Of a stretch of DNA of 64,000 nucleotides, positions 1-64,000 are shown piece by piece. Under the pieces are notes generated by a model. That model ran no database searches, had not been told where the DNA came from, and saw only the letters and a program-made list of their open reading frames with translations. The stretch lies in assembly GCF_000160555.1 (NCBI RefSeq), contig NZ_GG749280.1:113890-177889 (forward strand), read 5' to 3'. Both the position numbers and the translations under genes were made by a program. Origin of the DNA: Centipeda noxia ATCC 43541. Lineage in GTDB: Bacteria > Bacillota > Negativicutes > Selenomonadales > Selenomonadaceae. Each line of letters opens with the position of its first letter. Position 1 is the first letter of the stretch.

Positions 1-2
1 GT

Positions 3-521
3 ACGGATGCAGAAGATCTCCGCACAGAGCAGGGAACACTCTCACGGCTCTTTGCCGTCAGTGGTTTTGGTGCGCTGATCGGATCCTTGCCGCTGAGCAT
101 TGCCCCCATCTCCGCTGTTCTTCCCGCACGTGAAGGAGCGCCGTATCTCTGCGGCATTCCTCCGACGGCCTGGATATTCTCTCTGTTTCTCTTCCTGCTG
201 CTGCCCTGCGCTCCGCTTCTGCAGGCAGTCTCAGAGTTCCCCGCGGCACCTGCCGTTGCGCTCGCTGTTCTCGGTCTGATGCTGCTCCTGCGCGCGCTTG
301 CAGTTCTAAGCAGTCTGCATGAGCCGCTCACATTGCGCGAGAGTGCGGTCATTGCGGCCTTTCTGCTCGCAGCATACGATATCAAGACAGGGCTCACAGC
401 TGCGCTTCTCACCTGGATGCTTCTCACGGCGGTATGCGGCGAACGTTGCCGCATTGCACGCGGCACATGGGAACTGGCAATGCTGCTCACTGTGCTTGCC
501 CTGCTGAAATGGACAACATAA
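3..521 (+). CDS. NCS2-like (xanthine/uracil-type) permease, C-terminal part
   Basis: The frame is open through the left edge, so only the last 172 residues are present; a TTG at 87 is internal. The protein is very hydrophobic, with about four membrane segments. A GFGALIGSLP stretch followed by a Ser/Pro-containing loop recalls the region near helix 10 of NCS2 nucleobase permeases (GNLLGALFG-type). The resemblance is weak, so family membership is an inference; another polytopic inner-membrane carrier is possible. It ends 24 bases before the next gene, which has its own ribosome-binding site, so the two may be co-transcribed. Confidence 0.5.
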   Translation, partial: TDAEDLRTEQGTLSRLFAVSGFGALIGSLPLSIAPISAVLPAREGAPYLCGIPPTAWIFSLFLFLLLPCAPLLQAVSEFPAAPAVALAVLGLMLLLRALAVLSSLHEPLTLRESAVIAAFLLAAYDIKTGLTAALLTWMLLTAVCGERCRIARGTWELAMLLTVLALLKWTT

Positions 522-545
522 ACACAAATCTGGGAGGTTCATCTC

Positions 546-1310
546 TTGCAAAAGGTTATTGTTCTGCGCGGCGCTCTTGCCGCAGCTCTGGCTGTCTTTA
601 TTCTGACGTCGGCATCCGGCGAGGCGCGCCGCGTGCATGATCCGGATAAAGCGACGAAGATTCGTACGGAGCGCACGACAAACGCCCCTAAAAGCAATGA
701 TTTCCGTGCGCGGATCGATGCACTCATGAAAAATGCGAACGAGATCAATGCACCTGTGCGGGAGGACGATTCTCCCTTCAGCGTTCCAAAGACGCTCTCT
801 GAGTATGACACGGCCATCATCGGCACCCCCCTTGCGAGTCAGGAACAATGCGTGAGCTATCTGCTCAGTGTGAACCCGCATCCGGCGATCTCCGTTTCAC
901 CGCGTGAACTCGTCGCCTACTACTATGAGGAGGGTGCGCGCGAGGGCATCCGTCCCGACGTGGCATTTGCACAGGCGCTGAAGGAAACCGGCTTCTTTCG
1001 CTACGGCGGAACGGTAACGCCCGATCAGAACAACTACTGCGGGCTCGGCACAACGAGCACGGAGATCAAGGGGGCCTACTTCGCCACCTCGCAAATCGGT
1101 GTGCGCGCTCATATCCAACATCTGCTCGCCTATGCCTCAACGCGCAGACCCGTACGCCCCGTCGTTGACCCCAGATATAATCTCGTACGCAATGTCTACG
1201 GCACCATTACCCTCGGAAACTGGCAGGATCTCAACGGCCGCTGGGCAGTTCCCGGCGACTCATACGGACAGAGCATCCTGTCGATGTTCCGCGCAATCCT
1301 GCGTAAATAG
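546..1310 (+). CDS. exported glucosaminidase-family peptidoglycan hydrolase
   Basis: A 254-residue protein starting at TTG, chosen because a GGGAGGT ribosome-binding site lies about 8 bases upstream and the protein then begins with a signal peptide (residues 1-27, Ala-rich core, cleavage near SASGEA). A charged low-complexity linker follows. The C-terminal half (about 110-254) resembles the glucosaminidase domain (GH73/Bax type): FAQALKETGFFRYGG, with Glu147 in the position of the catalytic acid, then an NNYCGLG block matching the NN-x-x-G-I/L motif of the family. Predicted to cut N-acetylglucosaminyl bonds in murein in the periplasm. The exact subfamily is unclear. Confidence 0.75.
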   Translation: MQKVIVLRGALAAALAVFILTSASGEARRVHDPDKATKIRTERTTNAPKSNDFRARIDALMKNANEINAPVREDDSPFSVPKTLSEYDTAIIGTPLASQEQCVSYLLSVNPHPAISVSPRELVAYYYEEGAREGIRPDVAFAQALKETGFFRYGGTVTPDQNNYCGLGTTSTEIKGAYFATSQIGVRAHIQHLLAYASTRRPVRPVVDPRYNLVRNVYGTITLGNWQDLNGRWAVPGDSYGQSILSMFRAILRK

Positions 1311-1327
1311 AGAAGGAGAACGGAAAG

Positions 1328-2953
1328 ATGATCACCGTCAACAATCTGAGTCTGCAATTCGGCAAACGCGTCCTCTATAAGGATGTCAATCTGAAGTTCA
1401 CCCCCGGCAACTGCTACGGCATCATCGGCGCGAACGGCGCGGGGAAGTCCACCTTTCTCAAACTCCTTTCCGGTGATATTGAACCGACAGGCGGCATTGT
1501 AGACATTACGCCGGGTGAACGTCTCGCTGTCCTCCAGCAGGATCACTATGCCTTCGACGAGGTCGAGGTGCTGCGTACGGTTATGATGGGGCATGCGCGC
1601 CTCGTTGAGATCATGGATGAGAAGGACGCGCTCTATGAAAAGCCGGATTTCTCCGATGAGGACGGAATGCGCGCCTCCGAGCTCGAGGCAGAGTTCGCCG
1701 AGCTCGACGGCTGGAACGCCGAGACAGAGGCGGCACAGCTGCTCAACGGTCTCGGTGTGCCGGACGCGAAGCACCACCTCAAGATGAATGAGATCTCGCC
1801 CTCTGAGAAAGTGCGTGTCCTGCTCGCACAGGCACTCTTCGGCTCGCCTGACATCCTGCTCCTCGATGAGCCGACGAACCATCTTGACGTCTCCTCGATC
1901 AACTGGCTCGAGAACTTTCTCGCAGACTTTCCGAACACGGTCATCGTTGTCTCGCATGATCGTCACTTCCTCAACCAGGTCTGCACCTATATCTGCGACG
2001 TAGACTTCGGCAAGATCTCGCTCTACGCCGGCAACTACGACTTCTGGTACCAGTCCAGCCAGCTTGCCCTGCAGATGGCAAAAGATGCGAACAAGAAGAA
2101 AGAGGAGAAGATCAAGGAGCTGCAGACCTTCATCCAGCGCTTTGCGGCAAATGCGGCAAAATCTCGGCAGGCCACCTCGCGCAAGAAACTCCTCGAGCGC
2201 ATCACGCTCGATGATATCAAACCGTCCACCCGCCGCTATCCATACATCGCGTTCACCCCTGACCGCGAGGCAGGCGATCAGCTGCTGACGGTCGAAGGGC
2301 TCTCCAAAGAGATCGACGGGCGGCAGCTCTTTAAGAACATCAGCTTTACCCTCAAAAAAGGGGATAAGGTGGCCTTTGTCGGTCCGAACGGGGCAGCGAA
2401 GACGATGTTGTTCAAGATTCTCATGGGCGAAGAGGAAGCAGACGCAGGCACGTTTAAGTGGGGCGTAACGACGACACAGACCTACCTGCCCTCGGACAAC
2501 AGCGCTTATTTCGACAATGTGAAGCTCAACCTCGTCGATTGGCTGCGTCAGTATTCGAAGGATCCCGATGAGACATTCGTGCGCGGATTCCTCGGGCGCA
2601 TGCTTTTCTCGGGAGAAGAGAGCCAAAAACGTGCCGAGGTGCTCTCGGGCGGTGAGCGCGTCCGCTGCATGCTCTCGCGCATGATGCTCTCGGGTGCGAA
2701 TGTCCTGCTCTTTGACGAGCCGACTGATCACCTTGACCTGGAGTCCATCACAGCGCTCAACAACGGTCTCATGTCGTTCCCCGGCACGATTCTCTTTGCC
2801 TCGCGTGACCACGAGTTCACACAGACCATTGCGAACCGCATCATCGAGATTACACCGATCGGCATTGTCGACCGCATCTCGACGTATGACGAATACCTCA
2901 GCAACGAGACGGTCAAACAGCAGCTTGCAGAGAAATATAAGGCTGCGGAATAA
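1328..2953 (+). CDS. ABC-F family ATPase (YkpA/YbiT type)
   Basis: 541 residues, two nucleotide-binding domains in tandem and no membrane segment. Domain 1 has an intact Walker A (GANGAGKST, 34-42) and Walker B (LLLDEPTNHLD, near 177-187), but its signature motif reads ISPSEK (156-161) instead of LSGG. Domain 2 has an altered Walker A (GPNGAAKT, 352-359) and an intact LSGGE (439-443) and Walker B (near 459-470). A charged, Lys-rich helical linker (about 245-300) joins them. From memory, the same asymmetry occurs in Bacillus YkpA, so it is probably a subfamily trait. ABC-F proteins act on the ribosome; the substrate state here is unknown. The ribosome-binding site AAGGAG precedes the ATG. Probably co-transcribed with the next two genes. 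Confidence 0.92.
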   Translation: MITVNNLSLQFGKRVLYKDVNLKFTPGNCYGIIGANGAGKSTFLKLLSGDIEPTGGIVDITPGERLAVLQQDHYAFDEVEVLRTVMMGHARLVEIMDEKDALYEKPDFSDEDGMRASELEAEFAELDGWNAETEAAQLLNGLGVPDAKHHLKMNEISPSEKVRVLLAQALFGSPDILLLDEPTNHLDVSSINWLENFLADFPNTVIVVSHDRHFLNQVCTYICDVDFGKISLYAGNYDFWYQSSQLALQMAKDANKKKEEKIKELQTFIQRFAANAAKSRQATSRKKLLERITLDDIKPSTRRYPYIAFTPDREAGDQLLTVEGLSKEIDGRQLFKNISFTLKKGDKVAFVGPNGAAKTMLFKILMGEEEADAGTFKWGVTTTQTYLPSDNSAYFDNVKLNLVDWLRQYSKDPDETFVRGFLGRMLFSGEESQKRAEVLSGGERVRCMLSRMMLSGANVLLFDEPTDHLDLESITALNNGLMSFPGTILFASRDHEFTQTIANRIIEITPIGIVDRISTYDEYLSNETVKQQLAEKYKAAE

Positions 2954-2986
2954 CCCCATATTAAAACAGGCAGGAGGTGCGCATCT

Positions 2987-4582
2987 ATGCTGGAGTCATT
3001 GCTGCACGGCACAGAGAATAAGAATGCCGCTCTGCGCCTGCGCGAAATGGTTGCCGTCCTGCGCCGCCACGACATCGTACACGGACTGACGCCGGCAAAG
3101 CTGCGGGCCATCTTTGAGGATCTTGGTCCGACTTTTGTTAAGTTCGGACAAATCATGAGCATGCGCCCCGACTTTCTGCCGACGGAGTACTGCGACGAGC
3201 TGATGAAGCTGCAGACCGGCGCGAGCCCCCTCGCCTTCCCAGTCATTCTCTCCATTGTCGAACAAGAGTATAAGCGCGATTGGAATCGGGTCTTTCGCGA
3301 GATCGACAGTACGCCGCTTGGCTCGGCAAGTATCGCCCAGGCACACAGGGCGGTGCTGACTACGGGAGAAGAGGTCGTCATCAAGGTGCAGCGCCCCGGC
3401 ATCCACGAGATCATGCGCATGGACCTTACGCTCATGAAGCGTGCCGCAACCATCATCCGACTTGTCAGCCGCGACGATGTCGTCGATTTCCGCTCGCTGA
3501 TGGATGAAATGTGGAACATTGCAAAGCAGGAGATGGACTTCCTCATTGAGGCGAGCCACATCGAGGAGTTCTCCCATCTGAACCGCGATCATCCCTTCAT
3601 CTCCTGCCCGCGCGTCATGCGCGATCTCTCGACCCAGCACATCCTCGTCATGGAGTACATTGACGGCATCCCGCTTGATCAGACCGATGCGCTGCATGCC
3701 GCAGGCATCAACGTCACTCAGATCGGGCGCCGCCTCGGCGAAAACTACGCCAAGCAGATCATTGAGGACGGCTTCTTTCACGGCGATCCACACCCCGGAA
3801 ACATCCGCATCCGAAACGGCACGATCGTATGGCTGGACCTCGGAATGATGGGGCGGCTCAGCAACCGCGACCGCACGGCGCTGCGCCGCGCGATCATGGC
3901 GCTTGCAACACACGATACCTTTGAGATGAAATCTGCCGTGCTCGCGCTCGGCATCGTCAAGGGACGCATCAACCACGCCCAGCTCTATCAGGATATCGAC
4001 GTCATGATGGAACAGTACGGCTCGCTTGATTTCAGCGACCTGCATATGGGCGTGCTGACAAACCAAATTCTCAGTATTCTGCGGATGCATCGCATCGGAT
4101 GTCCGAGCGGGCTTGCCATGTTCGCACGCGGCGTCATGACCGTGGAGATCGTCATGCGGCGCTGCGCGCCCGAAGTCAGCTTCCTTGAGATCTTTGCCCA
4201 CAGCCTCTCCCTCGGCCTCGTCCACGGTATGAACTGGCGTGAGGGCCTCGCAAAGGTCCGTCAGGAAGGCATTATGCTCCTGCGCAAATCCGTGCAGATC
4301 CCCGAGCAGCTTGCAGACCTTCTCAAGATGACCATGAGCGGACAGGCAAAGCTGAACATCGATCTCACCGGTTCGGAGGAACCCGTGCAGCGTCTTGACA
4401 AGATGATCAACAAGCTCATCATTGCCCTTCTCTGCGCAGCGCTCCTCATCGCCTCGAGTACGCTCTGCACGACGGATATGCAGCCGCAGCTCGGCGGCAT
4501 TCCCATCATCGGTCTGCTCGGTTATCTCATCGCATTTATTCTCAGTCTCAGACTCATCTGGGATATTCATAAGGGGGTGTAG
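2987..4582 (+). CDS. UbiB/ABC1 (AarF) family atypical kinase
   Basis: 531 residues. Typical ABC1/ADCK features are visible: the KFGQ motif (52-55), the Ala-rich loop PLGSASIAQAH in place of a normal P-loop, the ATP-anchoring Lys in VVIKVQRPG, the catalytic HGDPHPGN loop near residue 263 and an LDLG metal-binding motif shortly after. Two hydrophobic segments at the C-terminus (about 470-490 and 500-523) should anchor it in the inner membrane. Family members support isoprenoid-quinone synthesis or lipid handling, and the role here is inferred from that. The start follows a strong GGAGG. It ends 2 bases before the chorismate mutase gene, so the two are translated as a pair. Confidence 0.9.
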   Translation: MLESLLHGTENKNAALRLREMVAVLRRHDIVHGLTPAKLRAIFEDLGPTFVKFGQIMSMRPDFLPTEYCDELMKLQTGASPLAFPVILSIVEQEYKRDWNRVFREIDSTPLGSASIAQAHRAVLTTGEEVVIKVQRPGIHEIMRMDLTLMKRAATIIRLVSRDDVVDFRSLMDEMWNIAKQEMDFLIEASHIEEFSHLNRDHPFISCPRVMRDLSTQHILVMEYIDGIPLDQTDALHAAGINVTQIGRRLGENYAKQIIEDGFFHGDPHPGNIRIRNGTIVWLDLGMMGRLSNRDRTALRRAIMALATHDTFEMKSAVLALGIVKGRINHAQLYQDIDVMMEQYGSLDFSDLHMGVLTNQILSILRMHRIGCPSGLAMFARGVMTVEIVMRRCAPEVSFLEIFAHSLSLGLVHGMNWREGLAKVRQEGIMLLRKSVQIPEQLADLLKMTMSGQAKLNIDLTGSEEPVQRLDKMINKLIIALLCAALLIASSTLCTTDMQPQLGGIPIIGLLGYLIAFILSLRLIWDIHKGV

Positions 4583-4584
4583 CT

Positions 4585-4944
4585 ATGCGCGGCATACGCG
4601 GCGCCATCACCGTCGGGCGCAACGAAAAAGAGGAAATCTGGCTGGCAGCACAGGAGCTCATCACCGAACTCCTCCGCACAAACGCCATTACTGCCGCCGA
4701 TATCGGCGCTGCAATCTTCAGCGTCACCGAGGATCTGACGGCGGCATTCCCGACCGCCGGCGTCCGCCGCATCAACGGCTTTGATCTCGTTCCCCTTTTT
4801 GATGCGCGCCAATGCGCCATCGAGAACAGCCTCCCCCGCTGCATTCGTGTTCTCCTTCTCGTCAACACCGACGCAGCGCAGGCGGATATCCATCACGTCT
4901 ATCTGCGTGCAGCAGCACATCTGCGCCCCGATCTCGAGGAATGA
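4585..4944 (+). CDS. aroH: chorismate mutase, AroH class, with altered active site
   Basis: 119 residues, the usual length of the trimeric AroH class, converting chorismate to prephenate for Phe/Tyr synthesis. It aligns along its length with the B. subtilis enzyme: RGIRGAITV at the start, EDLTAAFP in the middle, then SLPRCIRV and HVYLRAAAHLRPDL. Arg5 and Arg88 match catalytic Arg7 and Arg90. The loop between differs: the residue aligned with Cys75 is Asp73, and the one aligned with Glu78 is Gln76. The gene follows ubiB with a 2-base gap and its own GGGGG ribosome-binding site, and ends at a strong terminator. Confidence 0.93.
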   Translation: MRGIRGAITVGRNEKEEIWLAAQELITELLRTNAITAADIGAAIFSVTEDLTAAFPTAGVRRINGFDLVPLFDARQCAIENSLPRCIRVLLLVNTDAAQADIHHVYLRAAAHLRPDLEE

Positions 4945-4953
4945 ATCATAGAC

Positions 4954-4995
4954 AGCAAAAAGCCGAAGGTGAAACTTCACCTTCGGCTTTTTGCT
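4954..4995. terminator. bidirectional intrinsic terminator
   Basis: A near-perfect 20-bp inverted repeat with a very short loop, GC-rich in the middle (GCCGAAGG), with A-run on the left arm and T-run on the right. It can end the chorismate mutase transcript on the plus strand and the dehydrogenase transcript on the minus strand. Confidence 0.93.
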
Positions 4996-5005
4996 GCGTA
5001 TATAT

Positions 5006-6043
5006 CTACCCGATTGGATGCATAACGATCTTGGTTGCCTCCCCGTTCTTGAGGAGATGATATGCTCTGTCCCACTCGTCAATGCCGACCTCATGCGTGA
5101 TCATCTTGTCCGCGTCGATCTTGCGCTCACTCATGAGCTTCAACGTCGGCTCCCAGTCGTGCGTATTTTGACTGCGGCTTCCGACAACGGTCAATTCCTT
5201 CTGGATGATCTTGGAGAAATTGACCGTCACTTCGTCCTTCGCAAAGAGGCCAACCTGTACGTACTGCCCTCCCTTTTTCAGGAGATCCATGCCGAGATGC
5301 ATGGAGGGAACCGCCCCCGTGCAGTCATAGCAGACATCCGCACCGTAGCCCTCCGTGAGGCTTTCAACCAGCGCTTTGACATCATCCTTCTGCACATCCG
5401 CGATGTGCTCGACGCCAAATTTCTCCTTGGCGATCGTCAGGCGCCCCACATCCTGTGTCAGTCCTGTCATCACAACACGTCCGCCGTACGCCATGACTAC
5501 CTGTGCCACGAGCAGCCCGATGGGGCCGGGACCGAGGACCAGAACGACGGCGCCTTTCTCAAATTTTGCCTTGTTGACACTGTGGTAGGCGCATGCTGCT
5601 GCCTCCGTGATGGACGCCTGACGCGTCGTCACATTCTCCGGCAGGATATGAACGCTCTTTGCGCGTGCGAGCACATACTGCGCCATTGCTCCGTCCTGCT
5701 GTGTGCCGAGTCCCTTGCGGCTGGAGCAGAGATTATACTCTCCGCGCCTGCAGTAGCGGCAGTGCCCGCAGATCTTAAAGGTAGTCTCGGAGGTGACACG
5801 GTCGCCGACCTTGATATTCGTAACCCCTGCGCCGACTTCCGCGACCACGCCCGCGAACTCATGCCCGATCGTCAGTCCCTCAGCATCCGCATTATAATGC
5901 CCCTCGAACGTATGGAGATCGCTGCCGCAGATGCCGATATACTCCACGCGGATCTTGACCTGTCTCTCTCCGACGACAGGCTCCGGCTTATCAATGACAT
6001 GCCAGTTGCCCGCCCCCTTCGAGACCTTGACCAATGCCTTCAT
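5006..6043 (-). CDS. zinc-dependent polyol dehydrogenase (sorbitol/galactitol-1-phosphate type)
   Basis: 345 residues, medium-chain dehydrogenase family. Catalytic zinc ligands are Cys39 and the His61-Glu62 pair; the structural zinc site is Cys92, Cys95, Cys98 and Cys106. A Rossmann nucleotide-binding motif GPGPIG lies near residue 170. Being last in a galactitol-type PTS operon, it probably oxidises the imported hexitol phosphate, as GatD oxidises galactitol-1-phosphate to tagatose-6-phosphate in enteric bacteria. The substrate is not proven by sequence. The ribosome-binding site AGGAGG is strong. A hairpin 5' of it (6108-6148) may lower its expression relative to the transporter. Confidence 0.88.
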   Translation of the reverse strand: MKALVKVSKGAGNWHVIDKPEPVVGERQVKIRVEYIGICGSDLHTFEGHYNADAEGLTIGHEFAGVVAEVGAGVTNIKVGDRVTSETTFKICGHCRYCRRGEYNLCSSRKGLGTQQDGAMAQYVLARAKSVHILPENVTTRQASITEAAACAYHSVNKAKFEKGAVVLVLGPGPIGLLVAQVVMAYGGRVVMTGLTQDVGRLTIAKEKFGVEHIADVQKDDVKALVESLTEGYGADVCYDCTGAVPSMHLGMDLLKKGGQYVQVGLFAKDEVTVNFSKIIQKELTVVGSRSQNTHDWEPTLKLMSERKIDADKMITHEVGIDEWDRAYHLLKNGEATKIVMHPIG

Positions 6044-6107
6044 GATGATTTCCTCCTATCCCCCGTGCAGAAATTGCTGATACTTTCATTTTATCGGCGA
6101 TTTCCAT

Positions 6108-6148
6108 AAAAGGCAGGGAGACCAGCTCTCACGAATCTGCTCCCTGCC
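6108..6148 (-). terminator. hairpin with short U-tract between IIC and dehydrogenase genes
   Basis: GGCAGGGAG at 6112-6120 pairs perfectly with CTCCCTGCC at 6140-6148. On the minus strand the hairpin is followed by only TTTTA. It sits between two genes of one apparent operon, so it could be a partial terminator or an mRNA-processing/stability element. Confidence 0.5.
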
Positions 6149-6164
6149 CCGCGGCAATCTCTGC

Positions 6165-7439
6165 TCAAGTGAACAGTGCAAGTACCTTGAAGATAACGAA
6201 GTTGACGATATTGCCGGCCTGGTCGATGCTGGAAATGAGCGCAGCGCCCTCCGGCATCTTAAAGTTCGCCGTGACGCCCATCGAGGTCTGGAACTCTGCG
6301 AGCGCCGTTCCGATGAGAAGACAGACTGCGATGACGACCAGTCCGCTGAGCACGGAGTGGATGATATTGCCGCGCGCTGCCGCAACGATCATCGCAACGA
6401 AGAACGGGATCGTTGCCAGGTCGCCGAAGGGGAGCATATTGTTCCCGGGAAGGATGACGGCAAGCAGCAGCGTCAGCGGAACGAGAATGAGCGCAGTGGC
6501 AATGACGGCAGGATGTCCGGTTGTCACAGCGGCGTCGAGACCGATGTAGAGTTTGGAGTGCTCGGAGTCCTCTCCGAAGCGCTTCTGAAGGAAGTCGCGC
6601 GCTGCCTCGGAGATTGGAATCAGGCCCTCCATGAGCAGCTTCACCATGCGCGGCATCAGCACCATAACGCCCGCCATCGCCATGCCGATCTGAATCGTCT
6701 TGCCCACATCATAGCCCGCGAGTGCACCAAGGATACAGCCGAGGATCAGCCCCATGAAGATCGGCTCGCCGAAGATGCCGAAACGTTTTTGAATGGTCTC
6801 AGGGTCTGCCTTGAGATCCTTGATGACGGGAATCTTTTGAATGATCCAGACGAGCGGGATACCGATGAGAGAATTCGCCATGGTCGAGCCCGTCGGAACG
6901 GAGACACCCGGCAGATCGTAGTATTTCTCCATATAGGGTGCCGTCCAGTCCGCGAGCTTCAGCATGGCGATCTCAAAGAGCACCGCCGCCGCAATCGCCA
7001 GCGGGATACTGCCGTTGATTGCGTATACGCACGCACCGCAGAATGTAAAATGCCAGTAGTTCCAGATATCAACGTCCATCGTCTTGGTCGTCTTTGTGAC
7101 CAGCATGATGAAGTTGACGAGCAGGCCGATCGGCAGTATGATCGCCGCAATCGGGGAAGCCCATGCAAGACTTGCCGAACCTGGCCAGCCGATATCGATG
7201 ATCGTGAGATTAATGCCGAAGCGCACGACCATCGCCTGTGCGGCAGGGCCGAGATTATCGACGAGCAGCGCAACGACAAGACCAATGCCGACGAAGCCGA
7301 CGCCGATGGTAAGACCTGAGCGGAACGATTTTGCAGGGCCAAGGCCAAAGCCCAGACCGATGAAAAAAATAAATACCGGCAGAATGACGGTCGGTCCGAG
7401 CGACAGGAATGCCTGAACTAACGGAGTTAAAGTCTCCAC
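6165..7439 (-). CDS. gatC: PTS galactitol-family transporter subunit IIC
   Basis: 424 residues, strongly hydrophobic with about ten membrane segments, of the Gat family of EIIC proteins: the N-terminus runs METLTPLVQAFLSLGP, and there are conserved Gly/Pro-rich loops such as TGHPAVIATAL. It forms the sugar channel and works with the IIB and IIA proteins encoded just before it. The start is GTG, preceded by AGGGGAG. Preference for galactitol over related hexitols is inferred from family resemblance. Confidence 0.9.
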   Translation of the reverse strand: METLTPLVQAFLSLGPTVILPVFIFFIGLGFGLGPAKSFRSGLTIGVGFVGIGLVVALLVDNLGPAAQAMVVRFGINLTIIDIGWPGSASLAWASPIAAIILPIGLLVNFIMLVTKTTKTMDVDIWNYWHFTFCGACVYAINGSIPLAIAAAVLFEIAMLKLADWTAPYMEKYYDLPGVSVPTGSTMANSLIGIPLVWIIQKIPVIKDLKADPETIQKRFGIFGEPIFMGLILGCILGALAGYDVGKTIQIGMAMAGVMVLMPRMVKLLMEGLIPISEAARDFLQKRFGEDSEHSKLYIGLDAAVTTGHPAVIATALILVPLTLLLAVILPGNNMLPFGDLATIPFFVAMIVAAARGNIIHSVLSGLVVIAVCLLIGTALAEFQTSMGVTANFKMPEGAALISSIDQAGNIVNFVIFKVLALFT

Positions 7440-7475
7440 GAAAATCTCCCCTTTCTAAAAGTCAAAAACGACAAT

Positions 7476-7769
7476 TTACTTTTGCAGCTCGGCAAGGATC
7501 TCCGCCTTCACCTTATCCAGGCCCATTCCCGTAAGGAAGGGGCGGCCGTTGATAACTGGGAACTTGTACTGGTCTTTGTCCACAACCGTCGTCGTGATGA
7601 GAAGATCAGCGCGGTCTGCATAGCCCGGTACCTCCATCATCTTGCACTGGATGATCTCCACCTGGAGTCCGTTCTCCTTCGCCAGATTCTCCAATGCAGT
7701 GTTGACCACTGTCGACGTAGCAATGCCTGTTCCGCATGCGACCAGTACAACCTTCTTTTCATTCGCCAT
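7476..7769 (-). CDS. gatB: PTS galactitol-family subunit IIB
   Basis: 97 residues from the ATG at 7769, a better start than the upstream in-frame one because the protein then begins directly with the EIIB fold (MANEKKVVLVACGTGIATST). Cys12 in the VACGTG loop is the expected phosphorylation site. It accepts phosphate from IIA and passes it to the sugar moving through IIC. It lies 28 bases after the IIA gene and 36 before the IIC gene, within one operon. Confidence 0.9.
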   Translation of the reverse strand: MANEKKVVLVACGTGIATSTVVNTALENLAKENGLQVEIIQCKMMEVPGYADRADLLITTTVVDKDQYKFPVINGRPFLTGMGLDKVKAEILAELQK

Positions 7770-7797
7770 GATGCTCACTCTCTTTCTGTAACAGAAA

Positions 7798-8271
7798 TCA
7801 TCCATCCTCCGACTTCGACAGGCGTTCTCTGACAAACGCGCAGATCTCCTCTGCCGATTCGCTGCTTTTCACGGTCTTCAGTGCATCCGCGTCCTGCAGG
7901 ATTCCCATGAGGTTCTGCAGCAGCGTCAGCTGCGCGTGCGCCTCCTTCATCGCCAGCATAAAGATGCAGTCTACGGGAATCGTCTCCGTATCGTCCCCCA
8001 TGACGACGAAATCCACCGGTTCCTTGAGACGCGCGATGCAGACGGCAGGCGCATTCACATGTTCCACATCCGTATGCGGAATCGCAACGCCTCCCATCAC
8101 TGTCGGCAGGCCTGTTGCAAAGACCTTCTCCCGCGCGACGACCGCGTCCGCATAGCTCTCCTTCACATAGCCCTGCTCATACAGGCGCTGTGCTGCCTGA
8201 CGCAGCAGATCGAGATTGTCCCGGGCCTCCACGTCCAGGAGCACAAGCTCTTCAGTAAGCGCAACGTCCAT
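7798..8271 (-). CDS. gatA: PTS subunit IIA, fructose/galactitol family
   Basis: 157 residues from the ATG at 8271, chosen for its GGGGG ribosome-binding site; the upstream in-frame start adds 20 unconserved residues. EIIA fructose/mannitol-type fold, with the phosphorylated histidine in AIPHTD (His66). It relays phosphate from HPr to IIB. It is the first transporter gene of the operon and follows a 186-base intergenic region holding a possible promoter and operators. Confidence 0.9.
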   Translation of the reverse strand: MDVALTEELVLLDVEARDNLDLLRQAAQRLYEQGYVKESYADAVVAREKVFATGLPTVMGGVAIPHTDVEHVNAPAVCIARLKEPVDFVVMGDDTETIPVDCIFMLAMKEAHAQLTLLQNLMGILQDADALKTVKSSESAEEICAFVRERLSKSEDG

Positions 8272-8313
8272 ATGGTTCCCCCTTTCACACACCGAACACC
8301 TTGAAACAATTTC

Positions 8314-8373
8314 ATTATAACGACAAGCCAACGCCCCTCATAGACATATCTGTTTCCTGAAACATTCCTGAAA
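8314..8373 (-). promoter_or_regulatory. candidate PTS operon promoter with phased direct repeat
   Basis: On the minus strand a perfect -10 box TATAAT occupies 8319-8314, but there is no good -35. Upstream lies a 9-bp direct repeat, TTCCTGAAA read on the plus strand, at 8354-8362 and 8365-8373. The copies are 11 bp apart, one helical turn, about 47 to 66 bp upstream of the predicted start. This arrangement suits an activator such as the PRD protein encoded next door. The link to that protein is an inference. Confidence 0.5.
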
Positions 8374-8406
8374 AGAGGAAATATGAAAGGTCTTTTCCAC
8401 TTTTCG

Positions 8407-8430
8407 CTTCCGCAATTACATATGCGGAAG
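8407..8430. repeat. perfect 8-bp inverted repeat upstream of the PTS genes
   Basis: CTTCCGCA and TGCGGAAG are separated by 8 bases. No T-run follows on the minus strand, so it is not an ordinary terminator for the regulator gene that ends at 8458. It may be a second operator or an RNA hairpin. Confidence 0.5.
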
Positions 8431-8457
8431 TCTCGAAGAGGCATAGAAAAACTGCGG

Positions 8458-10377
8458 TCATAAGATCGCCGTAAATTCTTGGAGAAATTTTTCATAGGAT
8501 TTATGTTTGAGCAAAGAATCCAGACCGCGATGTTCCTTGATAAACTCATAGAGTTTGAGAAACAGCTTCTCCCAGAGGGGCGCCTTCGCCTGCTCAATGT
8601 TGAGGAGAAATACGACGCGCACGGGGAAGTCCTCCCATTGCACAGACTCTTTCAAAACGAGCACGGAGATGTTGGAAGAGGTACATCCCGTCGAAAGCGC
8701 ATGCGGAATGGCGGCATAGTCGCCGATTGCTGTCGAAGACATCCGTTCACGCTCAAAGACGGAGTTCTTCCCCTCCGCATCCATCCAGCCGTTCAAAATC
8801 GCTTCATCCGTGAGGAACTCCAGACATTCCTCACGCGTACGGAATGACTTGTTCACATAGAAGCTATCCTGATGGAAGAACCGGCGAACCGTTTCTGCAT
8901 CGAGGCTGGCCTGTTTTTGGAACATGATGCGCCGAATCTTTTCGATATCGTCTGGGCGCAGCATATGGTTTACGCGGATAATCTTCGGCGAGGACATCTC
9001 AAGCGGAACCGTAGAGACGATATAGTCTGCCTCCTCCATCATCTCCGTGGTCAGCTTATAGGCCGGAAGAACACTGATGACTTGAATGCTCCCGCGAAAA
9101 TGCTCTTTGAGCTTTGCCTTCATGAGGACAGAGACGCCGAGTCCCGCCGAGCAGATGACATAGACATTCTTCGGGTGTTCATCCTCCGCCATGCTGTTTC
9201 GGCTCATCGAGGCGCCGAAATGCAGCGCAATGTAGCCGATCTCGTTCTCGTTAAACTCGATATGGTCAATCTCGCGCACCATCTTTGCCGCATAGACGGC
9301 AATCTGAAAGGCAAGCGGATAGTCTTGCTTGACCGAGCCGAGCAGCTCATTGCGGATATTTACGCGGAAGTGCACGCGGGCAATCGCGATACGCAGGTGG
9401 AGCATGAGCCCGTCCTTGAGATATTCGTCCGCTGTAAAGTCAAGACCGAACTTCTCATCTACGGCAATGAGCACTCGTTCAACGAGCTCTTTCACATGGG
9501 CATCGTTGACGGTGCTCCCGATATCCAGCAGCTTCTTGCCCGTCAGGAGACACCGGGTGATGTAGAACACCTCGCTGTATGGGATATCGATGCCGGTATA
9601 GCGAAAAATCTCGTTGGCGACTTCCTTTGCCGCGCTGTACTCAAAGGTTTCCTCCAGCTTCTGCGCCATGCTGGCGCGGCATTCGACCGTCTGCCCGGCA
9701 GCAGACCGATGAATGGCAAGCGCCGTCTGCACGGCGAGATCGCGGCGCGCCGTATCCGTCAGCTGGAGATTGCGGACGCTTGCGGTCTGCGAGAGAATTT
9801 TATCCATTGCATCGCAGCTGATCTTGTCAAAGAGCAGCCCCTGCACTCCCTCGTCCCGAACCTCATGCAGATAGTCGACGATAAAGCTGCGCAGATCGCA
9901 CTCCTCCGCATCAATACGCAGGCCTTCGCTCTTATGCTGCACGATCTTGACGGCATACTCGGCGAAACGTTCCCGCGTCGTATGCAGATAGTTCTTGATC
10001 GTCGACAGGCCGACATACATCTCGTCGGCAAGCGTCATCTGCGTGACCGACATATCCTTCAGGCTGCACTCCAAAAAACGGCTGATGATATAGTTCTGCT
10101 GCTCTTCCGCACTCGCCAGGCCGACGGCCCCGCCCTTGCTCTCTAAGAGGTGCAGAAGATCCTCTGCATCATCCTCCGGCAAAAGTTTATAGCCGCGGTT
10201 GGGCACTGCCAGCAGCCTTCCCTTTTTGTCCGCAAGCAGTTCCTGCAGCATTTTGATATCGGAGCGTATTGTCCGGGAGGAGACATTCAGGTGCCGCGCA
10301 AGCTCCATTCCGGTCATGCCGTCTGCATTCTTTAGGAGCAGTTCCAAGATCCTTTTGCACCGTTCCGGCTTCTGCAT
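8458..10377 (-). CDS. PRD-containing transcriptional regulator (BglG/MtlR type)
   Basis: 639 residues from the ATG at 10377, which follows GGGAGGAC; an in-frame start 21 bases upstream is less likely. Domain order: N-terminal helix-turn-helix (about 5-60), a second Mga-like helix-turn-helix (about 85-150), two PTS regulation domains (about 180-400), an EIIB-like domain with Cys near 406 (ICSAGLGVS) and an EIIA-like domain with His near 558 (IPHAL). Such proteins are usually DNA-binding activators whose activity is set by phosphorylation by HPr and their cognate EIIB. It probably controls the PTS genes directly downstream. The DNA-binding domains argue against an RNA-binding antiterminator role. 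Confidence 0.9.
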   Translation of the reverse strand: MQKPERCKRILELLLKNADGMTGMELARHLNVSSRTIRSDIKMLQELLADKKGRLLAVPNRGYKLLPEDDAEDLLHLLESKGGAVGLASAEEQQNYIISRFLECSLKDMSVTQMTLADEMYVGLSTIKNYLHTTRERFAEYAVKIVQHKSEGLRIDAEECDLRSFIVDYLHEVRDEGVQGLLFDKISCDAMDKILSQTASVRNLQLTDTARRDLAVQTALAIHRSAAGQTVECRASMAQKLEETFEYSAAKEVANEIFRYTGIDIPYSEVFYITRCLLTGKKLLDIGSTVNDAHVKELVERVLIAVDEKFGLDFTADEYLKDGLMLHLRIAIARVHFRVNIRNELLGSVKQDYPLAFQIAVYAAKMVREIDHIEFNENEIGYIALHFGASMSRNSMAEDEHPKNVYVICSAGLGVSVLMKAKLKEHFRGSIQVISVLPAYKLTTEMMEEADYIVSTVPLEMSSPKIIRVNHMLRPDDIEKIRRIMFQKQASLDAETVRRFFHQDSFYVNKSFRTREECLEFLTDEAILNGWMDAEGKNSVFERERMSSTAIGDYAAIPHALSTGCTSSNISVLVLKESVQWEDFPVRVVFLLNIEQAKAPLWEKLFLKLYEFIKEHRGLDSLLKHKSYEKFLQEFTAIL

Positions 10378-10432
10378 CGTCAGTCCTCCCTGCGGCAAGA
10401 ATGATTTAGATCAATAGGAAGCCCGCATACAG

Positions 10433-10462
10433 CAAAAAAGCGCAGGAAGTCATTCCCACGCT
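10433..10462 (-). terminator. intrinsic terminator after ftsZ
   Basis: The minus strand shows AGCG...CGCT arms with a GGAA/TTCC inner stem and a two-base internal mismatch, followed by TTTTTT. It lies 49 bases after the ftsZ stop codon and ends the dcw transcript. Confidence 0.85.
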
Positions 10463-10510
10463 CTCTGTGCTTATATTGGCAGCTATATATGTCCCGCAAG
10501 ATTTTTCAAC

Positions 10511-11740
10511 TCAGCGCTGACGCATCCATGCGGGAATATCGATGACATCTGTGCCGCCGGAGCCTGTATTCGGCTCAACGACATTCATGCGGCGGTTATT
10601 TCCCGTATGCGGCGGAACAATAGCGGCAGCGGGACGTGCCTGTGCCTGCGGAGGCGGCGCCGGCTGCGGCGACGGCGCTGCCGATGATTTTGCTGCCGGC
10701 TGCGTTCCGCCAAGACCCGGTACCGGGATCGTCCAGTCCTCCGAGAGCCCCGTCCCCGCGTCTGCCTTTCCTCCATCCGTGAGGCCGCCAAAGCCCGTTG
10801 CCACAACAGTAACGCGCACACAGTCCTCGAGTGTCTCATCCACGCCGATGCCCCAGATGATATTTGCCTGACGCCCGCTCGACGCATTCGTAATCATGCT
10901 GTTCAGCCACTCGGATGCCTCGTTGACCTCGAACATGCTGAGGTTCTTTGAACCGGTGAAGTTCAAAATCACCGAGCTGGCTCCCTCGATGCTTGTCTCG
11001 AGCAGCGGGGACTCGATGGCCGCCTTTGCCGCGGCAACGGATGCCCCCTCGCCGCGCGCTTCGCCGATGCCCATGATCGCCGCGCCGCCGTTCGCCATCG
11101 TCGTATGCACATCGGCAAAGTCGAGATTGACGACGCCCTGGTTTGTGATGAGATCGGTGATCCCCTTGACCCCCTGCCAGAGCACATTGTCCACCTTGCT
11201 GAACGCCTCGGTAACCGGCGTACTCTTGTCAATGATCTTCATCAGGCGGTCATTGGGGATGGTGATGATGGTATCGACATGCTGCTGCAGATTATCGATG
11301 CCCGTATCCGCATTGCGCGCGCGGGTCATTCCCTCGTAGGAGAAGGGACGCGTAACAACGGCAACCGTGAGTGCGCCGAGCTCGCGTGCACACTCTGCCA
11401 CGACGGGAGCAGCGCCCGTTCCCGTACCGCCGCCCATGCCGGCCGTTATGAATACCATGTCCGCACCGCGCAGCGCCTCGACAATCTTCTCGCGGCTCTC
11501 GGTCGCCGCCGCTTCCCCGATCTCGGGACGGGCCCCGGCACCGAGTCCGCGCGTGCGCTTTTCACCAATCTGAATGCGAAGAGCTGCCTTCGACTGCAGC
11601 AACGCCTGCGCATCCGTATTGATTGCAACAAATTCAACTCCCTGCAAGCCGGAGTCGATCATATTGTTGACTGCGTTTCCGCCGCCGCCGCCTACACCGA
11701 CAACGATGATCTTTGCGAGTTCTTCAAAGTTATCATCCAT
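10511..11740 (-). CDS. ftsZ: cell division GTPase FtsZ
   Basis: 409 residues from the ATG at 11740 ([10 protein letters not shown]), which has GAGG 11 bases upstream; an in-frame ATG at 11764 would add 8 residues but lacks a ribosome-binding site. The tubulin signature [10 protein letters not shown] is present after an N-terminal [13 protein letters not shown] nucleotide-binding loop. A Pro/Ala/Gln-rich linker (about 310-385) leads to the conserved tail DIPAWMRQR, which binds membrane anchors. FtsZ builds the cytokinetic ring. It is last in the dcw cluster; the 136-base gap before it may hold a separate promoter (TAAAAT at 11820-11815, poor -35). No ftsA adjoins it. Confidence 0.98.
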
Positions 11741-11876
11741 TTCGAACACAGCCTCAGCCTCCATATCGTATCTTTATCATCTCAGTCCGTTGACAGACAA
11801 CAATTTCCTCGCTTATTTTACCATGAAACTCGATATATTACCATAGCGCAAGAAAATTTTTAACTTCTTTTCCCGT

Positions 11877-12227
11877 TCAGCGCGTTCTGCCCCGATAGTC
11901 TTTGAGCAGATAGCGGCGCAGGATAGCAAGATTTTTAAAGATACGGAAACCGAAGGCAAGCAGCGCAACGTAATAGAGGTCGATGCCGAGGCGGTCGCCG
12001 ATAAAGACGAGTGCGGCTGCAAGCAAGGTGTTTGAGAAAAATCCCGTGACAAAGACGTGCTTGTCAAAGCGCTCTGAAGTCGCTGCGCGCAGTCCGCCGA
12101 ACGCGGCGTCAAGAGCAGCAACAAGGGCAACGGAGAAGAGTTTCGAATAGGCAAGCGGAATGACGATGGGGCTGTTGTAGCCGATGAAGAGCCCGATCAC
12201 AAGACTGATCAATACGATGTAGATCAT
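11877..12227 (-). CDS. sbp: small basic protein (DUF1290), dcw-linked membrane protein
   Basis: 116 residues with three or four membrane segments: MIYIVLISLVIGLFIGY at the start, a central GGLRAA loop and a basic tail (KDYRGRTR). It matches the DUF1290/Sbp family found in division clusters of Firmicutes, whose function is not settled. It overlaps the preceding DUF881 gene by 4 bases (ATGA), indicating translational coupling. Confidence 0.85.
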   Translation of the reverse strand: MIYIVLISLVIGLFIGYNSPIVIPLAYSKLFSVALVAALDAAFGGLRAATSERFDKHVFVTGFFSNTLLAAALVFIGDRLGIDLYYVALLAFGFRIFKNLAILRRYLLKDYRGRTR

Positions 12228-12925
12228 TTGCTCTCCTCCTCACGTTCCTGCGTCTCGTGCGCATAGGTCTGGCGAATGCTCCCGCCATAGGGAGGGATGT
12301 ACACATCGTCACTGGCCGTAATATCGAGCTGGATGCCCCAGACGCCCAGCGTCTCGACAACGCCCCCGCGCATACGCAGAGAATTTTCGAGTGACTTTTT
12401 TTCTCCGATGGCGCGGATCTCAAACGGTGCAGACGAGCGGACATTATTGACCGAGAGCGTGGGTCCCGCACAGCGGATCTCAGAGACGCCGGTGAGGCGC
12501 TGCCCGTTGACGGAGATCGCCTCTGCGCCCGCCGCGCGCAGCTCGTTGATGACGCGCAGGAGGTCGTCATCGTGGATGACGTAAAGATTCGGGTTCTCTC
12601 CGGATTTCGCGGGTCTCGCACTGTCGTCCATGCGTACGATGACGCCCTCTCCCCGGAGAGGGACGAGTGCCGCACGATACCGCAGCATCTTCTGATCCTC
12701 TGTACTCGACTGATCCGCTGCCGCCGCCTGCATCTTGCGCAGCTCGTCCCCCAATTCGTCGCGTTCATGTTCCGTCTGGAGCAGCCGATCCGAGATCTCC
12801 TCGATGCGCTGCTGGGAGAGACTTCCCTTCCCATCTTGGGCCGTGCGGAACTGCACGGCAATCATAAATCCGATCAATATGCAGACGAGTGCAATGAGCC
12901 ACCCGCCCTGCCAGAACTGTTTCAT
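12224..12925 (-). CDS. DUF881 family membrane-anchored protein (YlxW/YlxX type)
   Basis: 233 residues: one N-terminal membrane segment (about 8-26), a coiled coil (about 35-75) and an extracytoplasmic DUF881 domain (about 85-220) with the block LLRVINELRAAGAEAISVNG followed by a C-terminal stretch typical of the family. Commonly encoded between divIB and sbp in Firmicute division clusters; the function is unknown. Its ATG directly follows the ftsQ stop codon. Confidence 0.85.
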   Translation of the reverse strand: MKQFWQGGWLIALVCILIGFMIAVQFRTAQDGKGSLSQQRIEEISDRLLQTEHERDELGDELRKMQAAAADQSSTEDQKMLRYRAALVPLRGEGVIVRMDDSARPAKSGENPNLYVIHDDDLLRVINELRAAGAEAISVNGQRLTGVSEIRCAGPTLSVNNVRSSAPFEIRAIGEKKSLENSLRMRGGVVETLGVWGIQLDITASDDVYIPPYGGSIRQTYAHETQEREEESK

Positions 12926-13654
12926 TTATTTCCCCTCTGTCGTTTTATCCGCGAGTTTGATGAACGGCGCATCGTAGCTGAAGTCCACGTACTCGATCGT
13001 ATGGCGCGTTGTTTTCTGATCCTGTAAAAAATCCTGTGTGAGTCCTGCCTTGTCCGGAATGCCCTCCAAACGTCCGAGACGTATCGGGAGCGCGTTCTTG
13101 GTATAGGCAACGACGGCATTCGGCACGGTGATGTTGACCTCTGAGATCTGCCCAATGTCCGCTGGGTCGATCCTGCTGAGAAAGCTGATGACCGATGCTA
13201 CCTGCGGATCGGAATTATCGTCTCCGATGTAGAGGTCGCGCAGCTTGATCCCGGTGATGATGGGAATGTCCGCCCCCTTGAGCGTGCGGTAACTGGCGAT
13301 GACCTTTCCCTGCCGGTCAAAATCCAGATATCCGTAGTCGCAGGCAACAGTCGCAACCGGCATGCGCTCGACAATCTCCATTTCGATCTTGTTGGGCAGC
13401 TGCCGGCGCACGACAGCAGATTCGATGCGCAGATCGCGGAGCAAATTTGTCGTCATCTCATCAGTCTTGAGCTCAAAGAGACGCTGCCCGTAGTGAATGC
13501 GCGCGATCTCACAGAGTTCAGTCTCGTCCAGATTGACGCTCCCGCGAACGACCAGCTGCTGAAACGTAAAGAGAGGCGAATAGATAAGCGCCGCAAGAAT
13601 GCCGCTGGCGCAAAGGAGATAGAACGCCCCTTTGAGAACACGGCGCGATTTCAT
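12926..13654 (-). CDS. ftsQ: cell division protein FtsQ/DivIB
   Basis: 242 residues: short cytoplasmic N-terminus, one membrane segment (about 10-30), a POTRA domain (about 31-100, FTFQQLVVRGSVNLDETEL) and a FtsQ/DivIB beta domain. It bridges early and late divisome proteins in the periplasm by binding FtsL and a DivIC/FtsB partner. The start overlaps the stop of murC-ddl by 4 bases. Confidence 0.9.
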   Translation of the reverse strand: MKSRRVLKGAFYLLCASGILAALIYSPLFTFQQLVVRGSVNLDETELCEIARIHYGQRLFELKTDEMTTNLLRDLRIESAVVRRQLPNKIEMEIVERMPVATVACDYGYLDFDRQGKVIASYRTLKGADIPIITGIKLRDLYIGDDNSDPQVASVISFLSRIDPADIGQISEVNITVPNAVVAYTKNALPIRLGRLEGIPDKAGLTQDFLQDQKTTRHTIEYVDFSYDAPFIKLADKTTEGK

Positions 13655-15990
13655 CGGTAATACCCCGCCATCGTGAGGATTTTCTCGCAGAGCTCAGGGA
13701 ACTCCATCCCAACGGCGCGTGCTGCATCCGGCACAAGGGATGTCTCTGTCATGCCGGGTACGGCGTTGACTTCGATGACATAGGGCTGCTCCTCTTCGCT
13801 CAGCATGATGTCGACGCGCGCTGCGCCGCTGCACCCGCACGCTGTGAATGCACGGACAGCGATCGCCTGCACCGCCTCTGTACATTCTTTGGAAAGCGCC
13901 GCCGGGACAATATGCGTCGATGCGCCCGGCGTATACTTACTCTCGTAATCATAGCGCCCCGATGCCGTCGTGATCTCAATGACCGGCAGAGCCTCTGCCG
14001 CCGCGGGCATTCCCCAGACGACAACGGTGAGCTCCCGCCCGCGGATGAACTCCTCCACAAGAGCTTCTCTGCCATAGGTAAACACATCGTCCAGTGCGGC
14101 ATTCAGCTCTTCCGCACGCGTGACGATATGAACGCCGATGCTTGATCCCTGCTCCGGTGCCTTTACGACAACCGGCAAACCGAACTCGCGCCGGATGTCT
14201 TCCGCCGTATGCTCGCCGCACTTGCCCGCATCAATCAGGCGAAAGCGCGGCGTTGCAATGCCTTCCGCGCGAAAAATCCGCTTTGCCGTCCCTTTGTCCA
14301 TCGTGAGCGCAGCAGCGCGAACACCGGAGCCGGTATAGGGGACGCCGAGCATGTCGAGCGTTCCTTGGAGAACTCCGTCCTCGCCGTATTTCCCATGCAG
14401 TGCATTAAATACGATCGCGGGGCGAAGTTTTTGAATCTCCTCCGCAAAGGTCTTGGGCATCAGTTCGAGTCCGGCCGCAGGATAGCCCTTCGAAAGAAGC
14501 GCCTGCAGGATTGCCTTGCCCGAGCGGCGCGATACTTCCGCCTCAGTAGAAGGGCCGCCCATGACGACGACAATCGGTGCCTCTGCCGATCCCGCCGTCC
14601 CCTCTTTGAGCCGCTTGACAAGATCCTCCCCTACCTCGAGGATATTGCCCGCGCCCATCGTGATAACAAGATCACCCGCGCGCACATGTTGGGCGAGATA
14701 ATGTTCGAGATCGCCGCGCGCCGGCAGATAGACCGCATCCTGCCCCGTCTGCTTTGCGACCTCCTTCATCAGCGTCTCCCCGCTGACGCCGGGGATCGGT
14801 GCCTCGCCCGCTGCATAGACGTCCGTCAGGAGGAGCAGATCCGCTGCGGCAAAGCATGTACCGAACTCTTCGCGCAGCAGCTGCGTGCGCGAATAGCGAT
14901 GCGGCTGAAACACACAGATGAGCCGCCCAGGGTTCGTTTGGCGTGCCGCAGCGAGTGTTGCGGCAATCTCCGTCGGGTGATGCGCATAGTCATCCACCAC
15001 CCAAACGCCGCGCTCCTTGCCCTTCGTCTGGAAACGGCGCTTTGCCCCATGAAACTGTGCGAGCGCACGCCGAATCTCAGGGAACTCCACACCAGCAAGA
15101 CGCGCCACAGCAATGCAGGCAAGCGCATTGAGCACGTTGTGCCTCCCCGGAATGTTGAGTAAAACGCGCCCCATCTCCGCGCCGCGCTCAAAGGCCGTAA
15201 AGGAGATCACAGAGCCGTGCGTCTCCATATCCGCCGCGCGATAGTCCGCCTCCGCATCAATGGCATAGGAAACGACGCGGCACGGTGTCTCGCACGCGAT
15301 TTGGCGCAGGATTTCATTTTCAAAACAGAGGACTGCCGTGCCGTCCGCATCCGTCTGATCAACGAACGTACGGAATGCCTCGATGATCTTCTCCATCGTG
15401 CCGTAGTGATCCATATGATCATCTTCGACGTTTGTTACGACAGCGATGTGCGGGCGCAGCTTCAGGAAGGAGCCGTCGCTTTCATCCGCCTCGGAGACGA
15501 GATAACGCCCCGTTCCGAGCTTCGCATTCGTGCCCAGATCCGGTACCTCGCCGCCGACGATGATCGTCGGGGAAACACCGGCACAGTCCAGTGTCACGCC
15601 GATCATGGAAGTGGTCGTGGTCTTGCCGTGCGACCCGGCGACCGCAATGCCGTCATATGCATTGACGAGCGCCGCATTGATATCCGAGCGGTGAAGCTTG
15701 GGAATGCGCAGATCCCATGCCGCGATCACCTCTACATTATCGTAGGGAATCGCCGTGGAGACGACGATGGCATCCGCGCCGCGCACATTCTCGGCATGCT
15801 GTCCGTCCGTCCAGATGCGTGCGCCGAGGCGAATGAGTTCCTCGATGATGGGCGACGTGCCTTGATCAGAGCCGGATACTTGATAACCGAGCAGGAGAAG
15901 AATCTTCGCCAGCGGACTCATCCCTGCGCCGCCGATGCCGATAAAATGGATCGCGTGGATCCCCTTTAAATCTTTGAGCAATATCTTCAC
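13651..15990 (-). CDS. murC-ddl: fused UDP-MurNAc:L-alanine ligase / D-Ala-D-Ala ligase (MurC-Ddl)
   Basis: 779 residues with no stop at the junction. Residues 1-460 are MurC: HFIGIGGAGMSPLA dinucleotide-type loop, ATP loop GSHGKTTTT and the usual three domains. Residues 471-779 (from about 14580 downward) are a complete ATP-grasp D-Ala-D-Ala ligase: VVVMGGPSTEAEVS, HGKYGEDG, the EQGSSIGV loop, RVDIML and IEVNAVPGMT. MurC adds L-Ala to UDP-MurNAc; Ddl makes the D-Ala-D-Ala used by MurF. Chlamydiae have the same domain order. murB, which often lies between these genes, is absent. Overlaps murG and ftsQ by 4 bases each. Confidence 0.97.
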   Translation of the reverse strand: MKILLKDLKGIHAIHFIGIGGAGMSPLAKILLLLGYQVSGSDQGTSPIIEELIRLGARIWTDGQHAENVRGADAIVVSTAIPYDNVEVIAAWDLRIPKLHRSDINAALVNAYDGIAVAGSHGKTTTTSMIGVTLDCAGVSPTIIVGGEVPDLGTNAKLGTGRYLVSEADESDGSFLKLRPHIAVVTNVEDDHMDHYGTMEKIIEAFRTFVDQTDADGTAVLCFENEILRQIACETPCRVVSYAIDAEADYRAADMETHGSVISFTAFERGAEMGRVLLNIPGRHNVLNALACIAVARLAGVEFPEIRRALAQFHGAKRRFQTKGKERGVWVVDDYAHHPTEIAATLAAARQTNPGRLICVFQPHRYSRTQLLREEFGTCFAAADLLLLTDVYAAGEAPIPGVSGETLMKEVAKQTGQDAVYLPARGDLEHYLAQHVRAGDLVITMGAGNILEVGEDLVKRLKEGTAGSAEAPIVVVMGGPSTEAEVSRRSGKAILQALLSKGYPAAGLELMPKTFAEEIQKLRPAIVFNALHGKYGEDGVLQGTLDMLGVPYTGSGVRAAALTMDKGTAKRIFRAEGIATPRFRLIDAGKCGEHTAEDIRREFGLPVVVKAPEQGSSIGVHIVTRAEELNAALDDVFTYGREALVEEFIRGRELTVVVWGMPAAAEALPVIEITTASGRYDYESKYTPGASTHIVPAALSKECTEAVQAIAVRAFTACGCSGAARVDIMLSEEEQPYVIEVNAVPGMTETSLVPDAARAVGMEFPELCEKILTMAGYYR

Positions 15991-17102
15991 CCTTCTCCTT
16001 TAGATATTCGCAGCGCAAGTGCTGCGATTTCCTCGGCTGCCTTCGGCTTTCCGAGGCGCTTCATCGCCGCCGCCATCCCCGCGCGGCGCACATCATCCGA
16101 GAGCAGCGTCCGGAGGGCCTCCGTGAGTACGGCGCCGTCGAGGTCACGATTGAGAATGACCTCTGCCGCCCCTGCAGCCTCCATCGCGCGGGCATTCTTT
16201 TCCTGATGGTTCTCCGCCGCATACGGGTAGGGAATGAGGATCGCAGGCACCCCCCGTGCCGCGAGCTCCGCAAGCCCCGTCGCCCCGGCGCGAAATACCG
16301 CAACATCCGCCATTGCCATCGCCTGCGGCATATTGTAAAGATACGGCAGGACACGGATGTTCGGATGTTCCTCGAGCCGCACCCCTGCATTGCGGATGCG
16401 TGCCAGCGTATCACCATGCTCCTCTGCTCCGGTCACATGGAGATACTGTACGTCCGTCTGCTCTGCCGCGCGGGCGATAACCTCCACCATTGCACGGTTG
16501 ATCGAGCGGGCACCGCGGCTGCCGCCGGAGACGAGCACAGTCTTTTTCAGAGGGTCGAACCCAAACGCCTTTGCTCCCTCCCCGCGCGATGCCGTGAGCA
16601 CTTCGGGACGGATCGGGTTGCCCGTCACATAGGTTTTATTCTGCGGGAATACGGCGCGGGCATCCTCCATGCCGACGGCAATCGCCGTTGCAAACCTCGC
16701 GAGAATGCGGTTGGTCACGCCCGCATATACATTCTGCTCCTGCACGAGTGTCGGCACGCCCGCAAGGCTCGCTGCGAGGAGAATCGGTCCCGCAGCATAG
16801 CCGCCTGTCCCGATGGCAACGTCGGGTCGAAAACGGCGCACGATACCGCTTGCACTCGCAAGGGCGCATAGAGCACGACCCGCGCGCAGAATATTCTCAA
16901 GCGAAAATTTTCGCTCAAAGCCTGCCAGGTCCACCGCGATGAAGTCAATGCCCTCGCGCGGTACAATGTCTGCCTCCAGCCCATGCGGCGTACCGACGTA
17001 AAGGATACGGGCAGAGGGCTCGTTCTGCTGAATCGCGCGGATAATCGTGAGCGCCGGGTAGATGTGTCCGCCCGTTCCACCGCCGGATACGATGATATTC
17101 AT
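15987..17102 (-). CDS. murG: MurG, lipid II-forming GlcNAc transferase
   Basis: 371 residues, GT-B fold. The N-terminal GGGTGGHIYPAL loop binds the lipid I diphosphate; a second Gly-rich block (VSGGSRGARSIN) and the C-terminal UDP-binding segment (FRAGATGLAELAARG, then the PYPYAAENHQ loop) are typical. It adds GlcNAc to lipid I at the inner face of the membrane. It overlaps murD by 4 bases. No ftsW lies between murD and murG, where many bacteria carry it. Confidence 0.97.
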   Translation of the reverse strand: MNIIVSGGGTGGHIYPALTIIRAIQQNEPSARILYVGTPHGLEADIVPREGIDFIAVDLAGFERKFSLENILRAGRALCALASASGIVRRFRPDVAIGTGGYAAGPILLAASLAGVPTLVQEQNVYAGVTNRILARFATAIAVGMEDARAVFPQNKTYVTGNPIRPEVLTASRGEGAKAFGFDPLKKTVLVSGGSRGARSINRAMVEVIARAAEQTDVQYLHVTGAEEHGDTLARIRNAGVRLEEHPNIRVLPYLYNMPQAMAMADVAVFRAGATGLAELAARGVPAILIPYPYAAENHQEKNARAMEAAGAAEVILNRDLDGAVLTEALRTLLSDDVRRAGMAAAMKRLGKPKAAEEIAALALRISKGEG

Positions 17103-18481
17103 AACTCGTTCACGATCCTCTTGAAATCCCGTCCGCGCTCCTCGTAGCCGCTGTACATGTCAAAGCTGGCACAGGCAGGCGAAAGCAGTACTGTCTGCCC
17201 TTTTGCCGCCAGATCATGCGCCGCCTGCACTGCCGCCGCCATATTGTAGCCCGCGCGGCGGATATGCTGCTTGGAGAGGCCTGCACCTTCTGCTGCTGCG
17301 GCAAAACGCGCTGCTGCATCGCCGATCAGAATCAGCTCGTCGACACGCGCATGAACAAGCTCCATGAACTCCGTGAGATCGGTCAGCTTATCATCGCCGC
17401 CCGCAATGAGAACAATATGCCCGTCAAACGCCTCGAGAGCCTTGATCGCCGAGTCCGTATTCGTCGCCTTGGAGTCATTGTAATAATTGACCCCGTCCAG
17501 TGTGCGCACGAACTCAATGCGGTGCTCCACTCCTTTGAAGGAGCGCAGAACGGGGCGCGCCTCCGCCGGTGTAACGCCGGCGAGCAGCGCCATTGCCGAT
17601 GCCGCAAGCGCATTCTCAACATTGTGCCCGCCGGGGATGCCAAGTTCTCGGACAGGGATAAGGACATGCTCCGCACCGTCCCAACGCATGACAATCATGC
17701 CGTCTGCCCGCACGGTTGCCCCCTCGCTCAGCTCCGTGCGCCTGCTGAAGAAGCACACATGTCCTGCTGCGCGCTCCGCCATGCCGCGCGTATGCGGATC
17801 ATCATAATTCAGTACGAGAAAGTCTTCATGCGTCTGCGCGGCAAAGAGTTTCTCCTTCATCGCCTGATAGACTTCCATCGAGCCGTGCCGCACAATGTGG
17901 TCCGGCGTCACATTCAGCTCCGCAGCAACAGCCGGATGAAAATGCGTCGTCGCCTCCATCTGATAGCTCGAGATCTCAGCCGCGATCGCACCGTCCGCAG
18001 GGATCTCCTGCGCCACATCGATGAGCGGCACGCCAATATTGCCGCCGACGCCGACAGCCGAAAAATGCGCACGCAAAAGTTCCCCAAGGAGGGTAGTGGT
18101 TGTGGTCTTTCCGTTCGTTCCCGTAATCGCGTAGATCGGCGCGCGCGCAATCTCCCCTGCCAGCTCCACCTCTGTCGTTACGCGAATGCCGCGTGCCCGC
18201 GCGGCGCGAACGAGCGGGATGCGCTCCGGCACCGCGGGCGAGAGCACAATCAGATCGATCCCGTCCAGCAGTTGTTCCCTTTGTGCGCCAAAGACGCAGG
18301 AGATCCCCTGCGTCCTCAAATCCTCAATATGCTTCTGCGTCAATGCATCTTTTTCCGCATCTGCCTCATCCTTTGCGTCCGAGAGCGCCACGCGCGCCCC
18401 CGCTGCCGCGAGATACCGCGCCGCCGCAAACCCGCTGATGCCCGCTCCGATGACGAGCGCAGACTGATTGTCATAGGACAA
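17099..18481 (-). CDS. murD: UDP-MurNAc-L-Ala:D-Glu ligase MurD
   Basis: 460 residues starting at TTG (18481), with AAGGGGGA about 10 bases upstream. N-terminal dinucleotide-like loop VIGAGISGFAAA, ATP loop GTNGKTTTT, and the later VEHRIEFV and NDSKATN motifs of the Mur ligase family. Adds D-glutamate to UDP-MurNAc-L-Ala in the cytoplasm. It lies 30 bases after mraY. Confidence 0.96.
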   Translation of the reverse strand: MSYDNQSALVIGAGISGFAAARYLAAAGARVALSDAKDEADAEKDALTQKHIEDLRTQGISCVFGAQREQLLDGIDLIVLSPAVPERIPLVRAARARGIRVTTEVELAGEIARAPIYAITGTNGKTTTTTLLGELLRAHFSAVGVGGNIGVPLIDVAQEIPADGAIAAEISSYQMEATTHFHPAVAAELNVTPDHIVRHGSMEVYQAMKEKLFAAQTHEDFLVLNYDDPHTRGMAERAAGHVCFFSRRTELSEGATVRADGMIVMRWDGAEHVLIPVRELGIPGGHNVENALAASAMALLAGVTPAEARPVLRSFKGVEHRIEFVRTLDGVNYYNDSKATNTDSAIKALEAFDGHIVLIAGGDDKLTDLTEFMELVHARVDELILIGDAAARFAAAAEGAGLSKQHIRRAGYNMAAAVQAAHDLAAKGQTVLLSPACASFDMYSGYEERGRDFKRIVNEL

Positions 18482-18511
18482 TTCCCTGTGTCCCCCTTAT
18501 GAAAAGCCATA

Positions 18512-19498
18512 TCACGATGCCAGCACAATGATCCACGCGATGACCGCCGCCGCCGCACCGATCGCCCAGAATGTATAGACGACGCGCGTCTCGCTCCAGC
18601 CCCCGAGTTCGAAGTGATGATGAATCGGGCTCATGCGAAAGATGCGCTTTCCCCGCGTCTGAAAGGAAATCACCTGCAGGATCACGGACAGCGCTTCGCA
18701 GAAGAAGACGAATCCAACGATCGGCAGCAGGAGTTCCGTATGCGAGAGGAGTGCGACGCCCGCGAGCGCGCCGCCGAGAGCAAGCGATCCCGTATCTCCC
18801 ATGAAGATGCGTGCTGGGTGATGATTATACCATAAAAATCCAATGCATGCACCAATTATTGCAGCAGAAAAAACCATCAGCCCGCTGTCCATGCCATACA
18901 TGAGCGCCGCATAGAAAAGCGCCGCTGCGGTTACGGTCCCAGAGGCGAGTCCGTCGAGACCGTCCGTCAGGTTGACCGCATTCGAGGTGCCCACGAGCAC
19001 ACATACAACGAGGACGTAGTAGAGCGCACCGATATCGACCGCCTTGCCCATCAGCGGAACCCATACGCTTGTATCGTGCCCGAGCACGACGCTTCCGATC
19101 AGAATAGTGACGAGCGCAATGACGAGCTGACCGAGCAGCTTCTGATAGGCGCGCAGTCCGAGATTGCGCTTTTTGACCACCTTGATGTAGTCGTCTGCAA
19201 AGCCGAGCAGAAAATGCCCGAGGAAGATGAAGAGTGCGAGCAGCGTCGTCACCGTCAGCGGAGCAAAGAGAAGCGTCGCCGCCGTCACGGCAAGCACAAT
19301 CATCACGCCGCCCATCGTCGGCGTGCCGCTCTTTTGCTGGTGACTCGCGGGGCCCTCGGCACGGATGCTCTGTCCGTATTTCAGGCGATGCAGAAACGGA
19401 AGGAAATACACGCCGCTGAAAAGCACAATCGCCAGCGATGTCACGACCGTCAGCAGGATGCGCAGCTGCGGTGTGATAGAATCCAATATATAATCCAT
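18512..19498 (-). CDS. mraY: MraY, phospho-MurNAc-pentapeptide transferase
   Basis: 328 residues, about ten membrane segments. Diagnostic loops are intact: GTPTMGG, FADDYIKV with the Asp pair, NLTDGLDGLASG and SPIHHHFE. It transfers phospho-MurNAc-pentapeptide to undecaprenyl phosphate, giving lipid I. Its ATG shares one base with the murF stop codon (TGATG). Confidence 0.97.
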   Translation of the reverse strand: MDYILDSITPQLRILLTVVTSLAIVLFSGVYFLPFLHRLKYGQSIRAEGPASHQQKSGTPTMGGVMIVLAVTAATLLFAPLTVTTLLALFIFLGHFLLGFADDYIKVVKKRNLGLRAYQKLLGQLVIALVTILIGSVVLGHDTSVWVPLMGKAVDIGALYYVLVVCVLVGTSNAVNLTDGLDGLASGTVTAAALFYAALMYGMDSGLMVFSAAIIGACIGFLWYNHHPARIFMGDTGSLALGGALAGVALLSHTELLLPIVGFVFFCEALSVILQVISFQTRGKRIFRMSPIHHHFELGGWSETRVVYTFWAIGAAAAVIAWIIVLAS

Positions 19499-20907
19499 CA
19501 GTGCCCCGCCTTCTCACCTGTCAGCAGGGCGATTACCTGCTCCATCCGCATGCCGCGCGAGCCCTTAAATAGAACCGTATCGCCGTCCGAGAGAATTTTG
19601 CGCAGCAGCTGAGCTGCCTCCTCATGCGTCTCGGCATGAAAGCATGCGGCGCAGCCCGTCTCCTCTGCTGCCTCATGGATCCAGCGGGCCTGCGGTCCGT
19701 AGGTCACGACTGCCGCAAAGCCCAGCTCCGCCGCGCGGCGTCCGATCATGCGGTGCGCCTCTTCGGCCGCGGCGCCAAGCTCCAACATATCGCCGAGCAC
19801 CGCGATTTTGCGTCCCGGATAAAGCGCAGCCGTCGTTTCGAGCGCTGCGTGCATGGAGGAAGGACTTGCGTTATAGGCATCGTTGATGAACATCCATGCG
19901 CCGACTGACTCCGTTTCGTAGCGCATCTTTGTTCCCTCGATGTTCCGCAGTCCCGCCTGCATCTCCTGCGGCGTGAGGCCGAGAGCAAATCCGGCTGCAA
20001 GCGCAGCGAGGGTGTTGCTGACATTATGCCGGCCGGGCAGGGACACGGCATATTCATGCCGTTCATTCGCATACGTCACCATGAAGCGTGAACCATCCGC
20101 CGCACACTGCAGTGCTTCGGCGCGCACATCTGCATCCGCATCGATCGCGTACGTTAGGATACGCACGCCGTCCGCTGCAAACGAACGCATTGCAGCGACA
20201 CGGCTGTCATCTGCATTGAGGATCACCGTCCCGCCCGAAGGGATCGCCTCCACGAGTTCGGCCTTTGCCTTTGCAATGTTCTCGATGGAGCCGAGCAGCT
20301 CCATATGCACCTCGCATACATTCGTCACAATGCCGATCGTCGGCGCAGCAACGGGGGCAAGCGCCGCGATCTGCCCCAATCCGCGCATGCCGATCTCCAC
20401 AACAGCGGCGAAGTCCTCCGGCACAATGCCGAGCAGCGTCAGCGGCAGGCCGACCTCGTTATTGTAATTTTCCGCTGTGCGGCAGACCTTCCCCCGCCCC
20501 GAGAGAACAGCGGCTGTGAGTTCCTTCGTCGTGGTCTTGCCGTTGGACCCCGTAATCGCAATCACGGGGATGTCAAACTTCATGCGCCATGCATGCGCGA
20601 TTGCTTGATATGCCCGCAGTCCGTCGTCCGCTTTGAGAACGGTGCCTTTTGCTTTCTTCAGCGCCTTCTCGGCAGATGTGCTCAGCGGCGTGCCGACAAT
20701 GACTGCCGCCGCCCCCCGCTCGAGCGCTTCCGCTGCAAAATCCGCGCCGTCAAACTTCTCTCCGCGCAATGCGACGAAGAGATCGCCCGAAGAAATTTTG
20801 CGCGTATCCGTCGTGATATGCGGGAATACCGTATTCCCGGCAAGTTTCCCGTTATGCGCTGCAGCGCCGACAGCAGCCTGCACCTCATCCCATGTCATGC
20901 CCGTCAT
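19498..20907 (-). CDS. murF: UDP-MurNAc-tripeptide:D-Ala-D-Ala ligase MurF
   Basis: 469 residues with the three Mur ligase domains: N-terminal substrate domain (DTRKISSGDLFVAL), central ATP loop (GSNGKTTTKEL) and a C-terminal domain with NDAYNASPSSM. It attaches the D-Ala-D-Ala made by the Ddl half of the fusion encoded in the same cluster. The start overlaps murE by 4 bases. Confidence 0.96.
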   Translation of the reverse strand: MTGMTWDEVQAAVGAAAHNGKLAGNTVFPHITTDTRKISSGDLFVALRGEKFDGADFAAEALERGAAAVIVGTPLSTSAEKALKKAKGTVLKADDGLRAYQAIAHAWRMKFDIPVIAITGSNGKTTTKELTAAVLSGRGKVCRTAENYNNEVGLPLTLLGIVPEDFAAVVEIGMRGLGQIAALAPVAAPTIGIVTNVCEVHMELLGSIENIAKAKAELVEAIPSGGTVILNADDSRVAAMRSFAADGVRILTYAIDADADVRAEALQCAADGSRFMVTYANERHEYAVSLPGRHNVSNTLAALAAGFALGLTPQEMQAGLRNIEGTKMRYETESVGAWMFINDAYNASPSSMHAALETTAALYPGRKIAVLGDMLELGAAAEEAHRMIGRRAAELGFAAVVTYGPQARWIHEAAEETGCAACFHAETHEEAAQLLRKILSDGDTVLFKGSRGMRMEQVIALLTGEKAGH

Positions 20908-22394
20908 TGCCTGCTCCTTATCGCCTCTGCCGCCGTTTCCCGATCATCAAAATGAATCGTTCCGTCCTTCAGAATCTGATAGGTCTCATGCCCCTTGCCG
21001 AGGATGACCACGGTATCGCCCGCACGTGCCGTCTGTACGGCATGAAAGATCGCTGTGCGCCGATCGACAAGCTTCTCGTAGGGCTTTCCCCCGATCGCCG
21101 GCAAAACGCCCGCCTCGACCTCATCCAGGATCGCCGCCGGATCCTCTGTGCGGGGATTATCTGACGTGAGCACGATGACATCGCCGAGCTCTGCTGCAAT
21201 CCGGCCCATAATGGGCCGCTTCGTCCGATCTCGATCGCCGCCGCAGCCAAAGACGGTGATAATCCGCCCTGTTGTCACGGCGCGTGCGGTACGCAGCACA
21301 TTTTCCATGCCGTCCGGCGTATGCGCGTAATCGACGATAACGGAAAAATCCTGACCTGCGCGCACGAGCTCGAACCGCCCCGGCACCCCGCTGAACGCCG
21401 CAAGTGCCGCCGTAATATCCGACGCTGTCACTTGTTCAGCGAGTGCAGCGCCTGCTGCCGCAAGCACATTGTATACGTTGAACAGGCCGGTGATGCCGGT
21501 CTGCACAGCAGGCAGCTCGGCCCCCGCATATGCGATGGTCAGCTCCATGCCATCCTGTCCCAGACGGATCTTCCGTGCCGTGAGAGCCGCCGGCATATCC
21601 ACACCGTAGGTAATCAGAGGACAGTGCGTATGTGCACGCATCATCTTGGCCGCCGCATCGTCCGCGTTGAGGATTGCCGTCTTGCCCTCCTTCACGCCCT
21701 GCTCGGACACGAGGTCAAAGAGGCGCGCTTTCGCACGTGCATAGTTCTCCATCGTCTTATGATAGTCGAGATGATCCTGCGTCAGATTTGTAAACACTGC
21801 CGTATCAAACTCGATCCCTGCTACGCGCCCCTGATCGAGCGCATGCGAAGAGACCTCCATCACGACCGCATCCATGCCGCGCGTGCGCATCTCTGCAAGC
21901 AGCTGCTGCATGACGATGACATCGGGTGTCGTGTTCGCCGTAGAGAAGACATCATCCTCCATCATGATCTGAATCGTTCCAATCAGGCCGACCCGCCTGC
22001 CCGCATGACGGAGCATGGCGCGCACAAGATAGCTTGTCGTCGTCTTGCCGTTGGTCCCCGTGATGCCGATCACACGCATCGCACGCGCGGGATAATCGTA
22101 AAAATACGGCACGATGAGATCCAGCGCCTCTTGAAGATCCGGCACGTGCAGAACGGAGATGCCGGGCGGCACCGCCACCTTGTCTCTCTCCGTCAAAACA
22201 GCGCGGGCTCCTGCCCGCGCCGCATTTGGTATAAAGCTGTGTGCGTCCACATGAACGCCGTTGATGCAGACGAAGAGCGCCCCCTCCGCTGCTCTGCGCG
22301 AGTCGCGCTCAATGGAGGTGATCTCCGTACATTTGTCTCCCGCAATCCGTGCGCCGGGCACAAGGTCAGCGAGTTCTTCCAATCGCTTCATCAT
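20904..22394 (-). CDS. murE: MurE, probable meso-diaminopimelate-adding ligase
   Basis: 496 residues. ATP loop GTNGKTTTS, the carbamylated-Lys region and, near residue 400, the motif DNPRTEDP. DNPR is the established signature of meso-diaminopimelate-specific MurE, as opposed to L-Lys enzymes. This agrees with nearby dapB and asd and with diaminopimelate in the peptidoglycan of Negativicutes. The start ATGATG follows GAGGG and is 6 bases from ftsL. Confidence 0.96.
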   Translation of the reverse strand: MMKRLEELADLVPGARIAGDKCTEITSIERDSRRAAEGALFVCINGVHVDAHSFIPNAARAGARAVLTERDKVAVPPGISVLHVPDLQEALDLIVPYFYDYPARAMRVIGITGTNGKTTTSYLVRAMLRHAGRRVGLIGTIQIMMEDDVFSTANTTPDVIVMQQLLAEMRTRGMDAVVMEVSSHALDQGRVAGIEFDTAVFTNLTQDHLDYHKTMENYARAKARLFDLVSEQGVKEGKTAILNADDAAAKMMRAHTHCPLITYGVDMPAALTARKIRLGQDGMELTIAYAGAELPAVQTGITGLFNVYNVLAAAGAALAEQVTASDITAALAAFSGVPGRFELVRAGQDFSVIVDYAHTPDGMENVLRTARAVTTGRIITVFGCGGDRDRTKRPIMGRIAAELGDVIVLTSDNPRTEDPAAILDEVEAGVLPAIGGKPYEKLVDRRTAIFHAVQTARAGDTVVILGKGHETYQILKDGTIHFDDRETAAEAIRSRQ

Positions 22395-22400
22395 AGGCCC

Positions 22401-22781
22401 TCATTCCCCTTCATGCGAAAAGTATATATTCTGCGGCACCTGCATATGCAGTTCCTGTACCGCAATTGACTCAATCCGCGACGGCGACTTCAGCTGTGCG
22501 ATCTCGATCTTGAGCCGTTCGTTCTCCTGTTCAAGCTGCTCCGCCTTCTGCTGTGTCTCGAGCAGCGTATAGCCGCTCTTTGCGCCGATGCCGCCGAGCA
22601 GGGTCACCGCCATTGCACCGCATGCGACGAGGAAGAAGACGGCACGCAGGCAGTTTCGAAGATTGGTATTCAGTTGATGGCGCAGCAGAGGCTCCCGCGG
22701 CACCTCTGCCTGTACTGCCGGCGCAGCTTCTGCAGGGACAGGAATATCATAGAGATATGCGTCCTCCTTACGTGCCAGCAT
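22401..22781 (-). CDS. ftsL: FtsL-like division protein
   Basis: 126 residues from the ATG at 22781, preceded by AAGGGGG; a GTG 9 bases upstream is possible. A long cytoplasmic arm (1-45, Pro/Ala-rich), one membrane segment (about 47-68) and a periplasmic leucine-zipper coiled coil (about 75-100, QKAEQLEQENERLKIEI), as in FtsL/septum-formation initiator proteins. Identified by topology and its place between rsmH and murE. In many relatives a division transpeptidase gene (ftsI/spoVD) would follow; here murE does. Confidence 0.85.
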   Translation of the reverse strand: MLARKEDAYLYDIPVPAEAAPAVQAEVPREPLLRHQLNTNLRNCLRAVFFLVACGAMAVTLLGGIGAKSGYTLLETQQKAEQLEQENERLKIEIAQLKSPSRIESIAVQELHMQVPQNIYFSHEGE

Positions 22782-22808
22782 GTGCCCCACCCCCTTGCTT
22801 TTGATTTC

Positions 22809-23741
22809 CTATAATTTCTCTGCTGTACGCAGTTTTGCACTCTTTGCTCTCGGATTTTCCGCGCATTCCACGGCGCTTGCCATTTGCGGCTTTCCAATCA
22901 GCCGCAGTTCCGGAGTATGTCCGCAGACGCAGACCGGTGTATGCGGCGGGCAGATGCACCCCTGTGCAAACCGCTTGAGCGTCTTTTTGACGATGCGGTC
23001 TTCGAGCGAATGGAATGTAATGACCGCCAATCTGCCTCCCGGCCGGAGCGCTCGTACGGCTGCAGTCAGCGCACCCTCCAAAATGGTCAGCTCTTCGTTT
23101 ACCTCAATGCGGATCGCTTGAAAGACGCGTTTCGCCGGATGTCCTCCTTTTGCGCGTGTCTTCTTCGGAACGGCGCGATCGATCACCGCAACGAGCTGTC
23201 CCGTCGTCTCGATCGGATGGGCCTTGCGCTCCTCTTCGATGAATGCGGCAATGCGTTTGGCCCACCGTTCTTCGCCGTAGTTGTAAAAGATCTCCATCAG
23301 TTCGGCTGCCGTGTATTCGTTGACAACACTCCGGGCACTGCGCCCCGCACGCCGATCCATGCGCATGTCAAGCGGCGCATCCTGCATATAGGAGAATCCG
23401 CGCTCCGCTGTATCAATCTGCGGGGAGGAGATGCCGAGGTCGAAGAGAACCCCATCCGTGCTGTCTACGCCTGCTCCCGCGAGAATCGCCGACAGATTTC
23501 GGAAGTTATCACGCACCAATGTGACCTGACACGCCGCATCTGCAAGACGTTCCTGCGCTGCAGCAATCGCGGCCTCATCCTGATCGATGCCGATCAGGCG
23601 TCCCTCGGGCGACAGCCTCGCCGCGATGCGCCCCGCATGCCCCGCGCCGCCCAGCGTACAGTCCACATAGGTGCCGTTCGGCGTGATGTTGAGCGCATTC
23701 AGCGTCTCCTCGGGCAGGACGCTCACATGATGAAAGTCCAT
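22809..23741 (-). CDS. rsmH: 16S rRNA m4C1402 methyltransferase RsmH (MraW)
   Basis: 310 residues. Opens with FHHVSVLPEETL and the S-adenosylmethionine loop DCTLGGAGHAGRI, then GIDQDEAAI; the C-terminal block FHSLEDRIVKKTLKRFAQGC, with its Cys/His pattern, is diagnostic. N4-methylates C1402 of 16S rRNA. Second gene of the dcw operon, 12 bases after mraZ. Confidence 0.97.
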   Translation of the reverse strand: MDFHHVSVLPEETLNALNITPNGTYVDCTLGGAGHAGRIAARLSPEGRLIGIDQDEAAIAAAQERLADAACQVTLVRDNFRNLSAILAGAGVDSTDGVLFDLGISSPQIDTAERGFSYMQDAPLDMRMDRRAGRSARSVVNEYTAAELMEIFYNYGEERWAKRIAAFIEEERKAHPIETTGQLVAVIDRAVPKKTRAKGGHPAKRVFQAIRIEVNEELTILEGALTAAVRALRPGGRLAVITFHSLEDRIVKKTLKRFAQGCICPPHTPVCVCGHTPELRLIGKPQMASAVECAENPRAKSAKLRTAEKL

Positions 23742-23753
23742 CGCATCCCGCTC

Positions 23754-24197
23754 CTAAATCGAGATGCCATAGCCCGCCAGCTGCGTCGAGATCTCCGTGA
23801 TGTTTGGATCCACCTCGCCGGCATAGCGCTCCCACTTCTCCCTGTCCCAAACCTCGATGCGTGCGTCTGCACCCGTCAGGATGACGTCCTGCTTGAGACC
23901 GATGTTGGCATAGGTACGCAGATTCGCCGGTACGAGGAAGCGCCCCTGCTTATCACATTCGAGCGTCCGCGCGCCTGCGATGAAAAAGCGTGCAAATGCG
24001 CGTGCGTTGGGATCGGCAATGGACAGTGTGCGCAGCTTTGCCGCGAACTCATCCCATGCCGCCTGTGGGAACAGAAAGAGGCTCCCGTCAAGACCTTTTG
24101 TGATGATGAACGAGACGCCGAGTTCCTGGCGGAAGTCCGCAGGCAGAATGACGCGGCCCTTTGCATCAATGCTGTGGGCGTATTCCCCCATAAACAT
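23754..24197 (-). CDS. mraZ: MraZ, dcw transcriptional regulator
   Basis: 147 residues with two SpoVT/AbrB-like halves. The first carries MFMGEYAHSIDAKGRVILPADFR; the second repeats the DKQGRFLVPANLR pattern. MraZ binds repeats at its own promoter and controls the dcw cluster, and four such 10-bp units lie just upstream. The start follows AAAGGTGG. Confidence 0.97.
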   Translation of the reverse strand: MFMGEYAHSIDAKGRVILPADFRQELGVSFIITKGLDGSLFLFPQAAWDEFAAKLRTLSIADPNARAFARFFIAGARTLECDKQGRFLVPANLRTYANIGLKQDVILTGADARIEVWDREKWERYAGEVDPNITEISTQLAGYGISI

Positions 24198-24225
24198 CCG
24201 GCCGCACCACCTTTCAGAATCTTAT

Positions 24226-24261
24226 CACCACAATATGGCACATTCCACCACATTTCACCAC
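24226..24261 (-). promoter_or_regulatory. MraZ-box array, 10-bp phased
   Basis: Read on the minus strand, GTGGTG occurs at 24261-24256, 24251-24246 and 24231-24226, with a weaker GTGCCA at 24241-24236, all exactly 10 bp apart and separated by A/T-rich 4-mers. This matches the GTGG-repeat operators reported for MraZ. The array lies just downstream of the predicted transcription start, where bound MraZ would block transcription. Confidence 0.82.
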
Positions 24262-24271
24262 TTTTCCTACA

Positions 24272-24300
24272 GTTATAGCAAAAACGCTGTGTCTTTTCAA
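24272..24300 (-). promoter_or_regulatory. promoter of the dcw operon
   Basis: Minus strand: -35 TTGAAA at 24300-24295, 17-bp spacer, -10 TATAAC at 24277-24272. Transcription should start near 24265, at the edge of the MraZ boxes. Confidence 0.75.
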
Positions 24301-24337
24301 GAAAACAAATATTCTCTTTTTCATGTATACAATGTAT

Positions 24338-24382
24338 AAAAGTCCCTGCAGCCCTTGTATATCAAGGGCTGCAGGGACTTTT
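24338..24382. terminator. 20-bp perfect hairpin between asd and mraZ
   Basis: A perfect 20-bp stem around a 5-base loop, with AAAA on one side and TTTT on the other, so it could stop transcription in either direction. It is the second of two hairpins 3' of asd and lies upstream of the mraZ promoter. Confidence 0.75.
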
Positions 24383-24401
24383 ACAAAATTTATCAAAGCG
24401 T

Positions 24402-24435
24402 AAAAAAAGACCTGCTTTCCACGCGAAAGCAGGTC
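24402..24435 (-). terminator. intrinsic terminator after asd
   Basis: GACCTGCTTTC (24409-24419) pairs with GAAAGCAGGTC (24425-24435); on the minus strand a run of seven T follows. It starts 11 bases after the asd stop codon. Confidence 0.92.
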
Positions 24436-24446
24436 CCCGGGTTGTT

Positions 24447-25478
24447 TCAGATAAGTTCGTGCGCGATCATATACTCCGCAATTTGGAGAGCATTGAGAGC
24501 TGCACCCTTGCGGATCTGATCGCCGCAGATCCAAAAATTCAGCGCATGATCCGTTGATTCGTCGCGGCGCAGGCGTCCGATCTCGACGTCTGTCCGGCCG
24601 GAGGTGAAAAGCGGCATTGGATATTCCTGCTCCGCCGGATTATCGTGCAGGATAACGCCGGGGAACGCCGCGAGCGCCTGACGCGCTGCATCGAGCGAGA
24701 TCTCGCTCTCAAACTCGACGTTGACGGACTCCGCATGACTGCGGTAGACGGGCACACGCACCGTTGTGGCGGTGATGCGCAGCGCATCATCGCCTATGAT
24801 CTTCTTTGTCTCGTCGATCATCTTCATCTCCTCTTTCGTGTAGAGGTTATCCATAAAGACATCGATCTGCGGGATGAGGTTGAACGCGATCTGATAGTGC
24901 TTCGGCAGCGAGCCGACAGGCAGGATGTTCGCCGCAGGCTCTTTGCCCGAGGAGAGCGCGGCCACCTGCTCCTCCAGCTCTGCCATCCCCTCCTTGCCCG
25001 CGCCGGAGACCGCCTGATAGGTGGAGACAACGATGCGGCGGATCTTCGCGAGATCATAGAGCGGCTTCAGCCCCATCACCATGATAATGGTCGAGCAGTT
25101 TGGATTCGCGATGATGCCTTTATGCTGCCTGATCGCCTCAGGATTGACCTCGGGCACGACGAGAGGCACCGCGGGGTCCATCCGGAAGGCACTCGAATTG
25201 TCGATGACGACAGCCCCCGCTTTCACCGCATAAGGAGCGAACTCCTTGCTTGCCGAGCCCCCCGCAAAGAGCGCGATGTCGATCCCCTCAAAGGAGTCCG
25301 CCGTCGCCTCCTGCACCGTATACTCCCTGCCCATAAAGGCGATCTTCTTTCCCGCTGAGCGGCTGGATGCGAGCAGGCGCAGTTCTGCGAACGGGAACTT
25401 GCGCTCTTCGATCAGGTTCAGGAACTCCTGGCCGACAGCGCCCGTTGCGCCAAGGATAGCGACGCGATATTTCTTCAT
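24447..25478 (-). CDS. asd: aspartate-semialdehyde dehydrogenase
   Basis: 343 residues. N-terminal NADP loop GATGAVGQEF, catalytic Cys in NPNCSTI, then the C-terminal active-site region with SGAGKEG. Reduces aspartyl phosphate to aspartate semialdehyde, the branch point to diaminopimelate/lysine and to threonine/methionine. Follows dapB by 11 bases in a two-gene operon, with an AAGGGGA ribosome-binding site. Confidence 0.97.
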   Translation of the reverse strand: MKKYRVAILGATGAVGQEFLNLIEERKFPFAELRLLASSRSAGKKIAFMGREYTVQEATADSFEGIDIALFAGGSASKEFAPYAVKAGAVVIDNSSAFRMDPAVPLVVPEVNPEAIRQHKGIIANPNCSTIIMVMGLKPLYDLAKIRRIVVSTYQAVSGAGKEGMAELEEQVAALSSGKEPAANILPVGSLPKHYQIAFNLIPQIDVFMDNLYTKEEMKMIDETKKIIGDDALRITATTVRVPVYRSHAESVNVEFESEISLDAARQALAAFPGVILHDNPAEQEYPMPLFTSGRTDVEIGRLRRDESTDHALNFWICGDQIRKGAALNALQIAEYMIAHELI

Positions 25479-25489
25479 AACAATTCCCC

Positions 25490-26278
25490 TTACAACAGTT
25501 TATCCAGTCCAACGGTGAGTGATGTGAGAGAGCGTACCTTCTTCGCAGCGAGTACGACACCCGGCATAAAGGACTCACGGTTCAGTGAATCGTGGCGGAT
25601 CGAGAGGGTCTGTCCGAGGCCGCCGAAGATGACCTCCTGATGCGCGACATAGCCCGGCAGGCGGACACTGTGGATGCGCATCCCCTCATACTCTGCGCCG
25701 CGCGCACCCGGAATCTTTTCCGCCTCGTCGGGATGCCCCTGTCGATGCGCAGGGCGTACCTCGGCGATCATCGCCGCCGTCTGCACTGCTGTCCCTGACG
25801 GCGCATCCAATTTATTGTCATGATGGAGCTCGATGATCTCCACTTCCGGCATATACTTTGCCGCCATGCGGCTCATGAGCATCATGAGCACGGCGCCGAT
25901 TGCAAAATTCGGTGCAATGAACGCGGGCGTATCATTCTCCTCCGCCGCCGCCTTGATCGCCGTCTTTTGCTCCTCGGAGAGTCCCGTTGTGCCGACGACC
26001 GGCGATACCTTGTGTGCGAGCGCCGTCAGCACATTCGCATAGACAACGTCGGGGCGCGTAAAGTCGATCATCACATCGGGATGCAGGCGTTCAAGCGCCG
26101 TGGCCAGATCAGTCTCCACAAGAACGCCGTTCTTCGCCGTGCCCGCAAGTTCCCCGCTGTCCGCGCCGCCGGTGATATCGACCGCGCCGACAAGCGTGAG
26201 CTCCGCATCGTCTGTCACGGCTTTGAGCACCGCACGTCCCATACGCCCGCAGGCGCCGTTCACCAAAACCTTTGTCAA
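25490..26278 (-). CDS. dapB: 4-hydroxy-tetrahydrodipicolinate reductase
   Basis: 262 residues from the TTG at 26278, chosen because GGAGGAG lies 6 bases upstream and the protein then begins with the usual short lead to the dinucleotide loop (VNGACGRMG); an in-frame TTG 24 bases upstream lies before that site. The catalytic region ELHHDNKLDAPSGTA is intact. It makes tetrahydrodipicolinate for diaminopimelate and lysine. Its product pathway feeds MurE, encoded 4 kb away. Confidence 0.96.
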   Translation of the reverse strand: MTKVLVNGACGRMGRAVLKAVTDDAELTLVGAVDITGGADSGELAGTAKNGVLVETDLATALERLHPDVMIDFTRPDVVYANVLTALAHKVSPVVGTTGLSEEQKTAIKAAAEENDTPAFIAPNFAIGAVLMMLMSRMAAKYMPEVEIIELHHDNKLDAPSGTAVQTAAMIAEVRPAHRQGHPDEAEKIPGARGAEYEGMRIHSVRLPGYVAHQEVIFGGLGQTLSIRHDSLNRESFMPGVVLAAKKVRSLTSLTVGLDKLL

Positions 26279-26311
26279 GGCAATCTCCTCCTCGAATGTC
26301 AATGTGTCGTT

Positions 26312-26341
26312 ATTCTATCGCAGAGAATCCTGCCGTGTCAA
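26312..26341 (-). promoter_or_regulatory. promoter of dapB-asd
   Basis: Minus strand: -35 TTGACA at 26341-26336, 18-bp spacer, -10 TAGAAT at 26317-26312. The predicted leader is short (about 27 bases), leaving no room for a lysine riboswitch. Confidence 0.75.
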
Positions 26342-26373
26342 GGAATACAAGACGCATGCGATACCTCTTTGTT

Positions 26374-28440
26374 TCAAATCTCGCGGATGTGTTCAAATTG
26401 CTGCCGATACTGGCGCATGATCGTCGGCAGGACAAAAGCGAGCGCCTCCGGATCATCGACCGTTGCAAGAGCGGCACGGCGCGCGAGCAGCAGGAGATCC
26501 ATATCGGCGAGAACATCGGCGATTTTAAGATCACCGAGCCCGTGCTGCATTGCTCCGAAGAACTGTCCAGGACCGCGCAGACGCAGATCCTCCTCGGCAA
26601 GGCGAAAACCGTCACTCGTCTGCTCGATGACCTGCAGGCGCTCCTGCGGCGCCGCGCTCCGCCCCGCGATCAGAATGCAGTAGGAATCATAGGATCCGCG
26701 CCCAACGCGTCCGCGCAGCTGATGGAGCTGTGCGAGGCCAAACCGCTCCGCGTGCTCCACAACGAGGATGCTCGCATTCGGCACGTTGACGCCGACCTCG
26801 ATGACCGTTGTCGACACGAGAAGTTTGATCCGGTTCGCATAGAAGCCGTTCATCACCTCTTCCTTTTCCGCGGATTTCATCCGCCCGTGCAGGAGTCCGC
26901 AGGCGATCCCGCGGAAGATGCTGCGGGAGAGCTCCTCATAGACTTCCTCTGCCGAGGGCAAATCACTCTCCTCGCTTGCCTCAATCAGCGGACAGACAAC
27001 GTACGCCTGCCGCCCGCTCTCGATCTCTCTGCGCACAAACGCATAGATCTTCCCGCGTGCGGTCTCATCGCGCAGGAACGTACGGATCGGACGCCGCCCC
27101 GGCGGCAGATGTTCAATGCGTGAAACATCGAGATCGCCGTACACCGTCAGCGTCATTGTCCGCGGAATCGGCGTCGCCGTCATAACAAGCACATCCGGTG
27201 TTCCCCCGCTTTTTTTCTCGAGCGCCGTACGCTGCGCCACGCCGAAGCGATGCTGCTCATCCGTCACCACCAGGCCAAGCGCATCGAACGCCACATGATC
27301 CTGAATCAACGCGTGCGTGCCGACGATAATATCCACCGTATGTGCGGCGAGCGCCGCATCGATCTCCGCACGTTCCTTCTTCGTCAGCCGCCCCGAGAGA
27401 AATCCCACACGAATGCCAAGCGGCGTGAGCAGCGTCTGCAAATAATCATAATGCTGACGCGCCAGGATCTCCGTCGGCGCCATCAGCGCACCCTGATATC
27501 CGTTCTCCGTTGTTTTGACGAGAGCGAGCAGGGCGACTGCGGTCTTTCCCGAGCCAACATCTCCCTGCACGAGGCGGCGCATGGGCAGAGGCGACTCCAT
27601 ATCGCGCGCGATCTCCCCCCATACCTTCGCCTGATCCTCGGTCAGTTCGAAGGGCAGCGCCTCCAAAACGCGCGCAGCCAGCACACCGTTTGGCCTGTGT
27701 GCAATCCCTTCCTGCTCCTCCGCCGTCCGCTTTTTGAGGGCGAGCAGCCCGCATTGGATGAGATAGAGTTCCTCAAAGGCAAGCCGCCGACGCGCCGCGC
27801 GCAGTTCCTCCTCCCGCTTTGGGAAGTGAATCCGTCGAAAGGCATCCGCACGTCCGATGAGATCATACTCCTGCCGAATGCGCGGCGGAAGGGTCTCCGT
27901 AAGCTTATCCGCGCTCTGCGCGAGAGCATACTCCATCATCTGCCGCAGCTGTTTCTGCGGGAGTCCCTCGGTTGCCGCATAGATGGGCAGAATGCCGAGC
28001 AGCGATTCCGCATGATCGCGCGCGCCGAGCAGCTCAAAGGATGTGATCTGCGAAAGCGCAAGCTGTCCGCCGCCGTTATAGGCATAGTCCGTCTTCCCCG
28101 TGAGGAGAATGCGCCGGCCCTCACGCAGCTTCGACTTCAGAAAGCGCTGATTAAACCAGACTGCCTGCATGTAGCCCGTCCCGTCGCCGATGAGCGCAGT
28201 CAGCACGGTGAACCCGCGCCGCCGTGTCTGGCGGTCCGTCACCTGGTGAATGACGCCGAGAACAGTCGCACGCATCCCCGCCCGCAGATCGGCAATGCGC
28301 GTAATGCTGCTCTGATCCTCATATGCGCGCGGATAATAAGTCAGGAGGTCATATACCGTTCGAATGCCGAGCCGCGCAAAGGCGGCAGACTTCTTTACGC
28401 CAACGCCGCGAACTTTGCTGATGCTGTCCGTGAGCTCCAT
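26374..28440 (-). CDS. recG: ATP-dependent DNA helicase RecG
   Basis: 688 residues from the ATG at 28440 (MELTDSISKV), preceded by GGGAGGGG; upstream in-frame codons run through the pckA terminator and are not coding. N-terminal wedge/OB domain (about 60-150), helicase Walker A GDVGSGKTAVA, the DEQHRFG box, TATPIPRT, and a C-terminal helicase domain with the RGRVGRG motif. Remodels stalled replication forks and branched DNA. Its stop is about 95 bases from the dapB start and it probably has its own promoter. Confidence 0.96.
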   Translation of the reverse strand: MELTDSISKVRGVGVKKSAAFARLGIRTVYDLLTYYPRAYEDQSSITRIADLRAGMRATVLGVIHQVTDRQTRRRGFTVLTALIGDGTGYMQAVWFNQRFLKSKLREGRRILLTGKTDYAYNGGGQLALSQITSFELLGARDHAESLLGILPIYAATEGLPQKQLRQMMEYALAQSADKLTETLPPRIRQEYDLIGRADAFRRIHFPKREEELRAARRRLAFEELYLIQCGLLALKKRTAEEQEGIAHRPNGVLAARVLEALPFELTEDQAKVWGEIARDMESPLPMRRLVQGDVGSGKTAVALLALVKTTENGYQGALMAPTEILARQHYDYLQTLLTPLGIRVGFLSGRLTKKERAEIDAALAAHTVDIIVGTHALIQDHVAFDALGLVVTDEQHRFGVAQRTALEKKSGGTPDVLVMTATPIPRTMTLTVYGDLDVSRIEHLPPGRRPIRTFLRDETARGKIYAFVRREIESGRQAYVVCPLIEASEESDLPSAEEVYEELSRSIFRGIACGLLHGRMKSAEKEEVMNGFYANRIKLLVSTTVIEVGVNVPNASILVVEHAERFGLAQLHQLRGRVGRGSYDSYCILIAGRSAAPQERLQVIEQTSDGFRLAEEDLRLRGPGQFFGAMQHGLGDLKIADVLADMDLLLLARRAALATVDDPEALAFVLPTIMRQYRQQFEHIREI

Positions 28441-28464
28441 TCGCTCCCCTCCTTCCCTCTTTTC

Positions 28465-28499
28465 AAAAAAGAAGCTGCCGCAAACATTGCGGCAGCTTC
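28465..28499 (-). terminator. intrinsic terminator after pckA
   Basis: A perfect 13-bp stem (GAAGCTGCCGCAA and complement) with a 3-base loop at 28471-28499, followed on the minus strand by TTTTTT. It lies 19 bases after the pckA stop codon and 24 bases before the recG start. Confidence 0.95.
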
Positions 28500-28518
28500 T
28501 TCCACGGAGCAATAATGT

Positions 28519-30138
28519 TTAAAGCTGCGGCCCCGCCGAAACGAGCGCTTTGCCCCCCTCGTTGCCCTCATACTTCTTAAAGTTCTTGATGAAGCGCGCA
28601 GCGAGATCCCTTGCCTTTTCATCCCACTCCGTACGGCTTGCATAGGTGTCGCGCGGGTCAAGGATCTTCGGATTGACGCCCGGCAGTTCCGTCGGAACCT
28701 CGAAGTCGAAATACGGAATCTTCTTCGTCGGCGCGCTGTCAATGGATCCGTCCTGGATAGCATGAATGATGCCGCGCGTGTCCTGAATGGAGATGCGCTT
28801 TCCTGTTCCGTTCCACCCCGTGTTCACGAGGTAGGCGCGCGATCCGTGCTGCTCCATCTTGCGCACGAGCTCGTCTGCGTACTTCGTCGGATGGAGCTCA
28901 AGGAACGCCTGTCCGAAGCATGCAGAAAACGTCGGCGTCGGCTCGGTAATGCCGCGCTCTGTACCCGCGAGCTTCGAGGTGAAGCCCGAGAGGAAGTAGT
29001 ACTTCGTCTGCTCCGGCGTCAGAATCGAGACCGGCGGCAGAACGCCGAACGCATCGGCGGAGAGGAAGATCACATGCTTTGCGTGCGGGCCCGCAGATTT
29101 ATCTGCAACGTGACCGAGCACGATGTGCTCAATGTGGTTGATGGGATATGAAACGCGCGTATTCTCCGTAACGGACTTGTCCGCGAAGTCAACGTGACCG
29201 GCGAGATCGACCGTAACATTCTCGAGCAGCGCATTGCGGCGGATCGCCTGGTAGATATCGGGCTCCGCCTCGGGGTCGAGGTTGATGACCTTCGCGTAGC
29301 AGCCGCCCTCGTAGTTGAATACGCCCTCGTCATCCCAGCCGTGTTCGTCGTCGCCGATGAGCAGGCGCGCATTGTCGGTCGAGAGGGTAGTCTTTCCCGT
29401 ACCGGAAAGGCCGAAGAAGAGCGTTGTGTTCTGCCCCTCTTTATCTGTATTCGCCGAGCAATGCATGGAGGCAATCCCCTTCAGCGGGAGGTAGTAGTTC
29501 ATCATCGAGAACATGCCCTTTTTCATCTCGCCGCCGTACCATGTGTTGACGATGATCTGCTCACGGCTCGTGAGGTTGAACATAACCGCCGTCTCGGAGT
29601 TGAGGCCGAGGTCGCCGAAATGCATCACGCGCGCCTTTGCCGCATTGTAGACGACAAAGTCCGGTTTGAAGTTCTCAAGCTCCTCCGCCGTCGGACGGAT
29701 GAACATATTCGTGACAAAATGTGCCTGCCACGGCACCTCCACGATAAAGCGAACGGCCATGCGCGTATTTTTATTTGCGCCGCAGAATGCGTCGACGACA
29801 AAAAGGCGCTTGTTGCAGAGTTCGCGGATCGCAATCTCGCGTACAGCATTCCACGCTTTCTGCGTAGCGCGGTGATTGTCGTTCGGATACTCCTTGGAGG
29901 TCCACCAAACTGTATCATGCGAGGTCTCATCATCGACAATGTACTTATCCTTCGGCGAACGGCCCGTATAGATGCCCGTCATGACATTGACCGCATCCTT
30001 CATCTCCGTCACTTGCCCGCGCTCATAGCCCTCGAGGTCAGGGCGGAGCTCCTCGCGAAACAGCTGGTCATAGTCCGGGTTGTGGACAATCTCTGTCGTG
30101 CCCGTGATACCGTATTGTGTCAGATCAATCGTTGCCAT
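28519..30138 (-). CDS. pckA: phosphoenolpyruvate carboxykinase (ATP)
   Basis: 539 residues from the ATG at 30138 ([11 protein letters not shown]), preceded by AAGAGGT. ATP-type enzyme: P-loop [11 protein letters not shown], the [10 protein letters not shown] metal-site block, and the RSPKDK motif near residue 65. Interconverts oxaloacetate and phosphoenolpyruvate; in fermentative relatives it often runs towards oxaloacetate for succinate/propionate formation, but the direction here is inferred. An imperfect inverted repeat lies about 70 bases upstream (30207-30225). Confidence 0.97.
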
Positions 30139-30269
30139 GACATTTACCTCTTTCTTTTCAAAAGATTGGCTGCAGTCGATGCGAGGCATGCCCTCCTGCC
30201 TTCGTATCATACACTATATGTGTGAAAATTCTTCATATACACAGAAAATCCTTCTTCCTATGAAAAATT

Positions 30270-31778
30270 TTATTGTTCGTATCGTTTTTCTTGCCTATTT
30301 CTGCCGGCAAACGCCAAAACTGCATCGCGCATCTCCGCACGCGCGCAAATACCGTCATGAAGAACGGGCATCGTGCGCAGCGCCGCAAGGCGCAGCGGAA
30401 TATCCATCCTGCTCAGCGACTGCAGGCGCTCCATCTGTGCAAACGCATCGAGCGTTCCTGCATCCTCGCCGAGCGCCCTGAGCACGCTTGCGGCAAATTT
30501 ATACGGGCTCGCCGTCGAGAGTACAATCATCGGCCGCTCATCCCCCGTCGTACGGCGGTAGGATTCCGCCGCACGATAGGCGACGGCCGTATGCGGGTCA
30601 ACCGTGTACTTCGTGCACGCATAGACTGCGCGAATTTCCTCCTCGGTCGCACGGTCATCGGCGAATGCCGCCCAGAAATTCTCATTGAGAACAGGCAATA
30701 GACGACGCGCGTCATATTGCCCGGTCTCCGCGAGTTCCTTCATCCACGCGGCGACCTGTGCCGTATCCTCCGTCAGATGATAGAGCAGCCGCTCGAGGTT
30801 GCTTGAGACAAGGATGTCCATCGACGGTGACAGCGTCTGATAAAAACTGCGCCTGCGATCATAGATCCCCGTCTGGAGGAACTCGGTCAGCACGTTGTTT
30901 GCATTCGAGGCACAGACGAGCTTCCCGACGGGAAGACCCATGCGTTTTGCATAGTATCCCGCGAGAATGTTGCCGAAATTCCCTGTCGGCACGGTAAAGT
31001 TCACCGCATCGCCCGCTGTGATCTTTCCCTCCTTGAGGAGGTCGGCGTATGCGCTGAAATAGTAAACGATCTGGGGAACGAGGCGTCCCCAGTTGATCGA
31101 GTTGGCCGAGGAGAGCTTCGTATGCAGAGCGGCAAGGCGCTTTACCATCTCCGCATCGCCGAAGATCTCTTTGACGCCGCGCTGCGCATCATCGAAATTT
31201 CCGCGCACCGCTGTGACGGAAACATTCGCGCCCGTCTGCGTCACCATCTGGAGCCGCTGCACGGGACTGACGCCCCCGTCGGGATAGAACACCATAATCT
31301 CGATTCCATCAGCGTCTGCAAACCCCTCGAGTGCGGCCTTGCCCGTATCTCCCGAGGTTGCAACAAGGATGAGGATCGTATCTCGTTCTCCCTCCTTCGC
31401 ACGCGCTGCACTCATCAGCTGCGGCAGAAGCTGCAGTGCCATATCCTTGAACGCACTCGTCGGGCCGTGCCAGAGTTCGAGCATCTCGAGTTCGCCGACC
31501 GCACGCACGGGCGCACGGCGTGCATCATCAAACGTATGCCCATAGGCACGCTCCACACAGCCGCGGAGTTCCTCATCCGTATAATCCGTCAGAAAGAGAC
31601 GTAGGATGCCGACGGCGCGCTCCTCGTAAGAAAGGGGCGCAAGCGCCGCGATCTCGGAGCTCGTCATCTGCGGAAACGCGTTGGGCACGAATAGGCCGCC
31701 GTCCGAGGCAAGCCCCTGCAGGATCGCCTCCGCAGAGGAGACGCGTTCCGACGCTCCGCGCGTGCTGAAGTAATCCAT
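30270..31778 (-). CDS. thrC: threonine synthase
   Basis: 502 residues from the ATG at 31778 (MDYFSTRG), 8 bases from AAAGGA; an ATG 9 bases upstream is too close to that site. The PLP lysine lies in HGPTSAFKDMALQ; the motifs TSGDTGKAALEG and VPTGNFGNILAGYYA are typical of the long bacterial form. Converts O-phosphohomoserine to threonine. Transcribed divergently from nadE. Confidence 0.97.
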   Translation of the reverse strand: MDYFSTRGASERVSSAEAILQGLASDGGLFVPNAFPQMTSSEIAALAPLSYEERAVGILRLFLTDYTDEELRGCVERAYGHTFDDARRAPVRAVGELEMLELWHGPTSAFKDMALQLLPQLMSAARAKEGERDTILILVATSGDTGKAALEGFADADGIEIMVFYPDGGVSPVQRLQMVTQTGANVSVTAVRGNFDDAQRGVKEIFGDAEMVKRLAALHTKLSSANSINWGRLVPQIVYYFSAYADLLKEGKITAGDAVNFTVPTGNFGNILAGYYAKRMGLPVGKLVCASNANNVLTEFLQTGIYDRRRSFYQTLSPSMDILVSSNLERLLYHLTEDTAQVAAWMKELAETGQYDARRLLPVLNENFWAAFADDRATEEEIRAVYACTKYTVDPHTAVAYRAAESYRRTTGDERPMIVLSTASPYKFAASVLRALGEDAGTLDAFAQMERLQSLSRMDIPLRLAALRTMPVLHDGICARAEMRDAVLAFAGRNRQEKRYEQ

Positions 31779-31887
31779 TGTATACATCCTTTCAAATAGG
31801 CAGATAAATCCATCTGTGCTATACTATATCTGTTTTTAAAATTATAACATCTCACCGCAGAAAAAATCAAACCCAAGGAGCATCACT

Positions 31888-33555
31888 ATGAAAATTGCAC
31901 TCATCTCGATGGAGGTCGTCCCCGGCCGTCCCGATCAGAACGCCGCAGCCATGCGCGAAAAAATAGCGGAGGCAAAGGCAGCGCATGCGGAGATTGCCGT
32001 ATTTCCCGCACTCAGCCTTTCAGGTCTCTTCCTCGGGGGCGTATGGAAGCACTCCGCCTTCCTGCGCGACTGTGCCTCCTATGCCGAGGAAATTGCAGCT
32101 GCTGCGCAGGACATTACCGTTGTCTTCGGCAATGCCGCAAAAGAAGAAGGCGCTTGTGCGGGCGTCAGCCGGACACTCATGGAGGCGAGAAACGGAGTGC
32201 TCCGCGAGGTCGCCCGACGTCCGCTTCACGGCGCCGGGACATCATTTGATCCCCTCTTCTATACGGCGGCGGACAGAAATTTCATCCTTGCCGCCGATGC
32301 CACCCCCTTCCCTCACTGCTTCGGTGCACGCACACTTGCGGAGACGGCACGCGAAAAACACATGCCCATTTTCTACATTAACACCCTTGGGCTGCAGGAC
32401 AAGGGAAAAACAGTCTACGCCTTTTCCGGCAGTGCACAGGTATTTAATGCGGCAGGCGAGCGCGTCCTCATCTCCCCCGCCTATGCGGAAGGGTTGACGA
32501 TCATCGACAGCACACAGCTCTCTCCTGCCGCTGCACGTCCCGCAGAAGCAGCCATTGCCCCCATTCACCGCACGATCCGTTACGCCGTGCAGAAATTCCT
32601 CGCTCGGATCCATATGGAGCGCGTTGTGATCGGCATCTCGGGCGGCATCGACTCCGCCGTTGCAGCGGCTCTCTATGTCGACGCCATTGGCGCGGACAAA
32701 GTACTCCTCGTCAACATGCCGAGCAAGTTCAACTCTGCGACGACGAAGGACCTTGCCGCACAGCTTGCCGAGAGCCTCGGCTGCCGCCATATGATCGTTC
32801 CAATCGAAGAGAGTGTCGCATACACTGCAGAGCAGCTGACGGGGATCCCCATCATGGGGAAACCTGCGGCGGAGGGCGAACATCTCACCATCTCCTCGTT
32901 CGTCCGTGAGAATATGCAGGCGCGCGACCGCAGCGGGCGCGTTCTCTCCGCCGTCGCTGCTGCATGGGGTGCAGGCTTTACCTGCAACGCGAACAAGGCG
33001 GAGTCCACCGTCGGCTATGCAACCCTCTACGGCGATCAGGCGGGCTTCCTCTCTGCGCTTGCCGACCTCTGGAAATATCAGATCTACGATCTTGCGCGCT
33101 ATCTGAACGAGACGGTCTATGGACGCGAGGTCATCCCGCAGGGCATCATCGATATCGTGCCGAGTGCCGAGCTCTCCGATGCCCAGAACGTCGACGAGGG
33201 CAAGGGCGACCCCATCCGCTATCCGTACCACGACTATCTCTTCCGCGCCTTTGTCGAAGAGAACCGCATTCCCGAAGATATTCTCGCACATTACGCAGAC
33301 GGAGATCTCGAGGACGATATCGGCTGCGGGAAGGGCGTCATCGCTTCCTTCTTCTCCACGACAAAAGACTTCATCGATGATCTCGAGCGCTGGTGGAACC
33401 TCTACACAGGCATGGCAGTCGCAAAGCGCATCCAGGCGCCGCCCCTCATCTCTGTCACCGGCCGCGCATACGGTGCAGATCATCCCGAATCTCAGATCGG
33501 TCCGTATGAGACGATCTCCTATCGCGCACTGAAAGAAAAACTGCTCCGAAAATGA
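31888..33555 (+). CDS. nadE: NAD synthetase with degenerate N-terminal glutaminase domain
   Basis: 555 residues. The C-terminal part (about 225-555) is an intact NAD synthetase: pyrophosphatase loop SGGIDSA (251-257), GYATLYGD and the GKGDPIRYPYHDY block. The N-terminal part (about 1-200) has a nitrilase-type glutaminase fold, but its catalytic triad is gone. The Glu position reads FPALSLSG (Ala41 where Glu is expected), no Lys-Leu-Pro motif is found, and the CED segment with the nucleophilic Cys seems deleted: PLFYTAADRN runs straight into the ADATPF strand. The protein probably uses free ammonia, or ammonia from a partner. Ribosome-binding site AAGGAG. Confidence 0.92.
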   Translation: MKIALISMEVVPGRPDQNAAAMREKIAEAKAAHAEIAVFPALSLSGLFLGGVWKHSAFLRDCASYAEEIAAAAQDITVVFGNAAKEEGACAGVSRTLMEARNGVLREVARRPLHGAGTSFDPLFYTAADRNFILAADATPFPHCFGARTLAETAREKHMPIFYINTLGLQDKGKTVYAFSGSAQVFNAAGERVLISPAYAEGLTIIDSTQLSPAAARPAEAAIAPIHRTIRYAVQKFLARIHMERVVIGISGGIDSAVAAALYVDAIGADKVLLVNMPSKFNSATTKDLAAQLAESLGCRHMIVPIEESVAYTAEQLTGIPIMGKPAAEGEHLTISSFVRENMQARDRSGRVLSAVAAAWGAGFTCNANKAESTVGYATLYGDQAGFLSALADLWKYQIYDLARYLNETVYGREVIPQGIIDIVPSAELSDAQNVDEGKGDPIRYPYHDYLFRAFVEENRIPEDILAHYADGDLEDDIGCGKGVIASFFSTTKDFIDDLERWWNLYTGMAVAKRIQAPPLISVTGRAYGADHPESQIGPYETISYRALKEKLLRK

Positions 33556-33576
33556 ATCGCTCCGACACATACTGCG

Positions 33577-33612
33577 GCGTCCCTGCGAAAATATACGCGG
33601 GGGCGTTTTTTT
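33577..33612 (+). terminator. intrinsic terminator after nadE
   Basis: A GC-rich stem of about 10-11 bp with two G-T pairs (GCGTCCCTGCG against CGCGGGGGCG), followed by TTTTTTT. It lies about 20 bases after the nadE stop codon. Confidence 0.8.
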
Positions 33613-33637
33613 GGAGTTTTGTCAAAAAATATTTCAT

Positions 33638-33652
33638 TGAGAAATTTTCTCA
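33638..33652. promoter_or_regulatory. 15-bp palindrome abutting the metal-transporter promoter
   Basis: TGAGAAA and TTTCTCA around a single central T, ending exactly where the -35 box begins. The position suits a metal-dependent regulator. I do not recognise the sequence as a standard Fur, Zur or MntR box. Confidence 0.5.
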
Positions 33653-33681
33653 TTTACAAGATTCAATTTTTGTGCTATTCT
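33653..33681 (+). promoter_or_regulatory. promoter of the metal ABC transporter operon
   Basis: -35 TTTACA at 33653-33658, 17-bp spacer, -10 TATTCT at 33676-33681, followed by AGAAAGGA and the ATG at 33709. Confidence 0.7.
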
Positions 33682-33708
33682 CAATACAAAAGAAAGGATG
33701 GTGCAAAT

Positions 33709-34659
33709 ATGCACGCAAAAAAATTATTTCCACGATTCCTGCTCACCCTCGCACTCGCCATGATGGCACTGGTCGCCGTCGGCTGCGGCGGAGGAGGCAC
33801 AGGCAGCGACAAGGCAGCCGACACGAAGAAAACGGTGACGGTCACAACCTCATTTTTACAGGATATGACAAAACAGCTCGCGGGCGACTATGTGAACATC
33901 GAGCTGATTATTCCCGCCGGTGAGGATCCGCATCTCTACGTCGCGCAGCCTGCCGATCTTGAGAAGATCAAGAAGGCAGATCTCCTTCTCTACCACGGTC
34001 TGCACTTCGAGGGTAAGATGGCAGAAGTACTCGAGAAGAAGGGCGTCGCAGTCACGAAGAACTTTGCGGACGCGAACATCAACTACATGGAGGAGGACGG
34101 CAAGAAGATCGTCGACCCGCATTTCTGGTTCGATGTCGCCCTCTATAAACAGGCAACGGAGACGGCGGCCGCTGAGCTCATTAAGCTCGTTCCCGCACAC
34201 GAGAAGGAGATTCAGGAGAATCTAAAGAAGTATCTTGCCGATCTGGATGCGCTTGATGCGGAGATCACACAGAAGATTGCACAGATTCCCGAGGGTCAGC
34301 GCAACCTCGTCACGCCGCATGACGCATTCAACTATTTCTCCCATCGCTACCACGTGAACGTCATTGCACCGCAGGGTGTCAGCACGGACTCCGAGGTTGC
34401 AAATGCTGACATCGAGAAAACAGCAAACTACATCGTCGATCACAAGGTTAAGGCGGTGTTCGCTGAGAGTACAACGAATCCCGAGCGCATGAAAAAGCTG
34501 CAGGAAGTCTGCAGGACGAAGGGCTTCGATGTCGAAATTGTCGGAGGCGAGGGCAACGAGCTTTTCTCCGACTCGCTCGCACCCGCCGGGGAGAAGGGCG
34601 ATACCTACATTACCATGTACCGCAGCAACGTCGACCTGATTGTTTCGCATCTGAAATAA
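33709..34659 (+). CDS. metal ABC transporter substrate-binding lipoprotein (TroA/MntA/ZnuA family)
   Basis: 316 residues from the ATG at 33709; the longer frame begins upstream of the promoter. Lipoprotein signal with lipobox VAVGC, Cys26 being the lipidated residue. Cluster A-I binding protein with the expected metal ligands: His in EDPHLYV, His in DPHFWFD, His in TPHDAFNYF, and an acidic ligand near the end. There is no His-rich loop of the kind seen in ZnuA, so manganese or iron is at least as likely as zinc. First gene of a four-gene operon. Confidence 0.9.
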   Translation: MHAKKLFPRFLLTLALAMMALVAVGCGGGGTGSDKAADTKKTVTVTTSFLQDMTKQLAGDYVNIELIIPAGEDPHLYVAQPADLEKIKKADLLLYHGLHFEGKMAEVLEKKGVAVTKNFADANINYMEEDGKKIVDPHFWFDVALYKQATETAAAELIKLVPAHEKEIQENLKKYLADLDALDAEITQKIAQIPEGQRNLVTPHDAFNYFSHRYHVNVIAPQGVSTDSEVANADIEKTANYIVDHKVKAVFAESTTNPERMKKLQEVCRTKGFDVEIVGGEGNELFSDSLAPAGEKGDTYITMYRSNVDLIVSHLK

Positions 34660-34711
34660 CCATGACGCGTTGTCATATGTTGCACGCAAATGACAGCATG
34701 TCCGTGTGTTG

Positions 34712-34867
34712 CTCCTAAGCAAACCCTAGTGAAGCAAGCGGAGCAAAGGGCACGTTCTGCCCCCTGCGGATTTCTTTCGTTCAAGCGAAGCGCGTTTAAG
34801 AAGTCCGCAGGTATTTAGGCAGATAAGTGCCCGACCGCTTGCGTAACGAAGCGTTTGCGTGGGAGCT
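34712..34867. repeat. 156-bp interrupted inverted repeat (long structured element)
   Basis: Six paired blocks nest around a 21-base loop: 34712-34716 with 34863-34867, 34720-34725 with 34854-34859, 34735-34742 with 34836-34843, 34749-34754 with 34828-34833, 34757-34762 with 34819-34824, and 34764-34777 with 34799-34812 (14 bp with one G-T pair). It fills the 252-base gap between the binding-protein and ATPase genes. It could be a mobile extragenic palindrome, an mRNA-processing element or an attenuator. There is no T-run, and I see no protein in it. Confidence 0.75.
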
Positions 34868-34911
34868 CGCACGGATAAGGACATAAAGCAAACATAGGGA
34901 AGGGACGCAAA

Positions 34912-35634
34912 ATGGAAGGAACGAACAGCGTCATACATGTCGAAGATCTCACAATGGCATACCGCGAGACGCCTGTGCTCTGGGACATCGATCTCGACGT
35001 ACCGGAGCATGTGCGCTGCGCGATCGTGGGTCCGAACGGCGCGGGCAAGTCTACGCTCCTCAAGGGTATCCTCGGACTTGTAAAGCCGGTCTCGGGCGCA
35101 GTGCAGCTCTGGGGAAAGCCGCTCTCCGCCGTGCAGAAAGAGATCGCCTATGTGCCGCAGCGTGGCTCCGTCCACTGGGATTTCCCGACGACAGTCTTCG
35201 ACGTCGTGCTCATGGGCCGCTATGCCCATCTGGGACTCGTACGCCGCCCCGGCAAGGAAGATCGCGCACACGCGATGGAGGCCCTGGAAAAGATGAAGAT
35301 GGCCGACTTTGCCAACCGTCAGATCTCGGAGCTCTCGGGCGGGCAGAAGCAGCGTGTCTTTATCGCGCGCGCACTTGCGCAGGATGCGCAGCTCTACATT
35401 ATGGACGAGCCGCTTGCGGGCGTTGACGAGACGACGGAGCGCATCATCATGGATGAGTTCATAAACCTGCAGCGCGACGGCCGCACGGTCGTTGCGGTGC
35501 ATCATGATCTCAGTACGCTGGACACGTATTTTGACTATCTTGTCGTGCTCAACCGCACGGTGAAGGCATGCGGCTATCTGGCGGCACTGGATACGGATGC
35601 GGCGCTGGCACGCGCCTACCGCGTGAAGGAGTGA
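34912..35634 (+). CDS. metal ABC transporter ATPase
   Basis: 240 residues. Walker A GPNGAGKST, Q-loop VPQRGSVHWDFP, signature LSGGQKQR, Walker B LYIMDEPLAGVD and the switch His in AVHHDLS. The Q-loop text is typical of Mn/Zn/Fe (TroB/MntB) ATPases. Ribosome-binding site GGGAAGGGA. It drives the two permeases that follow. Confidence 0.95.
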   Translation: MEGTNSVIHVEDLTMAYRETPVLWDIDLDVPEHVRCAIVGPNGAGKSTLLKGILGLVKPVSGAVQLWGKPLSAVQKEIAYVPQRGSVHWDFPTTVFDVVLMGRYAHLGLVRRPGKEDRAHAMEALEKMKMADFANRQISELSGGQKQRVFIARALAQDAQLYIMDEPLAGVDETTERIIMDEFINLQRDGRTVVAVHHDLSTLDTYFDYLVVLNRTVKACGYLAALDTDAALARAYRVKE

Positions 35635-35639
35635 CAGCG

Positions 35640-36515
35640 ATGGACATACTGACAAACTATACGTTCCAAATCGTCGCACTCGGCAGCGTCATCCTCGCCG
35701 TTGCCGCCGCCCCTGTGGGTGCGTTCAGCGTCTACAAGGGGCAGAGTCTCATCGGCGATGCGATCGGACACTCGACCTTTCCCGGCATCATCCTCGCCTA
35801 CATGGCATTCGCGACGCGCAGCCCCGTCGTGCTCCTTGCGGGTGCAGTCACAGCGGGCGCGGCAAGCTATGCGCTCATCCAGCTCGCCCACAAGGACAAA
35901 CGCCTCGGCCTCGACGCGAATCTCGCCATCTTCCTCTCAGGCTTCTTCGGGCTCGGTATGGCGCTCAAGAGTTTTATTCAGGGCAATCCCGACTATGCGG
36001 GGGCATCGCAGGCGGGTCTCGGCACCTACATCTTCGGACAAGCGGCATACATGCTTGAGGCAGACGTGCAGCTCATCTGCGTCGTCTCCGCCGTCGTACT
36101 CCTCCTGCTCCTGCTCTTTTACAAGGAGCTGAAACTCTTCGTTTTTGATGCAGAGTATGCGGAGGTGGTCGGGCTCCCCTGCCGCCTGCTGAACATCCTG
36201 CTGCTCGTCATGACGATCGCAGTGATCGGCATCGGCATCAAGGCAGTGGGAGCGATCCTGATCAGCTCCTTCCTTATCATCCCCTGCGCTGCAGCAAACC
36301 AGTGGTCGAACAATCTATCCCGCGTACTTCTGCTGAGCAGCGGCATCGGTGCAGTCTCTTCGCTTGTCGGAACATACATCAGCACGCTCGAGCAGGGCAT
36401 GTCGACGGGGCCCTCTATTATCCTCGTTGCTTCGGTGATTGCATTTTTCTCGATTCTTTTCGGGACGAAGGGGATTCTCGGCAGGGCGCTCAAACGGAGG
36501 CAGCGAAATGGATGA
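35640..36515 (+). CDS. metal ABC transporter permease 1 (ABC-3 family)
   Basis: 291 residues from the ATG at 35640, 5 bases after the ATPase stop codon; the longer frame overlaps the ATPase gene and is not credible. About eight membrane segments. ABC-3 family features include VYKGQSLIGDAIGHSTFPG near the start and the DAEYAEVVGLP coupling segment. It overlaps the next permease gene by 8 bases. Confidence 0.93.
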   Translation: MDILTNYTFQIVALGSVILAVAAAPVGAFSVYKGQSLIGDAIGHSTFPGIILAYMAFATRSPVVLLAGAVTAGAASYALIQLAHKDKRLGLDANLAIFLSGFFGLGMALKSFIQGNPDYAGASQAGLGTYIFGQAAYMLEADVQLICVVSAVVLLLLLLFYKELKLFVFDAEYAEVVGLPCRLLNILLLVMTIAVIGIGIKAVGAILISSFLIIPCAAANQWSNNLSRVLLLSSGIGAVSSLVGTYISTLEQGMSTGPSIILVASVIAFFSILFGTKGILGRALKRRQRNG

Positions 36516-37608
36516 CGCACTCCTCGTACTCCTCTTGACAGCGGCAGCATGCGCTCCGCTCGGCGTCTTTCTCATCCTGCGCCGTCTCTCGATGATGGCG
36601 GACGCGATCAGTCACACGGTGCTGCTCGGGATCGTGCTCGCATTTTTTCTCACGCATGATCTCGGCTCTCCGTGGCTGCTCTTCGGTGCTGCGCTCATCG
36701 GCGTCGTCACCGTCTCGCTCGTGGAGCTCCTCGGCAAGACAAGCCTCGTCAAATATGACGATGCGATCGGCGTCATCTTCCCCCTGCTCTTCGCACTCGC
36801 CGTCATCCTCATCAGCAAATATGCGGGAAACGCCCATCTCGATACGGATATGGTGCTCATGGGCGAAGTCATCTACGCAGGGCTGAATACGGTCGAGATC
36901 GGCGGCACAGAGATTCCCGCCGCTGCGCTTAAGATGGGCGGGCTGATTGTTGTGATTGCCTCGTTTATCACCGTATTCTACAAAGAGCTGAAAGTCTCTA
37001 CATTCGACGGGGAGTATGCACGGCTCATCGGCGTGCCGGCAGGCATCCTCTTCTATGCCTTTATGTCACTCACCTCGCTCACCACGGTCGCAGCATTTGA
37101 TGCGGTCGGCGCGATCCTCGTCATCTCCTTCTTTATCGCTCCCGGTGCGACGGCACTGCTCTTTACGAAGCATCTGTCGCATACATTGCTGCTCGCCCTC
37201 CTCATCAGCGTTATCAACTCCATCATCGGCTATGCGCTCGCCGTGCATATGAATGCCTCAATCGCCGGGCTCTGCGCTGTCATAAATATGCTCGTCTACG
37301 TGCTCGCCCTGCTCTCAAGCCCGAAAGGCACGATTACATCCTACATTCGCCGCCTGCAGAGCATTCAGCAGATGCAGCGGGATCTCTTCCTGCTCCACAT
37401 CGGCACGCATACGGCAGAGAGCAGGGAGAGCAGCGAGAATCATGCGGATGAGATCGGCGATCATCTGAAATGGGACGCCCCGAAGATTCGCCGCGTCAGC
37501 CGCGAGCTGATCGAGCGCCGCCTCCTGTGCCGGGACGGCAATTACTATTTGCTGACCGAGGAAGGCAGGGCAGCCTACGACACGCTTTGCCGGCGGTATT
37601 ATATCTGA
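36508..37608 (+). CDS. metal ABC transporter permease 2 fused to a winged-helix domain
   Basis: 366 residues from the ATG at 36508, with GGAGG upstream. Residues 1-280 are an ABC-3 permease (RRLSMMADAISHTVL, FDGEYARLIGVP coupling segment, eight or so membrane helices). The last 80 residues (about 288-366) are soluble and look like a DtxR-type winged helix: a first helix QRDLFLLHIG, then HADEIGDHLKWDAPKIRRV and a wing ending YYLLTEEGRAAYDTL. Chlamydial YtgC is similarly fused to the repressor YtgR, and Treponema TroD has about this length. The tail may sense metal, regulate, or only cap the transporter. Confidence 0.9.
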   Translation: MDDALLVLLLTAAACAPLGVFLILRRLSMMADAISHTVLLGIVLAFFLTHDLGSPWLLFGAALIGVVTVSLVELLGKTSLVKYDDAIGVIFPLLFALAVILISKYAGNAHLDTDMVLMGEVIYAGLNTVEIGGTEIPAAALKMGGLIVVIASFITVFYKELKVSTFDGEYARLIGVPAGILFYAFMSLTSLTTVAAFDAVGAILVISFFIAPGATALLFTKHLSHTLLLALLISVINSIIGYALAVHMNASIAGLCAVINMLVYVLALLSSPKGTITSYIRRLQSIQQMQRDLFLLHIGTHTAESRESSENHADEIGDHLKWDAPKIRRVSRELIERRLLCRDGNYYLLTEEGRAAYDTLCRRYYI

Positions 37609-37639
37609 CTCTCGTCCGTCTGCAGATTTTCCATGCATC

Positions 37640-37687
37640 AAAAAATCCGTCCGATTGCAGTACTGCCCTGCAGTCGGACGGATTTTT
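37640..37687. terminator. bidirectional terminator between permease and purL genes
   Basis: A 15-bp stem with one G-T pair (TCCGTCCGATTGCAG and partner) around a 7-base loop, flanked by A-run and T-run. It separates the converging metal-transport and purL transcripts. Confidence 0.93.
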
Positions 37688-37700
37688 CATGTGCATATAT

Positions 37701-40700
37701 TTACCGCATAAAGTAGGCGACGCCGGACTCAAAGACCATTTGATTCATATCGCCGGGAACATTCTTGCCGATGTTCTCGCCGATGCGCTCGGCGTGCGCC
37801 ATGCGTCCGTAGATGCGCCCGTCAGGGCTGGTGATGCCCTCGATCGCGTTCACCGAGCCGTTCGGATTGTACGGCTGCTCGAGCGTCGGTTCCCCCTTTT
37901 CGCTCACGTACTGTGTGGCAATTTGTCCGCGGATGCGCAGATTTGCGACGGTGATCGCATCGGCGTAGAACCGTCCCTCTCCATGTGAGACGGCGAGCGT
38001 GTGCGTATCGCCGACATTCACATGCGAGAGCCACGGAGAGAGATTTGATGCAACGCGCACGCGTACGGTCTGCGATACGTGGCGGCCGATGTTGTTGTAG
38101 GTGAGCGTCGGCGTGTTCTCATCGAGCTCTGTGATTTGGCCGTGCGGCAGGAGGCCGAGTTTGAGCAGCGCCTGAAATCCGTTGCAGATGCCGAGGATCA
38201 GCCCGTCCTGATCGCGCAGGAGGCGCTGAACGGCCTCAGCGATTGCCGGTGCGCGGAACATTGCGGCGATGAACTTTCCTGTACCGTCGGGCTCGTCGCC
38301 GCCGCTGAACCCGCCCGGCAGCATGAGGATCTGCGCCCGCTTGAGCGCTGCGGCAATCGCCGCAACGGTTTCCTCCACCGCCGCGGGCGTCAGGTTGCGC
38401 ACGACGAGGATCTCCGGGATCGCTCCCACGCGCTCCCATGCGCGCGCCGAGTCATACTCGCAGTTTGTCCCCGGAAAGACGGGGATGCAGACGCGGGGCT
38501 TGGCGATCTTCACAGAGCTTCCAATCCGTCTTCCCTGCGCATAGGGCGCATAGGTCGGACGTTCAGCTTGGCGCGTACTCTGCGGTATGGTTGTCGGAAA
38601 GATCTTCTCGAGCGGCTGCGTGTATGCCTCTTTGACATCTGCGAGCACAATGGTGTCCAGATCTGTGATGATGCTCGGCACATCGCGCGTCGTCCCGATT
38701 TCCACGGCACCCGTTCCGGCGAGATTCGCCGCCACGTCAAGCGAGGGAGAGACCTCAAGCAGCATCGTACCGTAAAGCGGCTTAAAGAGATCTTCCTGCG
38801 GAAAAAATGCAGTGAACTTAAACCCGAGATTGTTGCCGAGGCACATCTTCGAGATCGCCGCCGCAATGCCGCCGCGCCCGACGCTCTGTGCCGAGAATAC
38901 CTTCTGATCGGCGATCAGATGATGAATCTTTTCAAAGTTCCTGTTGAGCCGTTCAAATACGGGAAGATCCTGCGCATCGTGCGCGACCGGAACCATAAGG
39001 ACCTTGTTGCCCGGATATTTGAACTCGGGCGAAATAACCTCGTTCGCATGAACTGTCGCTGCGGCAAACGCGACAAGCGTCGGCGGAACGTTCAGATTCT
39101 CGAATGTCCCGGACATGGAATCCTTGCCGCCGATCGCAGGGATGCCGAGCTCATGCTGCGCGCGCAGAGCGCCGAGAAGCGCAGCAAACGGCTTGCCCCA
39201 CTTCTTTGGATCGGTGCCAAGGCGTTCGAAATACTCCTGCAGCGTCAGGCGAATGGCATCCGCTTTGCCGCCCGTCGCAACAATCTTTGCCGCGGCCTCG
39301 ACAACAGCGTAAACCGCTCCATGGAACGGACTCCACGTCGAAAGGTCCGGGTCAAAGCCGAACGCCATTGCCGACGCGGTATTCGTCTCTCCGTGACGCA
39401 CCGGGATCTTTGCGACCATCGCCTCCGTCGGGGTGAGCTGATACTTTCCTCCGAACGGCATGAGCACGGTTGCCGCGCCGACGGTCGAATCAAAACGCTC
39501 GCCGAGCCCCTTTTGACTGCATATGTTGAGATCGCTCAGATTCGCGATCCACATCGCCTCCAGATCACGCCCCGCCTTCTTGACGAGCGGGGGGGCCTGC
39601 TGCAGATACGGCGTTTTCTCATTCGGTGCCTCTACGGTGACCCGGACGTGCTGGCGCACACCGTTCGTCGCGAGAAAACTGCGCGCGATCCGCACAATTT
39701 CCTTGCCGTGCCACTTCATGACAAGGTTCGGCTCTGCTGTCACGACAGCGACCTCGGTCGCCTCGAGATTCTCCTCATCCGCATGGCGCAGAAATGCCGC
39801 GGCATCCTGCGGAGCGAGTACGACCGCCATGCGCTCCTGCGACTCTGAGATCGCGAGCTCTGTCCCATCGAGGCCCTCATATTTCTTCGGAACGGCGTCG
39901 AGGTCAATTGCAAGGCCGTCGGCGAGTTCTCCGATCGCAACGGCAACGCCGCCCGCGCCGAAATCGTTGCAGCGCTTGATCATGCGGCTGACCTCGGGAC
40001 TGCGAAAGAGCCGCTGGATCTTGCGTTCCGTCGGCGGATTGCCCTTCTGGACCTCCGCGCCGGAGGTTGTCAAAGAGCTCTCGGTATGCTGCTTCGACGA
40101 CCCTGTCGCGCCGCCGATGCCGTCGCGTCCGGTGCGTCCGCCGAGAAGAATAACGACATCTCCCGGTACGGGACGCTCACGCACAACCTGATCCGCAGGT
40201 ACGGCGCCGAGAACCGCACCGATCTCCATGCGTTTGGCAAGGTAGCCCTTGTGATAGATTTCGCGTACCTGCCCCGTCGCAAGTCCGATCTGATTGCCGT
40301 AGGAACTGTATCCTTCCGCCGCGCCGAGCGTAATCTTTTTCTGCGGGAGTTTTCCCGGCAGTGTTTCCTCGATCGGCACACGCGGGTCGGATGCTCCCGT
40401 CACGCGCATCGCCTGATATACATACGAGCGTCCCGAGAGCGGGTCGCGGATCGCGCCGCCGAGACAGGTCGCCGCGCCGCCGAACGGCTCGATCTCGGTC
40501 GGATGGTTGTGCGTCTCGTTCTTAAACATGAGGAGCCATTCCTCATCCCTGCCGTCAACATCCACCGTGATGCGGATGCTGGACGCATTGATCTCCTCCG
40601 ATTCGTCGAGATCATCGAGTTTCCCCTCCGCACGCAGCGCCTTCATCCCGATGACGGCAATGTCCATCAGTGTCGTATCGCGCTGTTTTCCGTCCTTATA

Positions 40701-41492
40701 GAGTGCTCTGCGGTCATCCGTATAAGTCTGATAGGTCTCGACAATCGGGAGCGCAAAGAAGCCGTTTTCAATAGTGACCGCGTCAATCGCCGTGGTAAAT
40801 GTCGTATGGCGGCAGTGGTCGGACCAGTAAGTGTCGATGACGCGCAGCTCCGTGATCGTCGGAGCGCGGTGCTCTGTATCGCGGAAATACTGCTGTACGA
40901 ATTCGAGATCCGCCCCGCTCATTGCAAAATTATGCTCTGCGTGAAAGCGTTCCAGCTCCGTCCGTGAAAGCTGATTGAACTGCGTGAGGACTTCCACATC
41001 TGTGGGAAGCGTAATCCGCGTCTCCAGCGTCGCGGGTTTGGCGAGCGACGCCTCGCGGCTCTCTACCGTATTGATGAGATAGGCTTTGATCTGCTCATAG
41101 ACGCGCTCATCCACCTTGCCGACGAGCACAATGACGCGCGCCGTACGAACATCCGGGCGCTCTCCCTGCGTCACGAGCTGTACGCATTCCGCCGCCGCAG
41201 CCGCCGTTGGATCGAACTGTCCCGGCAGAGGCTCGATCGCAAATATGCGCGCATCGGAAAAGTCCGGCAAAGCGTCCTCATACACGGTATCAACAGGCGG
41301 GTCAGCAAAGACAATATTCCGCACCCGCGCAAATTCCTCGTCGCTGAGCCCCTCAATATCGTAACGCATGATCATGCGGACGGCGCGCAAATCCGTCAGG
41401 CGGAACGTCTCTACCAGATCATTGCAGAGCCGCTGCGCAGGAATATCAAAGAAGCCCTGCCGCTTCTCCACAAAGATTCGTTTGACTGCCAT
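37701..41492 (-). CDS. purL: phosphoribosylformylglycinamidine synthase, single-chain
   Basis: 1263 residues with all parts in one chain: N-terminal PurS-like region, two ATP-binding AIRS halves (SDHCRHTTF near 230, ETHNHPTEIEPFGGAATCLGG near 330) and a C-terminal class I glutaminase with nucleophilic Cys in GICNGFQALLKLG and an SHGEGRFY block. It converts FGAR to FGAM in purine synthesis. Many Firmicutes instead use separate PurS, PurL and PurQ. The ribosome-binding site is AAGGGGG. Confidence 0.97.
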   Translation of the reverse strand: MAVKRIFVEKRQGFFDIPAQRLCNDLVETFRLTDLRAVRMIMRYDIEGLSDEEFARVRNIVFADPPVDTVYEDALPDFSDARIFAIEPLPGQFDPTAAAAAECVQLVTQGERPDVRTARVIVLVGKVDERVYEQIKAYLINTVESREASLAKPATLETRITLPTDVEVLTQFNQLSRTELERFHAEHNFAMSGADLEFVQQYFRDTEHRAPTITELRVIDTYWSDHCRHTTFTTAIDAVTIENGFFALPIVETYQTYTDDRRALYKDGKQRDTTLMDIAVIGMKALRAEGKLDDLDESEEINASSIRITVDVDGRDEEWLLMFKNETHNHPTEIEPFGGAATCLGGAIRDPLSGRSYVYQAMRVTGASDPRVPIEETLPGKLPQKKITLGAAEGYSSYGNQIGLATGQVREIYHKGYLAKRMEIGAVLGAVPADQVVRERPVPGDVVILLGGRTGRDGIGGATGSSKQHTESSLTTSGAEVQKGNPPTERKIQRLFRSPEVSRMIKRCNDFGAGGVAVAIGELADGLAIDLDAVPKKYEGLDGTELAISESQERMAVVLAPQDAAAFLRHADEENLEATEVAVVTAEPNLVMKWHGKEIVRIARSFLATNGVRQHVRVTVEAPNEKTPYLQQAPPLVKKAGRDLEAMWIANLSDLNICSQKGLGERFDSTVGAATVLMPFGGKYQLTPTEAMVAKIPVRHGETNTASAMAFGFDPDLSTWSPFHGAVYAVVEAAAKIVATGGKADAIRLTLQEYFERLGTDPKKWGKPFAALLGALRAQHELGIPAIGGKDSMSGTFENLNVPPTLVAFAAATVHANEVISPEFKYPGNKVLMVPVAHDAQDLPVFERLNRNFEKIHHLIADQKVFSAQSVGRGGIAAAISKMCLGNNLGFKFTAFFPQEDLFKPLYGTMLLEVSPSLDVAANLAGTGAVEIGTTRDVPSIITDLDTIVLADVKEAYTQPLEKIFPTTIPQSTRQAERPTYAPYAQGRRIGSSVKIAKPRVCIPVFPGTNCEYDSARAWERVGAIPEILVVRNLTPAAVEETVAAIAAALKRAQILMLPGGFSGGDEPDGTGKFIAAMFRAPAIAEAVQRLLRDQDGLILGICNGFQALLKLGLLPHGQITELDENTPTLTYNNIGRHVSQTVRVRVASNLSPWLSHVNVGDTHTLAVSHGEGRFYADAITVANLRIRGQIATQYVSEKGEPTLEQPYNPNGSVNAIEGITSPDGRIYGRMAHAERIGENIGKNVPGDMNQMVFESGVAYFMR

Positions 41493-41530
41493 CGGAATCC
41501 CCCTTCTCTAACGCTGTTTCTCTGCACTCT

Positions 41531-41559
41531 ATTCTATCGTAATTTAGTTGGATATGCAA
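41531..41559 (-). promoter_or_regulatory. promoter of purL
   Basis: Minus strand: -35 TTGCAT at 41559-41554, 17-bp spacer, -10 TAGAAT at 41536-41531. The leader is about 32 bases, too short for a purine riboswitch. Confidence 0.65.
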
Positions 41560-41595
41560 CGGCTATCCTTCGTATCCCCTGATCGAAGCATATAC

Positions 41596-41626
41596 AAAAA
41601 AGAGCCGCTGCGGGCGCAAGGGCTCT
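41596..41626 (-). terminator. intrinsic terminator after deoD
   Basis: AGAGCC (41601-41606) pairs with GGCTCT (41621-41626), with further internal G-C pairs. A run of T follows on the minus strand. Confidence 0.8.
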
Positions 41627-41639
41627 CTCGTATTTTTGT

Positions 41640-42347
41640 TCAAGCGATCGCTGTCTCGAGCGCGATCTTGATCATATCGTTGAACGTGGTCTGGCGCTCC
41701 TCGGCGGTGCATTCCGCCCCCGTGAGGAGGTGATTGCTGACGGTGAAGAGGGCGAGTGCCTGCCGACCAAATTTTGCTGCCAGCGTATAGAGCGCCGCCG
41801 CCTCCATCTCCACGGCGAGTACGCCGTATGCGCGCAGCTTCGCGTTGTCGATTTCCTCGTCGTAGTAGCGGTCAACGGAGATGACGTTGCCGACGCGCAC
41901 GGAGACATTCAGCTTTTTCGCATTCTCCACGGCTGTCGACAGGAGCTCATAGTCGGCCAGCGGCGCATAGTTGATCGCACCGCCGAAGATGTTGCGGATC
42001 ATCGAGGAATCTGTCGTTGCCCCCTGCGCAATGAAGACGTCGCGCAGCTTGACCTTCTCATGCATGCCGCCGCAGGTGCCGACGCGGATGAGCTTCTGCA
42101 CGCCGTAGTGCTCCATCAGCTCATGGATGTAGATCGAGATCGACGGCATGCCCATGCCTGTCCCCTGCACAGAGACGGGAACACCGTGATACGTCCCTGT
42201 ATAGCCGAGGATGTTGCGGATGGAGGTATACTCCTTTGCCCCCTCGAGGAAGTTCTCCGCGATGAACTTCGCGCGGAGCGGATCGCCCGGGAGGAGAATG
42301 CGCTCGGCGATTTCTCCTTTTTCTGCGGCAATATGCGGTGTACTCAT
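41640..42347 (-). CDS. deoD: purine nucleoside phosphorylase, DeoD type
   Basis: 235 residues, the usual length of the hexameric DeoD class. [19 protein letters not shown] and the RVGTCGG phosphate-binding loop are present, as is the substrate block [13 protein letters not shown]. It phosphorolyses purine (deoxy)nucleosides. It starts 33 bases after galE, so the two are probably co-transcribed, though they share no obvious pathway. Confidence 0.97.
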
Positions 42348-42380
42348 GTAAATTCTCCTATCTTTCCTGTGATTGTTTCC

Positions 42381-43370
42381 TCAGTCCTCATATCCGCTCG
42401 GATGAGCTGCGTGCCATTGCCACGCCGTGCCGATGATCTGTTCCACATCCGTAAGCCGCGGCCGCCATCCGAGTACGGCGCGCGCCTTGTCGCTTGCTGC
42501 GACAAGCTGTGCCGGATCGCCTGCGCGCCGCGCGCCGATCACAGCCTTGATGGAACGCCCCGTCGCCTTCTCGGCCGCAGCAATCATCTCCTTGACTGAG
42601 AATCCCTGTCCGCTGCCGAGGTTGAAGATATCGCTCTCTCCGCCGCTGCGCAAATATTCGAGTGCACGCACATGGGCGTCTGCGAGGTCGACGACGTGGA
42701 TATAGTCGCGCAGGCAGGTGCCGTCCGGCGTCGGATAGTCGTCTCCATAGACGGTGATATGATCTCTTTTTCCGTTCGGCACTTGAAGAATCAAAGGAAT
42801 GAGGTGCGTCTCGGTCGCGTGATCCTCGCCGATCACGCCATTCGGCAGAGCACCTGCCGCGTTGAAGTAGCGCAGGGAGACGTAACGGATGCCGCTTGCG
42901 CGGCTGATCCACTTCATCATCTTCTCCATCGTGAGCTTCGTCTCACCGTACGCATTCGTCGGTTTTGTCTCATCCTCCTCGCGGATCGGCACACGCTTTG
43001 GCTCACCGTAAACCGCCGCGGTCGAGGAGAATACGATCTTATCGACGCTATGGCGCACCATCGCTTCGAGCAGCACCTGCATCCCATAGACATTGTTGTT
43101 GAAGTAGAGCAGCGGTTTCTCCATACTCTCACCGACGAGAGAGTTCGCCGCAAAGTGAACAACCGCGTCAACCTCATTTTCTGTAAAAATCCGATCAAGT
43201 GCCGCGGCGCTGCGTATATCGCCCTCATAGAAACGTGCCTCCGGATGCAGTGCGCCGCGGTGCCCTGTCTGCAGATTATCGATAACGGCGACCTCTTCAC
43301 CCTTCTCGACGAGTGCATGGACGGCGTGCGATCCGATGTAGCCTGCCCCGCCGCAAACCAAAACAGCCAT
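42381..43370 (-). CDS. galE: UDP-glucose 4-epimerase
   Basis: 329 residues from the ATG at 43370 (MAVLVCGGAGYIGSH), with GAAAGGAG upstream; longer starts would extend past the promoter. Short-chain dehydrogenase fold: the NAD loop GGAGYIGS, a Ser-Ser-Thr-Ala-Ala-Val-Tyr segment and the catalytic Tyr-x3-Lys in YGETK. It interconverts UDP-glucose and UDP-galactose and may supply the surface-glycan genes at the right end. Confidence 0.95.
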   Translation of the reverse strand: MAVLVCGGAGYIGSHAVHALVEKGEEVAVIDNLQTGHRGALHPEARFYEGDIRSAAALDRIFTENEVDAVVHFAANSLVGESMEKPLLYFNNNVYGMQVLLEAMVRHSVDKIVFSSTAAVYGEPKRVPIREEDETKPTNAYGETKLTMEKMMKWISRASGIRYVSLRYFNAAGALPNGVIGEDHATETHLIPLILQVPNGKRDHITVYGDDYPTPDGTCLRDYIHVVDLADAHVRALEYLRSGGESDIFNLGSGQGFSVKEMIAAAEKATGRSIKAVIGARRAGDPAQLVAASDKARAVLGWRPRLTDVEQIIGTAWQWHAAHPSGYED

Positions 43371-43391
43371 GGAACCGCTCCTTTCCATTCC

Positions 43392-43420
43392 ATTGTAGCG
43401 TGGATTCCATTCCGCGGCAA
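43392..43420 (-). promoter_or_regulatory. candidate promoter of galE-deoD
   Basis: Minus strand: -35 TTGCCG at 43420-43415, 17-bp spacer, -10 TACAAT at 43397-43392. Confidence 0.55.
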
Positions 43421-43443
43421 GATGAAAAGTAAATTTCTCAAGC

Positions 43444-43476
43444 AAAAAGTCCCCCGCCATAGAAAGCAAGGGACTT
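43444..43476 (-). terminator. intrinsic terminator after htpX
   Basis: AAGTCCC and GGGACTT arms lie 16 bases apart, followed on the minus strand by TTTTT. It starts about 10 bases after the htpX stop codon. Confidence 0.8.
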
Positions 43477-43486
43477 CATCGTTATT

Positions 43487-44356
43487 TCAGCGAATATGCA
43501 TGCGCTGTGCCTGCGCACGCAGACGCGCGATGCGCTCTGCGGTCGCCGGGTGGGTCGAGAACAGGCTCTTGAACGAGATGTCGCGGCCCGTCAGAGGGTT
43601 GATGATGCACATGTGCGCGGTCGCAGGCGTTGCCTCCGGCAGAGATGCGCCGTGCACGGCATAGTACTCGATCTTCTCGAGTGCCGAGGCAAGATCGTTC
43701 GGATTGCCGCAGATCTCCGCGCCGCCCTCGTCCGCGCTGTACTCGCGCGAACGCGAGATCGCCATCTGGATGAGCGCCGCTGCAATCGGCGCAATGATTG
43801 CCGTCGCGATGAGGCCGATGATGCCGCCGCGGTCATCGTCACTCGAGCGGCCTCCGCCGAAGATCGCCGCCCACTGGGCAATGTTTGCAGCGTAGGAAAT
43901 AACGGTCGCCATCGTCGCCGCAATGGTCGAGATCAGAATATCGCGGTGCTTCACGTGCGCGAGCTCATGACCGAGCACGCCCGCGATCTCATTGTAGTCG
44001 AGCGTGCGCATAAGCCCCGTTGTCACAGCGACTGCTGCATTCGACGGATTGCGCCCCGTCGCAAAAGCATTCGGTGCATTCTCATTGATCACGTAGACAC
44101 GCGGCATCGGAAGCTCCGCACGCCCTGCGAGTTTTTCAACCAATCCATAGAGCTCGGGAGCGCTTTCGCGATCAACCTCCTGCGCATTGTACATACTCAG
44201 TACCATGCGGTCGGAGAACCAGTATGAGAAGAAGTTCAGGCCGAGTGCAATAACGAGCATGACGGTCATGCCCGTCTGTCCGGCAAAAACTCCGCCGAGT
44301 GCAACCATAAGCGCCATCAGGAGCGCCATGAGCATCGTTGTTTTGATTGTGTTCAT
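43487..44356 (-). CDS. htpX: HtpX-type membrane zinc metalloprotease (M48)
   Basis: 289 residues: two N-terminal membrane segments, the zinc motif HELAH in [11 protein letters not shown] near residue 128, two more hydrophobic segments (about 150-200), and the downstream Glu ligand in [14 protein letters not shown] quality-control protease for membrane proteins. The catalytic residues are intact. Ribosome-binding site TGGAGG. Confidence 0.95.
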
Positions 44357-44450
44357 AGGCTTTTGCCTCCATTTAAAATCAAGACTTTGTCCTTTTGACT
44401 ATATCATACAGGGCGATTATGGAAAAAGGCTGAAATTCTCTTTGATACAA

Positions 44451-46031
44451 TTAAATTGTCTCGAAGTTTACCAGCTTCGCATCGAAGATGCCGTCGACGG
44501 CCAGCACGCGCGCAAGCGTATCATCGGGGATGTCATGATCGATCGTGAGCACCATGATGTTCATGCCTTCGCGGTCGGATTTGCCCACCTGCATGGACGA
44601 GATGTTAATGCCCGCCTCGCCCATGATGGAGCCGATCATTCCGATGACGCCGGGCCGATTGATGTGGGGACAGATGAGGATGCGCGCATGCGGATCAACA
44701 TCCACGCGGAAGCGGTTGATGCGGACGATGCGTCCCTCCGTGCCGAAGAGCGTCCCCTGTACCTCTGTGGTTCCTCCTGCAGCCGTCACGCGCACGGTAA
44801 TGAGCGTCGAGAAATGTGAGGTTTCCTTCTCCTTGATCTCCGTCACCTTGATGCCGCGCGACTTTGCAACGCCCGGTGCGTTGACATAGTTGATCTCGCT
44901 CTCGAGGATGGGATTGAGCATCCCCTTGAGGATCGCCGTCGTGAGGAAGCTCGTATTGACTTCCGTGATCTCGCCGTTGTAGATGACCTCCACATGGGAA
45001 ATGGCCCCCTCCGCGAGTGAGCAGGCAGTGCAGCCCAGCTGCTCGGCAAGCGTGATATAGGGGCGGATAACGCGCATGACCTCCTTCGAGACCGGGGCCA
45101 TATTGACGGCTGCCGTCACCGGCTCACCGCGCAGCGCTGCACGGATGCCCTCCGCCACATCTACCGATACGCCGATCTGCGCCTCCACCGTAGATGCACC
45201 GAGGTGCGGCGTCAGCACGATCCCCGGTATACCGCGCAGGGGATGATCCTCCGCAAGCGGCTCGTTTTCGAACACATCAATCGCGGCCCCTGCGACAATG
45301 CCTTCCTCCACCGCCGCCGCGAGATCTGTCTCGCTGATGATGCCGCCGCGTGCGCAGTTCACGAGGCGTATGCCTTTCTTCATCCGGCGCATCTCCTTCA
45401 TAGAGATCATGCCGCGTGTCTCCTTTGTCAGCGGCATATGCACGGTGATGAAATCCGCCGCTGCAAAGATATCATCGAGCGTGCCGACGGCCACGCCGAG
45501 CGCCTTGGCCCGCTCTTCATTAATATAGGGATCGTAAGCGATCACGTTCATCTCAAAGGCAAGCGCACGCTTCGCCACACCGCTCCCGATGCGTCCCATG
45601 CCGATGACGCCGAGGGTCTTGCCGCGGAGCTCCACGCCGACATAAGCCTTGCGGTTCCAGCCGCCCGTGTGCATCGTCGCGTCAGCCGCGGGGATGTTGC
45701 GCGCCAGAGAGAGCATCATTGCCATCGTATGCTCCGTCGCTGCGATCGTATTGCCTCCGGGGGAGTTGATGACGATGATGCCGCGCTCCGTCGCCGCCTT
45801 TACATCGATGTTGTCAACGCCAACGCCGGCGCGCCCGATGATCTTCAGACGATCTGCGCGTTCAAGCACATCCGCCGACACCTTCGACGCCGAGCGCACC
45901 ATGAGGGCATCGTAGCCGCCGATAACCTCTATGAGTTCCTCGTGTGAGATCTTGTCGCGCACATCGACCTCGTAGTCTGCCAGCAGTTCAATGCCCTCGG
46001 GCGAAATTCCGTCCGCAGCTAAAATTTTCAT
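44451..46031 (-). CDS. serA: D-3-phosphoglycerate dehydrogenase
   Basis: 526 residues, the long form: catalytic and NAD-binding domains (1-315, with GVIGMGRIGSGVAKRA and the catalytic His in LTPHLGAST), an intervening ASB domain (about 320-450) and a C-terminal ACT domain (about 452-526, HINRPGVIGMIGSIMG) that usually binds serine for feedback control. First step of serine synthesis. It has a consensus promoter. Confidence 0.97.
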   Translation of the reverse strand: MKILAADGISPEGIELLADYEVDVRDKISHEELIEVIGGYDALMVRSASKVSADVLERADRLKIIGRAGVGVDNIDVKAATERGIIVINSPGGNTIAATEHTMAMMLSLARNIPAADATMHTGGWNRKAYVGVELRGKTLGVIGMGRIGSGVAKRALAFEMNVIAYDPYINEERAKALGVAVGTLDDIFAAADFITVHMPLTKETRGMISMKEMRRMKKGIRLVNCARGGIISETDLAAAVEEGIVAGAAIDVFENEPLAEDHPLRGIPGIVLTPHLGASTVEAQIGVSVDVAEGIRAALRGEPVTAAVNMAPVSKEVMRVIRPYITLAEQLGCTACSLAEGAISHVEVIYNGEITEVNTSFLTTAILKGMLNPILESEINYVNAPGVAKSRGIKVTEIKEKETSHFSTLITVRVTAAGGTTEVQGTLFGTEGRIVRINRFRVDVDPHARILICPHINRPGVIGMIGSIMGEAGINISSMQVGKSDREGMNIMVLTIDHDIPDDTLARVLAVDGIFDAKLVNFETI

Positions 46032-46090
46032 CTGTCGGTTCCTCCCTGCGGCGTACGCCGCCCACGCTTGCTTTACATAGTGTACGGCTC

Positions 46091-46120
46091 ATTATAGACA
46101 AAACGAACGGCTGGTGTCAA
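46091..46120 (-). promoter_or_regulatory. consensus promoter of serA
   Basis: Minus strand: -35 TTGACA at 46120-46115, 18-bp spacer, -10 TATAAT at 46096-46091; both hexamers match the consensus exactly. The leader is about 50 bases. Confidence 0.82.
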
Positions 46121-46207
46121 ATATTTCAGAGCGCCAGAGAGGAGTCCGCCTGTACTTGCCTGCTTATATATTCATATTTCATTGTATTTAGTATGTATAT
46201 TTTATTA

Positions 46208-46237
46208 TTGACATTTTTCTTCTGCGGGTTATATACT
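46208..46237 (+). promoter_or_regulatory. promoter of the nickel/peptide ABC operon, in an AT-rich block
   Basis: -35 TTGACA at 46208-46213, 18-bp spacer, -10 TATACT at 46232-46237. It lies in an AT-rich stretch (about 46155-46310) unlike the GC-rich genes on either side. Apart from this promoter and the divergent serA promoter, I see nothing else certain in the 286-base gap. Confidence 0.75.
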
Positions 46238-46317
46238 AAGACCTAATTTTTATAGAAAATTACATATATAACGACTATAAATATATTCATATGTTGATTG
46301 AATAAAACGGAGTCCAT

Positions 46318-47250
46318 ATGACAAAAAAAGCAATTCTTCAAAGGGGTCTTCTATTTATTCCCGTTTTTTTCGGCATTACACTGCTTTCCTTCGGGCTGCT
46401 CTACATTGCTCCGAGCGACCCGGTCAGCATTCGCCTCTCGGCAGGCGGCGCTGCCGCTGATCCGCAGATCGTCGCGCAGATGCGCGCGGAGATGGGCCTC
46501 GATGCCCCTTTTCTCGTTCAGTATGGACGCTGGCTCCTGCGCTTTTTGCAGGGGGATATGGGAACGTCCTACATCACCGATCTTCCGGTCGCAGCATCAT
46601 TCTGGAAGGCGCTCCCCTACACCCTGCGCATGGCGGGCAGCGCAATCGCACTCACACTTCTCATCTCTCTCCCGATCGGCATCGGCGTTGCCGCCTGCCG
46701 CAACAGCCGCATAGACTATGCAGCCCGCATCCTGACGTTCATCATGAACGCGACGCCCAGCTTCATTGTCGCAATTGTCCTCATGTTCCTCTTCTCGTAC
46801 CGGCTCGGCTGGATCCCCGTACTCGCAGCGGCAACGCCCATCGGCATGATCCTGCCCTCGGCAGCACTTGCACTCGTCATGTCCTCGCGTTACATCCGCC
46901 AAATTCGTGCAGCCGCACTCGATGAACTGCAGAAAGACTACATCGTCGGCCTGCGTGCACGCGGCATCTCCGAGCGTACGATTCTCTTCCGCAATGTACT
47001 GAAGAACATTATGGTCATTGTCATCACGCTGACCGGCATCTCTGTGGGTTCTCTGCTCGGCGGTACGGTAATTATTGAAACCATCTTCAACTGGCCAGGC
47101 ATCGGCAGTCTCATTATGACCGCGATCTCGAACCGCGACTACCCCGTCATTCAGGCGGTCGTCGTCTGGATGGCTCTTGCCTTCTTCCTCGTCAACCTGC
47201 TCGCCGACCTGTCCTATCGGTACTTTAATCCCAAGATCAAGGAATTGTAA
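46318..47250 (+). CDS. nickel/peptide ABC transporter permease 1 (NikB/DppB type)
   Basis: 310 residues, six membrane segments, binding-protein-dependent permease family with a first periplasmic loop of about 65 residues. The EAA-type cytoplasmic loop (AALDELQKDYIVGLRARGIS near 200) is the contact for the ATPase. The N-terminus QRGLLFIPVFFGITLLSFGLL is typical of the NikB/DppB group. Start follows CGGAG. First gene of a four-gene operon. Confidence 0.93.
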   Translation: MTKKAILQRGLLFIPVFFGITLLSFGLLYIAPSDPVSIRLSAGGAAADPQIVAQMRAEMGLDAPFLVQYGRWLLRFLQGDMGTSYITDLPVAASFWKALPYTLRMAGSAIALTLLISLPIGIGVAACRNSRIDYAARILTFIMNATPSFIVAIVLMFLFSYRLGWIPVLAAATPIGMILPSAALALVMSSRYIRQIRAAALDELQKDYIVGLRARGISERTILFRNVLKNIMVIVITLTGISVGSLLGGTVIIETIFNWPGIGSLIMTAISNRDYPVIQAVVVWMALAFFLVNLLADLSYRYFNPKIKEL

Positions 47251-47258
47251 GAGGAAAT

Positions 47259-48098
47259 ATGACCGACATGCATCATCGAAAATTGCCGAAGATGTTCTGG
47301 ACGCTGGCATTTCTCTCGGCACTCATCCTCCTCATTACGCTGTTCTCTGCACAGCTTGCCCCGTACGATCCATATGCAACGGATCCACAGCTGATCCTCA
47401 AGGGGCCATCCGCCGAGCATCTCCTCGGCACAGACAACTACGGACGAGACATTCTGTCACGCATTCTTGCCGGAGGAAAAACGTCCATCTTTGCAGCGCT
47501 CTTCATCATCTTTGCAGCGGGCTCGATCGGCAGCCTGATTGGAGTGCTCGCAGGCTACTACCGCGGGCGCATGGACAGTCTGCTCATGCGAACCACCGAC
47601 ATCTTCCAGGCATTCCCCGACATTGTGCTCGCGATTGCCGTTGCGGGCGTTCTCGGCGGAGGTCTGTTCAACGCTGTGCTGGCACTCATCGCAACTGCAT
47701 GGACACAATACGCGCGCATTGCGCGCAGCGCAACCATCGCGGTGAAGGAGGAACCCTACATCCATGCGGCGCGGCTCTCCGGCTGCGATGATGCCCGGAT
47801 CCTTATCCTGCACATCCTGCCGAACATTGCAGGTCCCCTCATCGTCACAGCAGTCCTGCAGGTCAGCATCATGATGATGGGTCTGGCAGGGCTCTCCTAC
47901 CTCGGCATCGGCATCAAGATCCCGGAGGCCGAGTGGGGCGCCATGATCAGTGAAGGGCAAAAGTATCTCCAGCAAGCCCCATGGGCAGCACTCGCCCCGA
48001 GCGGTGTCATGGTCGCCGTCATGATGGTCTTTAACATGTTCGGCGATCAGGTGCGCGATCTGCTGGACCCGAAGACACGGGAGAACCGCGTGCAGTAA
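47259..48098 (+). CDS. nickel/peptide ABC transporter permease 2 (NikC/DppC type)
   Basis: 279 residues, six membrane segments. HLLGTDNYGRDILSRILAGGKTS near residue 50 is the hallmark of the DppC/NikC group; the EAA loop lies near 165-185 (YIHAARLSGCDDARILILHILPN). It starts 8 bases after its partner permease gene. Confidence 0.93.
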   Translation: MTDMHHRKLPKMFWTLAFLSALILLITLFSAQLAPYDPYATDPQLILKGPSAEHLLGTDNYGRDILSRILAGGKTSIFAALFIIFAAGSIGSLIGVLAGYYRGRMDSLLMRTTDIFQAFPDIVLAIAVAGVLGGGLFNAVLALIATAWTQYARIARSATIAVKEEPYIHAARLSGCDDARILILHILPNIAGPLIVTAVLQVSIMMMGLAGLSYLGIGIKIPEAEWGAMISEGQKYLQQAPWAALAPSGVMVAVMMVFNMFGDQVRDLLDPKTRENRVQ

Positions 48099-48142
48099 TG
48101 CGTGCGATTTCACATACATCTATATTTTACCAGGAGGCAGAA

Positions 48143-49672
48143 ATGAGTTCAACGTTTTGGAAAATCCTATGCGCCGTCTTTCTGATTGCCCTGCCGGTTG
48201 CCGTGAGCGGCTGCGGCAGTTCGGATCAGGCGGCATCCGGAGGAAAGAAAACCGTGCACGTCGGCGGTACCGTCGCCGTGACCAGTACGATGGACCCCGC
48301 AAAGGAGTGGATGGGCTGGTATGCCGTGCGCTACGGCGTCGGCGAGACGCTGTTCCGTCTGGACGACGCGATGAAGCCGCAGCCGTGGCTCGCCGAAAAG
48401 GCAGAAAATGTGGAGCCGACGGTTTGGCGCATCACGCTGAAAGACAACGTGACCTTCTCCAACGGCACAAAGATGACCGCAGATAAAGTCATCGCCTCCC
48501 TGCAGCGCACAGCGGAGATGAACCCGCGCGCTGCTTGGCTCGAGGGTGCAGAGTATACGGCAGAGGGAAATGTACTCACAATCCGTACGAAAGAGCCGTA
48601 TGCAACACTCGTCAACGCACTCTGCGACCCGTATGCCGTCATCCTCGACGTTGCGGGCACGAAGGACTTTGACAATGCCCCCGTCGGCACCGGCCCGTTT
48701 GTCATGGCATCGTTCGAGCCGGACAAACATGCGGTCATGGAGAAGAATGCGGCGTACTGGGGCGGCGACGTGAAGGTCGACAGCGTCGAGTATACGAAGA
48801 TTGCCGACTTCAACACGCTCGCAATGGCCCTCCAATCCGGCGAAATTGACGTTGCGCTCGACCTCAGCCCCGAGACGGCAGAGACGGTTGCAGCGAATGA
48901 CAAGTTTACTGTGATCAAGACGCCGCAGACGCGTACCTATCAGCTCTACATGAACCTCGAGAAGCTCACCGACCCGGCGGTTCGCCAGGCAATCATGTAC
49001 GGCGTAGACAAAAAGACCATCGGTGACCAGTACCTCAAGGGTGCAATGACCGCCTCGAACAGCGCATTCCTCGCTTCGACCCCCTACGGCGACCCAGCGC
49101 TCAAGGCACGTTCGTATGATCCAGAAAAGGCAAAGCAGATCCTTGCTGCAGCCGGCTACAAGGACACGGACGGCGACGGCATCCTTGAGAAGGACGGCAA
49201 GCCCCTGACGGTGCAGATGGGCGTCTACAAGCGCCTCTTCAACGAGAATATCACGACGGAGATGCAGGCACAACTGAAGAAGATCGGCATCAACATCGAG
49301 ATTGCAGCGCATGAGAAATCGAATTATCTCAAGCCCGGCGATTTCGAACTCTCCCTCTACTCGGTCATCACAATGCCGACAGGTGACCCGTATGCGTTCC
49401 TGCGTGACTGCCTGAGCGCCAAGGGCGTATCGAACTTCGGTCATTACGCGAATCCGGCCGTAGAGCAGGCGCTTGCCGACCTCCCGCACACGTTCGATGC
49501 GGCAAAACGCATCGCGCTGACCAATGCGATTCAGCAGCAGGTCATCGACGATGCCGGGATGGATTTCATCGGCTTCAACAACATGCAGGTCGGCATCTCG
49601 AAGAGCGTTACGGGATTCCTCTCCACGCCGAGTGACTACTACCATGTAACAAAGGATTTGGACAAGAAGTGA
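48143..49672 (+). CDS. family 5 substrate-binding lipoprotein (nickel/peptide)
   Basis: 509 residues from the ATG at 48143, with CAGGAGG upstream. Lipoprotein signal with lipobox AVSGC (Cys24). Family 5 solute-binding fold: GVGETLFRLDD near 70, the DNVTFSNGTKMTADKV block near 110, and AIMYGVDKKTIGDQYLKG near 290. The operon resembles nik-type nickel importers, but the ligand may be nickel, a metallophore complex or a peptide; sequence alone does not decide. Confidence 0.9.
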   Translation: MSSTFWKILCAVFLIALPVAVSGCGSSDQAASGGKKTVHVGGTVAVTSTMDPAKEWMGWYAVRYGVGETLFRLDDAMKPQPWLAEKAENVEPTVWRITLKDNVTFSNGTKMTADKVIASLQRTAEMNPRAAWLEGAEYTAEGNVLTIRTKEPYATLVNALCDPYAVILDVAGTKDFDNAPVGTGPFVMASFEPDKHAVMEKNAAYWGGDVKVDSVEYTKIADFNTLAMALQSGEIDVALDLSPETAETVAANDKFTVIKTPQTRTYQLYMNLEKLTDPAVRQAIMYGVDKKTIGDQYLKGAMTASNSAFLASTPYGDPALKARSYDPEKAKQILAAAGYKDTDGDGILEKDGKPLTVQMGVYKRLFNENITTEMQAQLKKIGINIEIAAHEKSNYLKPGDFELSLYSVITMPTGDPYAFLRDCLSAKGVSNFGHYANPAVEQALADLPHTFDAAKRIALTNAIQQQVIDDAGMDFIGFNNMQVGISKSVTGFLSTPSDYYHVTKDLDKK

Positions 49673-49706
49673 GATCTCTCTCACGGGATGCGCGACGGAG
49701 CACAGG

Positions 49707-51311
49707 ATGCACGAATTGCTGAGAATTGATCATCTGACCGCAGGGTACGGGGGCAATGCCGTCATTCACGACATCTGCCTCGCCCTGCAGCCGGGCGAGG
49801 TGCTCGGCATCGTCGGCGAGAGCGGCAGCGGAAAGTCGACCCTCCTCAAGGCGGTTGCACAGATTCGCGGTCTCTCCACAGAGATTCACGCAGGCACAGT
49901 GACCTTGAACGGGCAGGATATTTCCGCCCTCTCCGAGCGTGCGCGGCGCAGCCTCCGCGGCGAAGAGATTGCCATGGTGTTTCAGTACGCCGGCGCATCA
50001 CTGAACCCGTCGCGCACCATCGGCGCACAGCTGAAAGAGACCATGCGCGCACATGCAGACTTCTCGGATCCAGAGATCCGCCAGCGCGCTGCAGAGGTCT
50101 TCAGGGGCATGGGATTTCCCGATACAGACCGCATCCTCACAGCGTATCCGTTCGAACTCTCGGGCGGCATGGCACAGCGCGCCGCCATCGCCCTCGCTGT
50201 CATCCTGCGCCCGCAGCTGCTGCTCGCCGATGAGCCGACCTCGGCGCTCGATGCAACGATCCAGCTGCAGGTGCTCGATGAACTGCACGCGCTCAAAGAG
50301 CGCACGGGTACGGCAATCCTCCTCATCACACACAACATTGGCGTCGTGCGGCACATTGCCGACCGTGTCGCTGTTATGCGCAGAGGGTGCATCGTCGAGC
50401 AGGGCGCCACCGAGGAAGTTCTTGGGAATCCGCAGGGTGCCTACACCCGGAGCCTTCTTGCAGCCGTACCGAAGATGTGCGCCGGACATGCATACGAGGT
50501 GTGCAGTTCGATGCACCCGTCGCCAGCGCACAGGTCTGCCGCAGATTCTTCTGCGGACGATTTGCTCCGCTTCGACCAGGTTTCGATGCACTTTCGGGAC
50601 GGCAGCGAACAGGTGCAGGCCGTCAATGAGATCTCATTCTCCCTGCAGCGCAGAGAGGTCCTCGGCATTGTTGGGGAGAGCGGCAGCGGAAAATCCACAG
50701 TTGCAAAACTCCTCACCGGTCTCCATACGGCGACCAGCGGCAGCATTTTTCTCGACGGCATGGATATCACGCGGGTCTCCGGCAAAAAGCGAAGGGCAAC
50801 CTACGCACGGGTTCAGATGGTATTCCAAGATGCCGCCGGCTCATTCAACCCGCGCCGCACAATCGGTGCGATGATCGGCGAGACAATCTGCCGCCTGTGT
50901 ACTCCTGACGTGAGGAATACAGAGCAGCGCGTCTCTGATCTGCTGGCGGAGGTTGGGCTCCCCGCCTCCTACGCCACACGCTATCCGCACGAGATGAGCG
51001 GCGGAGAGTGCCAGCGTGCCGCCATTGCACGTGCAATGGCCGTACACCCTGAGATTCTCATCTGCGACGAGGCGACCTCGGCGCTCGATGTCTCCGTACA
51101 GGCAAAGATTATCGCCCTCTTGCTGCACCTTCAGCAAGGGCATGGGATGAGTCTGCTCTTTATCTCGCACGATCTGCCGCTTGTCAGCTCCATCGCAGAG
51201 CGCGTGCTCATCATGCGGGACGGACGCATCATCGAGCAGGGCGAGACCGAGCGGGTGCTTGCGCATCCCAACGACTCGTATACGAGGAATCTCCTGCGCT
51301 CCGCACTCTAA
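49707..51311 (+). CDS. double ABC ATPase (NikD-NikE/DppD-DppF fused in one protein)
   Basis: 534 residues carrying two complete ABC ATPases. Domain 1: Walker A GESGSGKST (37-45), signature LSGGMAQR, Walker B LLADEPTSALD. Domain 2: Walker A GESGSGKST (323-331), signature MSGGECQR, Walker B LICDEATSALD. A Ser/Ala/His-rich linker (about 262-290) joins them. In most systems these are two genes. They power the permeases encoded upstream. The ATG lies 34 bases after the binding-protein gene. Confidence 0.95.
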   Translation: MHELLRIDHLTAGYGGNAVIHDICLALQPGEVLGIVGESGSGKSTLLKAVAQIRGLSTEIHAGTVTLNGQDISALSERARRSLRGEEIAMVFQYAGASLNPSRTIGAQLKETMRAHADFSDPEIRQRAAEVFRGMGFPDTDRILTAYPFELSGGMAQRAAIALAVILRPQLLLADEPTSALDATIQLQVLDELHALKERTGTAILLITHNIGVVRHIADRVAVMRRGCIVEQGATEEVLGNPQGAYTRSLLAAVPKMCAGHAYEVCSSMHPSPAHRSAADSSADDLLRFDQVSMHFRDGSEQVQAVNEISFSLQRREVLGIVGESGSGKSTVAKLLTGLHTATSGSIFLDGMDITRVSGKKRRATYARVQMVFQDAAGSFNPRRTIGAMIGETICRLCTPDVRNTEQRVSDLLAEVGLPASYATRYPHEMSGGECQRAAIARAMAVHPEILICDEATSALDVSVQAKIIALLLHLQQGHGMSLLFISHDLPLVSSIAERVLIMRDGRIIEQGETERVLAHPNDSYTRNLLRSAL

Positions 51312-51336
51312 GCCCCCAAGTAAATTTCGATACGCA

Positions 51337-51381
51337 AAGAGCTGTGACCGCTCCAATCCGGCGGCCACAGCTCTTTATTTT
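51337..51381. terminator. bidirectional terminator after the ATPase gene
   Basis: AGAGCTGTG (51339-51347) pairs with CACAGCTCT (51366-51374), with an inner CCGC/GCGG pairing, A-run on the left and TTTATTTT on the right. It separates converging transcripts. Confidence 0.88.
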
Positions 51382-51394
51382 ACAGAACGTCTTT

Positions 51395-52156
51395 TCATTT
51401 TCCCACGGCATAGAAGATCACATGCGTACCGTCCTCTGAAATGCCGATGATCTTTGCCTGCGGATGGTTCGGATTGTTTCCGAGATCCCAGACGTAAAAG
51501 ACGAATTTTTCCTTCAGAGGCCCCACCGCCGTCGGATGCGGCACATAGTCGATAAAGGCACGCTGCCAAAGCGGCAGGCGCGAAAAACGCGGCTCAATCG
51601 TCTGCTCATCCACCGTAAGGTTCGGCACGCGAATTGCCGCGTTGATATATGAGTGCCGCGAACGCATCTCTGAGCGCTCGCGCCCTATCTCCGCCCAGCG
51701 GCGGAGATTCTCCTTCGTATCGCGATAGGAGAGATAGGCCTCATCCACACCCGGACCGAAACTGATGCGGCTCCACACCTGTACGTCATAAGCTGTCGGC
51801 GGAATCTCGCGCGGAAAGAAATCTCGCCGAATGCGCGTATAGTTCTCCTGTCCGTTCGGCGAAAAATCATAGTAAAGAAAAAACCCGACAACCACGGATA
51901 TAAGAGTCACAGCGATCATGAAAAGCGAAAAAATAATGCCGAGAAAAAGCTGCCCCCATCCGCCGAGTCTCCGCCCTGCGAGATAGGTGAGGATCGTACA
52001 CAGCGCCATAACTCCGGCAACATAGGATGATCCCCATACATGAAGGAACCCGACACAAAGAACGCCGGTCGACAAAAATACCGCCGGCGGATTAAACGCG
52101 CGCAAATCACGCCATACCGTCTCCACGGCACGCACGATTCCCTTATGCGTCCGCAT
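51395..52156 (-). CDS. membrane protein of unknown function
   Basis: 253 residues, no family recognised. Three hydrophobic segments lie in the N-terminal third (about 24-42, 45-60 and 70-95), the last reading GIIFSLFMIAVTLISVVVGFFLYY. A soluble C-terminal domain of about 155 residues follows, rich in Arg, Tyr and Trp, with several Asn-Pro and Pro-His pairs. A single gene between a terminator and an AT-rich gap, with its own orientation, so no operon context helps. It starts at the ATG at 52156. Confidence 0.75.
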   Translation of the reverse strand: MRTHKGIVRAVETVWRDLRAFNPPAVFLSTGVLCVGFLHVWGSSYVAGVMALCTILTYLAGRRLGGWGQLFLGIIFSLFMIAVTLISVVVGFFLYYDFSPNGQENYTRIRRDFFPREIPPTAYDVQVWSRISFGPGVDEAYLSYRDTKENLRRWAEIGRERSEMRSRHSYINAAIRVPNLTVDEQTIEPRFSRLPLWQRAFIDYVPHPTAVGPLKEKFVFYVWDLGNNPNHPQAKIIGISEDGTHVIFYAVGK

Positions 52157-52423
52157 GGTAAATACACTTCCCTATTTTTCTATTCTCTCTCTAATGTATA
52201 TCATACCACAGAATTGTACCGTTAAAAAGAGCTGTTGCGGCGCAATCTCTCTTATATCAAAAATTTTTCTAAAAAAACGTCTATTTCATATCTTATCTTT
52301 CAAACAGCGGGTTCGTCACCAAATCTGCAGGCTGTTCCTTGTTCCGATCACCCGGGGGAACTGCATATTCTCTCCTGTCCGCAGGCCGAAAATCCATTCG
52401 TTTTGCTTATCGTAACCATGCAA
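52157..52423. other. intergenic region, nothing recognised
   Basis: About 267 bases between the unknown membrane protein gene and the hcp terminator; with that terminator the gene-free gap is 318 bases. It is AT-rich near 52250-52310. A possible -10 (TATGAT on the minus strand, 52205-52200) for the membrane protein gene lacks a -35. I see no RNA gene or repeat. Confidence 0.5.
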
Positions 52424-52459
52424 AGCAAAAGCGTCCGCCCTTGGAGCAGACGCTTTGCT
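52424..52459 (-). terminator. intrinsic terminator after hcp
   Basis: AGCAAAAGCGTCCGC pairs with GCAGACGCTTTGCT around a 7-base loop with minor bulges; T-rich sequence follows on the minus strand. It lies 15 bases after the hcp stop codon. Confidence 0.8.
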
Positions 52460-52474
52460 GTGGAAGTTCGTATT

Positions 52475-54136
52475 TTATACGGCAGCAGCCGACGGTTCGT
52501 TTACCTCGATGCCGAACATCGCCATATCATCCTCGACATTCGTAATGCCGCCGATGCCGAAGTTCTCGACGAGGACTTTCGCGACATTCGGAGAAAGGAA
52601 CGCAGGGAGCGTGGGACCGAGGTGGATGTTCTTCACGCCGAGGTGGAGCAGAGCGAGGAGAACGATGACGGCCTTCTGCTCGTACCACGCGATATTGTAG
52701 GCAATCGGAAGATCGTTGATGTCATCCAGACCGAACACCTCTTTGAGCTTCAGCGCGATCAGTGCGAGCGAGTAGGAATCGTTGCACTGGCCGGCATCGA
52801 GTACGCGCGGGATGCCGCCGATATCGCCGAGATTCTTCTTGATATACTTATACTTCGCACAGCCTGCCGTAAGGATGACCGTATCGTTCGGCAGCTTCTC
52901 TGCGAATTCGCCATAGTAGTCGCGCGACTTCATGCGGCCGTCACAGCCGCCCATTACGACAAACTTCTTGATCGCACCGCTCTTCACGGCCTCAACGACC
53001 TTATCCGCAACGGCAAAGACCTGCTCATGCGCGAACCCGCCGACGATCTCGCCCGTCTCCAACTCCGTCGGGGGGGCGCACTTCTTCGCGCACTCGATGA
53101 CGGGCGTGAAATCCTTCTCACCGTCAACGAGCGGGATATGCGTACAGCCCGGCACGCCGACAGCAGCCGTTGTAAAAAGACGGTCCTTGTAGCTGTCCTT
53201 CGGCGGCACAACGCAGTTTGTCGTCATGAGAATCGCACCGTTAAACTTCTCGAACTCTTCCTTCTGCTGCCACCACGCGTTGCCGTAGTTGCCGACGAGG
53301 TTGTCGTACTTCTTGAACGCGGGGTAGTAATGCGCGGGGATCATTTCGCCATGCGTATAGACATCGACGCCCGTCCCCTTCGTCTGCTCGAGGAGGCGCT
53401 CGAGATCCTTGAGGTCATGACCGGAGATAAGGATGCCCGGACGATTGCGGACGCCGAGTTTTACCTTCGTGATCTCGGGGTTGCCGTAACTCTCCGTGTT
53501 CGCCGTATCGAGGAGCGCCATGCCGGCAACGCCCCACTTGCCCGTCTCGAGAACAAGAGCCGTCAGCGCACCGCCGTCCATCGTATCGTCGAGCAGCTGT
53601 GCCAGCGCGCGCTGCAGGAACACATCCACTTCCTCGTTCTCGTAGCCCAGCGCATTCGCGTGCTCCATATAGGCAGAGAGCCCCTTAAGCCCATAAGTCG
53701 TAAGCTCACGCAGGCTTCGTACGTCCTCGTTCTCCGTTGCGAGCACGCCGACCGTCTTTGCCTTCGCCGAGAACTCTGCACGCGGTGCCGTCCAATGCGC
53801 CGCCGCAGGCAGATGAGAGGCATCGCTCAGGTGGCCGAGCAGCTCCTCCTTCAGCGCGAGTGTCTCCTCGATCACATCCATGATCGCCTCACGGTCAAAA
53901 TTCGCGTTCGTGATCGTCACGAAAAGATTCATCGTCACACGGTGATTCGTCTCGATCGAAACGCTCTTGCCCTCTGCGCGCAGCGCCGTCGTCACAGCGC
54001 CGAGCCCCTTCGTCACATAGACAAGGAGATCCTGCATTTCCGCGACATCCGGCTTCTTGCCGCAGACCCCCTGCATCGTGCAGCCCTTGCCGCCCGCCGT
54101 TTCTTGGCACTGATAGCAAAACATTTTAGCATCCAT
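52475..54136 (-). CDS. hcp: hybrid-cluster protein (hydroxylamine reductase)
   Basis: 553 residues from the ATG at 54136, preceded by AAAGGAG; the longer frame covers the promoter. The N-terminal cluster ligands are Cys7, Cys10, Cys19 and Cys25 ([20 protein letters not shown]), the pattern of class I Hcp from strict anaerobes. C-terminal ligands for the hybrid Fe-S-O cluster lie in the conserved blocks including [12 protein letters not shown]. It acts on nitric oxide or hydroxylamine during nitrosative stress. A Crp/Fnr-like site sits upstream; no hcr reductase gene adjoins it. Confidence 0.97.
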
Positions 54137-54182
54137 GGGAATTTCTCCTTTGCTCCCGTTATAATACACATTTCTTATAGCA

Positions 54183-54224
54183 ATTATAGCAAAGGGATTT
54201 CTGAAGGGACGTAACATATGTTAC
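54183..54224 (-). promoter_or_regulatory. hcp promoter with Crp/Fnr-type site at -41.5
   Basis: Minus strand -10 TATAAT at 54188-54183. A perfect 14-bp palindrome, GTAAC-ATAT-GTTAC, at 54211-54224 replaces the -35. Its centre (54217.5) lies 41.5 bp upstream of the predicted start (54176), the classic class II activator position. HcpR, a Crp/Fnr-family protein, is the known regulator of hcp in many anaerobes; assigning this site to it is an inference. Confidence 0.7.
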
Positions 54225-54266
54225 CCCCACTGCAATCAATAGAAATTCTCATTTTTTAAGATCCGA

Positions 54267-55052
54267 TCAAGAGGTAAAGTTCGGATCAAACGCCTGGATA
54301 TCCGCCAACGTATCAAATTCATAAATGACATTGTCCGCATAACACCTTCGGTAAAGTGCAAGATCATCGATATGCCGCATATAGAATTGTTCCCAGAGGA
54401 GTCCGCGAACGGCTTCGTCTGTCTCATACGCACTCTTTAGCAGCGCGCGGAATCGCTCGCTGAACCCCCTTGAAAAATACACCTGGCCCATCATATACCA
54501 ACCGCGCTGCCCGCCGATCTGCACATCGGTAATGCGGTTGTCCGCATCGACAGACAGATAGTATTCTCCCGTAGGCTCCTCACCATAAATCGATGCATAG
54601 TAGGAGCGATAGACATACGGCTCAAAAACATTTTCCGTGAAATAATGATCTGCCGAACAGATATAGGTGTTGTCGAGCACATCCAGGACACGATAGAGAG
54701 ACGACGTGTTGTTGTAACGAAAATAATCCGGATTCTCAATGATATGGATATGCGGGTCTGAGGCAAGATAGGAAAATTGTTCTTTTCGATATCCTACGAC
54801 GAGGAAAATATCTCCGATCCCCGCTGCAATCAGCTGCCGTATCTGACGTTCAACAAGCACTTCGCCGCAAATCCGCAGCAGCCCCTTCGGCATCTTATCC
54901 GTAATCGGCGCAAGACGGCTGCCATATCCGGCGGCCATCAGTACGGCATTTTTCACACGATAGCTTTCGAGCGCCGCCGCAGCGCGTTTCTGCCGGCACG
55001 TGCCGTCTGTTTTACACCGTTCGGAAAGCTTTAGAAACTCCTCATATGTCAT
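54267..55052 (-). CDS. licC: choline-phosphate cytidylyltransferase (LicC-like)
   Basis: 261 residues from the ATG at 55052. A short helical N-terminus (1-45) precedes a sugar-nucleotide-transferase-like domain: NAVLMAAGYGSRLAPITDKMPK is the nucleotide-binding signature with the catalytic Lys, followed by VVGYRKEQF and CSADHYFTE metal-site blocks. With LicA and LicB it should turn choline into CDP-choline. The start overlaps licB by 4 bases. Last gene of the operon. Confidence 0.85.
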   Translation of the reverse strand: MTYEEFLKLSERCKTDGTCRQKRAAAALESYRVKNAVLMAAGYGSRLAPITDKMPKGLLRICGEVLVERQIRQLIAAGIGDIFLVVGYRKEQFSYLASDPHIHIIENPDYFRYNNTSSLYRVLDVLDNTYICSADHYFTENVFEPYVYRSYYASIYGEEPTGEYYLSVDADNRITDVQIGGQRGWYMMGQVYFSRGFSERFRALLKSAYETDEAVRGLLWEQFYMRHIDDLALYRRCYADNVIYEFDTLADIQAFDPNFTS

Positions 55053-55990
55053 AGTATATTCTCGGCCTTCTGCGGATAAAGAGAAACCAACACAACTCCA
55101 GCAAAGACAAGTCCACAGCCTAAAATCATCTGTCCCGACACCATTGCTCCCCCAATTCCCCACTGCAGAAGCACGCCCCAAATGATATAACTTGCGTTCA
55201 GCGCCATTCCGCGTGCGCATCCAATGGCTCTATTAACCGCGTACCAGAGAAAATAGGATGCACCTGCGATGATGCCCGCGGCGACAAGCGATCCAAGTAC
55301 GTCGGGGTGGGATGAAATCTCCTCCCATATCAATCTCCCCGGTAAAATGATCAGTGACATGAACAGTAAAGCGCTGCCGGAAATACACTCACGCAGCGTA
55401 ATCGCAAGGTCAGGCTCAATGTCCTCCATGCCGCGCACGGCAAGCACGATTTCACTCCCCCAGCAAAATGCTGCAGCAAGCCCGCAGACAAGACCCGGAA
55501 GAAGCAGTGGAGCAGCAAAATCTGACGGCGTCCCCGCCGTGAGGACTACCCCCGTTACCGCAAGCGCAATGCCAAGCCCCATACGCATTGTTATTGCTTG
55601 ATGCAGGATCACTCTGGCAAGAATACAGCCGACAACGGGGTAAAGCGCCGAGAGTGCCAATGCATAGGTCGGTCCTGCCCAGAGAATGCCGAGACAATAG
55701 GAAAGTTGTCCGAGCGGTCCGCCAAGAAGCGCCGCAGCACATAGAAAAGCCCCAGAACGATGAAAGATCGTGCGGACGGCATGCAGAGCGCCGCGGATCC
55801 CGTTCACGAGGAGCAAAGACACAGCTGCGCTCATATCATTGACAGCGGTACAGACGAGCGGAACGATAATCCCCGCCGCTAAATTTCCTTCGAGAAGAGG
55901 TCGTGCGCCAATATCGTACAAATAGTTATTACATCCCCAAAGGAATCCGCTTAGGAGGCCGAGCATCAGCCACAGAGGATACCGTCTCAT
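55049..55990 (-). CDS. licB: choline permease (LicB-like, DMT superfamily)
   Basis: 313 residues with about ten membrane segments in two EamA-like halves. The N-terminus LMLGLLSGFLWGCNNYLYDIG and the LGGPLGQLSYCLGI block are typical of LicB proteins that import choline. Overlaps both licA and licC by 4 bases, so the three are translated as a unit. Confidence 0.85.
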   Translation of the reverse strand: MRRYPLWLMLGLLSGFLWGCNNYLYDIGARPLLEGNLAAGIIVPLVCTAVNDMSAAVSLLLVNGIRGALHAVRTIFHRSGAFLCAAALLGGPLGQLSYCLGILWAGPTYALALSALYPVVGCILARVILHQAITMRMGLGIALAVTGVVLTAGTPSDFAAPLLLPGLVCGLAAAFCWGSEIVLAVRGMEDIEPDLAITLRECISGSALLFMSLIILPGRLIWEEISSHPDVLGSLVAAGIIAGASYFLWYAVNRAIGCARGMALNASYIIWGVLLQWGIGGAMVSGQMILGCGLVFAGVVLVSLYPQKAENIL

Positions 55991-56886
55991 AATGCATTCT
56001 CCAGCAGAGCCCGTGCCTTTGCAGGATAGTCTCTTGCAAAGCGGAACTGGTTCTCTGCATACGCGCCGAACGTTACGCCGAACGAACTCTTATAGGCACA
56101 CCAACAGCTCCAAAGGAGTCCCCCGACCGCCATATATGCATATACTCTCGCTCTGATCCGATCATCGAAGCCCTCAGGAAAGTATCCCGCAAGCAGCTGC
56201 TTTGTCTCTTCCTCCGTATAATTTGCATAAATCGCAAACATCGCAATATCAATGAGGGGGTCAGAGAGTCCCGCATACTCCCAATCGATGAGATAGGGGT
56301 GCTCCCGTCCTTCAACAAACAGGAAGTTGTCGAAAATCGAATCAATATGACAAAGCGTCACACGATCTGTTAAAAAAGGAGCAAGAAAAGGCCGCAGGAA
56401 AAAGACCTCCGCCCGCACATTTCGATATTCGATGCAGTGGAGTCTCTCCAACGGCATCAGCTCTTCATAGAATTCCAGTGTTTCAAACGGGTCAAAAACC
56501 TTTGCACCGGTCAATCTGCGCTCATGAAAGGCCCGCAGTGCCCTCATACATCGTTTTACTTCATCCGTATTATGAGGATCGCAGACACGGGCACCCTCAT
56601 AGTAACATGAGATTTTATACCCGGGATCAATGCTGAGTGCAATGACATGTTCCGTAATATCAGCGGTACCGAGGAGTTCATAGACGACCTTCTCGTTTTC
56701 ACGGTCGATGAGGAGCTCTGTCCCGTGTCCGTTGTAGCGAAAGATATATTTCTGTCCATTCACAACGAAGAGGAAAGAGTCATTGGTCATTCCTTCCTTG
56801 AGCGGCAACAGAGTACCGTCAGCCGCCTCTCTGCCGAAGTGCAGCTGGATCGTACGCCGAATAAAGCGCTCCTCTTCCATCTGCAT
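55987..56886 (-). CDS. licA: choline kinase (LicA-like)
   Basis: 299 residues from the ATG at 56886; an ATG 6 bases further in is possible. Aminoglycoside-phosphotransferase/choline-kinase fold: GMTNDSFLF and YIFRYNGHGTE for the ATP site, catalytic loop LCHIDSIFDNFLF and the metal-binding LIDWEYAGLSDPLIDIA. Phosphorylates choline taken up by LicB. No strong ribosome-binding site is visible. Confidence 0.88.
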   Translation of the reverse strand: MQMEEERFIRRTIQLHFGREAADGTLLPLKEGMTNDSFLFVVNGQKYIFRYNGHGTELLIDRENEKVVYELLGTADITEHVIALSIDPGYKISCYYEGARVCDPHNTDEVKRCMRALRAFHERRLTGAKVFDPFETLEFYEELMPLERLHCIEYRNVRAEVFFLRPFLAPFLTDRVTLCHIDSIFDNFLFVEGREHPYLIDWEYAGLSDPLIDIAMFAIYANYTEEETKQLLAGYFPEGFDDRIRARVYAYMAVGGLLWSCWCAYKSSFGVTFGAYAENQFRFARDYPAKARALLENAL

Positions 56887-56940
56887 TGATCTCGATTGCG
56901 TTTCCCGATTCGATATCACACACAAGGCCCCATTCCGCGT

Positions 56941-58548
56941 TTATATAATGCCGAGTTCCAAACGATGCCGGCGAACAACATTCTGTATATCGTGATACAG
57001 GGTTCCCGGCCACAGATCGATTTCGACGGGGACCGGAAGCGTCAGCGGATCTGCAAAGAGAAGCATCGCAAGGACGAGGCGGGAACGACGCTCCCGCACC
57101 TCCGCAGATTCATACATCTCCTGCAGCTTTCCAAGGATCTGCTCTTCTCCCCACACGAGGTTTTCATTGTGCAGGCGCAGCGGCAGGAGCGCCAAATAGA
57201 GCGTATACCATTCCTGTGCGCAAAAATCTTGAAGCAGTTCCTCGTTTCCGCCGCCGATTACCGAAACGAGCGCCTTCTTTTGGTCAAAAATCCATTTTTC
57301 AACGTCGGGCAGATATACATGCTCCGAGCACAGGCTGTCCGCGTGGTCTTTTTTAAGGCGGGCGACAATACGCTCTGCCGCTCCGCCGTGTTTTTCTCGA
57401 AATTCGGCAACAATCGTCCTGCGCCGATCCGCGGCAGGATCTTCGCAGCGGATCAGCTGCTCCAAATAATATTCTGCCTGCATCCAATCCTCCGCAACAT
57501 AGCTTCCTTCCAGCATTTTATTATAGTCGTCGGTCAGTTCGACGCCGTTCGGGCAATAGACCAGCGGACGGTCCAAAAGGAAAAAGGGCATATTGAGAGA
57601 TGAAAAATCCGTAAGCAGGATGTCTGCGCGGCTGAGTGCCTCAAACGGCGTATATGCTCCGTCGTCAAGTTCAATCCCATATGCATCCAGCATCGCTTTA
57701 TAAGATGCGACCTCGTTCTCCGTCATATCCCCCCGCTGGATAAAGTTATCAAACATAAACGGATGCGGACGAACTGCAAATTTTAATTCGCTGCTCCCAT
57801 ATTTTGCCGCAAAGTCAACAAAATGATCTTTATAATCAAGGAAATGGCTTCCTCCCACCATAGGATCTGTTGTCCAACGCGGCATCCAAAGGATTCTGCG
57901 TGTGCCGTGCGGCTCACCGTGATATTCCAAGTAGGGCACAAAGCTCGGATAGCCGAGATCCTCGAAATGCTGCAGTCCGGCAGAAACCGTATGCGGATAG
58001 GCAGATTCCATCGCAGCCTTCTCTTCCGGCGAGTCACAAAAATGAAACGTCATATGCGAGAAGAACTCCTGCATCATCGTCTCCCAATGAATAAAGAACT
58101 TCGTTCCCTGCGTGCCGTACGCGATATAGCAGAGTTTTGCAATTTTAACGAGATCTGTCGTATGGGTGCCGCCCATCTGGCGCAGATCTTCATAGGGCAG
58201 CGCCAAGAATATATAATCCGGCTGAAAGACCCGCAGATCGAGAACATTGGTAAAATCATAAACATCCTGATAGCGATCGTGGAAAAAATGCCAATAGCGC
58301 TCTTCATATTCTCCCACGCGCTTCCCTGCCGTATGGTCTGTCGCAGTATATGTCGGAAGCAGCACGATGATCGGCTCCACGTCATCGTCCGCTGCGAATA
58401 CATCATATACGGGAGACTGTTTATCCCAAATAAAGTCGTTCTGCACAAGAAAGACAACCCGCATCCTGCGCTCCGGATGCGGACGGTTGTGAAGTTCCTG
58501 AAGGTAATATGCCGCTGTGTTCATGTTGGAAAATGATCGTCCCTGCAT
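56941..58548 (-). CDS. CDP-glycerol glycerophosphotransferase-family protein
   Basis: 535 residues, no signal peptide. The central and C-terminal part (about 120-400) matches the family of teichoic-acid CDP-glycerol transferases, with the diagnostic block SRADILLTDFSSLNMPFFLLDRPLVY near 305-330 and a FAVRPHP block before it. The N-terminal 120 residues are a Rossmann-like region. In this operon it is a candidate to transfer a phospho-alcohol unit (glycerol phosphate or phosphocholine) to a surface glycan; the donor is not determined. GGGAA precedes the ATG. Confidence 0.75.
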   Translation of the reverse strand: MQGRSFSNMNTAAYYLQELHNRPHPERRMRVVFLVQNDFIWDKQSPVYDVFAADDDVEPIIVLLPTYTATDHTAGKRVGEYEERYWHFFHDRYQDVYDFTNVLDLRVFQPDYIFLALPYEDLRQMGGTHTTDLVKIAKLCYIAYGTQGTKFFIHWETMMQEFFSHMTFHFCDSPEEKAAMESAYPHTVSAGLQHFEDLGYPSFVPYLEYHGEPHGTRRILWMPRWTTDPMVGGSHFLDYKDHFVDFAAKYGSSELKFAVRPHPFMFDNFIQRGDMTENEVASYKAMLDAYGIELDDGAYTPFEALSRADILLTDFSSLNMPFFLLDRPLVYCPNGVELTDDYNKMLEGSYVAEDWMQAEYYLEQLIRCEDPAADRRRTIVAEFREKHGGAAERIVARLKKDHADSLCSEHVYLPDVEKWIFDQKKALVSVIGGGNEELLQDFCAQEWYTLYLALLPLRLHNENLVWGEEQILGKLQEMYESAEVRERRSRLVLAMLLFADPLTLPVPVEIDLWPGTLYHDIQNVVRRHRLELGII

Positions 58549-58557
58549 AATTCCCGC

Positions 58558-59160
58558 CTATCTTAGCAAAAGTGTTGTCTTACTTATTTCGGATAAACTC
58601 CGAACCGTATGCTCCCGCACCGAAAGCCACGCCTCTTTGGTGCGAACATACTCCATCTGCTGCATGCCGTTCACCACGAGCTCGCGGGGGAACCGTGCTG
58701 CTCCCATATTCCGATGAAACCCGTATTTTTCATGATAGCGCACGGATGCAATATTCTCATGCACGATATGTGCATAACAGGTATCTGCGCCAAATGCGCC
58801 GTACATATAGTCCGCAAAGAGCAGCGTTGCTTCTGCAAAGAGCGGACTCCCCCGATAACGTCGGTCGCCGACAAGCAGGCGCCCCGTGATGCACAGTCTC
58901 TCCGCAGGAATATGATCTGTCCAGCCCATCGTGGCAAACGGCGTGTCATTCTGTTTATCCACAACGACCAGAAGTCCCTGCGTCGGATCGGAGCAATACC
59001 GTCGATACCACGCCCTCTGTTTTTCCATATCGAGAAGAAAGGGCTGGTTCAGATAGCGATTGTTCAGAGGATCATTGCGCCATGCAATAATGTACGGGAA
59101 ATATTTTTCCGCAGCCTCTTCCAAATATACCGTGTTTCCTTCCAGACGAAGTTTCCGCAT
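58558..59160 (-). CDS. GNAT-family N-acetyltransferase, probably sugar-modifying
   Basis: 200 residues. GNAT fold: an N-terminal beta-alpha unit with AWRNDPLNNRYLNQPF, a central acetyl-CoA-binding strand and loop (GRLLVGDRRYRGSPLFAEATLL), then HIVHENIASVRYHEKYGFHR, the usual end of motif A/B. This resembles enzymes that acetylate amino groups of nucleotide sugars. It lies 18 bases after the aminotransferase gene, so it is a good candidate to acetylate that enzyme's product. Confidence 0.8.
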   Translation of the reverse strand: MRKLRLEGNTVYLEEAAEKYFPYIIAWRNDPLNNRYLNQPFLLDMEKQRAWYRRYCSDPTQGLLVVVDKQNDTPFATMGWTDHIPAERLCITGRLLVGDRRYRGSPLFAEATLLFADYMYGAFGADTCYAHIVHENIASVRYHEKYGFHRNMGAARFPRELVVNGMQQMEYVRTKEAWLSVREHTVRSLSEISKTTLLLR

Positions 59161-59178
59161 AGAATCTCCTTGCCGGAA

Positions 59179-60276
59179 TTACGGGCGATATGCATTGACG
59201 GTCTCGATCACATAGGCGATCTCATCCGCCCACATTCCGTTGAACATCGGCAGGCTCAGCACCTCATCGGCATAGCGTTCCGTCAACGGGAAGCTGCCGC
59301 GCCCATACCCGAGCCCCGCATAACATTCTGCACGGTGCGGCGGGATCGGATAGTGAATCACGGTCTCTATGCCGCGTTCAGAGAGATATTTTTTGAATCC
59401 GTCCCGCTGCGCTGTCCGAACGACGAACTGGTGGTAGACATGCTCGGCGCCTTCCCGCAGCTGAGGCAGAAGGATGTGTTCATTTTGTATGCCAGACAGA
59501 TACTGACCGGCAATCTCCTTTCGCTCGGCGGTCAGCTCCGGCAGATATTTCAGCTTCACGCGCAAAAGAGCCGCCTGAACTTCATCCAGACGGGAGTTCA
59601 CGCCGCACATTTCATTATGATACTTTTCCTTACTGCCGTAGTTTCTGAGCATGCGGATCCTCTCTGCGAGCACCGCATCATCCGTCACAACGGCACCCGC
59701 GTCGCCGAATGCGCCGAGGTTCTTCGTCGGGTAAAAGCTAAAGCATCCAATATTGCCGAATCGGCCCGTCATCGTTGCGCCGAAATGTGCGCCGTGCGAC
59801 TGGGCGCAGTCCTCAATGACGGCGAGGTGATATTTTTCTGCGGCACGCATAATATGCGGCATATCGGCTGCCTGCCCGTAGAGATGAACGGGCATGATCG
59901 CGCGCGTGCGCGATGTTATCGCGGCTTCCAGCTGCGCGGCATCAAGATTGTAGTACGCGTCCGGCTCGGCAAAGACGGGAGATGCGCCGTTCTCCGTAAC
60001 GGCAAGCGCTGTCGCAATATAGGTATTCGCCGGAACGACAACCTCATCCCCCGCGCCGATGCCGAGCGCTGCAGCGGAGAGCGTCAGGGCATCGAGCCCG
60101 GAATTCAGCCCGACTGCATATTTTGCTCCTGTATAGGCGGCAAACTCCCGTTCAAACGCCTCCAGCTCTGGCCCCAGAATATACCATCCGGAGCGGAGCG
60201 CACGCAGCGCAGCCTCTTCATATTCTGCTGCGTGAATGTCATACTGTCGTCCAAGAACAGCAAGATCAATGTTCAT
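59179..60276 (-). CDS. DegT/DnrJ/EryC1 sugar aminotransferase
   Basis: 365 residues from the ATG at 60276, 7 bases from AAAGGA. PLP-dependent family: [20 protein letters not shown], a conserved Asp-Cys-Ala-Gln-Ser-His-Gly block (IEDCAQSHG) and the PLP Lys in [14 protein letters not shown]. With the ketoisomerase encoded two genes earlier it should aminate a dTDP-3-keto-6-deoxyhexose at C3, as in Fuc3NAc/Qui3NAc synthesis. All catalytic residues look intact. Confidence 0.92.
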
Positions 60277-60341
60277 CATTTTTCCTTTGTTGTCAGAGGA
60301 ATACATCGGCAAAGCGCTTGTGCTGCCGCAGCCAGACGATC

Positions 60342-61334
60342 TCATCGTCCATTGGCGTACAGCAGGCCGGAACGAAGCCAGCGCTGTAAATACGCTTGGT
60401 TGATCCGCTTTAAAGAGGCGGCATTTTCTCTTTGCATGCGGGGGACAGCCTCCTTTATGTATTCGTCGATATACAGTTCATAGAGCTCCCCCGCATGGTG
60501 CTCCGGGTCAATCTTCCAACTGCACAGATCACGCAGTTCGGGATGATCCTCCGCGATCATCGTATAGTACATATTTTGATCGGCACGGATTGCCTGCTGC
60601 CACTCAGGCTGCCATGAAACGCCGGAGCCCTTTTCATACCAGATAAAATGATCGTCGAAGAATCCCAGTTCAATTCCGTCTGCAATCATGATGTTATATA
60701 CGCAGTCCTCGCCGTATATAATCTTTCCAAGAATTTTCTCCGTATAGGAGATGAGCAGTTCTGCCTCCGTAAAGAACGCGCCGCCGACAGGAAAGTCCGG
60801 TACAATGAGATATTCCTTCTTAATTTCAGAAAAGGCCTTTCTGCGATAGGACTCCATATTGGACGGCTGGAGCTGACCGAGCACCTCATAGTTTTGCGGT
60901 CCTGCTTCTTGATAGTAATACGTACACCCAAAAGCGACCCGATATTGACTGTTCTCCACGAATCGAAGCATACGCGCCAAAGTAGTTTCATCGTACAGGA
61001 AATCGCCCGGAGAAATCGCTTTGATGTAGCGGCCCCGCATCACGGGAAACGCGCTCGCCGTATTTTTCACTGTCCCCTTGTTGTAGGGATTTGCCGCAAT
61101 TGTATAGGCATGGAAATTTCGCTGCGCAAAATACGCCTCAATCATTTTTCTGTCAAAATCCGGTGTGCCGTCATCTGCAATGATGATTTCAAAGGAACAG
61201 CCCTGCTGGCAGACAATGGATTCAAGCGTGGCAAACAGCTTCAGCAGATTCGGCCGATAGGTAAGCACACACACCGAAACGTCAATGTCCGGATGGTATG
61301 CGATTCTCTCCCCTCTGTGCATATTCTCCCCCAT
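60342..61334 (-). CDS. family 2 glycosyltransferase
   Basis: 330 residues, soluble. GT-A fold: [23 protein letters not shown], nucleotide-binding [20 protein letters not shown], and the SPGDFLYDE loop with the likely metal-binding Asp. A clear paralogue of the C-terminal half of the CatB-glycosyltransferase fusion encoded upstream. Transfers a sugar to a surface glycan; donor unknown. Start at 61334 is uncertain, and the ATG at 61322 is an alternative. Confidence 0.88.
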
Positions 61335-61340
61335 TTATGA

Positions 61341-61766
61341 TCAATTCTTAGGAGCCGCAGATGTGCGCCCTTCATTTACCATGCGCAGGAACTCATCGTA
61401 ATCCCGTATGTAGTCGGATTCGTCATAGACCTCGGACGCCAGCACCATGAGCACGGCATCCGGTGAGAAATCATACATCTCACGCCACATGGCGTGCGAA
61501 ATATAAAGCCCCTCATATGGTTTTTCAAGAAGAACAACCTTCTTCTCACTGCCGTTGTCGAGGCGAATCTTGCATTTCCCATGAATACAGATCAGGATCT
61601 GCTCCAGCCGTTTATGCGCATGATGCCCCCGCACAACGCCCTCCACGGTGTCATACATATAGTAAACACGCTTGATGCGAAAGGGAATGTCGTTAAATTC
61701 TTCCAGAGCCACGAGCATCCCGCGCGCATCGCCATGCGGCTGGAACATATATTTTACAATTTGCAT
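61341..61766 (-). CDS. sugar 3,4-ketoisomerase (FdtA/QdtA, WxcM-like)
   Basis: 141 residues, single cupin domain. RGMLVALEEFNDIPFRIKRVYY followed by RGHHAHKRLEQILICIHGKC is the family signature, with the two catalytic His in GHHAHK. Such enzymes convert dTDP-4-keto-6-deoxyglucose to the 3-keto form, with galacto or gluco configuration depending on subgroup, which sequence alone does not settle. Upstream RmlA/RmlB are not in the window. Ribosome-binding site GGGGG. Confidence 0.9.
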   Translation of the reverse strand: MQIVKYMFQPHGDARGMLVALEEFNDIPFRIKRVYYMYDTVEGVVRGHHAHKRLEQILICIHGKCKIRLDNGSEKKVVLLEKPYEGLYISHAMWREMYDFSPDAVLMVLASEVYDESDYIRDYDEFLRMVNEGRTSAAPKN

Positions 61767-61791
61767 AGTGCCCCCATCTGATTGAAAACGA

Positions 61792-63729
61792 TTAAGTTAC
61801 GACTTCCGCATGAACCAGCTTGCTCAGCTCTGCCGGATCGACGTTCTGCAGGTAAGAACCTGCGGCTAACATTCTCTCTGCTTCCGCATAGTATGCTGCT
61901 CGCTTTCTCCTGTATGCCGCATCATCGTGCTGTTTTCCGCCGTCCGATCCAAAAATGATGTCCAAGATCTCGCTGTGTCGTTCCGCAATGATCGCAAGCG
62001 TACGTTTGCTGTCATACAGAAGGCGTTCTCTCCACTCCTGCGACAAATCGCCGGATATGCCGGTGTTATACTCGTACCATACGAAATTCTCATCCCAGAA
62101 CCCGAGCCGAATATCATCGGCAATCATAATCGGATAGACAGCATCCTCCGTGTAAATAATTTGGCCGAGTATATCCCTTGTATAGGCGGCGAGCAAGCTG
62201 CGCTCTCCCATAAATGCAGCCCCGACCACATAGTCCTGATAGACCAGATACGCCTCTTTGACTGCAGAGAAGTCCCGTTCTCTGTACGGCCGCAGCTGAA
62301 AGGGATTCATGCGGTTGATCAGATGATATTTATCACCCATTTTGGAGTAATAACATGCACGCCCGAAGGCTATTTTATAGCTGTTCTCCTCCATAAAGCG
62401 CAGCATATCCGCTAAAACATGGTCATTGTAGAGATAATCTCCCGGAGAGATCAGCTTCACGTAATGCCCCCGTGCTGCAGTGAGGACGTTCATCACATTA
62501 TGCACCGTTCCCTTATTCTCGGGACTTCGTACGATCACATAATCCCTGCATCCATGCTGCAGCAGCCACAGTTCGAGCTCCCGCTCTCGAAAATCCTTGG
62601 AACCGTCATCTCCGATCACAATCTCATAACTGCATCCTTGCTGCCGAATCACGGAGGTCAGCGTCATCAGCAGTTTTTCATAGTCCGGCTGATAGGTCAA
62701 AATTCCGATACTGATATTGTATTCTTTCCAAACATGAAAAATCCTGCTCTGTTCGTCTCCGCCATAGACAATCTCCGCCCCTGCAGCAGCGGCATAATCC
62801 GCACAGCGGGATGAAACATCCTCTTTGGTCGTAATCAGAACATCTGCCTGCTGCAGTGCTCGAACGGAAAAGTCCCTTCCGCTCTCATGCGTCAGTACAA
62901 GCGGCGCCTTCTCCCCGAGCGCTGAAAGCAGTTCATTGAGTTCACCAAGGGCTGTAGGCGGAGCCTTCCGCCCGAGTTCCAAACACAGAGCAGCTGGATC
63001 CTCTGCCGTATATGATCGAAGATAGTCCCGGAACACCTTGCGCCAAATCGCTTCCGTTGATGAGAAGTCCGGCACAAAATAGTAGATCCGACAGCCCTGC
63101 TCTTTGAGCATCCTAAGCGGAAGCGCAGTTTCATTCGCTGCAGCCGGCGTATCATTTTGCGCCGCAGAAAATTTATGGATAAACTTTGCCATATCTCCGC
63201 AGAGCATATGAATATGCGCCCGAATCTTTGCCTCGGACCAATTCCACCACTTGATCCGCTCGAGCGCAGCAGCGATCTGTTCATCGAAGCGATGCCGGAG
63301 GACGTGCGCCGGATTGCCTGCCATAACGGCATAAGGCGGCACATCTTCCGTCACGACTGCTCCCGCCTCTACCACAGCCCCATTGCCAATACGGGCACCG
63401 CCCAGAATCGTCGCTTTGCCGCCGATCCGTACGTCATTCCCAATGATAATCTGTCTGCCTGAATGACGGTCTGTCCATTTGTCTGCGCTATGCGGCACGA
63501 TGGAAGCATGCGCCGTTTTGCATTCATTTTCGTTCTGAAAGATAAACGCGACATCGTCAGAGACGGCAGAATAGCGCCCGATCAGTACGTGGACATCGTC
63601 GTCATCCGCAGCGAAGTTCCCGCCGAGTACATAGGAGCCCGCCCCTGCCGTCAATACGGTTTTCCCGTTTTCACGGATTACTTTGCGGATATGCGCGTCT
63701 TTATTTTCCAATACCACATGAAAGTTCAA
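61792..63729 (-). CDS. CatB-like acetyltransferase fused to a family 2 glycosyltransferase
   Basis: 645 residues from the TTG at 63729, 7 bases from AAGGGG; an in-frame TTG at 63750 lacks such a site. Residues about 25-165 are a left-handed beta-helix acetyltransferase of the CatB/xenobiotic type ([40 protein letters not shown]). A linker domain (about 195-330) looks Rossmann-like. Residues about 336-590 are a GT2 domain ([29 protein letters not shown]). It could acetylate the amino sugar and transfer it. The C-terminal tail [12 protein letters not shown] recurs in the next gene. Confidence 0.88.
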
Positions 63730-63769
63730 TGTCCATCCCCTTATGCGCAACGCGGGAAGCTCTCAAAAA

Positions 63770-64000
63770 TTATGCGAACACAACCCTTTTCTTCACCAGT
63801 TTCTCGAGTTCATGCGGGTCTACATTCTGTCTGTATCCGCCCGCTTCTTCCATCTGCGCGGCAACGACCTCTCTTGCATACTGCTGACGCACCGCGTTGA
63901 AGTCTTCTTCGCCGTGAGCGAGACGCCGCTTCTCTTTTTCCGCTCGAATTTCCGGGTGCTTATGTTCAATCAGCGCAAAACATACTGCACTGTCTTTTCC
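63770..64000 (-). CDS. C-terminal end of a paralogous glycosyltransferase (partial)
   Basis: The frame is open to the right edge; 76 residues remain, ending RVVFA. The stretch YRQNVDPHELEKLV matches the tail of the preceding fusion protein ([14 protein letters not shown]), and ALIEHKHPEIR resembles [11 protein letters not shown] in that protein and [10 protein letters not shown] in the 330-residue glycosyltransferase. It is therefore probably a third member of this GT2 group. It lies 40 bases upstream of the fusion gene. Confidence 0.7.
   Translation of the reverse strand, partial: GKDSAVCFALIEHKHPEIRAEKEKRRLAHGEEDFNAVRQQYAREVVAAQMEEAGGYRQNVDPHELEKLVKKRVVFA

Follow-up and report, generated by a model that had tools for sequence, protein, structure and literature searches.

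A PF04464-like protein as a candidate phosphocholine transferase beside licABC in a Selenomonas genome without LicD

Phosphocholine attached to bacterial glycans imitates molecules of the host, whose proteins recognise it. The 64-kb window considered here, by which we mean the whole stretch of DNA that was analysed, carries genes for choline uptake, phosphorylation and activation within a glycan cluster, and a preliminary description of it had reported that no recognisable licD accompanies them. This raises the question of which protein, if any, would transfer the activated phosphocholine onto a glycan at this locus.

The licABC operon and the absence of LicD

In the window's genome (G000; Selenomonas, 2.05 Mb, 19 contigs, 99.98% complete), the minus strand reads two hexapeptide-GT2 fusions, FdtA-like, GT2, DegT, GNAT, PF04464-like, licA, licB and licC, in this order. 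The genes are listed below by coordinates, with the evidence for each assignment in brackets.

54267..55052, minus strand: licC, probable CTP:phosphocholine cytidylyltransferase, 261 aa (1jyk, PF12804)
55049..55990, minus strand: licB, EamA/DMT-type choline transporter (LicB 7b0k/7paf)
55987..56925, minus strand: licA, choline kinase (4r77, PF01633)
56941..58548, minus strand: PF04464-like, putatively GT-B-type protein, 535 aa, proposed as a phosphocholine transferase replacing LicD (PF04464, 29.9 bits)
58558..59160, minus strand: GNAT acetyltransferase, probably acetylating an amino sugar (PF13302, 40.4 bits)
59179..60345, minus strand: DegT-type sugar aminotransferase (PF01041, 373 bits)
60342..61334, minus strand: family 2 glycosyltransferase (PF00535, 45.8 bits)
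61341..61766, minus strand: FdtA-like sugar ketoisomerase (PF05523, 173.6 bits)
61792..63750, minus strand: hexapeptide acyltransferase-GT2 fusion (PF00535, 52.4 bits; hexapeptide repeats)
63770..64000, minus strand: second hexapeptide-GT2 fusion, truncated by the window end (Pfam; 58% identical to the first fusion)

At its full length the second fusion has 649 aa (L002:13660-15609). The intergenic gaps of the nine complete genes range from −4 to 25 bp, with licC/licB and licB/licA each overlapping by 4 bp and the 535-aa gene lying 15 bp upstream of licA. For licC, the start at 55052 is better than the long-ORF start at 55220, and licA starts with a TTG at 56925, an ATG at 56886 being a possible alternative.

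The closest solved relative of LicA was the choline kinase 4r77 (E 2e-34; PF01633, 52.7 bits) and that of LicC the CTP:phosphocholine cytidylyltransferase 1jyk (E 3e-39; PF12804, 43.8 bits), and the only one found for LicB was the LicB 7b0k/7paf (E 8.9e-16). With the pneumococcal LicA, LicB and LicC as closest solved relatives and with the two 4-bp overlaps, the earlier account of licA-licB-licC as one overlapping unit stands, and all three genes are intact in G000. In LicC, Ser133 and Glu221 occupy the sites of Asp105 and Asp192 of Spn-LicC, both of which are Glu in Tde-PntC; the substrate residues are thus mixed, so that a donor of the ethanolamine kind is conceivable. An assignment of LicC as a phosphonate enzyme was rejected, because G000 encodes a separate NTP transferase among its phosphonate genes, at another site, and LicC is grouped with LicA and LicB.

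A profile made from sequences of this bacterial family detected no LicD in the 64-kb window, in agreement with the preliminary description. A LicD elsewhere in the genome had been set beforehand as the refuting observation, and the genome-wide search for PF04991 (E ≤ 0.001) gave 0 matches in G000. This search works in the family, since it found LicD in 82 of 189 genomes. Among 14 Selenomonas genomes, LicD occurred in two (G006 and G011), both without licA at 1e-20, and licA occurred in seven, none of which has LicD; this mutual exclusion is by itself not significant (p 0.46), the LicD genomes being few.

The PF04464-like protein and its association with licA in Selenomonas

The gene directly upstream of licA had been described as encoding a CDP-glycerol-transferase-family protein, and this was borne out by a PF04464 score above the curated cut-off (29.9 against 22.1 bits). 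The match covers profile positions 187-364 of 367 and is thus confined to the C-terminal half of the profile. All nine aligned relatives match PF04464 at E ≤ 0.1, and the 535-aa protein is the sole PF04464 protein of G000. Its nearest named relative, from a genome_contigs scan that returned one relative, belongs to Selenomonas sp. FOBRC6 (78% identical); a scan of viral contigs found none. A profile of the nine relatives found no related solved structure, and AlphaFold on a two-sequence input gave a pLDDT of 35.

Two residues allow a comparison with TagF. The WHG histidine (H444) is replaced by Tyr144, and the RPHP motif is kept with His262; Tyr and His, respectively, are present in 29/29 aligned rows, the window protein included. 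By our reading of the motif, not by superposition, His262 would be the equivalent of TagF H584. Tyr144 was rejected as a signature of a choline donor, as it is common to lic-linked and lic-free relatives. According to the available text of PMC11666461, the glycerol-phosphate transferase Cps7A likewise has Tyr at this place, so the substitution says nothing about choline.

Close homologues (51-78% identity) were found in G004, G007 and G008, two in each, and in G013, all of which have licA, and the eight Selenomonas proteins form one clade (support 100/100). With G000 included, this clade is present in 5/7 licA-positive and 0/7 licA-negative Selenomonas genomes (two-sided Fisher test without correction for kinship, p 0.02), and all five genomes that have it carry one copy directly 5′ of licA. 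This adjacency, together with the PF04464 gene being single in G000, indicates that the observation goes beyond chance. Of the additional copies, those of G004 and G008 are embedded among FdtA, DegT and GNAT genes, and that of G007 follows licC. In G000, G004 and G007, licCBA is flanked on one side by a prismane-type gene and on the other by a variable cluster, whose ends are marked by an ECF S-component gene and a DsbD-like gene.

The link is not one-to-one, and the plainest fact against it is G010, which has intact licABC, yet neither LicD nor PF04464 in its genome; here, licA adjoins the ECF gene and the glycan cluster between them is missing. G009 has a distant PF04464-like gene 5′ of licA, which is 61% identical to one in the licA-negative G001, and the genus g12 has many relatives (27-39% identical), with no licA found there at 1e-20. 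Therefore, the preliminary suggestion of an unusual phosphocholine transferase stands in part: adjacency to licA and co-occurrence within the genus point to CDP-choline as the donor, whereas the licABC of G010 without the gene and the relatives in lic-free genomes leave room for CDP-glycerol or another donor.

Transferase candidates in lic clusters across the class

Neighbourhoods were read in all 37 LicA-positive genomes among 300 of the class, in stretches of 4-20 kb, some ending at contig ends, using LicA/B/C/D, PF04464-like and sulfatase-family profiles built mostly from sequences of this bacterial family. The 28 genomes with LicC in the stretch were counted, including G328, whose LicC fragment next to LicD scores 58 bits, and G041, for its tblastn match. 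Nine were set aside, either without LicC (G278, G281, G282, G284, G288, G313 and G317) or for a weak LicC (G182, 72 bits; G248, 65 bits).

LicD was found in the stretch in 10/28 (G162, where it is stop-split, G168, G185, G192, G197, G301, G323, G328, G329 and G340), and a PF04464-like gene 5′ of licA, with intact LicD absent there, in 9/28 (G000, G004, G007, G008, G009, G013, G041, G189 and G193). Six further stretches (G054, G055, G167, G194, G199 and G200) have neither of these beside licA and carry a sulfatase/phosphodiesterase-family protein; LicD occurs elsewhere in the genomes of G055, G194 and G200, and G194 also has a 41-bit PF04464-like ORF about 9 kb away. LicD and a sulfatase-family protein occur together in G162, G168 and G185, bringing the lic clusters with such a protein to nine, and G168 has a 46-bit PF04464-like match besides. 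No candidate or a mere trace was left in 3/28 (G010, G239, and G232 with a PF04464-like match of 25 bits), a group that would rise to 5/30 if G182 and G248 were counted. A former view of some lic clusters as devoid of a candidate transferase was revised once sulfatase-family proteins were found there. The licB of G013 and the licA of G199 are each divided between two ORFs.

Some PF04464-like arrangements differ from that of the window. In G041, from another genus, the order is PF04464-like, licA, licC and licB, followed by a licD stump of about 65 N-terminal residues. G189 and G193 each have a TagD-like gene, read in two frames, that separates licA from the PF04464-like gene (truncated by the contig end in G193), and LicD is found elsewhere in both genomes; CDP-glycerol is the simpler donor in these two. 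A supposed licD remnant in G193 was rejected, as the LicD reference sequence L098 is an antisense ORF. Since the proteins of G041, G189 and G009 fall outside the Selenomonas clade in the tree, PF04464-like proteins apparently became neighbours of lic genes on more than one occasion, with long branches that make the deeper order unsure.

The sulfatase/phosphodiesterase-family proteins are about 700 aa long, and the three scanned from G000 match PF00884 and PF01663 over cut-off, one of them with weak sub-cut-off TPR matches. No membrane-helix-like hydrophobic stretch was seen in those inspected. Thr352, Asp314, His456, Asp509, Asp535 and His536 are kept in 70/70 sequences, 68 of which have Asp at position 454. 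In stretches read beside phosphonate genes, 13 Selenomonas genomes have three to seven such proteins each: G000 has three full and one partial match in tandem, and G010 has seven. They adjoin PEP mutase in 13/14 Selenomonas genomes, whether or not licA is present. A tree of 40 rows, with six of the 13 Selenomonas genomes represented, groups the 28 phosphonate-linked rows, among them all the G000 and G010 rows used, into a single clade (100/99); a branch with support of 96/91 separates it from the 11 lic-linked rows. From these sequences we infer that the proteins may be cytoplasmic transferases, one branch for CMP-phosphonate and the other for CDP-choline.

Put together, three unrelated types could fill the step after LicABC in Selenomonadaceae: LicD, PF04464-like proteins, and soluble proteins of the sulfatase/phosphodiesterase family that use a threonine nucleophile. 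The PF04464-like and the sulfatase-family proteins would then represent new phosphocholine transferases that depend on CDP-choline, and a tandem-array sister clade of the latter would place phosphonates in the same genomes. We consider this generalization rather unlikely.

A tentative pathway, its rivals and known systems

Our preferred reading, to which we give slightly less than an even chance, is that the 535-aa PF04464-like protein transfers phosphocholine from CDP-choline onto a glycan, with gene content, the lack of LicD, the conserved adjacency and the co-occurrence in the genus as observations and donor, acceptor and chemistry as deductions. The nine window genes and the tenth at its edge would constitute a single operon devoted to a surface glycan decorated with phosphocholine. 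Judging from characterised relatives, choline would enter via LicB, be phosphorylated by LicA and be activated to CDP-choline by LicC. The FdtA-, DegT- and GNAT-type enzymes, going by their families, would provide a nucleotide-activated 3-acetamido-3,6-dideoxyhexose, and the GT2 enzymes would link the sugar. The 535-aa protein would then move the phosphocholine of CDP-choline to a glycan hydroxyl with release of CMP, the step performed elsewhere by LicD, with His262 of RPHP presumably holding the pyrophosphate as in TagF and Tyr144 standing at the place of the TagF WHG histidine.

The PF04464-like protein might instead supply the same glycan with glycerol phosphate, ribitol phosphate, a phosphonate or a sugar, its adjacency to licA reflecting a shared surface-glycan locus, which we consider rather unlikely. 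The PF04464 members of known function, as presented in the available part of PMC11666461, are CDP-glycerol users, and the lic-free relatives, the TagD-like genes adjoining the relatives in G189 and G193, and the second copy in the region of G004, G007 and G008 all fit another donor. G000 also makes an activated phosphonate, by a second activation route comprising a PEP mutase-PF01467 fusion, an NTP_transf_3 protein, AepZ and two methyltransferases. PEP mutase, however, was found in 13/15 genomes searched and in 13/14 Selenomonas genomes, and close homologues of the 535-aa protein are missing from all seven licA-negative ones; the phosphonate route thus does not track the PF04464-like clade, whereas licABC does. 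For CDP-glycerol, no TagD over cut-off was found in G000, the best TIGR01518 match scoring 35.1 against 165.4 bits; matches of 32-44 bits occur in each of the 14 Selenomonas genomes and are presumably CoaD. This is a weak argument, because G004 likewise lacks a TagD over cut-off and yet encodes two additional strong PF04464 proteins at other sites (239 and 222 bits). Another donor would, moreover, leave CDP-choline without a recognised user beside licABC. Use of it by a CDP-choline:lipid transferase for phosphatidylcholine synthesis was not supported, as PF01066 had exactly one match in each of 23 genomes irrespective of lic status.

The chief rival for the missing step itself is a sulfatase/phosphodiesterase-family protein (PF00884/PF01663) of the phosphonate array, which would move phosphocholine via a threonine intermediate and leave the PF04464-like protein another task; we regard this as unlikely. 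Such proteins stand in nine lic clusters, six of which lack both LicD and a neighbouring PF04464-like gene, their Thr352 is invariant, and the seven copies in G010 would account for its orphan licABC. The copies of G000 and G010 used in the tree, taken from the stretches read beside the phosphonate genes, nevertheless belong to the phosphonate-linked clade, with the lic-linked rows across a supported branch, and the family tracks PEP mutase, whereas the PF04464-like clade tracks licA. A very improbable alternative is that licABC is an orphan or decaying module in G000 and phosphocholine is not placed on a glycan; G010 and the divided lic genes of G013 and G199 would fit such decay, but licA, licB and licC are intact in G000 and kept in 7/14 Selenomonas genomes.

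If transfer by the PF04464-like protein is true, it would be a novel way of marking the cell surface with a host mimic and would add a second protein family for phosphocholine transfer. Searches with LicD as a marker would then miss phosphocholine-decorated bacteria, oral Selenomonas included, and a small enzyme set would be at hand for testing. A search of literature titles and abstracts, with subscription papers and preprints outside its scope, found no description of a PF04464 phosphocholine transferase or of licABC without licD. In the portion available of a survey of 26 phosphocholine-expressing species, Lic-1 homologues are reported in all those with carbohydrate-linked phosphocholine (PMC10434233), and licD is found together with licABC in Campylobacter upsaliensis according to the available text of PMC539331.

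Compared with known systems, the locus resembles Lic-1 (licABCD) in having relatives of LicA, LicB and LicC whose genes overlap as an operon and belong to a glycan cluster. Proteus mirabilis O18 shows a similar setting, and the part of PMC8027243 at hand places licD there together with licABC. The locus differs in that LicD is missing from the whole genome and the operon has a PF04464-like gene in place of licD. With TagF/TagB and the TagF-like capsule transferases it shares a PF04464 match over the curated cut-off and the RPHP histidine, but the window protein matches the C-terminal profile half only, has Tyr for the WHG histidine and is encoded beside choline genes, not CDP-glycerol genes. 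PptA, the pilin phosphocholine transferase, is likewise a non-LicD enzyme placing phosphocholine, yet the accessible sections of PMC10434233 describe it as a member of the alkaline-phosphatase superfamily with a protein target, in species without lic genes. The reaction proposed here, in which a sugar receives phosphocholine from CDP-choline, is that of mf1 of Mycoplasma fermentans. The available text of a 2025 paper (PMC11982090) names mf1 as the sole recombinant phosphocholine transferase with in vitro confirmation and places it in the LicD family, to which the window protein does not belong.

Window protein and neighbouring fusions

Comparison of the window protein, the 535-aa PF04464-like product of 56941-58548 (-), with its relatives in genus g12 (stretches L122-L133) found that its C-terminal region, residues 417-525, matches the N-terminal region of these relatives, the order of the two parts thus being swapped. 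Two fusions also lie in the window, and form a paralogous pair with 58% identity:

Window 61792-64000: two adjacent hexapeptide acyltransferase-GT2 glycosyltransferase fusions

Incomplete, split and fused lic genes

Among the compared genomes, a licD stump, an orphan licABC and split lic genes were identified in the following stretches (L numbers):

L062:12034-12216 (G041): licD stump of ~65 residues, directly after licB
L057:6711-9945 (G010): orphan licABC
L027:8547-9505 (G013): licB split into two ORFs
L065:8819-10496 (G199): licA split into two ORFs

The first gene of the G041 operon is PF04464-like. In G010, the ECF gene and licA have no glycan cluster between them, and neither LicD nor PF04464 was found in this genome. 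LicC and LicA are encoded as a single fused ORF in four genomes:

L067:8799-10475
L068:560-2338
L070:2207-3994
L154:7198-9018

Sulfatase/phosphodiesterase-family proteins

Outside the window, the genome it belongs to (G000) carries a phosphonate set, comprising a fusion of PEP mutase with a PF01467 domain, NTP_transf_3, AepZ and two methyltransferases, which is followed by a tandem array of sulfatase/phosphodiesterase-family proteins of ~700 aa each:

L159:529-11562 (G000, contig C16): phosphonate genes and array

Such arrays occur in 13 Selenomonas genomes, with 3 to 7 copies each (further stretches, L160-L162 and L167-L175). Within the family, nine further genomes encode relatives of these proteins beside licA or licC (L061, L064, L065, L066, L067, L068, L070, L155 and L156); these relatives branch separately from the phosphonate-linked ones.
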